Positions 1 to 35,118 of a DNA stretch of 35,118 nt are shown here, one piece after another (the stretch's first letter is position 1; the number at the start of each line of letters is the position of its first letter). The translations under genes were made by a program, and so were the position numbers. The notes under the pieces are model-generated. The model was not told the DNA's origin and did no database searches. It saw only the letters and a program-made list of their open reading frames with translations. This DNA comes from Microcella pacifica (GTDB lineage: Bacteria > Actinomycetota > Actinomycetes > Actinomycetales > Microbacteriaceae): the NCBI RefSeq assembly GCF_009371975.2, contig NZ_VIKT02000022.1:1-35118 (forward strand), written 5' to 3'.

Positions 1-46
1 CGCCCACGACACGCACGACACCCACGCGACCTGCGCCGACCACACG

Positions 47-84
47 AAAGAGCGCCCGGAGCATGATCACTCCGGGCGCTCTTT
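47..84. terminator. Perfect 15-bp inverted repeat, likely bidirectional terminator
   Basis: A perfect 15-bp stem (arms 47-61 and 70-84, loop of 8) ends in AAAG/CTTT on its outer sides. It lies 31 bases past the stop of the minus-strand gene at 116-748, so it is well placed to end that transcript. It could also serve a plus-strand gene entering from the left edge. The T-runs are short (three). Confidence 0.7.
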
Positions 85-115
85 CCCCTGCCACTTGACA
101 GGAATCAGTCACATA

Positions 116-748
116 TCAGTTGAGCAGGAAGGGCACGTCGCCCTCGCTCGCGAACTCGCCGACGCTCACGCTCAAGCGGTAGGTCGCGCCTCCCGCGGTG
201 ACCTGCTCGCGGTCGGCGTCGCAGTCGCCGGGGCTCGAGCGGGTGCGGCTCCACGAGAATGGCGTCGTCGACTTCTCTTCGCCGGGTTCGAGCACGGTCG
301 GCGCCGCGACACCCGGGTCTTGGCAGTCGGTCGATGCCCAGATGCGGTCGGGCCCGGAGACGATCACATACTCCTGCACGTCGCTGCCCGCCTCCATCGT
401 GCACGGAGCCGCGCCCGTGTTGAGGAGGGTGAGGGAGAGCATCGGCTGCTGCTCGGGCCCGTAGCTGTTCGAGTCGGTCACGGGCGTGACGACGACCTGA
501 TCGGGCGTGCACGGTGCTGGCCCACCACCGGTGCCCTCCGCGTCGGGGTCGGTCTCGGCCTCGTCGGTCTCGCTTACCTCGGGGTCAGCGCCCGCACCGG
601 GGTCGGTCGCGGGGTCGCCCGTGCCGGGCCGCACGACGATGAGGATGATGATGACGATGACGGCGAGCAGGCCGAGGCCCACGACGAGGCGCCGCCGCCA
701 GTACACCTGCGGCGGCTGCGGGCCCACAGGGTGACGCAGCGTCGACAT
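116..748 (-). CDS. Membrane-anchored extracytoplasmic protein, function unknown
   Basis: This 210-residue protein has a short basic N-terminus with YWRRR, then one strongly hydrophobic segment at about residues 20-39, rich in Ile and Val. An acidic, Gly/Pro/Thr-rich linker runs to about residue 78 and a soluble domain follows. The domain has four cysteines, two of them near residues 80 and 115, and beta-rich stretches. This fits an N-terminally anchored protein with an outer domain, perhaps like the DUF4232-type domains of actinobacterial surface proteins, but I cannot place it firmly. It is monocistronic between a terminator and the acetyltransferase gene. The function is unknown. Confidence 0.75.
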   Translation of the reverse strand: MSTLRHPVGPQPPQVYWRRRLVVGLGLLAVIVIIILIVVRPGTGDPATDPGAGADPEVSETDEAETDPDAEGTGGGPAPCTPDQVVVTPVTDSNSYGPEQQPMLSLTLLNTGAAPCTMEAGSDVQEYVIVSGPDRIWASTDCQDPGVAAPTVLEPGEEKSTTPFSWSRTRSSPGDCDADREQVTAGGATYRLSVSVGEFASEGDVPFLLN

Positions 749-848
749 GCGCTCAGAGTAGGGCCGTCACGGGCACCGGGCGTGTCGCCACCCGGCGTGT
801 GCGCAGAACTCCCAGCCCGGCCGCGCCGGTCGAGGCGCCGCGCGCCGC

Positions 849-1382
849 CTACAGCTCCTTGAGCAGCCGGCTGTTGCCGAGCGTGTTCGGCTTGACGCGC
901 GAGAGGTCGAGAAACTCGGCGACACCCTCGTCGGGTGATCGCACGAGCTCGCTGTACACCTCGGGGTCGACGAGCAGCTCCTCCCCGATGGAGACGAAGC
1001 CGTGGCGGCCGAAGAAGTCGGTCTCGAAGGTGAGGCAGAACAGTCGCCGCAGGCCGAGCTCCCGCGCCTGCTGCTCGAGCCGCTCGTAGATCGCGTGGCC
1101 GACACCGGTGCCGCGCCACCGCTCCTGCACGGCGAGGGTGCGCACTTCACCGAGGTCCTCCCACAGCACGTGCAGAGCGCCGCAGCCGATGACGTCGCCG
1201 CTGTCGTCGTCGACGGCGACGGAGAACTCCTGCACCGACTCGAAGAACACGACGAGCTCCTTGCCGAGCAGGATGCGCTCCTGCACGAGAGGCTCGACGA
1301 GTGCGTGGATGCCGCGCACGTCGGCCGTGCGCGCCTGCCGCACGCTGAACCCCAGGCGCCCCAGAGAACCCTGTTCCGTCAC
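849..1382 (-). CDS. argA: Amino-acid N-acetyltransferase (N-acetylglutamate synthase, actinobacterial GNAT type)
   Basis: A 177-residue GNAT-fold enzyme that should acetylate glutamate with acetyl-CoA, the first step of arginine synthesis. It resembles the short mycobacterial ArgA (Rv2747 type) along its length: ERILLGKELVVFFESVQEF near the N-terminus, then GCGALHVLWEDLGEVRTLAV, the acetyl-CoA loop RWRGTGVGHAIYERL, the FETDFFGRHGF segment, and the family's C-terminal LSRVKPNTLGNSRLL. The classical kinase-like domain of E. coli ArgA is absent, as is normal for this type. It sits downstream of clpC on the same strand, 88 bases away. Assignment rests on remembered family sequence. Confidence 0.88.
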   Translation of the reverse strand: MTEQGSLGRLGFSVRQARTADVRGIHALVEPLVQERILLGKELVVFFESVQEFSVAVDDDSGDVIGCGALHVLWEDLGEVRTLAVQERWRGTGVGHAIYERLEQQARELGLRRLFCLTFETDFFGRHGFVSIGEELLVDPEVYSELVRSPDEGVAEFLDLSRVKPNTLGNSRLLKEL

Positions 1383-1415
1383 GCCCTCAGCCTAGAGCCG
1401 TCCCGAACACACAGA

Positions 1416-1447
1416 GGCCGGGCCCGCCCCCAAGAGCAGACCCGGCC
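1416..1447 (-). terminator. Possible weak terminator after clpC
   Basis: GGCCGGG (1416-1422) can pair with CCCGGCC (1441-1447) across an 18-base loop, in the 88-base gap between clpC and the acetyltransferase gene. There is no clear T-run, so it may only be an mRNA 3' stem. Confidence 0.3.
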
Positions 1448-1470
1448 ATGAGCGGGATGCTCGAGCGCAG

Positions 1471-3969
<2,499 letters not shown>

Positions 3970-4050
3970 CTCGCACTCTCCTCACGACAGCGGGTCGAAT
4001 CGCTACCAGTACATCGAGGGTAACCAGCGGCACCTGGGTTAACTGCCCCT

Positions 4051-4068
4051 GTTCGCCCTAGGCGTGAC
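4051..4068. promoter_or_regulatory. Probable ClgR operator upstream of clpC
   Basis: Read on the clpC strand, CGCCTAGGGCG with trailing AAC fits the actinobacterial ClgR consensus as I recall it (WNNWCGCYNANRGCGWWS) at every position except the first W. It lies between divergent clpC and pirin, 82-99 bases before the clpC ATG. ClgR activates clp genes in corynebacteria, mycobacteria and streptomycetes, so placement and sequence agree. Confidence 0.6.
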
Positions 4069-4086
4069 CCGACGTAGGGTGACGGT

Positions 4087-5085
4087 GTGAGCAACCTCGA
4101 GACCGAGCCAGCCGAAGTCGTGTGCGACGAACGGCCCGGCGCCGGCACCGCGCACGACAACGGCGTCTTCGAACTGCTCGAACCCCGGGAGGTGCCGCTC
4201 GGCGGCCCGCGCGCCATGACCGTGCGCCGCACCCTCCCGCAGCGCGCCCGCAGCCTCATCGGCGCGTGGTGCTTCGTCGACCACTACGGGCCCGACGACG
4301 TGACCGACCGCGAGGCGGGCATGGTCGTGCCGCCGCACCCGCACACGGGCCTGCAGACCGTCAGCTGGCTGTTCGAGGGCGAGATCGAGCACCGCGACTC
4401 GAGTGGCGCGCACTCCCACGTGAGGCCGGGCGAGGTGAACCTCATGACCGCGGGCTCGGGCATCCAGCATTCGGAGGTGTCGACGGCGACGACCCGTCGC
4501 CTGCACGGCGCCCAGTTGTGGGTCGCCCTGCCCGACAGCGACCGCCACACCGCGCCGTTCTTCGAGCACGCGCCTGCCGAGCCGCGCACCATCGGCGACG
4601 CGACCGTGCGGGTGTTCATGGGAGCGCTCGGCGAGGACGCCGCGAGCCCCCTGCGCCTGTTCAGCCCCCTGCTGGGCGCGCAGCTCGACCTGCCGGCCGG
4701 CGGCGTCGTCGAGCTGCCGGTCGACCCCGACTTCGAGCACGGACTGCTCGTCGACGCGGGCCCGGCCACGCTCGACGGCCACGACGTGCCCGTCGCGCAC
4801 CTCGGCTACCGCGGCCCCGGTCGCACGACCCTGCGCGTGACGGCGGGCGAGCACCCCGTTCGGGCGCTGCTGCTCGGCGGCGTGCCCCTCGGCCAGCCGA
4901 TCGTCATGTGGTGGAACTTCATCGGCCGCAGCCACGACGAGATCGAGGCCTACCGCGCGCAGTGGCAGGGTGACGTCATCGACGGCGGTACGGCGACCGG
5001 CCGGTTCGGCCGCGTCGACGGCTACGACGGGGCGCCGCTGCCCGCGCCGGAGCTGCCGGGCGTGCGGCTCAAGCCCCGCGAGTAG
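4087..5085 (+). CDS. Pirin family protein
   Basis: A 332-residue bicupin. The N-terminal cupin carries the pirin metal ligands: HPHTG (H84, H86) and the later QHSE (H128, E130). The C-terminal pirin domain spans about residues 190-285. Pirins are Fe(II)-binding proteins; some have quercetin dioxygenase activity, and the in vivo role here is not known. The GTG start gives MSNLET and follows a GGGTGACG stretch. It is transcribed divergently from clpC and shares the 117-base intergenic region that holds the ClgR-like site, so co-regulation is possible but not shown. Confidence 0.92.
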   Translation: MSNLETEPAEVVCDERPGAGTAHDNGVFELLEPREVPLGGPRAMTVRRTLPQRARSLIGAWCFVDHYGPDDVTDREAGMVVPPHPHTGLQTVSWLFEGEIEHRDSSGAHSHVRPGEVNLMTAGSGIQHSEVSTATTRRLHGAQLWVALPDSDRHTAPFFEHAPAEPRTIGDATVRVFMGALGEDAASPLRLFSPLLGAQLDLPAGGVVELPVDPDFEHGLLVDAGPATLDGHDVPVAHLGYRGPGRTTLRVTAGEHPVRALLLGGVPLGQPIVMWWNFIGRSHDEIEAYRAQWQGDVIDGGTATGRFGRVDGYDGAPLPAPELPGVRLKPRE

Positions 5086-5100
5086 GTCGCCCTCGCGACC
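5085..5100 (+). terminator. Short hairpin after the pirin gene
   Basis: GGTCGC (5085-5090) and GCGACC (5095-5100) form a 6-bp stem with a 4-base loop starting at the last base of the stop codon. No T-run follows, so it is only a weak terminator candidate between converging genes. Confidence 0.3.
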
Positions 5101-5133
5101 GCGCGAGACGGGGGCCGGATGCTCGTCCCCGCG

Positions 5134-5319
5134 CTACTCGTGCGGGTCGGCGGTGAGCTTCTCGAGCCTGGCGCGCTCCTCGGCCTCGACCTTCGAGTAG
5201 GCGCTGCGCTCGGCGCGGTCGGCGCGGATGATCGCGCGCATGACGAGCCAGAAGATCAGGCCGAGCAGGATCGTCGGGGTGACCGAGTAGATCGCGTTGC
5301 TCCAGAATTCTTCCGGCAT
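5134..5319 (-). CDS. Small single-span membrane protein, function unknown
   Basis: A 61-residue protein: hydrophilic start (MPEEFWSNAI), one membrane segment at about residues 12-31, then a charged, probably helical cytoplasmic tail rich in Glu, Arg and Ala that starts IIRADRAERSAY. The charge pattern suggests the tail is inside. The start is the only ATG that precedes the membrane segment; a GGAG lies close upstream. It lies downstream of the surface protein at 5409-6002 on the same strand and may be co-transcribed with it. I do not recognise the family. Confidence 0.7.
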   Translation of the reverse strand: MPEEFWSNAIYSVTPTILLGLIFWLVMRAIIRADRAERSAYSKVEAEERARLEKLTADPHE

Positions 5320-5408
5320 GGCTCCAGGATACGTCGCCTCACCCTTCGAGGTCGCCGCGAGCGCCGGTGCGCCCGATCTCCCGATTGAACTACGAGATGA
5401 GCAGGCCG

Positions 5409-6002
5409 CTACTCGATGAGCCTGCGGCGTGCGACGTAGAGGAACACGAGCACGAGCATCCCGAGTGCCGCTGTCGCCGCGAACACGACCGGGGCGAGCG
5501 TGCTGATGCCCTCGAAGGGCCCACCCGCCTCGACGACCTCGTTTTCGTCGTCGACAGGAGCCGCAGGCGCCTCGTCTCCGAGGGTCGGCAGCTGCAGATC
5601 GCCGAAGTCGTCGATGCCGTTGACGAGGGTCACGTCGCCGACGACGTGCGAGAGCGCACCGTCGGCGGCGAGCGCGATGACGCAGTAGACGCCGTCGGAG
5701 AAACGCTGGGTCGGCACCGTGAACGAGAACGCCGTCGACGCGGCGACCATCGTGCTGCGCTCGATGACGAACGGGCCGCACTCGCCCAGCCGCTGCTCGG
5801 CGAGGCCCACCTTCAGATCGGTGGGGCCGCTCGTCGTGATCGAGCCTTCGATGAGCAGCTCGCCGCTCACGACCTCGCCCGACAGCGGCGACAGGATGCG
5901 CATCGAGTCGACGGCGAAGCTCGGCGCCGCGGCGGCGAGCGCGATCGTCAGGGCGACGACGGGCACGGCCGGGAGGAGGCGGCGCAGGCGGGTGCTGAGC
6001 AT
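5409..6002 (-). CDS. Secreted, C-terminally anchored surface protein, function unknown
   Basis: A 197-residue protein. An N-terminal signal peptide (basic RLRRLLP, hydrophobic core, cleavage likely after the AAAAPSFA region near residue 31) is followed by a beta-rich extracellular domain with two cysteines. This domain opens with the phrase SPLSGEVVSGELLIEG, like Ig-type surface domains. An acidic linker, then a hydrophobic segment at about 170-190 and an RRR tail anchor it in the membrane with the C-terminus inside. There is no LPXTG motif. No good ribosome-binding site is visible at this ATG, but the signal peptide supports it. Function unknown. Confidence 0.75.
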   Translation of the reverse strand: MLSTRLRRLLPAVPVVALTIALAAAAPSFAVDSMRILSPLSGEVVSGELLIEGSITTSGPTDLKVGLAEQRLGECGPFVIERSTMVAASTAFSFTVPTQRFSDGVYCVIALAADGALSHVVGDVTLVNGIDDFGDLQLPTLGDEAPAAPVDDENEVVEAGGPFEGISTLAPVVFAATAALGMLVLVFLYVARRRLIE

Positions 6003-6201
6003 GGGGGTTCGCCATTCGGGTTGGGCGAAGCGCGACCGGGCCGGGGCTCGATCGACGTCGTACGGGTATCGGGTGACGTGCGTGTTCGGGTGCGGTTCTC
6101 GCAGTCGGCGCGGGTCTCCGGCGGGGTGGGCCGGTCGCAGACTCCTCGAACTGTTGTCGACAGTACGCCTGAGGGTGAGGGCACGTCAGTCCCCAGTGTG
6201 G

Positions 6202-6227
6202 GGGGATAGAAAGGTGCGTCTATCCCC
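6202..6227 (-). terminator. 9-bp perfect stem-loop, probable terminator of the lysS unit
   Basis: GGGGATAGA (6202-6210) pairs perfectly with TCTATCCCC (6219-6227) around an 8-base loop. It lies 31 bases past the stop of the small membrane protein gene at 6258-6404, so it would end transcripts reading leftward from lysS. The rest of the gap to 6002 shows nothing recognisable. Confidence 0.5.
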
Positions 6228-6257
6228 TCCGTGGTGCGGGGTGGCCGGAGGGGCGGC

Positions 6258-6404
6258 TCAGGCCCGGGCGAGCATCCCGAAGATGCCGGAGAGCAGCAGG
6301 TACGCGCCGAACGCGCCCACGACGATCCACAGCGCGAGGCGGTTCATCGTGTACGCGGGCTTCTTGTCGCCCGGCAGTGAGAGGTCCTCTCCGTCCTTCT
6401 TCAT
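6258..6404 (-). CDS. Small membrane protein, 48 residues
   Basis: ATG at 6404 opens a 48-residue frame: a charged N-terminus starting MKKDGEDLSLPGDKK, then MNRLALW and a single hydrophobic segment from about residue 22 to 44, ending RA. The one-span design and the MNRLALW entry are of a kind I associate with small conserved actinobacterial membrane proteins, but I cannot name it. It lies 48 bases downstream of lysS on the same strand and upstream of a stem-loop, so it probably rides on the lysS transcript. Ribosome-binding site weak. Confidence 0.6.
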   Translation of the reverse strand: MKKDGEDLSLPGDKKPAYTMNRLALWIVVGAFGAYLLLSGIFGMLARA

Positions 6405-6452
6405 GCGTTCAGACTACGGGAGCGGGCTGAGCGCCCCGTCACGCTATGCCCA

Positions 6453-7967
6453 CTACTTCACGAGCGGGAAGAGGATCGTCTCGCGGATGCCGAGACCGGT
6501 GAGCGCCATGAGCAGTCGATCGATGCCCATGCCCATCCCACCCGACGGCGGCATGCCGTGCTCGAGGGCGGTGAGGAACGCCTCATCGAGCCGCATCGCC
6601 TCCAGGTCTCCTCCAGCGGCGAGCTTCGCCTGCTCGACGAAGCGCTCGCGCTGCACCACCGGGTCGACGAGCTCGGAGTACGCGGTGGCCAACTCGAAGC
6701 CGCGCACGTAGAGGTCCCACTTCTCGACCATGCCCGGCCGGCTGCGGTGCTCGCGCACGAGCGGGCTCGTGTCGACGGGGAAGTCCATGACGAAGGTCGG
6801 CCGCACGAGGTCGCCCTTCACGTGGTGCTCCCACAGCTCTTCGACGTACTTGCCCGGCAGCGGGTGGGTGATCTCGATGTCGACCGCGTCGGCGAGCTGC
6901 TTCAGCTCGGCCATGGGCGTCTGCGGCGTGATCTCGCGCCCGACGGCGGCGCTGAGCGAGTCGTACATGCTCAGGCGGTCCCACGTGCCGCCGAGGTCGT
7001 ACTCGGTGCCGTCGGCCCACGTGACGACGTGCGACCCCGAGACGGCGACGGCCGCGTTCTGGATCATCTCCTGCGTGAGGTCGGCCATCTGGTGGTAGTC
7101 GCCGTAGGCCTGGTACGCCTCGAGCATCGCGAACTCGGGGCTGTGGGTCGAGTCAGCGCCCTCGTTGCGAAAGTTCCTATTGATCTCGAACACGCGCTCG
7201 ATGCCGCCGACGACGGCGCGCTTGAGGAACAGCTCGGGCGCGATGCGCAGGAACAGCTCCATGTCGAAGGCGTTCGAGTGGGTGATGAAGGGGCGAGCGG
7301 ATGCTCCGCCATGCATCGTCTGCAGCATGGGTGTCTCGACCTCGAGGTAGCCGTGCTCGGCGAACGTCGCCCGCAGGCTCGCGACGGCGGCGGCGCGGGC
7401 GCGCACCGTGCGCCGCGCCTGCTCGCGCACGATGAGGTCGAGGTAGCGCTGGCGCACGCGCGTCTCCTCGTTGAGCTCTTTGTGCAGGGTCGGCAGGGGA
7501 AGGATCGCCTTCGCGGCGATCGCCCACGTCGACACCATGACGCTGAGCTCACCGCGGCGACTCGTGATGACCTCGCCCGTGACGTGCACGTGGTCGCCGA
7601 GGTCGACGAACTCCTTCCACCGGTCGAGGCTCTCCTCCCCGACGACGGCGAGGCTCAGCATGACCTGCAGACGCTCCCCGTCGCCCGACTGCAGGGTGGC
7701 GAAGCACAGCTTGCCGGTGTTGCGCGAGAGCACGACGCGCCCCGCGAGGGCCACGTGCTCGCCCGTGGCGATATCGGGGTCGAGCTCGCCATGGCGCGCG
7801 CGCACCGCCGCGATCGAATCGGTGATTTCGAGACCGATCGCGTAGGGGTCGAGGCCGGCCGCGAGCATCCTCGCCCGCTTGTCGAGGCGCACCTGCTTCT
7901 GCTCGGCGATCTCCTCGACCGTCGGCTCGGCGCTCTCGGCGCTGTCGGAAGCGGGGGTCTCGCTCAT
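6453..7967 (-). CDS. lysS: Lysyl-tRNA synthetase, class II
   Basis: Charges tRNA-Lys with lysine. It has 504 residues, normal for class II LysRS. The N-terminal OB-fold anticodon-binding domain spans about 70-150. The class II core has motif 1 (YLEVETPML near 207-215), motif 2 ([11 protein letters not shown] at 260-270) and motif 3 ([11 protein letters not shown] starting near 476). I chose the ATG at 7967, preceded by AGGAGACC; a TTG 30 bases upstream also lies in frame but has poorer context. It is 92 bases downstream of panC on the same strand. Confidence 0.97.
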
Positions 7968-8059
7968 CTGCTGGTCTCCTCGTGTACGGCCGCTCAAGCC
8001 TAACGGCGGCGCGCCCGCCCCTCGGCTTCCCCGTGCAGTCGCCGGATGCTCGGCGCGCG

Positions 8060-8926
8060 CTACCCGAGGGTGAGCAGCTCGGTGTCGATGAGCCGGGTGT
8101 CGCCCAGGCGCGCGGCGATGAGCGCGCGGGCTGGCCCGTGGTGCTCGTCGGGCACGGGCTCGAACGTGCTCGGCTCGACCACCGCGAAGTAGTCGAGCTC
8201 GACGCCGGTAGCCCCCGAGAGCACGCTCTGCGCGGCGGCCACGACGGCGTCGATGCCGAGGTCGGCGGCCGACTGGGCGGCTTCGAGCGCCCGCGGCAAG
8301 GCCCGCGCCGCCTCGCGATTGCGCTCGTCGAGGAAGACGTTGCGGCTCGAGAGCGCGAGCCCGTCGTCGTCGCGCACGGTCTCGACGACCTCGACGCGCG
8401 TGCGGATGTCGAGGTCGCGCACCATGCGCTGCACGAGGAAGACCTGCTGGGCGTCCTTCTGCCCGAAGAGCACGTGGTGGGGCTGGGCGATGCCGAGCAG
8501 CTTGGCGACGACGGTGAGTACGCCGTCGAAGTGCCCGGGCCGCGACCGGCCTTCGAAGAGCCCGCCGACCGCGCCCGCCGTGACGGTGGTGGCGGATGCC
8601 CCGCTCGGGTACATCTCGTCGACGGAGGGGGCGAACACGACGTCGACCCCGTGCCCGGCGAGCGCCGCGCGGTCGTCGTCGAGCGTGCGGGGGTACTGCT
8701 CAAAGTCTTCGTTCGGCCCGAACTGCAGCGGGTTGACGAAGATCGACACCACGACGACGTCGGCGAGCTCCCTCGCGCGGTCGACGAGCGCGAGGTGGCC
8801 GTCGTGCAGCGAGCCCATGGTGGGAACGAGGGCGACGGCGCGGCCGTCGGCGCGCGCGGCGTCGAGTCGCGCTCGCAGCACAGCGATGCTCGTGACGAGG
8901 TCGGGCACGGTCGTCGTGTCAGTCAC
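8060..8926 (-). CDS. panC: Pantothenate synthetase (pantoate-beta-alanine ligase)
   Basis: Joins pantoate and beta-alanine with ATP to make pantothenate, the precursor of coenzyme A. It has 288 residues. The signature nucleotidyl-transferase HxGH is HDGH at 41-44, within [38 protein letters not shown] and the late LSSRN motif are all present. The GTG start at 8926 has AAGGAG just upstream and overlaps the stop of the DUF2520 gene by 8 bases, so translation is coupled. Unlike the mycobacterial locus, no panD (aspartate decarboxylase) or coaX follows, so the beta-alanine source must be encoded elsewhere. Confidence 0.96.
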
Positions 8927-9668
8927 CGTTCTCCTTGCGCGGGGCCGCCGTCGTGTCGTCGAGCCCTGCGAGGTCGATGCTATCGGCGCCCGCACCGCGC
9001 AGCGCGTTGTCGACGGCGGAGCGTACGACGGCGCTCAGCACGCGCCCGGGCTCCTCGATGCCGATCTCGCGCAGGCCCGCGATGGCCTGCCCGACGATCG
9101 CGGTGGAGAACTCGCTTGCTGCCCCGATCGCGTCGGCGTACGCCTCGCGGTTCTCCTCGGCGACGACGACGGGCTCGGCGCCCATCTCGACGACGAGCGC
9201 TTGCGCGATGGGCAGCACGGGCCCGGGGGCGGTGACGGCGCACCACGCCTCTCGCAGGCGGGCGAGGTCGAGCGAGGTGCCCGTGAAGGTGAGAGCGGGA
9301 TGCACGGCGAGAGGAATGATGCCCGCGGGCCGCGCGGGGTCGAGCACGCGCACGCCATAGCGGGCCGAGGTGTGCAGCACGAGCTGGCCGGGCAGCCACG
9401 CGTCGACGGCCGCGAGACCGCTCACGAGGTCGGGCAGCTGGTCGTCGGGCACGGCGAGGATGACGAGCTCGCTGCGTTCGACGACCTGCCGCACCTCGAG
9501 CACGGGTACACCGGGCAGCATCGAGTCGACCCTGTCGCGGGCATCCTTGGAGTGGGCGGAGATGCCGACGATCGCGTGACCGGCACCGGCGAGGGCGGCG
9601 GCGAGGACGGGGCCGACGCGGCCCGCCCCGATAACGCCGATGCCGAGGCGGCCGTCCTTCTGCGTCAC
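8919..9668 (-). CDS. Rossmann-fold / DUF2520 oxidoreductase-like protein
   Basis: A 249-residue protein. It opens with an NAD(P)-binding glycine motif (GVIGAGRVGPVLA near residues 10-22) and a Rossmann domain to about 125, and continues as a helical DUF2520-type C-terminal domain, as in NADP-dependent F420 or ketopantoate reductase relatives. The same family lies directly upstream of panC in mycobacteria (Rv3603c position). The linkage suggests a pantothenate-related role, possibly pantoate formation, but this is not demonstrated by sequence. GTG start at 9668 overlaps the preceding stop (GTGA). Confidence 0.85.
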   Translation of the reverse strand: MTQKDGRLGIGVIGAGRVGPVLAAALAGAGHAIVGISAHSKDARDRVDSMLPGVPVLEVRQVVERSELVILAVPDDQLPDLVSGLAAVDAWLPGQLVLHTSARYGVRVLDPARPAGIIPLAVHPALTFTGTSLDLARLREAWCAVTAPGPVLPIAQALVVEMGAEPVVVAEENREAYADAIGAASEFSTAIVGQAIAGLREIGIEEPGRVLSAVVRSAVDNALRGAGADSIDLAGLDDTTAAPRKENGD

Positions 9669-11383
9669 GCCTCGGCCTCGGGGGTCCGCTCGATGGTGGG
9701 CTCTGCGGGTGCGGCCTCGCCGGGCGCCTCGCCCGAGCCGGAGCGCCAGCGATGCGTGCGGTCGGTCTGCGCGCTGCGGATCGCGGCGCCCGCGACGGTG
9801 TCGAAGAGCTCCATCGCCTGCGTCACATCGAGGGCGCCGAGGCTCGGGGTGATGGGCCCGGCGACGGTGTGCACCTGGATCGCGGCGAGGCGCAGCGAGC
9901 GCAGGAGCGGGCCCTGGCGGACCGAGACGGACTGCATGCGCGGGAAGGGCACGATCGCGAGGTCGCGCCAGATCGCGCCGCGGCGCAGCATGACGGCGCC
10001 ATCGCTCACCGCGAATCCGTTGCGAGGCTGCGAGAACCAGCGCAGGATGCGCGCGCGCGGCGGTGAGTTCACGAATCCGTCGGGCGCGGCGCCCTCTTCG
10101 TCGCGGCCGCTCGAGGTGAGGCCGCGCTCGAGCACGGGCATCACGTCGTCGGTCGCGACGTCGGGCAGCAGCAGCCGCAGCACGGTGCGCACGTCGTCGA
10201 GGTTGCCGACGGGCAGGATCGTGGTCTGCTGCTGGCCGGCCGCGCCGCTCTGCGAGGAGCGCGAGGCACGGTTGACGGCGATCTGCCACCAGCCGGAGGG
10301 CCGCCACAGCAGGGGCTGGCTGACGCGCACCGAGTGGATGCGCCCGGGAGGCAGGGTCTCGTTCGTCGTCGAGAGCAGACCGAATCCGACGCGCACGCCG
10401 TCGGGCGTCGAGGCGATCGAGTAGCGCAGCGAGCGCGTGATGCGGGAGACGAGGTAGCCGCCGAGACCGAGGAGCGCTGGCAGGAAGCCGACGAGCAGGA
10501 ACAGCTCGCCGCTGACGATGATGCCGACCGTGAGGCCGATGATGAGCAGCACGAAGACGATCGTGGTCTCGCTCAGCACCGTCGAGCCGATGAGCCGACC
10601 AGGGTTCATGCGCAGCACGGCCTCCGGCTCGGCGAGTGCCGGGTCGAGCTCGGGGGCCAGGAATTCCGAGACGCGCTCGTCGAGCATCCCGCCCAGATCG
10701 TGCGCGCCCGCCGAGCCCGCACCGCCTGCCGTACCCGCACCGCCCGATGCTTCGCGGCGCGCGCCGGAGGCGAGGCGCAGGATGTCGGCGCGCAGTGCGT
10801 CCGCCGTGCGCGAGTGCAGGTACGAGAGCTGCACGTTCGCGTCGTTGCCGGCGACCGACACTTCGAGCTTCGCTGCGCCGAACAGCCGCGGAATGAACGG
10901 GCGCCCCACGTTGACGCCCTGAATGCGGTCGAGGCGGCCCTTGCGATTGGTGCGGAACAGGATGCCCGACCGCACCTCCACGACCTCGTCGGTGATGCGG
11001 AAGGTGTGCATGCGCCACGACAGCCAGAAGCCGGCGATGAACAGCAGCAGCACGCCGATGAGCGCGAGCAGGGCGACGAGCACGAGCTCCTGCTCGACGA
11101 TGAAGTCGATCGGGTCGCCCTCGCCGGCGAAGTCGCCGTCGCCGCCGAAGAAGAAATCGATCGCGCGGTCGCGGAAGTTCGAGATGACGATGCCGAGCAC
11201 GACGATGAAGGCGATGCCGCCGCGGAAGAGGGGTGTCGCGGGGTGCAGCCGGTGCCACTCGCCGTCGGCGAGGTCGGTGCTCGTGGAGATGCCGTGGGTG
11301 GCGGCGGGCGTGGTCGCGGTATCGGTCGCCGGGTCAGGCTGCGAGGCCGGCTCGCCCTGGGGCTCGTCGCGCTGCTCGCTCAC
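9665..11383 (-). CDS. Membrane protein with three bacterial PH domains (YdbT-like)
   Basis: A 572-residue protein. After a disordered Pro/Thr/Ala N-terminus there are paired hydrophobic segments (about 60-80 and 95-120), then a PH-like (bPH2) domain with the GRLDRIQGVNVGRPF signature. A second membrane pair near 265-310 and a second PH-like domain (PPGRIHSVRVSQPLLWRP) follow, then a third near 460-545 (IVPFPRMQSVSVRQGPLLR). The layout is that of YdbT. Such pairs with a YdbS-like partner are common in Gram-positive bacteria and have been linked to envelope stress in Bacillus. The GTG start overlaps the partner gene by 4 bases (GTGA). Confidence 0.85.
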   Translation of the reverse strand: MSEQRDEPQGEPASQPDPATDTATTPAATHGISTSTDLADGEWHRLHPATPLFRGGIAFIVVLGIVISNFRDRAIDFFFGGDGDFAGEGDPIDFIVEQELVLVALLALIGVLLLFIAGFWLSWRMHTFRITDEVVEVRSGILFRTNRKGRLDRIQGVNVGRPFIPRLFGAAKLEVSVAGNDANVQLSYLHSRTADALRADILRLASGARREASGGAGTAGGAGSAGAHDLGGMLDERVSEFLAPELDPALAEPEAVLRMNPGRLIGSTVLSETTIVFVLLIIGLTVGIIVSGELFLLVGFLPALLGLGGYLVSRITRSLRYSIASTPDGVRVGFGLLSTTNETLPPGRIHSVRVSQPLLWRPSGWWQIAVNRASRSSQSGAAGQQQTTILPVGNLDDVRTVLRLLLPDVATDDVMPVLERGLTSSGRDEEGAAPDGFVNSPPRARILRWFSQPRNGFAVSDGAVMLRRGAIWRDLAIVPFPRMQSVSVRQGPLLRSLRLAAIQVHTVAGPITPSLGALDVTQAMELFDTVAGAAIRSAQTDRTHRWRSGSGEAPGEAAPAEPTIERTPEAEA

Positions 11384-11898
11384 AGGCCCGCTCGGCGCGT
11401 CTCGGCGACCGCGACGAGGTGGTCGCGCAGCTGCTCGGCCGTCTCGAGCGGCAGGCCGGGGATGAGCACGCCGCTCGAGGCGGCGGCGGTGACGAACTTG
11501 AGCTCGGCGAGGCCGAGGGCGCGGGCGACCGGGCCGCGCGTGATATCGACGAGCTGCATACGGCCGTACGGCACGGCGACGAAGCGCTGGAACATGATGC
11601 CGCGGCGGAAGAGCAGGTCGTCCTCGCGCAGGAGGTATCCGATGGAACGCACGCGGCGCGGTGTGAAGGCGATGACGAGCAGGAAGAGCACGGCCATGCC
11701 GACGCCGAGAATCCACCCGAACTCCCAGCCCACCCAGAAGGGCACGAACGCGGCCGCGGTCATGAGGGCGCCGAAGATCACGTAGCCGACGACGTCGACG
11801 ACGATGTACTTGGGCGAGACCCGCTGCCACTCGGTCTCGGCGCGCTCGAGGCGCCTGGCCGGGGTGTCGGCGCTGTCGGTCTGATCCTGGACACTCAC
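11380..11898 (-). CDS. Membrane protein with one bacterial PH domain (YdbS-like)
   Basis: A 172-residue protein: two membrane segments at about 31-55 and 60-79, then a single bPH2 domain (about 82-160) with the typical IMFQRFVAVPYGRMQLVDITRG type of sequence, here around residues 100-125. It should act with the larger three-domain PH protein encoded next. I placed the start at the GTG at 11898 because GAGAGGAGG lies 5 bases upstream. An ATG at 11919 and a further upstream start at 11961, overlapping the DUF3180 gene, are alternatives with weaker signals. Confidence 0.85.
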   Translation of the reverse strand: MSVQDQTDSADTPARRLERAETEWQRVSPKYIVVDVVGYVIFGALMTAAAFVPFWVGWEFGWILGVGMAVLFLLVIAFTPRRVRSIGYLLREDDLLFRRGIMFQRFVAVPYGRMQLVDITRGPVARALGLAELKFVTAAASSGVLIPGLPLETAEQLRDHLVAVAETRRAGL

Positions 11899-11926
11899 GG
11901 GTGCCTCCTCTCGATCCATGGTGCGC

Positions 11927-12391
11927 TCAGGTCGAAGACGCGGCGGCCTCGTCGAGCTCATCGTCTTGCGGCGGCAGCGAGCAGAGGTGCTCGGCCGCGA
12001 GTGCGACGACCACGAGGATCACCGCCGCCACGAGCGTAGCCCCCGACGCCAGCGTCGAGCCTAACGGCACGACCGCACGGCTGAGCAGGTAGGCGAGGAT
12101 GCCCGCGGCGGCTCCCGCAAGGATCGCCGCGGAGAGCGCACTCGCCTTCGCGAGCACGACCACGCGCGTGGCGTAGAACGGGTCGATGCGCTTCTCGCCC
12201 CGGGCGGCGGCGCGCACGGGCCACGCGAGCAGGAGGAGCACGGCCGCGATGAGGACGAGCGCGAGGGAGAGGGAGAGCGGCGGCACGACGACGGCGAGGC
12301 CTTGCGCGGCGAGCACGGTGTTGAGGAGAAAGCCGAGCACGAGCCCGAGGGCGGCAAGTGCGAGGAGGGGAAGAGGGCGCGTGCGCGTCAC
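11927..12391 (-). CDS. DUF3180-type four-span membrane protein
   Basis: A 154-residue protein made almost entirely of four hydrophobic helices (about 8-28, 35-55, 80-105 and 115-138) with a short acidic C-terminal tail containing CSLPPQDDELDE. Its position directly after folK matches the DUF3180 family, which occupies that place in actinobacterial folate operons. Function is unknown. The GTG start shares GTGA with the folK stop. A tail overlap with one possible start of the next gene suggests tight coupling. Confidence 0.8.
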   Translation of the reverse strand: MTRTRPLPLLALAALGLVLGFLLNTVLAAQGLAVVVPPLSLSLALVLIAAVLLLLAWPVRAAARGEKRIDPFYATRVVVLAKASALSAAILAGAAAGILAYLLSRAVVPLGSTLASGATLVAAVILVVVALAAEHLCSLPPQDDELDEAAASST

Positions 12392-12945
12392 GGTCGAGCC
12401 CCACTGGCGGCGGTCACGCGCGCGAGAAGCTCGGCGATCGGGCCCACGCCGGGCAGCACCGCGTCGGGGCGCACCTCGAGCCACGGGCGCAGCACGAAGT
12501 CGCGCTCGTGGGCGCGGGGGTGGGGCAGCGTGAGCTCGGAGGTCTCGAGGCGGGTGTCACCGTGCACGATGATGTCGAGGTCGAGCGTGCGGTCGCCCCA
12601 GCGCGGCGCAGTCGCCGAGCGGTCACGGCCGTGCGCGCGCTCGAGCCGGCGCAGCTCGCGCAGCAGCGCGTGCGGCGCCAGGCGCGTGCACAGCACGGCG
12701 ACGCCGTTGAGGTAGGCCGGCTTGTCGGGGTCGAGGCCCTCAGGGGTGAGGGCCACCGAGTCGTGCCAGCGCGACGCGACGACGAGCTCGGTGTCGGGCA
12801 GCCCGTCGAGCTCGGCGACGGCGGCGTCGAGCGTGGCGGCGCGATCGCCGAGGTTCGCGCCGAGAGCGACGACGGCCTCGACCGTCTCCCCGTCCTCCGC
12901 ACCCTCGCCGTCGTCGCCGACGTCGCGCGCCTCGTCGACCGTCAC
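12388..12945 (-). CDS. folK: 2-amino-4-hydroxy-6-hydroxymethyldihydropteridine diphosphokinase (HPPK)
   Basis: Transfers pyrophosphate from ATP to hydroxymethyl-dihydropterin, the step before FolP. The protein has 185 residues. The family marks are ALGANLGDR near residue 27, the PRWGDRTLDLDIIVHG signature near 115-130 with the Mg-binding DLD acids, and LPHPRAHERDFVLRP. An extra acidic N-terminal tail of about 22 residues precedes the fold. The GTG start overlaps the folB stop by 4 bases. Confidence 0.96.
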   Translation of the reverse strand: MTVDEARDVGDDGEGAEDGETVEAVVALGANLGDRAATLDAAVAELDGLPDTELVVASRWHDSVALTPEGLDPDKPAYLNGVAVLCTRLAPHALLRELRRLERAHGRDRSATAPRWGDRTLDLDIIVHGDTRLETSELTLPHPRAHERDFVLRPWLEVRPDAVLPGVGPIAELLARVTAASGARP

Positions 12946-13316
12946 GGTCGGCTCCGTGTGATCGTGACGGCCACGTCGTCGAACGGCACCCGGATGGGCG
13001 CGTGCGGCTTGTGGACGGTCACGACGACCTCGTGCACCGCGGCGTGCTCGAGCACGAGCGCGGCGATGCGCTCGGCGAGCGTCTCGATGAGGTCCACGGG
13101 GTCGCGCTCGATCGCGGCGACGATCGCCTCGGCCAGCTCGCCGTAGTGCACGGTGTCGGCGACGTCGTCACTCGCGGCAGCCCGTGCGAGGTCGAGGGTG
13201 AGCGCCACGTCGACGACGAACTCCTGCCCGTCGCGCCGCTCGTCGGCGAGCACACCGTGGTGGCCGCGAGCACGCACCCCCGAAAGCGTGATGGTGTCGC
13301 GCGCTGTGCCGGTCAT
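12942..13316 (-). CDS. folB: Dihydroneopterin aldolase
   Basis: Converts dihydroneopterin to hydroxymethyl-dihydropterin and glycolaldehyde. It has 124 residues, the normal size of this octameric enzyme. Family features: an early ITLSGVRARGHHGVL strand with the GHHG turn, the YGELAEAIVAAIE helix, DLIETLAERIAALVL, and VTVHKPHAPI with the catalytic-region lysine. The ATG shares ATGA with the folP stop, so it is coupled to folP; folK follows with another 4-base overlap. Confidence 0.95.
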   Translation of the reverse strand: MTGTARDTITLSGVRARGHHGVLADERRDGQEFVVDVALTLDLARAAASDDVADTVHYGELAEAIVAAIERDPVDLIETLAERIAALVLEHAAVHEVVVTVHKPHAPIRVPFDDVAVTITRSRP

Positions 13317-14224
13317 GCCGGCACCTCGCTGCGCGCCGGCTCCGCCGACGACGCTGACGACGACGACGCCGCCGCCGCGCCCGTACCCCGCCACGCGGCG
13401 TGCGTCGCGAGCGCGAGCACGGTCGAGCGGGCGTCGTGCACGCGCACGGCTGCGGCGCCGGCCTCGGCGGCGAGCACGCTCACGACGGCGGTCGGCAGGT
13501 CGCGCTCCTCGACGTGGTGGTCGGGCGGCAGCAGCTCGCCGAGGAACCTCTTGCGCGAGGCGCCCACGAGCACGCGGCAGCCGAGGTCGGTGAGCGCGGG
13601 TAGCGCGCGCACGAGCGCCCAAGAGTCGTCGTGCCGCTTGGCGAAGCCGAGCCCCGGGTCGAGCCAGAGCCGCTCGGCCGGGATGCCTGCCGCGAGCGCT
13701 GCCTCGAGCCGCGATTGCAGCTCGTTGCGCACCTCGGTGACGACGTCGCGGTAGTCGCTCACGGCATCCCAGACGGCGGCCGGGCCGCGCCAGTGCATCG
13801 CCACATAGTCGACGTCGAGCCCCGCGACGGTCTCGAGCATGGCCGGGTCGGCGAGGCCCCCGCTCACGTCGTTGACGATCGCGGCGCCCGCCTCGACGCT
13901 CGCCGCGGCCGTGGAGGCGTGCATGGTGTCGATCGAGACGCGCAGGCCGTCGGCGGCGAGCGCCGCGATGACGGGCAGCACGCGGCTCTGCTCGACGGCG
14001 GGCGTCACAGGCTGCGACCCGGGGCGCGTCGATTCGCCCCCGACGTCGATCACGTGGGCGCCGTCGGCGGCGAGGATGCGCGCGCGGTCGACGGCGCGCT
14101 GCGGGTCGAGATACGCGCCGCCGTCGCTGAAGGAGTCGGGGGTGACATTGAGGATGCCCCACACCTCCGGTGCCGCGGGCGTCGAGTGCGCGCCGCTCGC
14201 GTCGTGCGCCGTCGCCGCGCTCAT
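13313..14224 (-). CDS. folP: Dihydropteroate synthase
   Basis: Condenses hydroxymethyl-dihydropterin pyrophosphate with p-aminobenzoate; the sulfonamide target. It has 303 residues on a TIM barrel. Signatures: GILNVTPDSFSDGG near 23-36, DVGGESTRPGS near 61-71, SIDT, NDVSGG, the LDPGLGFAK loop and GASRKRFLG. The C-terminus carries a low-complexity Ala/Ser tail of about 25 residues from repeated GAC/GCC-type triplets that the family does not need. ATG overlaps the folE stop (ATGA). Confidence 0.96.
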   Translation of the reverse strand: MSAATAHDASGAHSTPAAPEVWGILNVTPDSFSDGGAYLDPQRAVDRARILAADGAHVIDVGGESTRPGSQPVTPAVEQSRVLPVIAALAADGLRVSIDTMHASTAAASVEAGAAIVNDVSGGLADPAMLETVAGLDVDYVAMHWRGPAAVWDAVSDYRDVVTEVRNELQSRLEAALAAGIPAERLWLDPGLGFAKRHDDSWALVRALPALTDLGCRVLVGASRKRFLGELLPPDHHVEERDLPTAVVSVLAAEAGAAAVRVHDARSTVLALATHAAWRGTGAAAASSSSASSAEPARSEVPA

Positions 14225-14805
14225 GCCGTGCCCCGCCCGAGGAGCGCCATCACCTCGGCGCGGCGTACGGGGTCGGCGAGGGCGCCGCGGGAGGCGACGG
14301 TGACGGTCGTGCTGCCGCTCTGCCGCGTTCCGCGGGCGGTCACGCAGCCGTGCTGGGCGTCGACGACGACGAGCACGCCGTGCGGCGCAAGCGCGCTCTC
14401 GAGCGTGGCGGCGACGTCCTCGCCGAGGCGCTCCTGCAGCTGCGGCCGGGAGGCCACCGTCTCGACGACGCGGGCGATGCTGCCGAGGCCGGTCAGGCGC
14501 TCGGCGGGGAGGTAGGCGACGTGCGCGACGCCCGTGAAGGGGAGAAGGTGGTGCTCGCACATGGAGCGCAGGGCGATGTCGCGCAGCAGCACGATCTCGC
14601 CGCGCTCACCCGGGTCTGACTGCAGTTCGACATCGTCGTGCAGGTGCGGGGCGGGGTCGACACCGACGCCTGCGAAGAACTCGCCGTACGACTCGGCGAC
14701 GCGCTGCGGCGTGGTCGCGAGGCCCGGGCGCGAGGGGTCTTCTCCGATCGCGACGAGCAGTTCGGCGACCGCGGCCTCGATGCGGCGGGAGTCGATGGGC
14801 GGCAC
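14221..14805 (-). CDS. folE: GTP cyclohydrolase I
   Basis: Opens GTP to make dihydroneopterin triphosphate, the first folate step. It has 194 residues. Zinc and active-site residues are visible in SMCEHHLLPF (Cys, His) and in DAQHGCVTARG (the second Cys with adjacent His). The QERLGEDVAATLE helix is also typical. The GTG start at 14805 lies 9 bases after the ftsH stop, with only a weak ribosome-binding site, so coupling to ftsH translation is likely. Confidence 0.96.
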   Translation of the reverse strand: MPPIDSRRIEAAVAELLVAIGEDPSRPGLATTPQRVAESYGEFFAGVGVDPAPHLHDDVELQSDPGERGEIVLLRDIALRSMCEHHLLPFTGVAHVAYLPAERLTGLGSIARVVETVASRPQLQERLGEDVAATLESALAPHGVLVVVDAQHGCVTARGTRQSGSTTVTVASRGALADPVRRAEVMALLGRGTA

Positions 14806-14814
14806 GACGGGAGC

Positions 14815-16872
<2,058 letters not shown>

Positions 16873-16995
16873 GGTGTGGGCGTGCGCCCGCGCCTTTCTG
16901 CCGGTGAGACGTTCCCACAGGCTACCCCGCGGCACCTTTGCAGCCCCCCGATGTTCGCCCCGGGCGCACCGCCTGGCGAGAGCCTGCGGGGCCTC

Positions 16996-17553
16996 CTACT
17001 CGCCCTGGTAGACGTGCGGCGCGAGCACTCCGATGGCGCGCAGGTTGCGGTACTTCTCGGCATAGTCGAGGCCGTACCCCACGACGAAGGCGGGAGGGAT
17101 CTCGAAGCCCACGTACTCGACCTCGACCTCGACCTTGGCGGCCTCGGGCTTGCGCAGCAGGGTGAGGATCTTGACGCTCTTCGCCCCGCGCGATTCGAGG
17201 TTGGCCCGCAGCCACGAGAGCGTGAGCCCTGAGTCGATGATGTCTTCGACGATGAGCACGTCGCGCCCGGCGATCTCGGTGTCCAGGTCCTTGAGAATGC
17301 GCACGACGCCGCTCGACTGGGTACTGGCCCCGTACGAGCTCACGGCCATCCAGTCCATCTCGACATGGATGCGCAGCTCGCGCGCGAAGTCGGCCATGAC
17401 CATGACGGCGCCCTTGAGCACGCCGACGAGCAGCGGCGGCTCGTCGGGGTAGTCGGCCTCGACCCGTCGCGCGAGCTCGGCGAGCTTGGCGTGGATCTCC
17501 TCCTCGGTGATGAGCACCTCGGTGAGGTCGGAGCGAATGTCCTCGACGTCCAA
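16996..17553 (-). CDS. hpt: Hypoxanthine (-guanine) phosphoribosyltransferase
   Basis: Salvages hypoxanthine and guanine with PRPP. It has 185 residues. The PRPP-binding signature [15 protein letters not shown] lies at 99-113; [20 protein letters not shown] and the [15 protein letters not shown] tail are typical. The start is a TTG at 17553 (TTG GAC GTC), chosen because GAGGAG lies 5 bases upstream and no ATG or GTG is available there. It sits 29 bases downstream of tilS, the same partnership as in mycobacteria, and upstream of ftsH. Confidence 0.95.
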
Positions 17554-17582
17554 GAGTTCTCCTCGGTCCTGGTGGGCCTGTG

Positions 17583-18623
17583 CTAGTCAGACTGCGGGTC
17601 GGCCGGCGGCTCTGGCGCGCTCGAGCGGAACACGATGCGACCACCTTCGCGCTCCACCCTAATGCCGCTCAGGTGCACGGCGCCCTGCCCGTGCCAGTCG
17701 GTCGCGAGCCGCGCGATCTCGAGGGTCTGCGCGCGGCTGAGGGCGAGCCCGAACTCGGCGTCGGCGACGAGTCGGATGAGTCGGTGGCGCAGTGCGGGCG
17801 GGTTGGCGAGCAGCGCGGCGACGGGCAGCGAGCATCCCCCCTCCGCGAGGTCGACGAGCTCCTCCGCGATCTCGTCCACCATGTGGTCGAGCGCGTCGGA
17901 GTCTTCGCGCGCGATCTCGGCGGTGCGCGCGAGCGCGTCGACGACGCCCGCATCGAGCTGAGATTCCATAAGGGGCAGGATGCTCGACCGCACCCGCACG
18001 CGCGCGAACGCCGCATCGCCGTTGTGGGGGTCGTGCCACGGCTCGAGGCCCTGGTCGGTGCAGGCTGCGGCGAGCGCCGCGCGGCGCAGCCCCAGCACGG
18101 GTCGCCGGTATCGCCCGACCACGGCCGCCATGCCGGCGAGGCTCGCGGTACCGCTGCCGCGGGCGAGCCCGAGCAGCACGGTCTCGGCCTGGTCGTCGCG
18201 CGAGTGGCCGAGCAGCACGGCAGCGGCCGGCAGCTCCTCGGCGATCGCGTCGAGGGCGGCGTAGCGCGCTGTGCGCGCCGCGGCCTCTGGGCCGCCCGCC
18301 GTACCCACCTCGACCCGCCGCACGACGACGGGGTCGAGCCCGAGGGCGCGCGCCGCGGCGGCTGCCCGTTCGGCGACGGCGGCCGAGCCACCCTGCAGAC
18401 CGTGGTCGATGATCGCGGCGCCCGCGCGCAGCCCGGCACGGGGAGCCTCGAAGGCTGCGGCCGCGGCGAGCGCGAGCGAGTCTGGGCCTCCGCTGAGGGC
18501 GACGACCACGAGCGAGCCCTCTGGCAGGTCGGCGAGCGACTCGCGCACCGCGCGGCGTGCGTCGGCGACCGCCGGGGTGAGGCGCGGCCGACGCTCGGGC
18601 GCCCCGGGCGGTGTGGTGGGCAT
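17583..18623 (-). CDS. tilS: tRNA(Ile)-lysidine synthetase TilS
   Basis: Modifies C34 of the CAU-anticodon tRNA-Ile to lysidine so that it reads AUA. It has 346 residues. The PP-loop SGGPDS lies at 44-49, and [20 protein letters not shown] and the [10 protein letters not shown] region are typical. It is shorter than the E. coli enzyme, as usual for actinobacterial TilS. It is the first gene of the tilS-hpt-ftsH unit. Only 78 bases separate it from divergent ppa. A TAACCT hexamer ends 6 bases before the ATG, which suggests a leaderless message. Confidence 0.94.
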
Positions 18624-18629
18624 CCACTA

Positions 18630-18635
18630 AGGTTA
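18630..18635 (-). promoter_or_regulatory. Likely -10 element for tilS (leaderless transcript)
   Basis: TAACCT on the minus strand is separated from the tilS ATG by 6 bases (TAGTGG), the spacing expected if transcription starts at or next to the ATG. There is no Shine-Dalgarno sequence here. No convincing -35 was found. Confidence 0.5.
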
Positions 18636-18701
18636 AGGCCGGCCTGGAGCACGACCGCCAGCAGATTTCACGACTTTCTTCGCATCTTTCAAGGAGCACC
18701 C

Positions 18702-19196
18702 ATGGGCGCCTACCCCGTCGTCATCGAAGTTCCCCGCGGCAGCCGGAACAAGTACGAGATCGACCACGAGACGGGGCGCGTCTTTCTCGACCGCGTGCTC
18801 TTCACGCCCTTCGTCTACCCCACCGACTACGGCTTCTTCGAGCACACGCTCGGCCTCGACGGCGACCCGGTGGACGCGCTCGTGCTGCTCGAGTTCCCGC
18901 TCTACCCCGGCGTCGGCGTCGAGGTGCGCCCGGTCGGCGTCTTCAACATGACCGACGACGGCGGCAGCGACGCGAAGGTCGTGTGCGTGCCCGCGAAGGA
19001 CCCGCGCTGGGCGCACATCCAGGACCTCGAGGATGTTCCGGAGCAGACCCGCAAAGAGATCGAGTTCTTCTTCGAGAACTACAAGGCGCTCGAGCCCGGC
19101 AAGTGGGTCAAGACCGAGGGCTGGGGCTCGGCCGCCGACGCCGAGGCCGTCATCCAGGCGGGCATCGCGGCGTACGTGCCGCCCGCCGGCCACTAG
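18702..19196 (+). CDS. ppa: Inorganic pyrophosphatase, family I
   Basis: Hydrolyses pyrophosphate and so pulls biosynthetic reactions forward. It has 164 residues, the standard bacterial hexameric size. The PPase signature DGDPVDALV lies at 53-61 and supplies the metal-binding aspartates; KYEIDHETG near 17-25 and the KDPRW segment are also conserved. AAGGAG at 18691-18696 sits 5 bases before the ATG. It is divergent from tilS and convergent with the wall hydrolase gene that ends at 19221. Confidence 0.97.
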
Positions 19197-19220
19197 CCTC
19201 GCTCCCGCGCGGGCCCGAAC

Positions 19221-20525
19221 CTACGGGGTCGGCCGCGCGACGTACGGCACGCGGTCGTAGCTGCGCACGGCGACGATGCGCACGGTCTTGCCCGGGTAGG
19301 GCGCTTCGATCATCTGGCCGCCGCCGATGTAGAGGGTCACGTGGTACTTCGACCCTGAGGTGGCTCCACCCGTGGAGTAGAAGATGAGGTCGCCGGCCTG
19401 CGCCTGCGCGTAGGGCACGAGCCGGTTGCGCGAGGCCGCCGTGGAGTACTGCCGGGTGGCCGAGTGCCCGCCGATGGAGACGCCCGCGGCGGCGTAGGCC
19501 TGCATGGTGAGGCCGGAGCAGTCCCACACGTCGGGGCCGCGCCCGCCGAACTGGTACGGCTCGCCGACCTGGGCGCGCGCGAAGGAGATCGCGGTGGCGA
19601 CGGCTCCGGCGTGCGGGGCCGGCACCGAGGGCGGGTTCGGCGCAGGCGGCGTGCTCGGCGACGGGCTGGGCGACGGGGGCGGGATGCTCGGGCTCGGGCC
19701 CGGCGCGGGCGGCGGGCTGCTCGGGCTCGGCGCGGGGCTGCTCGGCGTGCCCGGTGCCTGGTTGCCGGGCGCGGGCTCCTCGTCGCCGCCGAGGCCGGCG
19801 AGGTACTCGCGCTCGAGCTGCTCGCTGCGGCCGGTCAGGCTCGCGAGCTGCGCGGCGAGCTCGCCCATCATGATCTGCTGCGTGGCGAGGCGCTGCTCGG
19901 CCTGCTCGGCGGCGGCGATCGCCGCGGCGAGCGAGTCAGAGGCCTCGTCGGCCAGCCGCCCGCGTTCGGCGAGGGCGAGCTCGGCCTGGGCGGTGAGCGC
20001 TTCTGCGGTGTTCTTGTCCTGCATCGCTCGCGCCATGACGGCCTGGCTGCGCGCGCCGACGGAGCTCATCGCGCCGAGCCGGTAGAGCAGGTCGTCGGCG
20101 TCGTCGGCGTCGCCCGTGAGCAGCGCCGTGGTGAGGTCGCCACTGCCGGATCGTGCGAGCTGAGCCGCGAGCTGAGCAGCGCGCGCTCCCGACTCGGCGG
20201 CTCGGTCGAGGGCGGCGTCGCGCCGCTGCTCGAGCCGGCCGGCGGCGGCTTCGGCCTGCTCGAGGGCGAGCTCGGCGAGGTGGTACTCCTCGCCGAGTAG
20301 CACGGCGCTGCGCGCCGCCTCGAGGTACGTCTGCTCGGCGGCTCGGGCGGCGTCTTCGATGCGCGCGATGGCGAGCTGGGTGGCCTGGACGTCGCCGCGC
20401 GCCTGCTCGACGTCGTCCCAGCTGGGCGGGGCGGGCGCCGCGGTGGCTGCGGTCACCCCGAGGGCAACGGTGAGAGCCGTCACGAGGGTGACGGCTGCGA
20501 TACCGCGGCGCCCGGGGCGTCGCAT
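19221..20525 (-). CDS. Secreted NlpC/P60 peptidoglycan endopeptidase (RipA-like)
   Basis: A 434-residue exported wall hydrolase. A signal peptide (about 1-29, ending near ATAAPAP) is followed by a long coiled coil from about 35 to 245. A Pro/Ser/Ala-rich linker spans about 250-305 and an NlpC/P60 domain about 310-434. Catalytic Cys336 lies in WDCSGL and His395 in KYHVTLYIG. It probably cleaves stem peptides during cell division or growth. The coiled coil is clearly related to that of the adjacent M23 gene (MQDKNTAEALTAQA here, LQDKNAAQALTDQA there). It lies 9 bases downstream of that gene, so the two form an operon. Confidence 0.92.
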   Translation of the reverse strand: MRRPGRRGIAAVTLVTALTVALGVTAATAAPAPPSWDDVEQARGDVQATQLAIARIEDAARAAEQTYLEAARSAVLLGEEYHLAELALEQAEAAAGRLEQRRDAALDRAAESGARAAQLAAQLARSGSGDLTTALLTGDADDADDLLYRLGAMSSVGARSQAVMARAMQDKNTAEALTAQAELALAERGRLADEASDSLAAAIAAAEQAEQRLATQQIMMGELAAQLASLTGRSEQLEREYLAGLGGDEEPAPGNQAPGTPSSPAPSPSSPPPAPGPSPSIPPPSPSPSPSTPPAPNPPSVPAPHAGAVATAISFARAQVGEPYQFGGRGPDVWDCSGLTMQAYAAAGVSIGGHSATRQYSTAASRNRLVPYAQAQAGDLIFYSTGGATSGSKYHVTLYIGGGQMIEAPYPGKTVRIVAVRSYDRVPYVARPTP

Positions 20526-20534
20526 CGTCAGCCG

Positions 20535-21785
20535 CTACCCAAGCTGAATCCCGATGTTGCTGAAGAACGTCACGGGGTTCTCCGCTACTCCATTACGGCG
20601 CACTTCGATGTGGGTGTGGCACCCCGTGGATGCGCCGGTCGAGCCGACCTTGGCGATGTTCTGGCCGACGACGATGGTCTGCCCCATCTGCACGAGGATG
20701 CCGCCGTTCTGAATGTGCGCGTAGGCGGTCGTGAGGCCGCCTCCGTGGTCGATGCGCACGAAGTTGCCGAACGTTCCGTTGGGGCCCGCGTAAGTGACGG
20801 TGCCGCTCGAGGCCGCGTACATGTTGGTGCCGCAGCCTGCGGCGATGTCGGTGCCGGTGTGGAGGCGCACGTATCCGTAGATGGGGTGGACGCGGTAGCC
20901 GTAGTGGGAGGTGATCCACCCGTTGACAGGGTTGGCCCAGCCGTTGACGATCTGACCGGCGTCGAGGCTGCCGCCCGCGCCGTACTGCGCCTCGATGCCG
21001 GCCTGGTAGTCCTCCTCGGTCGCCTCGCGGTTCTCGATGAGCACGGCGAGCTGCGCTTCCAGGCGCGCCTGGTTCTCCTGCTGCGCGAAGAGAGCGTCCT
21101 GCGCCTCCTGCGCGGCGGCCTGCGCGGTCTCGAAGGCGGCTTGGGCTTCGAGGCGCAGTTCGTCGCGAATCTCCTTGGCGACGTTCGCCTGGTCGGTGAG
21201 GGCCTGGGCGGCGTTCTTGTCCTGCAGGGCTGCGGCGTAGATGCCTTCGGCCTGCTGCGTGATCTTGCTGGCGAATCCGAGACGCGAGAGCAGAGCATCC
21301 GCCTGCCCCGGATTGGTGAGGAGGGAGGCGGAGAGGTCGCCGCCGCCGCTGCGCGAGAGCTCGGCGACGAACTGGCCGGCGCGCAGGCGGGACTCCTCGG
21401 CACTGGCTTGGGCCTCGTCGGCCTGGGCCTGCAGCTGGTCGGCGGTGTAGGCGGCCTCGTCGAAGGCGGTCTGAGCCTCAAAGTAGGCGGCGCCGGCCTC
21501 TTCGGCGATGGCCTGCGTGCGCTCCACCTCGGCGGTGATGGCGGCGATCGCGGCGCGAATCTGCTTGACCTGCGTCTGCGCGGCCGCGACGCTGCGGCGC
21601 GCGTCGAGCACGTCGTCCCACGACGGGTAGTCGACGGCGTAGGCGGGGCGCTCGGTGGCGGCGACGACGCCGCTGGTGAGCATGACGATGGTGGCGAGGC
21701 CGCCGACGACGGAGAGAAGGCGACGGCGCAGGGATGCTCGGCGCGGGCGCGCTGCGAGCACAGTCGTGCTACGCGACGTCGTCAT
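20535..21785 (-). CDS. Secreted M23 family peptidase with N-terminal coiled coil
   Basis: A 416-residue exported peptidoglycan hydrolase. The ATG at 21785 follows a GGGGGAG sequence and opens a basic, hydrophobic signal segment (about residues 18-45). A coiled coil spans about 55-265. The LytM/M23 domain lies at about 285-400 with an intact zinc site: His309 and Asp313 in HTGTD, His390 and His392 in CHTHIEV, with His357 as further catalytic His. It is therefore an active-type metallopeptidase, not an EnvC-like activator. It is the upstream member of a two-gene operon with the NlpC/P60 paralogue. Confidence 0.93.
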   Translation of the reverse strand: MTTSRSTTVLAARPRRASLRRRLLSVVGGLATIVMLTSGVVAATERPAYAVDYPSWDDVLDARRSVAAAQTQVKQIRAAIAAITAEVERTQAIAEEAGAAYFEAQTAFDEAAYTADQLQAQADEAQASAEESRLRAGQFVAELSRSGGGDLSASLLTNPGQADALLSRLGFASKITQQAEGIYAAALQDKNAAQALTDQANVAKEIRDELRLEAQAAFETAQAAAQEAQDALFAQQENQARLEAQLAVLIENREATEEDYQAGIEAQYGAGGSLDAGQIVNGWANPVNGWITSHYGYRVHPIYGYVRLHTGTDIAAGCGTNMYAASSGTVTYAGPNGTFGNFVRIDHGGGLTTAYAHIQNGGILVQMGQTIVVGQNIAKVGSTGASTGCHTHIEVRRNGVAENPVTFFSNIGIQLG

Positions 21786-22049
21786 GCCTGCTCCCCCCGA
21801 GCCCCGTGCTGCTTCGCTTCGTGCACTCCCGTGGCTATCCCCGTGCCGTGGTGTACCGCGCATGTTTTCGAACCCATTCCGGCATTCGTGCGTTATGTCA
21901 CATCTTCCACACGAACACCATTGACCACACTACCAACGGTTTGCGCGCACGCCTAGAGCTGCAACGGCATGCGCGGCGAGCGCACCGTCGCCGGCGCGCC
22001 CTGCGTTCCTGGTGCGACGCTAACCGCGGCTGCCCCGCGCGGCGGGGAG

Positions 22050-22064
22050 GCCGATCGGATCGGC
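22050..22064. repeat. 15-base palindrome upstream of the tRNA promoter
   Basis: GCCGATC-G-GATCGGC is a perfect 7+7 inverted repeat with one central base, 25 bases before the -35 of the tRNA-Glu promoter. It could be a protein-binding site or a part of a longer hairpin; no owner is known. Confidence 0.4.
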
Positions 22065-22088
22065 GGCGAATAGGCCACTCGCGCGCGT

Positions 22089-22118
22089 TTGGCATTTGCG
22101 GCATCCGACCCGTATGCT
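22089..22118 (+). promoter_or_regulatory. Sigma-70-type promoter for the tRNA cluster
   Basis: TTGGCA (22089-22094) and TATGCT (22113-22118) are separated by 18 bases. They end 35 bases before tRNA-Glu, which fits a house-keeping promoter for the tRNA-Glu and tRNA-Asp transcript. Confidence 0.65.
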
Positions 22119-22153
22119 TGTGCCTCGGTTGCTGCAGAGTTCCTTCCGGTCAC

Positions 22154-22226
22154 GGCCCCATCGTTTAGCGGCCTAGGACACCGCCCTTTCACGGCGGCAG
22201 CACGGGTTCGAATCCCGTTGGGGTCA
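22154..22226 (+). tRNA. tRNA-Glu (UUC anticodon)
   Basis: A 73-base cloverleaf. The acceptor stem GGCCCCA pairs with TGGGGTC, including one G-T pair. The anticodon stem CCGCC/GGCGG holds loop CTTTCAC with anticodon TTC. The T arm is CGGGTTCGAATCCCG, and the discriminator base is A. The CCA end is not encoded. Confidence 0.97.
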
Positions 22227-22255
22227 CTCAGCTACCGACACAATTGAATACGCAA

Positions 22256-22329
22256 GGCCCTGTAGCGCAGTTGGTTAGCGCGCCGCCCTGTCACGGCGGA
22301 GGTCGCCGGTTCAAGTCCGGTCAGGGTCG
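22256..22329 (+). tRNA. tRNA-Asp (GUC anticodon)
   Basis: A 74-base cloverleaf with acceptor GGCCCTG/CAGGGTC (one G-T pair). The anticodon stem CCGCC/GGCGG holds loop CTGTCAC with anticodon GTC. The T arm contains GGTTCAAGTCC and the discriminator base is G. The CCA end is not encoded. It is 29 bases after tRNA-Glu, so the two are likely co-transcribed. Confidence 0.97.
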
Positions 22330-22333
22330 CGGT

Positions 22334-22383
22334 GAGAGCCTCGCTGAAGTACCGAGCCACTCGGTACGAGGTGGGGCTTTTTC
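22334..22383 (+). terminator. Strong intrinsic terminator after tRNA-Asp
   Basis: A nested stem: perfect inner GTACCGAG/CTCGGTAC with a 3-base loop, an outer CCTCG/CGAGG extension, then GGGGC followed by a run of five or more T. It ends the tRNA-Glu/tRNA-Asp transcript, which implies that tRNA-Phe has its own promoter in the remaining 20 or so bases or depends on read-through. Confidence 0.85.
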
Positions 22384-22404
22384 GCTAGGGTCACGTACCC
22401 GCAC

Positions 22405-22480
22405 GGCTCTGTAGCTCAGTTGGTAGAGCGCACGACTGAAAATCGTGAGGTCACGGGATCGACGCCCGTCGGAGCCACCA
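22405..22480 (+). tRNA. tRNA-Phe (GAA anticodon), CCA encoded
   Basis: Acceptor GGCTCTG/CGGAGCC, anticodon stem ACGAC-type with loop CTGAAAA (anticodon GAA), T arm CGGGATCGACGCCCG, discriminator A at 22477, then an encoded CCA (22478-22480). The two other tRNAs of this cluster lack CCA. The remnant of katG and the accessory island begin directly after it. Confidence 0.97.
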
Positions 22481-22487
22481 CAGCTTC

Positions 22488-22518
22488 ATCGTCCTCCCTA
22501 AGGCTGAGGAAGGACGAT
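22488..22518 (+). terminator. Stem-loop after tRNA-Phe, possible terminator
   Basis: ATCGTCCT (22488-22495) pairs perfectly with AGGACGAT (22511-22518), with two further C-G pairs after a bulge. Position 8 bases past tRNA-Phe suggests termination, though the T-run after it is poor. Confidence 0.45.
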
Positions 22519-22882
22519 TCGCTGGCGCATCTCGAGCTAACCTGCCCTGTCGGCAGCATGCGCGTCATCGGACACGAATTTCGGCGACATGAGCCACGGC
22601 TTCTTCATCAACACCGTGGGAGCGCTGACGAACAACCTTTTCGTGAAGCTGACTTACTTGGGCTACGCGTGGGAGCCGGCCGCCTCCACCTCCTACAACC
22701 TGCGCAACCGCACCACCTGCACGGTCGAGCACAGGGCTACCCGAGCCGACCTCGTGTTCGGATCGAACTCGATTCTGCCTTCATACGCCCGGGTCCACGC
22801 GCAAGACGACAGTCGCGAGAAGTTCGTGCACGACTTCGTCGCCGCTTGGAAGACGGTCTTGAAGGCCGACCGCTTCGACCTG
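22519..22882 (+). pseudogene. Remnant of the 3' end of katG (catalase-peroxidase)
   Basis: The translation from 22589 ends in a clear KatG C-terminus: TRADLVFGSNSILPSYARV, then DSREKFVHDFVAAW and DRFDL. These match the catalase-peroxidase pattern RADLVFGSNS..LR..AEVYA and EKFVxDFVAAWxKVMNLDRFD. Upstream of 22589 the match continues in another frame (LELTCP, then VGSMRVIG, for the family's LTAPEMTVLVGGMRVLGAN), so there is an internal deletion and a frameshift near 22570. The original stop is lost and the frame runs on to 22996. Only about the last 120 residues of a roughly 740-residue enzyme remain, without the heme or peroxidase active site. It is a decayed fragment, and I would not count it as a working gene. 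Confidence 0.8.
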
Positions 22883-22993
22883 GTGGCCAGGTCACCCGCC
22901 GCTGAACCGGTCATGGATGCTCGGGCCGGTGTCTCTGCGGGGGCCTCGGCTCTTTCGCTTGTCGGGACGTTTTCAGCACAAGCCGCCCGTCGT

Positions 22994-22999
22994 TAGGCT
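22994..22999 (+). promoter_or_regulatory. Likely -10 element of the winged-helix gene
   Basis: TAGGCT ends 6 bases before the ATG at 23006, which would put the transcription start at or beside the start codon. The AGGA between them is too close to act as a normal ribosome-binding site. Confidence 0.4.
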
Positions 23000-23005
23000 G
23001 CAGGA

Positions 23006-23317
23006 ATGGCCAACAGGAATGAGTTCAGAGCCTTTGTCGTCGAGGCGCTTCGAGCGCTCGGTGGATCGGCGACAGTGCTAGAAGTGACGAAGCAGGTCTG
23101 GCAGGTGCATGAAGCTGACCTGCGCCATTCGGGCGATCTCTTCTACACCTGGCAGTACGACATTCGTTGGGCGGCCCAGTACCTCCGCAACAATGGATAT
23201 CTGAAGACGGTCGATCGCGACAGGAACCACCCGTGGGAGCTCACGGAATCAGGCTGGCAGGTGGATCTCATGGCCCTGGCCTCATCTGCCAAGAAGAAGC
23301 GGAAGGCCTCTAGCTAA
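23006..23317 (+). CDS. Small winged-helix protein (Mrr N-terminal-like)
   Basis: A 103-residue protein with no enzyme domain. The pattern is that of a stand-alone winged helix: helix FRAFVVEALRALGG, then ATVLEVTKQVWQ, the WQYDIRWAAQYLRNNGYLK helix and a wing ending in WELTESGW. This is the layout of the N-terminal DNA-binding domain of Mrr-type restriction proteins. The tail is basic (KKKRK). Its stop overlaps the stop of the convergent cytosine methyltransferase gene by 4 bases. It may be a regulator or specificity accessory of the adjacent system; this is inference from position. Base composition is lower in GC than the core genes. Confidence 0.75.
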   Translation: MANRNEFRAFVVEALRALGGSATVLEVTKQVWQVHEADLRHSGDLFYTWQYDIRWAAQYLRNNGYLKTVDRDRNHPWELTESGWQVDLMALASSAKKKRKASS

Positions 23318-24405
23318 AGCGCAGCGACGAGTAGCCGCCCGATCGCTGCACCTAGCGGGATCGGTACTGCGTTTCCGATCTGACGGGCGATGTCGGTGCG
23401 GGATCCTACGAAGCGATGTCTCGGGCTGAATCCCTGGATCAGAGCGGCCTCATAGTGGGTGATCGCACGGTTTTCCTCCGGATGGAGGTATCTGCCCTTC
23501 TCCGGCTTGAAGAACTCTGTTCGGATGGTCACCGAAGGCTTGTCCCAGCGCAGTCTGCCCATGACGTCTCCAGAGCCCGTCTTGTGCTTGACCCAGCAAG
23601 GTGCCATGAGCTCGGGATAGGGCTCCAAGTCACGACGATTGCCACCTTCAGGAATGACGGCGAACCGCTTGAGCGAGACGGGCGTATAGTTCCGGCTCCA
23701 GTGCAGGTCGCGGGCAACGAAGGACCCAGGGAATACTCGGCCATTGAATTCGGTCTGCCGCTGTCCCAGAAGCTGATCTTGGTCAGGCTGACGCGGCACG
23801 TTGCGCAGCACGTCTCGAACCGTCACCCACGGGCGCAATCCGTCTCCCGGATTGGCGGCATGGGTCTTGGCGAGAACACCCGGGGAACCGAGATCTCGGC
23901 GATAGCCGATCATCACGGTACGACGGCGAGATTGCGCCGCGCCAAAGTCTGCCGCATTGAAGACTTCGGCGTCGAACGCGTAGTCCTCGAGCTCGCCTCC
24001 AGGTTCGGTCGCGGCCAGAAACTGATCGAATTGTGGCGACTTCCTGAATTCAGCGACGTTTTCGACGACGAAGTACTTCGGATGAGCTCGACCTATCGTC
24101 TCCGCGTACTCGCGCCAAAGGGCGTTCCGCTCATCTTCAACGTCACGCTTGCCGAGACTTGAGAATCCTTGGCACGGCGGCCCTCCTACTATGACGTCGG
24201 CTGAGGGCACATCGCCGCGAAGCCACTCGCGAATGTCACCGACGAACAGCAGACCTGAACCATGGCTAGCCTCGTAGGAAGCGGCCGCAGCGGCGTCCCA
24301 TTCGACAGCTCCGACGGTTCTGAACCGTTCGGATGCAGCTTGAAGGCCGGCCGACAACCCACCCGCCCCGGCGAATAGGTCGAGAACTCGAATATCGCCA
24401 GCCAT
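23314..24405 (-). CDS. DNA (cytosine-5-)-methyltransferase, DrmMII-like
   Basis: A 363-residue C5 methyltransferase. Motif I DLFAGAGGLS near residue 9 binds AdoMet; motif IV GGPPCQGFSSLGKR near 73-86 holds the catalytic Cys; motif VI FVVENV, motif VIII QSRRR and motif X QIGNAVP all are intact. It should methylate host DNA and so mark self. It is divergent from the three-gene helicase operon (154 bases between starts). In class 2 DISARM the modifying enzyme is also a cytosine methylase. A TAAGAT hexamer 6 bases before the ATG suggests a leaderless message. The target site cannot be read from sequence. A lone Dcm-type orphan is the alternative. Confidence 0.93.
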   Translation of the reverse strand: MAGDIRVLDLFAGAGGLSAGLQAASERFRTVGAVEWDAAAAASYEASHGSGLLFVGDIREWLRGDVPSADVIVGGPPCQGFSSLGKRDVEDERNALWREYAETIGRAHPKYFVVENVAEFRKSPQFDQFLAATEPGGELEDYAFDAEVFNAADFGAAQSRRRTVMIGYRRDLGSPGVLAKTHAANPGDGLRPWVTVRDVLRNVPRQPDQDQLLGQRQTEFNGRVFPGSFVARDLHWSRNYTPVSLKRFAVIPEGGNRRDLEPYPELMAPCWVKHKTGSGDVMGRLRWDKPSVTIRTEFFKPEKGRYLHPEENRAITHYEAALIQGFSPRHRFVGSRTDIARQIGNAVPIPLGAAIGRLLVAAL

Positions 24406-24411
24406 GGGCCA

Positions 24412-24417
24412 ATCTTA
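24412..24417 (-). promoter_or_regulatory. Likely -10 element of the methyltransferase gene
   Basis: TAAGAT on the minus strand is followed after 6 bases (TGGCCC) by the ATG at 24405, leaving no room for a leader. No Shine-Dalgarno sequence is present. No clear -35 was seen. Confidence 0.45.
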
Positions 24418-24524
24418 TGGGGAAGGTGCTCTGAGCGGTTCGCGCGACTCACAGGCATGTGCCACCAGTTCTGGGACGCCCTCGTTTGTCGGACGCTCGG
24501 GATATGTTGAAGGAGAGTCGACGA

Positions 24525-24542
24525 ATGAAGAGGCTCAGTTGA
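24525..24542 (+). other. Possible 5-codon leader ORF before the helicase operon
   Basis: AAGGAGAG followed after 7 bases by ATG AAG AGG CTC AGT TGA makes a well-initiated five-codon frame (MKRLS). Its stop runs into GAGGGAGG (24541-24548), the probable ribosome-binding site of the large ATPase-helicase gene at 24560. It may couple or limit translation of the operon, or may be chance. Confidence 0.35.
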
Positions 24543-24559
24543 GGGAGGCCGGCCCGTTC

Positions 24560-27500
24560 ATGTGGGAAGAATCTGATCCCGTGCTCGAAGCACAGGTAGT
24601 CGAACGTCAACGAATCACTATCGAGAACTACCGCAACGACCCGGATCTCTTGGCCGAGCACGTCGGCATGGAGGACAACTTCCAAGCGGGGGGCTACGGC
24701 GAACGGCAGGTCGAGGAGCTACTCCAAAACGCAATCGACCAGTTGGGGTCACCCGGGCGAGTCGAATTACGCCTGGCAGACGGGAGCCTCTACTGCGCTA
24801 ACGAGGGAACCCCGTTTGCCTCGGAAGGCATCAGGGCAATTACGGGCGCGTTCCTCAGTTCAAAAGACGATGAGAAAATTGGCCGTTTCGGTCTGGGCTT
24901 CAAGTCGGTCCTGGGTGTGACGAATCAGCCCCAGATCCTCAGCCAAACGATCTCGTTCGGGTTCAATGAGCCTGAGGCCAAGTCTCTTCTCGCCGAGTTG
25001 CCTTATGAAACCCAGCGAGTACCCACGCTCCGAGTCCCGAGTGTCCTTCACGCCCAATCGATCGCTGCCGATGACCCAAACGTGGCAGAGCTAATGGAGT
25101 GGGCCTCTACAGTCGTGAAGCTGCCGCTCGCCCGTGGAGGTGAGAGGCTTCGCCGACGCCTAGAGGAGTTCGACGTTCGCTACTTGCTCTTCCCGGAGAA
25201 TCTCGCGCAGGTTGACATTGTGCTCGCCGACGCTGAGGGTGAACTCGGTCGGCGTGTACTTCGTCGCCGTCCCGGAACTGACCCGGCATTGGTACAGCTT
25301 CAGGCGCCCGATGGAGAAACCTCCGAGTGGCGGGTGCTTCGAAGGGACCACCACGTTTCCGACGATGTCGCGAGCGACCTCCCGGGTCTATTCCGCCGAG
25401 ATCAGGTGACCGTCTCCTATGCGCTGGAGGTCGGGAAGTCCGGAGTCGGCGAATTCTGGGCCTGGTTTCCTTTGCAGGACCAGACCACTGCAAGCGGCAT
25501 TTTCAATGCTCCGTGGCAAGTCAACGACGACCGCACCTCGATGCTGCCGGGAAGCGCCCTGAACCGCGAGCTGCTTGGTGTCGCGGCGGAGCTCCTAATC
25601 GACGCGGCGCTACTCGAGTCAACGCCAGAAGATCCAGCGCAGCACTTCGATGTATTGCCTGCACGAGGGCGAGAAACTCGATCGGCGGCTGACAGGTTTC
25701 TGTCCGAACGAATTCCGCTGATGGCACGGAGGCACGAACTGATCCCCACGGGTCAAGGGGAGATGCGAGCACCATCTCGAGTTCGCGCACCTTTCCTCTC
25801 TAGCCAGCCAAATCCGTTCGATTTGCCAGCAGAGGTAATGCAGCGTTGGTCAGACGCGACCAAGGATGCGGATGCTCCCCATTGGAGCTGCTACAGGACG
25901 CCAACTCGTCGGGCCCGACTGGCGCAGCTTCTCCTTGGAGACGATGAGCGCGCTGTGTGCGTGACAGTAACTCCGAGCGCCTGGCTCTCGGAAGCGGCAG
26001 AAGCGCGATCGATCGATGCGATAGACGCCGCCCTCTCAGTGTTCCTCCGCCTCAAGCAAGAGAAGGACGAGATCTGGAAGCAGTTCCAGAGCGCCCTGAT
26101 CATTCCTCTCGAAGGGGGAGGTTTCGCAAGGGCTGCTGATGCAGCCACCGTCCTTCTCCCGGTGGCACTAGCCGAGGCTCCTGCCGGGGTGTCAATGGTG
26201 GAAGGCGCATTCGCTGAAGACCCGGGGCTTCGAAGGAAACTGGAAGAGCTCGGAGCGAAAGACGTCTCGGCGGATCAGGTTGCCCTCGCAACTGCGATGA
26301 CCGGGCACGCTAACTGGACTGACGCTGATTGGAGCCAGTTTTGGACCATGTTGGCAAAAGCCACACCATCGGGAGGTAAAGACGCTCTCGAATCGCTGGA
26401 GACGCGAAGAGTCCCCATAAAGGTGCAAACCGACGCGGGAACATGGCGCGAAGCAGTTGACGTGTTCTTGGACCCAGCCATGGCGCCTGGCATCCCAGCG
26501 AGACAGCCTTCCTTCCAGGCCGTCTCGGGTCGACGCGACTTGCTTGAGCTAGCGGGATGCATTGTTGACCCACACCCTGACTACCCAGTGCATCGTGAAC
26601 GCGCTTTCGAGATCTACTCCAAGAAGATGCAGCAGGACGTCAACGCCAAGGTGCAAGAAGAATACGGCCGCGGGAAGCGCGCGACCTTGAAGTTCGGCGA
26701 CCCCCATGGGGCGGGGCCACTTGACGTGTTGATCGAACTCGCTGAGAACCCCGATCCCCACGCTCGGAGAGCCCGGGCCGATTGGTCCACCCGCATTCTG
26801 CTCGCGAACCGAACTAGCACAATTGACGCTGGTCTCCGCATCTACGGTCAAGACCGAGACGCAAAAGTCACGATGACCGCTCCGGACATCTGGGCTGTCG
26901 AAGCCTTCGGGCTAGTGAACACATCGCTTGGGGCTGAGCCACTCAAAACCGCTCTAGCCACTTCACTCTCACAGTTCGGGCAGTATCTGGCGGTCGTGAC
27001 CCCGCAACTCGCCGGAGCCTACTCGCTACCCAGAAGCCTCTCCGACGCGCCGGACGATGCCCTGAGATTGCTCTTCACGCGAGACGACTACACCGCAGAC
27101 GAACCCGAGCGGCTGGGAGAAGTACTTGCTGAGGCGTCCGGGCGCCCGACTTTCACGGGTGTGGACGAAATTCCGGCGTTCGACCCGAAGAGCCAACGAA
27201 TTCGCCTGACTCCGGTCCTGGAAGTCGTCCTGGCAACGACCGAGGAGATGGACGACCTCGGGTCACACAGTCTCCGCTATATTCCCTCCGGACCGTGCGA
27301 CGACGCACTAGTCAGCGCCTGGAGTGTTCAAAGGGCGTCTGATGTCATCGCCAGGGCGATCGACTGGACGCCCGTTGAAGACTCAGTCCCAATTCTCGAC
27401 GTCTACCCCAGCCTGAGAGACGCAGTCGCCAACCCGATAGAGGATCTCTTTGTTCGCCGTTGTAGCAGGATCACAAGACGGACTACCAGTCCTGCTGGAG

Positions 27501-29269
27501 TTCGAGAGCAGCGACTCCCTTCGCACCTGGATGGGAAAACTGTTCTGGTCGACGCAGAACTCGATCCGGTCTCTGAGCTCACCCGATTGAGCGCTGTGCT
27601 GCGACTTGGGCTAACCGAGGCGGACGCAGCAAGAGTGATCGCGAGCGATGAGGCGCTCAGGCAAAGCAAGCTTGTGCAAGACGTACTCGCCGAGTCTTCA
27701 GAGGCCAAGAAGCTCCTGCTTCTGGTTGGACGTGAAGAGCTCGTTGAGAACCTCCCCCATGGCCTACTAGGGGTGATCGAACGACGCCAGGGAAGACAAA
27801 GCGATCTTGCGGTCGCAGAGCTGTTCATAACGACACGAGGCAATGACTCCCTGCGGTGGTTGAAGGAGCCACTTTCAGAGGCAGGCCTCGCCGTGCCTCG
27901 CGCATGGGCCGGCTCAGCGGAAGCTGACCAGTTCGTAACGTCGCTGGGCTTCCCCCGCACTTACGCGGGCACCCGGGAGAAGAAGGCTACGCCTACGGAG
28001 CTTGTCCCCGGAAGAGTCGATCTCAAGCCACTGCACAGATTCCAGGAGGATCTGCGCAACCTAATACGCGAGCTGGTCCTGATCCGGGACAAGGATGGCG
28101 ATCATCGCCGTGGTCTTCTCTACCTACCGACCGGAGCTGGGAAGACCCGCGTCACCACGGAGTCGATTGTGGCGATGCTTCGAGACGAGGAGCTTGCCTC
28201 TCCTGTCCTGTGGATCGCGCAATCTGAAGAGCTCTGCGAGCAAGCGATTCTGTCGTGGGCAGAGGTTTGGCGCGCGATCGGTGACGAACGTCCTCTCGAG
28301 ATCACCAGATATTGGGGCAACTACGAGGCCGACGAGTCCCTTCAAGAATTGCAGGTTGTTGTCGCGACCGACGCGAAGTTGGCATCGATGATCGACCGAG
28401 GCAGTCGAGCGCACGGTTGGTTGCAGAATTCGAAACTTGTCGTGATCGACGAGGCACACACGGCTGGGTCACCGACTTACACGAAGATTCTGAGCTGGTT
28501 GGGAATCACCCGGGACGCCCGAGGCTCCTCGACCGCGCGCCCTCTCCTGGGGCTGACCGCCACCCCTTATAGGGGAACGAATGTGGATGTGAATAAGCAG
28601 TTCGTCGCGAGATTCGGAGAGCGGCGACTAAACGCACTGGATCTCGAGGACCCGATCGGTCAGCTCCGTGACATGCAAGTTCTTTCCAGAGTCGAGCATC
28701 AGTTGCTAGATGGAGTAATCGTTGATGATGCCCCGACCGAGGGCATCACCGGGGGACGAGCCTGGGATGACGTGTCACGCGCAACCCTAGCCAGGCTCGG
28801 AGAGAACCTTGACCGCACGCAGCAGCTCGTCGATCACATCATGCGACAGCACCCGGAATGGCCGATTCTGGTGTTCACACCGTCAGTGGTCTCCGCACAC
28901 GTGACGGCGGCTCTGATCAGAAGCCTAGGCAGACACGCGGACGCTGTGGACGGTGAGATGCGGGGGCAGGAGCGGCGGCGCAAGATCGACGCATTCAAGG
29001 CAGGAGACACGAAAGTGCTCGTGAACTGCGACCTTCTGACACAGGGTTTCGATGCACCGAAGGTTCGAGCTCTCTATATCGCCCGGCCGACGTTCTCGCC
29101 CAATCGCTACGTACAGATGGTTGGTCGCGGACTCCGTGGCCCCCTGAACGGTGGAACCGAAGAATGCCTGGTGGTGAACATGGTCGACACGTTCACCCAG
29201 TTCGACCGCAAGTTGGCGTTCACAGAATTCGACTACCTCTGGACCAAGAAGGGTGTGAAGAACAAGTGA
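24560..29269 (+). CDS. Sacsin/Hsp90-type GHKL ATPase fused to an SF2 helicase, DISARM-associated
   Basis: A 1569-residue protein. Residues about 20-330 form a GHKL ATPase module of sacsin type: N-box ELLQNAID at 53-60, CANEGTPF at 79-86, GRFGLGFKSVL at 108-118, and a downstream FNAPWQVNDDRTSM stretch. Residues about 340-1140 match nothing I recognise. The C-terminal 430 residues are a superfamily-2 helicase: Walker A PTGAGKT at 1190-1196, DEAH at 1297-1300, LTATP at 1332-1336, and motif VI QMVGRGLRG from 1519 with both arginines. I start at the ATG at 24560, 11 bases after GGGAGG, not at the in-frame ATG at 24404, which has no ribosome-binding site. Its stop overlaps the drmA-like GTG (GTGA). 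It replaces the DrmD or DrmE expected in known DISARM classes. Confidence 0.85.
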   Translation: MWEESDPVLEAQVVERQRITIENYRNDPDLLAEHVGMEDNFQAGGYGERQVEELLQNAIDQLGSPGRVELRLADGSLYCANEGTPFASEGIRAITGAFLSSKDDEKIGRFGLGFKSVLGVTNQPQILSQTISFGFNEPEAKSLLAELPYETQRVPTLRVPSVLHAQSIAADDPNVAELMEWASTVVKLPLARGGERLRRRLEEFDVRYLLFPENLAQVDIVLADAEGELGRRVLRRRPGTDPALVQLQAPDGETSEWRVLRRDHHVSDDVASDLPGLFRRDQVTVSYALEVGKSGVGEFWAWFPLQDQTTASGIFNAPWQVNDDRTSMLPGSALNRELLGVAAELLIDAALLESTPEDPAQHFDVLPARGRETRSAADRFLSERIPLMARRHELIPTGQGEMRAPSRVRAPFLSSQPNPFDLPAEVMQRWSDATKDADAPHWSCYRTPTRRARLAQLLLGDDERAVCVTVTPSAWLSEAAEARSIDAIDAALSVFLRLKQEKDEIWKQFQSALIIPLEGGGFARAADAATVLLPVALAEAPAGVSMVEGAFAEDPGLRRKLEELGAKDVSADQVALATAMTGHANWTDADWSQFWTMLAKATPSGGKDALESLETRRVPIKVQTDAGTWREAVDVFLDPAMAPGIPARQPSFQAVSGRRDLLELAGCIVDPHPDYPVHRERAFEIYSKKMQQDVNAKVQEEYGRGKRATLKFGDPHGAGPLDVLIELAENPDPHARRARADWSTRILLANRTSTIDAGLRIYGQDRDAKVTMTAPDIWAVEAFGLVNTSLGAEPLKTALATSLSQFGQYLAVVTPQLAGAYSLPRSLSDAPDDALRLLFTRDDYTADEPERLGEVLAEASGRPTFTGVDEIPAFDPKSQRIRLTPVLEVVLATTEEMDDLGSHSLRYIPSGPCDDALVSAWSVQRASDVIARAIDWTPVEDSVPILDVYPSLRDAVANPIEDLFVRRCSRITRRTTSPAGVREQRLPSHLDGKTVLVDAELDPVSELTRLSAVLRLGLTEADAARVIASDEALRQSKLVQDVLAESSEAKKLLLLVGREELVENLPHGLLGVIERRQGRQSDLAVAELFITTRGNDSLRWLKEPLSEAGLAVPRAWAGSAEADQFVTSLGFPRTYAGTREKKATPTELVPGRVDLKPLHRFQEDLRNLIRELVLIRDKDGDHRRGLLYLPTGAGKTRVTTESIVAMLRDEELASPVLWIAQSEELCEQAILSWAEVWRAIGDERPLEITRYWGNYEADESLQELQVVVATDAKLASMIDRGSRAHGWLQNSKLVVIDEAHTAGSPTYTKILSWLGITRDARGSSTARPLLGLTATPYRGTNVDVNKQFVARFGERRLNALDLEDPIGQLRDMQVLSRVEHQLLDGVIVDDAPTEGITGGRAWDDVSRATLARLGENLDRTQQLVDHIMRQHPEWPILVFTPSVVSAHVTAALIRSLGRHADAVDGEMRGQERRRKIDAFKAGDTKVLVNCDLLTQGFDAPKVRALYIARPTFSPNRYVQMVGRGLRGPLNGGTEECLVVNMVDTFTQFDRKLAFTEFDYLWTKKGVKNK

Positions 29270-32200
29270 GATCCGGCGGCCAGGCAGCTTTCATCGAATA
29301 CTTGCGCAAGAATTTCGTTGGTCCACGGAGCGGGGACGACGAAGAAGTTGAGTCGAACCCGGTTTATGCATACCTAACGGGAATGCTATTCCCAATGGAG
29401 GTGGGGGAAGGCGTTCCGCCGGAGACTCTTGACGAGGACCTGAGTCCTGATGAATCCGTGGTCAAAGGCGAGGCCGATGACGGATTCCCCGACGAAGAGG
29501 ACCTTGACCAAGATGACATCGGGAACCTGACCGCGGCCTCAGGGTGGACACCGTCCTCAATGGGCTTGTCATTCATGCATGACTCCCCAGAGCTCGTCGT
29601 CAGCATCAGAGGCGCTGCCTACGAACGGCAATACGAGCGAGACGACGAGGCAGCAGGCACTGGAGATGGCCGGTGGCGCCGCGTGGCGTTCAGTGATCAA
29701 TCTGTCATCATCGCGGCAGCAACTAACGGACAGGAGGACGTCTGGGGAGGCCGTGCCAGGCTGCAGTGGCGGTCGAGGCCGGGCAAGCACGCGGAGATCG
29801 TGACCGTTTCGCTCTCGAACGCAGTGCAAGTTCCACTTGGTCGCGCAAAGAAGGAAGTGGAGAGCGTGCTCTTCCAGTGCGAATTCGATGTTGAATCGGT
29901 CGGCGGGGTGATCCAGCCTTACCCAGGAAATGTCGTTGTGAATGCGACGCCGGAGGATCGCGAACTCGAGTATCGCTTTCGAAACCACCTGAGTTACGCG
30001 ATCGGACACGGTGTCGCTGCCACCTGGTTATCGAGCCTTCCGGTGACGCGGATTTCGACAGACTCTCTGCCTTCCGAGACAGTGCCTCGAGTCAAGCCAC
30101 GTGAAGCCTCGGGAGAGGCTCTCAGAATGGCATGGCTGGCCGACCGAAGCTTGCTTTCGGACGTTCTCGCAGAAGGGCTTTCCGGTTTCGTATCTGAGTA
30201 TGAGCGATGGGTATCCGACAGGCGGGTAGAGGCAGAATCGGCGGGCAAGCATCGCGAGGCGGCCCTTGGGCTTGTCAGCCGGATGGATCAGGCAACGAAA
30301 CGAATGCGTGAAGGCATACTCCTGCTTGGACGTGATGCTGCGGTTCGCGAGGCGTTCCAATTGGCGAACATGGCCATGAGGCTGCAAAGCACCAGGGGCA
30401 TCGAGGTGCCCTTCGAAGAAGAACCCAACTGGCGCCCGTTCCAGCTGGCGTTTATCCTCATGGCCTTGGCGTCAACCGCCGGCGACGACCACGAGGATCG
30501 CGAACTAGTTGACCTCATATGGTTCCCAACGGGAGGCGGAAAGACAGAGGCATACCTCGGGCTCGCAGCGTTCGAAATGATCCGACGCCGCCTGCAGGAC
30601 GGTTCGGCTGGCGGCGGCACCGCGGTCATTACCCGCTACACGATGCGTCTTCTCACGGCCCAACAGTTCCAACGAACAGCGCGGCTCATCTGCGCTCTTG
30701 AGTTGTTGCGAGACGACGGCACCTTACCTCCAAGCACGCCACCCTTCAGTGTCGGCCTCTTGCTAGGAGGAACTACTACTCCGAATGATTTCAAGGCTGC
30801 AGAACGCTTGTTGGCAGAGGTCCGAGGACAACTCAGCCCGCACAACCCGTTTCAGGTGCGCGCTTGCCCATGGTGCGAGACGCAGCTCATGCCCGAGCGG
30901 AAATCGCAGCGCGATGATACGTACGGATTTCGTGCGACAGCCAAGAGCTTCACGATCAACTGCGTCAACAGGAAGTGTGCATTCCATGCAAGCTTGCCGA
31001 TGCAGGTCGTGGACGAAGCGATATTCCAGACCCCCCCAACCATCGTGGTCGCGACAGTAGACAAATTCGCGCGTCTCGCCTGGATTCCCAGCGGGGGATC
31101 GATTTTCGGGCTCAGTGGCTCGAGCTTCAACCCGCCGTCACTCATCATCCAGGACGAGCTCCACCTGATTTCTGGACCCCTAGGCACGATCGTCGGGATC
31201 TACGAGGCCGCGATCCAGTCACTACTCAAGTGGCGCGGGTCGTCTCCCAAGATCGTGGCTTCAACCGCAACCATCCGTTCAGCAGACGAACAAGTTCGAG
31301 GGCTTATGGCCTCCAGAGTGGAGGTCTTCCCGCCGAGTGGCTTGGACGCCGACGACAACTATTTCGCGGAACTGGACCAGGAAGGACCCGGACGTGTTTA
31401 CGTCGGCATCTTGCCCCAGGCATTCGCGCCGGCTTGGGCAATCGGCCAAGCCGCTGGTCGGCTCCTAGCGGCTCCCACCGCAATTCCGTCCCTGTCGACG
31501 GCTGAACAGGACGCGTACTGGACGCTCGTGGCCTACCACAACAGCCTCCGGGAACTCGGTCGGACCGTAACGATCCTCCGCGATGACGTTCGAACAATGT
31601 TGGAGCGCGAAGTGACATCGAACCCCGGTGGTCGAACTATCGGAGCCGAGGGCATTGAGGAACTTACTAGCAACGTCGATTCCCACGAGCTGGTCAAGAT
31701 TCTCGAGCGGCTCAGTGTTTCGAAAGGCTCCCCAGGAGTCATCGACGCAATCGCAGCCACCAATATCCTCTCGGTCGGAATCGATGTTGACCGCCTCGGG
31801 CTCATGCTGGTCAACGGGCAACCCAAGACAACGGCGGAGTACATCCAGGCCACTAGTCGGGTCGGACGAGCAGGAGTGCCGGGCATCGTATTGACGCTGT
31901 ACCGCTCTGGAAAGGCGCGCGATCGATCCACATTCGAGGGCTTCCGCACCTTTCACGGTTCTTTCTACAGGTTTGTGGAGCCGACCTCGGTGACACCCTG
32001 GGCTTTCCAAGCACGCCGACGGGCGCTACGGGCAGCGCTCGTAATCTTGATGCGTCACGCGGCTGGCTACAGCAAGAACGACGATGCAGCCGCGTTCGAC
32101 GAGACATCCGCGTTTGTTCAGAAGGCGATCGGCATGCTTATGGATCACATTCGTCTCGCAGACGAGCGCGAAGCGCCAACGATCGAACGTGAACTTCGCC

Positions 32201-32388
32201 GAGCCGCAGCTGATTGGAACACCCGCGCGAAAGGCAGTGCTGGGGATCTCAAGTACCAAGGTTCCAAGAAAACGGATGACCAACTTCTCAAGACCTTCGG
32301 CGACAGCGGTCAAGGTTGGCCAACTATGCACTCAATGCGGTCAGTCGAACGCGGAGTGCGGCTTCGCCCGCGAGGAGAAAAAGCGTGA
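29266..32388 (+). CDS. drmA: DrmA-like helicase (DISARM core)
   Basis: A 1040-residue superfamily-2 helicase. The N-terminal part begins with a short helix and NFVGPR, then NPVYAYLTGMLFP, the opening typical of DrmA. Walker A FPTGGGKT lies at 420-427 and a DEXH variant DELH at 630-633, followed by LISGPLG. STAT lies at 666-669 and motif VI QATSRVGRAG from 861. A four-cysteine zinc knuckle (C534, C537, C566, C571) sits between the first two helicase motifs. In DISARM, DrmA works with DrmB as the DNA-translocating core against incoming phage DNA. The GTG start overlaps the preceding stop, and its own stop overlaps the drmB GTG, so the three proteins should be made together. Codon use is less GC-biased than in core genes. 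Confidence 0.88.
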   Translation: MRSGGQAAFIEYLRKNFVGPRSGDDEEVESNPVYAYLTGMLFPMEVGEGVPPETLDEDLSPDESVVKGEADDGFPDEEDLDQDDIGNLTAASGWTPSSMGLSFMHDSPELVVSIRGAAYERQYERDDEAAGTGDGRWRRVAFSDQSVIIAAATNGQEDVWGGRARLQWRSRPGKHAEIVTVSLSNAVQVPLGRAKKEVESVLFQCEFDVESVGGVIQPYPGNVVVNATPEDRELEYRFRNHLSYAIGHGVAATWLSSLPVTRISTDSLPSETVPRVKPREASGEALRMAWLADRSLLSDVLAEGLSGFVSEYERWVSDRRVEAESAGKHREAALGLVSRMDQATKRMREGILLLGRDAAVREAFQLANMAMRLQSTRGIEVPFEEEPNWRPFQLAFILMALASTAGDDHEDRELVDLIWFPTGGGKTEAYLGLAAFEMIRRRLQDGSAGGGTAVITRYTMRLLTAQQFQRTARLICALELLRDDGTLPPSTPPFSVGLLLGGTTTPNDFKAAERLLAEVRGQLSPHNPFQVRACPWCETQLMPERKSQRDDTYGFRATAKSFTINCVNRKCAFHASLPMQVVDEAIFQTPPTIVVATVDKFARLAWIPSGGSIFGLSGSSFNPPSLIIQDELHLISGPLGTIVGIYEAAIQSLLKWRGSSPKIVASTATIRSADEQVRGLMASRVEVFPPSGLDADDNYFAELDQEGPGRVYVGILPQAFAPAWAIGQAAGRLLAAPTAIPSLSTAEQDAYWTLVAYHNSLRELGRTVTILRDDVRTMLEREVTSNPGGRTIGAEGIEELTSNVDSHELVKILERLSVSKGSPGVIDAIAATNILSVGIDVDRLGLMLVNGQPKTTAEYIQATSRVGRAGVPGIVLTLYRSGKARDRSTFEGFRTFHGSFYRFVEPTSVTPWAFQARRRALRAALVILMRHAAGYSKNDDAAAFDETSAFVQKAIGMLMDHIRLADEREAPTIERELRRAAADWNTRAKGSAGDLKYQGSKKTDDQLLKTFGDSGQGWPTMHSMRSVERGVRLRPRGEKA

Positions 32389-34175
32389 GCAAGAGAATCC
32401 TGCAGCTGGGCGTAGCGAAGCTGATTGCGCCGTTCGGACCGGGTGCAGTGGTGGACATCCTCGGCGAGTCCTTCATGACATTGACGGCAGACAAATGGCC
32501 GAAGAGAACTTTGCTTGAGCCCGTAGACTGCCTTCGGCTCTCGTCACGGCTCGGCATACAACGCTTCTACGGCCCCCCAACATCCGACGACATTGAGACC
32601 TCGAATGCTCTGGGCATTCCGGTCATTAGGTATCCCGCGTGGCTCTTCTGTCAGACATGCCGACGGATGATTCGGTGGACCAGCAAACTCGAGAATGGAA
32701 AGGCACCGGAGTGTCCAAGCGATTCCGGTCGCCTTGTCCCGATGCGTTTCGTGGTGGCGTGTCGGGAAAGAAGTCACTCTGCTGACGTGCCGTGGCCCGA
32801 ATGGCTACATCGGGCTCCAGGAGCGAACGCCGAGTGCAAAGAGAACAGTTCCCTGAGATTCCGACCGATCGACGGCGGATCGCCTGGCCTTTCCGGCCTC
32901 GAGGTAGCGTGCGATGTATGCAGCAGCCGAAGGACGCTGGGGGATCTGCGCGGAGACGTGCTCCTTCGTGAGGGGCTCGCGTGTCACGGTACTCAACCAT
33001 GGGAGTCCACATGGAGGACCTGCGAAAGCCCACTCGAAGTCCTGCAGCGTGGAGCAACCAGCTTCCACTATGCAGAGACCGAGGCCGCGATCGACATTCC
33101 CGACGTCTCGGCGTCAACGCTCGACGTTGAAGACCGGATCCGCACCAACACTTTCTACCTTGCCCTCAAGAGCACGCCACCAGAAGACCCCTTCGCCTCA
33201 CAGATGGCACATCGTATTGCCGACGAGCTAGACGTTTCAGTCGACTTGGTCCTCAGCCTCGTCCGCCGTGATCTGGATGGCGATGAAGACGGCGTGGTGG
33301 TCAGAAGCGCGATCTTGGGCGAGGAATTCGCTGCGTTCCGCGCGGCCGAGAATGATGACGCCGATGAAGAGAACTTCAAGACTCGAGCGGAGACTTTCGA
33401 CCAAGAGTCCGTTGACGTAGTTGAGAGGGCCTTGGCTGAACTAATCGAAAGCATCGTCCTGGTCGATCGACTGCGGGAAGTGCGCGCAAGCCTCGGCTTC
33501 AAGCGTTACCGACCCGACTCTGACCTGATTGACGCCGTGACCCACGACGGAACCGAAGCGAAATGGCTGCCCGCTTATGAAGGTTTCGGCGAGGGAGTCT
33601 TCCTCCGGTTCAATGCAGCCGCAATGGACGCGTGGGCCAGCACCCCGGGCGCTCGGGCGCGGTCAAGGCAACTGTCGGAAAAGTTCGATACGTCGAACTT
33701 TTCGAAACGGCTTCATCCATTCTCAATCCAATACGTGGCGCTTCATTCGTTCGCCCATGCACTTCTCCGGGAGTTCGCATTCTCTTCGGGCTATCCGGCC
33801 GCGTCCCTGCGTGAGCGGATCTACTGTGAGGCGTCAGGTGACTATGGCGTGTTCATCTATACAACATCGAGTGATCCGGAGGGCACGCTGGGCGGACTCG
33901 TCCGCGAAGGAGAACTTGATCGCCTAGGGAGCAGCCTCGCTCGTGCGGCGGAACAACTGAGTTGGTGTTCGAACGATCCCGTGTGCAGCGAGTCTCATCC
34001 TCAGAACCTTGACGGACTCAACATCGCCGCCTGCCACTCTTGCCTGCTTACGTCAGAGACTTCGTGCGATGGCTTCAACTTGTTACTCGACCGAGTAATG
34101 CTGGTTGGCTCTCCGAATGGAGATGTGGCCGGTCTGTTGGACGGTCTGTTGCAGACGATTTCGGACTCCATGTAG
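32385..34175 (+). CDS. drmB: DrmB-like DUF1998 protein (DISARM core)
   Basis: A 596-residue partner of DrmA. The opening LIAPFGPGAVVD is the family start. Cysteine pairs C89/C92 with C110, and C176/C179, suggest an N-terminal zinc site. The C-terminal third is a DUF1998 domain with LHSFAHALLREF, SSDPEGTLGGLV and the closing cluster WCSNDPVC...ACHSCLL...SC, ending in LLLDRVML. In DISARM, DrmA and DrmB act as a complex that loads on DNA with free ends. The GTG at 32385 is preceded by GGAGAAA. No drmC (phospholipase-D family) follows; the next gene encodes an unrelated DUF1801 protein. Confidence 0.88.
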   Translation: MSKRILQLGVAKLIAPFGPGAVVDILGESFMTLTADKWPKRTLLEPVDCLRLSSRLGIQRFYGPPTSDDIETSNALGIPVIRYPAWLFCQTCRRMIRWTSKLENGKAPECPSDSGRLVPMRFVVACRERSHSADVPWPEWLHRAPGANAECKENSSLRFRPIDGGSPGLSGLEVACDVCSSRRTLGDLRGDVLLREGLACHGTQPWESTWRTCESPLEVLQRGATSFHYAETEAAIDIPDVSASTLDVEDRIRTNTFYLALKSTPPEDPFASQMAHRIADELDVSVDLVLSLVRRDLDGDEDGVVVRSAILGEEFAAFRAAENDDADEENFKTRAETFDQESVDVVERALAELIESIVLVDRLREVRASLGFKRYRPDSDLIDAVTHDGTEAKWLPAYEGFGEGVFLRFNAAAMDAWASTPGARARSRQLSEKFDTSNFSKRLHPFSIQYVALHSFAHALLREFAFSSGYPAASLRERIYCEASGDYGVFIYTTSSDPEGTLGGLVREGELDRLGSSLARAAEQLSWCSNDPVCSESHPQNLDGLNIAACHSCLLTSETSCDGFNLLLDRVMLVGSPNGDVAGLLDGLLQTISDSM

Positions 34176-34258
34176 TACCGCGCCCCTCTCACACGCCAAA
34201 TGTAATGTCTGTGGCGACTCGTTTTCCGTCAGTTACGGAGGGGGCTACCCTGGGCCGC

Positions 34259-34720
34259 ATGAGCAGCGAGAGCCGAGCATCCACCAGCACCGACGGCTTC
34301 ACCGCCGAAGAGCGCGCCGCCATGAAGGAGCGGGCGGCCGAGCTGCGCGCGCAAAAGGGCCGCACGAAGGGCGCCGCGAAGGCGGCCGCCGAGCTGCAGG
34401 ACGTGCTCGACGCGATCGCGAAGCTGCCGGACGACGCCGACCGCGCCCTCGCCGAGCGACTGCACGTCGTCATCACCGAGGCAGGCCCGCAGCTCGCTCC
34501 GCGCACCTGGTACGGCATGCCCGCCTACGCGCTCGACGGCAAGGTGCTGTGCTTCGTGCAGCCGGCCAGCAAGTTCGACACCCGCTACACGACCCTCGGG
34601 TTCAACGACACGGCGCAGCTCGACGACGGCGCCATGTGGCCGGCGTCGTTCGCGGTCACCTCGCTCGGCCCGGCCGAGCAGAAGACGATCACCGAGCTCG
34701 TGCAGCGCGCCATCGGCTGA
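34259..34720 (+). CDS. DUF1801 (YdhG-like) family protein
   Basis: A 153-residue protein. The N-terminal third is helical and rich in Ala, Lys, Arg and Glu (ERAAMKERAAELRAQKGRT). The C-terminal domain carries the DUF1801 marks: TWYGMPAYALDGKVLCFV and YTTLGFNDTAQLDDGAMWPASF. Relatives are annotated as iron chaperone-like or simply uncharacterised. The high-GC codon use is host-like, so the island has ended here. The ATG at 34259 has GGAGGGGG 14 bases upstream and TACCCT 7 bases upstream; the latter suggests a leaderless transcript. Confidence 0.85.
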   Translation: MSSESRASTSTDGFTAEERAAMKERAAELRAQKGRTKGAAKAAAELQDVLDAIAKLPDDADRALAERLHVVITEAGPQLAPRTWYGMPAYALDGKVLCFVQPASKFDTRYTTLGFNDTAQLDDGAMWPASFAVTSLGPAEQKTITELVQRAIG

Positions 34721-34764
34721 GCCCGGTTCCTGTGAGAAACTCGCTCCCGCGACGGCGTGACATG

Positions 34765-34770
34765 TAACAT
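34765..34770 (+). promoter_or_regulatory. Likely -10 element of the mazE operon
   Basis: TAACAT is followed after 6 bases by the antitoxin ATG at 34777. It lies in a CATG-TAA-CATG arrangement that could double as an autoregulatory operator for the antitoxin. Confidence 0.45.
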
Positions 34771-34776
34771 GCCAGC

Positions 34777-34980
34777 ATGACTTCTCGAGCACGTGTATCC
34801 GCGTATCGCGATCGCCTGCGCTCCGAAGGTCTTCGACCCGTGCAGGTCTGGGTGCCCGACGTGCGATCTGCCGACTTCGCCACGGAAGCCCGCCGTCAAT
34901 CGGCGCTCGTAGCATCTGCCGCATCACACAGCGACGACATGCAGTTCGTCGAGGCGATCAGTACCACCTGGGACGAGTGA
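34777..34980 (+). CDS. MazE-type antitoxin (DUF3018 family)
   Basis: A 67-residue protein with the compact layout of DUF3018 MazE-like antitoxins: basic helix RVSAYRDRLRSEGL, the conserved RPVQVWVPDVRS, then FATEARRQSALVA and an acidic C-terminal tail for toxin binding. The stop overlaps the GTG of the following toxin-like frame (GTGA), the usual antitoxin-toxin order. Because the toxin frame is broken, the antitoxin is probably now an orphan. Confidence 0.85.
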   Translation: MTSRARVSAYRDRLRSEGLRPVQVWVPDVRSADFATEARRQSALVASAASHSDDMQFVEAISTTWDE

Positions 34981-35036
34981 AGCGCGGCGAGATCCGGCTC
35001 GTGGCCGGGGGCGTCTACGCCAGCAAGCCGCGACCC
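34977..35036 (+). pseudogene. MazF-type toxin gene truncated after about 20 codons
   Basis: GTG at 34977 opens MKRGEIRLVAGGVYASKPRP, the start of a MazF/PemK endoribonuclease (family pattern MKRGD.. to KPRPALV). After KPRP the similarity stops abruptly and the frame continues into sequence that looks like an insertion-sequence end. The remaining 80 or so residues, including the catalytic part of the fold, are missing from this window, so the toxin should be inactive. A copy of the 3' part may lie beyond the element. Confidence 0.7.
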
Positions 35037-35118
35037 GGTCAAGTCCCTGGAAGTGGTGTAACGGCTGATCCTTCGCTTTATGCGCTGAGTGCGATGAAGG
35101 TGTCGGCGACCACCTCGC
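35037..35118 (-). mobile_element. End of an insertion sequence, probably IS256 family, cut by the window edge
   Basis: From 35037 the sequence begins GGTCAAGTCCCTGGAAGTGG and then TGTAAC. Read on the other strand this is a TTACACCACTTCC...GACTTGACC terminus like those I associate with IS256-type elements of actinobacteria. It starts exactly where MazF similarity ends. The other end and the target duplication are outside the window, so family and borders are inferred. Confidence 0.55.
35078..35118 (-). CDS. C-terminal codons of a probable transposase (partial)
   Basis: A minus-strand frame enters from the right edge and ends at a TAA (35078-35080) with the residues EVVADTFIALSA. The stop lies about 40 bases inside the presumed element end, the distance expected for a transposase gene in an IS256-type element. 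Too little is visible to name the protein from sequence alone. Confidence 0.35.
   Translation of the reverse strand, partial: EVVADTFIALSA

Follow-up and report, generated by a model that had tools for sequence, protein, structure and literature searches.

A DISARM-like locus in Microcella pacifica with a GHKL-SF2 fusion gene upstream of drmA and drmB

The stretch of DNA analysed here (the window) comprises 35,118 nucleotides of Microcella pacifica contig NZ_VIKT02000022.1. Between positions 23006 and 34175 it carries five genes, encoding a winged-helix-like protein, a C5 methyltransferase, a GHKL-SF2 fusion, DrmA and DrmB. The locus and its borders are organized as follows:

22154–22480, plus strand: tRNA-Glu, tRNA-Asp and tRNA-Phe (ARAGORN), at the left edge of a variable hotspot
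23006–23317, plus strand: winged-helix-like protein, 103 aa; PF14338 match below cut-off
23314–24405, minus strand: C5 cytosine DNA methyltransferase, 363 aa; PF00145, 1.6e-55
24406–24559, no strand: intergenic stretch between the divergent starts of the methylase and the fusion
24560–29269, plus strand: GHKL-SF2 fusion, 1569 aa; NF047352, SACS, ResIII and Helicase_C
29266–32388, plus strand: DrmA, GTG start; matches to NF038325 and 7s9v_A
32385–34175, plus strand: DrmB (DUF1998/MZB), GTG start; matches to NF038324, 7s9v_B and PF09369
34259–34720, plus strand: conserved right-edge gene, outside the system; DNA matches of 69–95% identity in genomes of the same genus

A reading of this DNA from its sequence only had placed a methylase, a DrmA-like helicase and a DrmB-like DUF1998 protein in one cluster with a 1569-residue GHKL-SF2 fusion, the operon genes being joined by GTGA overlaps. 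Coordinates, start codons and domain matches bear out the cluster, and both overlaps (fusion/DrmA and DrmA/DrmB) were verified in the sequence. The length of the fusion is counted from an ATG that is preceded by a GGGAGG site, in a reading frame open upstream to 24404; the protein carries NF047352, ResIII and Helicase_C domains. The methylase and winged-helix genes are convergent, with overlapping stops (23314–23317), and the promoters of both the methylase and the fusion presumably lie within the 24406–24559 stretch. The ATPase, helicase and methylase motifs are all intact and the three operon frames are unbroken.

The fusion protein consists of a sacsin-type GHKL ATPase at approximately residues 40–200 (NF047352, 71.5 bits against a cut-off of 50) and a RadD-like SF2 helicase at approximately residues 1150–1560 (ResIII and Helicase_C), while residues ~400–1140 matched no Pfam family in scans of 25 homologues. 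A profile of the 25 homologues searched against the PDB identified RadD (4.1e-39) and sacsin (7.9e-10). We considered a nuclease concealed within the fusion and found no family or residue set to support one: the best 60 of 220 PDB profile matches and the Pfam scans gave only sacsin/GHKL and P-loop helicase types, and the middle third contains sparse invariant residues across the 25 homologues, with no evident nuclease catalytic pattern, a result with which a divergent nuclease is compatible. The PADLOC profile TmtA, of the Tiamat system, resembles the GHKL-type N-terminus and matches the fusion ORF (6.6e-46) over residues 61–556, the best stretch being equivalent to profile positions 9–489 of 1538; it covers the front part only, and different profiles account for the helicase region.

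DrmA and DrmB form the DISARM core, a YprA-like SF2 helicase and a DUF1998 protein encoded by separate, adjoining genes, and both are homologous to solved Serratia DISARM proteins (7s9v_A, 4.1e-143, and 7s9v_B, 3e-59, respectively). DrmB scores 401.6 bits on NCBIfam NF038324, above the cut-off of 240, and contains an MZB (DUF1998-type) domain (PF09369, 2.1e-08). DrmA scores 850.4 bits on the NCBIfam equivalog NF038325, below the cut-off of 950, and is a short form whose alignment begins at Serratia residue 147, the N-terminal part being missing. Its residues 41–105 form an acidic stretch (18 Asp/Glu) at the position of the Serratia DrmA trigger loop.

The methylase contains PCQ, ENV and QIGNAVP motifs. 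Among the best 25 of its 62 PADLOC matches, DruM2 ranks first (285 bits), and general type II profiles also outscore DrmMII (157 bits at best). Of 31 other loci, 15 have in the fetched stretch a C5 methylase that shares 45% identity or more with it, and in L026 and L187 this gene is divergent from the fusion, the same arrangement as in the window. The winged-helix label derives entirely from one match to PF14338 (Mrr_N; 3.3e-05, 24.4 bits, below the cut-off of 29.5). Besides the window's own copy (L004), tblastn at a threshold of 0.01 across the loci collected up to that point matched two others: an 83% identical protein adjoining the same methylase in L178, a relative without DrmAB, and a weak match of 37 residues in L175. 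The stand-alone winged-helix protein had been proposed to take part in the DrmAB system; since it is seen elsewhere only with the methylase, in DrmAB-free L178 and weakly in L175, it is not a conserved DrmAB partner, and it probably works together with the methylase as a pair in modification or regulation.

The hallmark partners of known DISARM classes were sought at the locus and beyond. Among the PADLOC matches listed for the six locus proteins (the best 25 of 62 for the methylase and the best 25 of 29 for the fusion), there are no DrmC, DrmD or DrmE profiles, and tblastn with a single query each for DrmC, DrmD and DrmMI gave nothing at 1e-3 against the whole window. The DrmE family NF038316 had no match in the host genome, nor did a single DrmC query in a search run without a positive control; a partial MmeI/DrmMI-like match (34%) lies on a different host contig. 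Within this scope, the absence of DrmC, DrmD and DrmE claimed from the sequence holds, for DrmE also genome-wide. In Druantia type II, DruE unites helicase and DUF1998 functions on a single polypeptide and is accompanied by DruF and DruG; neither DruE nor DruF nor DruG is among the PADLOC matches listed, where PglX-like and BrxHII profiles are likewise missing, and the window encodes DrmA and DrmB separately. For class 1 DISARM, PADLOC requires DrmA, DrmB, DrmC, DrmD and DrmMI (PMC9252829). As a distinguishing mark, the lack of DrmC is weaker than first proposed, because DrmC is frequently absent from DISARM and apparently non-essential, according to PMC9142583.

The regular linkage of the fusion gene to drmAB in other genomes, whose absence would have told against the sequence-only reading, is confirmed: the fusion lies just upstream of drmA-drmB in 30 of 34 full-length copies, the window counted, and the set recurs in other actinobacteria. 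An SF1 helicase gene sits between the fusion and drmA in 27 of the 30 linked loci, and is UvrD-like in 21 and a NERD nuclease-SF1 fusion in six. The fusion directly precedes drmA-drmB in three loci, namely the window, L026 and L027 (the latter two from a Cellulomonas and a Demequina), and the fusion proteins of this three-genome branch are 53–62% identical to the window's. The sister clade and the more distant DrmA relatives L077, L117 and L120 carry NERD-SF1; the trio lacks it, and a search for it in the rest of the host genome, run without a positive control, gave nothing. In L163, the fusion accompanies Vsr and a methylase, with DrmAB absent from the 20 kb fetched; in L040/L118, it is 27 kb distant from DrmAB; and in two cases it is a second, lone tandem copy. 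DrmAB without the fusion is common, occurring in many loci with other partners, so neither strictly requires the other. Split genes occur among the relatives, affecting DrmA in L155 and DrmB in L032.

In the fusion tree, the window, L027 and L026 are sister to six NERD-type loci (support 100/100). The DrmA tree has 68 rows, L136, L045 and 19 of the 32 class 1 rows having been removed beforehand, and contains no row for L155 (split DrmA) or L187 (a later addition). It groups the window trio with five NERD-type loci (SH-aLRT 99) and separates them from class 1. The split between NERD-type and UvrD-type loci is concordant between the two trees. An AU test on 39 of the 68 DrmA rows rejected monophyly of the trio together with six class 1 sequences (p 5.7e-06), and DrmA and DrmB are both placed outside class 1 in their trees, which are 'quick' trees with SH-aLRT support only. 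A single inherited fusion-linked DrmAB unit was also rejected by AU test on DrmA (p 2.2e-04, with the fusion-linked group set by gene content, but after tree inspection). Fusion-linked DrmA falls into two lineages; the fusion seems to have joined two DrmAB lineages or to have been lost in many.

Class 2 is represented in these trees by only two class 2-like references, L084 and L086, both long branches. L084 has a DrmE match of 46.2 bits, below the cut-off of 80; in L086 no DrmE was recognised, and an 801-aa protein without family assignment lies upstream of drmA. In the DrmA tree, a split with support 97 puts both on the same side as the window, opposite class 1 and the fusion-UvrD group, which makes the separation from class 2 less sure. 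In the DrmB tree, L086 is a neighbour of the window's group (support 83), subject to a long-branch warning: L086, L084, L123 and L028 are long branches, and the DrmB tree possibly joins L028 to the window trio, and L086 to L045, falsely. AU tests on DrmA rejected two narrow groupings, one uniting L084 and L086 with the window trio (p 5.6e-06) and one uniting L084 with the trio and the NERD-type loci (p 5.4e-07). Of the distinct DrmAB branch proposed from the sequence, the position outside class 1 and the fusion as regular partner stand; apartness from class 2 is less secure, and a deeper kinship with that class is possible.

The locus occupies a tRNA-Phe defence hotspot. In relatives L173, L175, L176 and L177, the hotspot is likewise bordered on the left by this tRNA trio, and the island has a G+C content of 0.58–0.62 versus 0.66–0.76 to its left. 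The same hotspot contains Druantia genes in L174, MZA genes in L176, a type IV restriction enzyme in L173, and in L178 the same methylase/winged-helix pair together with a DndB-like protein. No convincing direct repeats bounding the island were found among 20 of 34 families. A phage origin of the locus was rejected, as neither the fusion, searched in viral_contigs with sensitivity to close relatives only, nor DrmA matched phage sequences.

Compared with known systems, the window shares DrmA and DrmB with class 1 DISARM (DrmD, DrmMI, DrmA, DrmB, DrmC), which uses an adenine methylase, whereas the window has a C5 methylase, a short DrmA outside the class 1 clade, and none of DrmD, DrmMI and DrmC was found in it. 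Class 2 DISARM (DrmE, DrmMII, DrmA, DrmB, DrmC) likewise combines a cytosine methylase with DrmA and DrmB, but DrmE was not found here and the methylase is closer to DruM2. In ARMADA, BRIGADE and TALON, the YprA helicases mostly carry DUF1998 in the same chain (PMC12458937), whereas the window encodes helicase and DUF1998 protein separately. The 2025 preprint of Bell et al. (PMC12458937) reports many uncharacterised DISARM-like classes, of which the window locus is probably one; neither 'GHKL' nor 'sacsin' occurs in its main text, and we found no published description of this gene set in the literature searched.

On balance, gene content and sequence comparison make it somewhat likely that these genes encode a DISARM-like defence against phages, forming a class apart from class 1 and, to the extent that the tests allowed, from class 2, with the fusion replacing DrmD or DrmE. 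In such a system, the methylase would mark host DNA, and DrmA-DrmB would load where DNA lacks the mark and exposes single strands or 5′ ends, a behaviour known from Serratia DrmAB. The fusion would substitute for DrmD or DrmE: its sacsin/MutL-like ATPase would serve as a clamp gated by nucleotide, its RadD-like SF2 motor would travel along replication or repair intermediates, and the complex may hold, strip or block incoming DNA. In most relatives examined, the SF1 helicase, sometimes NERD nuclease-fused, would complete the machine; because this gene is missing in the trio, host nucleases or plain blocking would have to end the attack there. A more specific proposal, which we regard as tentative and rather doubtful, is a third DISARM-like class in which a fusion of a sacsin/MutL-type ATP-gated clamp and a RadD-like SF2 motor replaces DrmD/DrmE; the branch seen here would do without a dedicated nuclease and would halt phage DNA through clamping and remodelling. 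The winged-helix/methylase pair would be a plug-in module for self-marking, coupled in another species at the same site to an entirely different effector, a DndB-like protein and a protein with GHKL-like motifs.

Two independent neighbouring systems that travel together, one being DrmAB and the other a paraMORC-type restriction-modification system (GHKL-SF2, C5 methylase, often Vsr), would explain L163 and the pairing of DrmAB with other partners. MORC/paraMORC operons that combine a GHKL ATPase with an SF2 helicase and a cytosine methylase, often joined by Vsr, are indeed already described (Iyer et al. 2008, PMC2292703), and the window has a GHKL ATPase linked to an SF2 helicase and a DNA methylase, the latter divergent. 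However, its GHKL and SF2 parts share a single sacsin-type chain with DrmA-DrmB added, a gene set not described in the part of PMC2292703 consulted. The GTGA coupling of fusion, DrmA and DrmB, the gene order kept in 30 of 34 copies, and the matching NERD-/UvrD-type splits in the fusion and DrmA trees also argue against two systems, which we consider unlikely.

It is improbable that the locus is a degenerate or incomplete DISARM-like remnant, no longer functional after loss of its SF1 helicase/nuclease. The distribution of NERD-SF1, its unmatched status elsewhere in the host genome (again without positive control) and the split DrmA and DrmB genes of L155 and L032 are consistent with decay, but the window retains three intact frames, conserved motifs and GTGA coupling, and a reduced form common to three diverged genomes points to long maintenance. 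Equally slim is the chance of a class 2 relative in which DrmE was exchanged for the fusion. The shared cytosine methylase, the location of the fusion upstream of drmA in the place taken by the 801-aa protein of L086, and the positions of L084 and L086 in the DrmA and DrmB trees would fit such an exchange; against it stand both AU rejections of narrow grouping, the methylase's preference for DruM2 and general type II profiles over DrmMII, and the long branches of both references.

How DrmAB couples DNA sensing to phage arrest, with a nuclease seemingly dispensable and partners varied, is an open question in the field, and a recurrent class of DrmAB with a GHKL ATPase offers a natural comparison for DrmAB with DrmD or DrmE. 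If protection by a DISARM-like system of this kind persists without any nuclease gene, blocking would suffice and cutting would be unnecessary. Definitions that demand DrmC together with DrmD or DrmE would miss such loci or file them as incomplete. The GHKL side may inform the DNA roles of bacterial sacsin and MORC relatives.

The window is the entire contig C15 of the host genome. From left to right it holds a high-G+C stretch, three tRNA genes (ending at 22480), a catalase-peroxidase remnant, and then the putative defence locus:

22589–22996, remnant of a catalase-peroxidase C-terminus between tRNA and island (TIGR00198, 7.6e-30)
23006–23317, plus strand, winged-helix-like gene
23314–24405, minus strand, C5 methyltransferase gene
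24560–29269, first operon gene, GHKL-SF2 fusion
29266–32388, second operon gene, DrmA
32385–34175, third operon gene, DrmB

The winged-helix-like and methyltransferase genes are convergent, and the latter is divergent from the effector operon, in which the fusion, DrmA, and DrmB genes are linked by GTGA overlaps, as noted in the sequence-only reading. The G+C content is 0.58–0.62 across the operon versus 0.66–0.76 leftward up to 22 kb. The gene at 34259, right after DrmB, is conserved in relatives. The contig end (about 35035–35118) falls within a repeat of about 83 bases, like an insertion sequence end, of which the host genome has ten more copies (96–100%), some of them at contig ends; it appears to break an ORF downstream of a MazE-like ORF at 34777–34980 (labels by eye).

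DrmA and DrmB correspond to the two chains of the solved DISARM core 7s9v, with matches at 4.1e-143 and 3e-59, respectively. The DrmA protein is missing the N-terminal portion of Serratia DrmA, with the alignment beginning at Serratia residue 147; its residues 41–105 include 18 D/E, forming an acidic stretch that aligns with the reported trigger loop region. The fusion consists of a sacsin-type GHKL domain, a long middle without assignment, and a helicase for which RadD is the top match among solved structures. The top profile for the methylase is DruM2 at 285 bits; the best DrmMII profile reaches 157 bits. All ATPase, helicase, and methylase motifs sought in the locus proteins are intact. Elsewhere in the host genome, G000:C7:49625-50854 (L186) gives a partial MmeI/DrmMI-like methylase match (34%).

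Fusion relatives, sought at E up to 1e-30 with the own genome counted, turned up in 19 of 394 class-level genomes, 13 of 347 at order level, and 7 of 396 at phylum level; these sets overlap, and the matches of G057, G258, G822, and G956 are helicase only. Two named relatives, obtained from genome contigs, are those of Cellulomonas cellasea (best segment 61%) and a Demequina MAG (53%). Among 34 full-length copies examined (33 plus L187, with L159 and the second copy of L158 counted once), drmA and drmB lie downstream of the fusion in 30, including L155 with a split DrmA and L032 with a split DrmB, so the linkage seen in the window is kept in other genomes. The two genes follow directly in three loci (the window, L026, and L027, or window trio), after a NERD-SF1-labelled gene in six (L028, L152–L156), and after a UvrD-like gene in 21 (L035 and L037 via tblastn). 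Domain scans of this SF1 gene in three members identified UvrD in L030 and L039, and NERD with SF1 motifs in L028; the others were assigned by similarity.

The exceptions are L040, whose DrmAB is 27 kb distant (in L118); L163, where the fusion accompanies Vsr and a methylase, and DrmAB is absent from 20 kb; and second, tandem fusion copies immediately after the drmB that belongs to the first copy, in G488 (L158/L159) and G476 (L160/L161). These second genes are diverged and adjoin a complete fusion-UvrD-DrmAB operon; the stretch fetched shows no further DrmAB belonging to them. Loci L045 (G057) and L046 (G258) hold helicase-only relatives of the fusion C-terminal part, the former adjoining drmB on the opposite strand. 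In C. cellasea (L027, 6207–8811), a methylase relative (48%) sits beside a gene for a NaeI-type restriction enzyme (PF09126, 1.4e-29), and a Vsr-like gene is also in the locus.

A careful fusion tree (33 rows) unites the window with L027 and L026 (100/100) and places this trio as sister to the six NERD-type loci (100/100). UvrD and NERD-SF1 references found nothing in the trio by tblastn at 1e-3, and a search of the rest of the host genome, run without a positive control, found no NERD-SF1 homologue. Because NERD-SF1 likewise precedes drmA in L077, L117, and L120, all outside the clade that bears the fusion, loss of the SF1 gene in the trio is the simpler reading, on trees whose root was not inferred.

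In a quick DrmA tree (68 rows), the trio groups with five NERD-type rows (SH-aLRT 99), nested in a group of 25 rows (100). Outside this group lie class 1 (13 rows, 100), the fusion-UvrD loci (22 rows, 100, including L081 and L118, with the fusion not in the stretch fetched), and the class 2-like references L084 and L086. AU tests on 39 DrmA rows reject joining the trio with L084 and L086 (5.6e-06), or the trio and NERD-type loci with L084 (5.4e-07). All fusion-linked DrmA as one clade was also rejected (2.2e-04). The DrmB tree recovers the same 21-row group as an earlier DrmA tree (99), with L086 and L045 beside it (83, with a long-branch warning). The class 2 comparison rests on L084 and L086 as stand-ins rather than a real class 2 set: the DrmE match of L084 is below cut-off (46.2 bits vs 80), and L086, with no DrmE match, was labelled through its DrmMII-type methylase (459.5 bits). 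The locus had been proposed as a DrmAB branch of its own; its position outside class 1 stands, the AU test rejecting trio plus class 1 DrmA at 5.7e-06, but separation from class 2 is not clean, since L086, the L084 group, and the 25-row group fall together (97), with class 1 and the fusion-UvrD loci on the other side. The locus is real and well conserved. It lies outside DISARM class 1, is not clearly a member of class 2, and probably belongs among the DISARM-like classes that are still uncharacterised.

Of 394 class genomes, 59 contain a DrmB-family match at 1e-20. The DrmB loci, labelled by similarity, comprise fusion-UvrD and fusion-NERD types, class 1 DISARM (a clade of 32 rows in the trees, two being plasmid references), and several further DrmAB arrangements that lack the fusion. 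The DrmAB pair is a common core with varying partners, of which the fusion is one that recurs. In L078, L124–L129, and L131–L135, DrmA-DrmB occurs without the fusion, accompanied by relatives of a 1273-residue sigma-70-containing protein of L078, a further unassigned arrangement of the pair. Upstream of the drmAB operon in L030, L035, L036, L038, L041, L042, L043, L119, and L120 is a recurrent cassette in which a 700-residue HTH protein is paired with a DUF6339 protein, often accompanied by a second C5 methylase. For L030, the single cassette scanned, PADLOC identifies the HTH and DUF6339 proteins as PDC-M33A and PDC-M33C.

Among named YprA-family classes, ARMADA, BRIGADE, and TALON differ from this locus in that none, by its description, has this gene set; the main text of the same paper contains neither GHKL nor sacsin, and the legend of its Figure 1 refers to many DISARM-like classes as uncharacterised (PMC12458937). 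GHKL-SF2-methylase-Vsr operons were already described in 2008 (PMC2292703), Pseudomonas is reported to carry DISARM-like operons that include a ShdA homologue (PMC10270631), and PADLOC's requirements for DISARM are given in PMC9252829. Titles and abstract openings in the library searched yielded no description of this set, which may appear in supplementary tables.

In MutL and MORC, the GHKL domain dimerises on ATP. The fusion GHKL domain should do likewise, forming a clamp that the attached RadD-like motor would drive. The Serratia DrmAB core is described as binding single-stranded DNA with a 5' overhang, thereby dislodging the trigger loop, and its ATPase as limited by methylated DNA; the DrmC nuclease appears non-essential (PMC9142583). 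By analogy, the methylase of the locus may mark self. No nuclease was recognised in the window trio. As predicted from sequence, the locus is probably a DISARM-like system.

Six same-genus genomes (L173–L178), fetched around the right-edge gene, define window 22480–34259 as a tRNA-Phe hotspot whose cargo varies among species of the genus. The tRNA-Phe gene lies at the left edge in four of the six; the L174 and L178 stretches end short of it and align with the window from positions 22532 and 22855, respectively. DNA matches to the remnant stretch (22589–22996) are also present at the left edge of L174, L176, and L177. PADLOC profiles, applied to chosen proteins, gave defence matches in four genomes; L177 had none in two proteins scanned.

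Hotspot cargo in same-genus genomes
L173, type IV restriction enzyme (PADLOC)
L174, Druantia DruE and DruF (PADLOC)
L175, AAA_14/DUF4143 (single gene scanned, Pfam alone)
L176, MZA MzaC and MzaE (PADLOC)
L178 (G704), DndB (PADLOC)

L178 (155–5141) shares with the window the winged-helix protein (83% protein identity) and the methylase (75% DNA identity), after which come a DndB-like protein and a 783-residue protein. The latter has GHKL-like motifs by eye and no match in Pfam, PADLOC, or NCBIfam; the L178 set is possibly an unnamed defence system. Because the same pair occurs there with these other proteins, the winged-helix and methylase genes look like a module combinable with different effectors.
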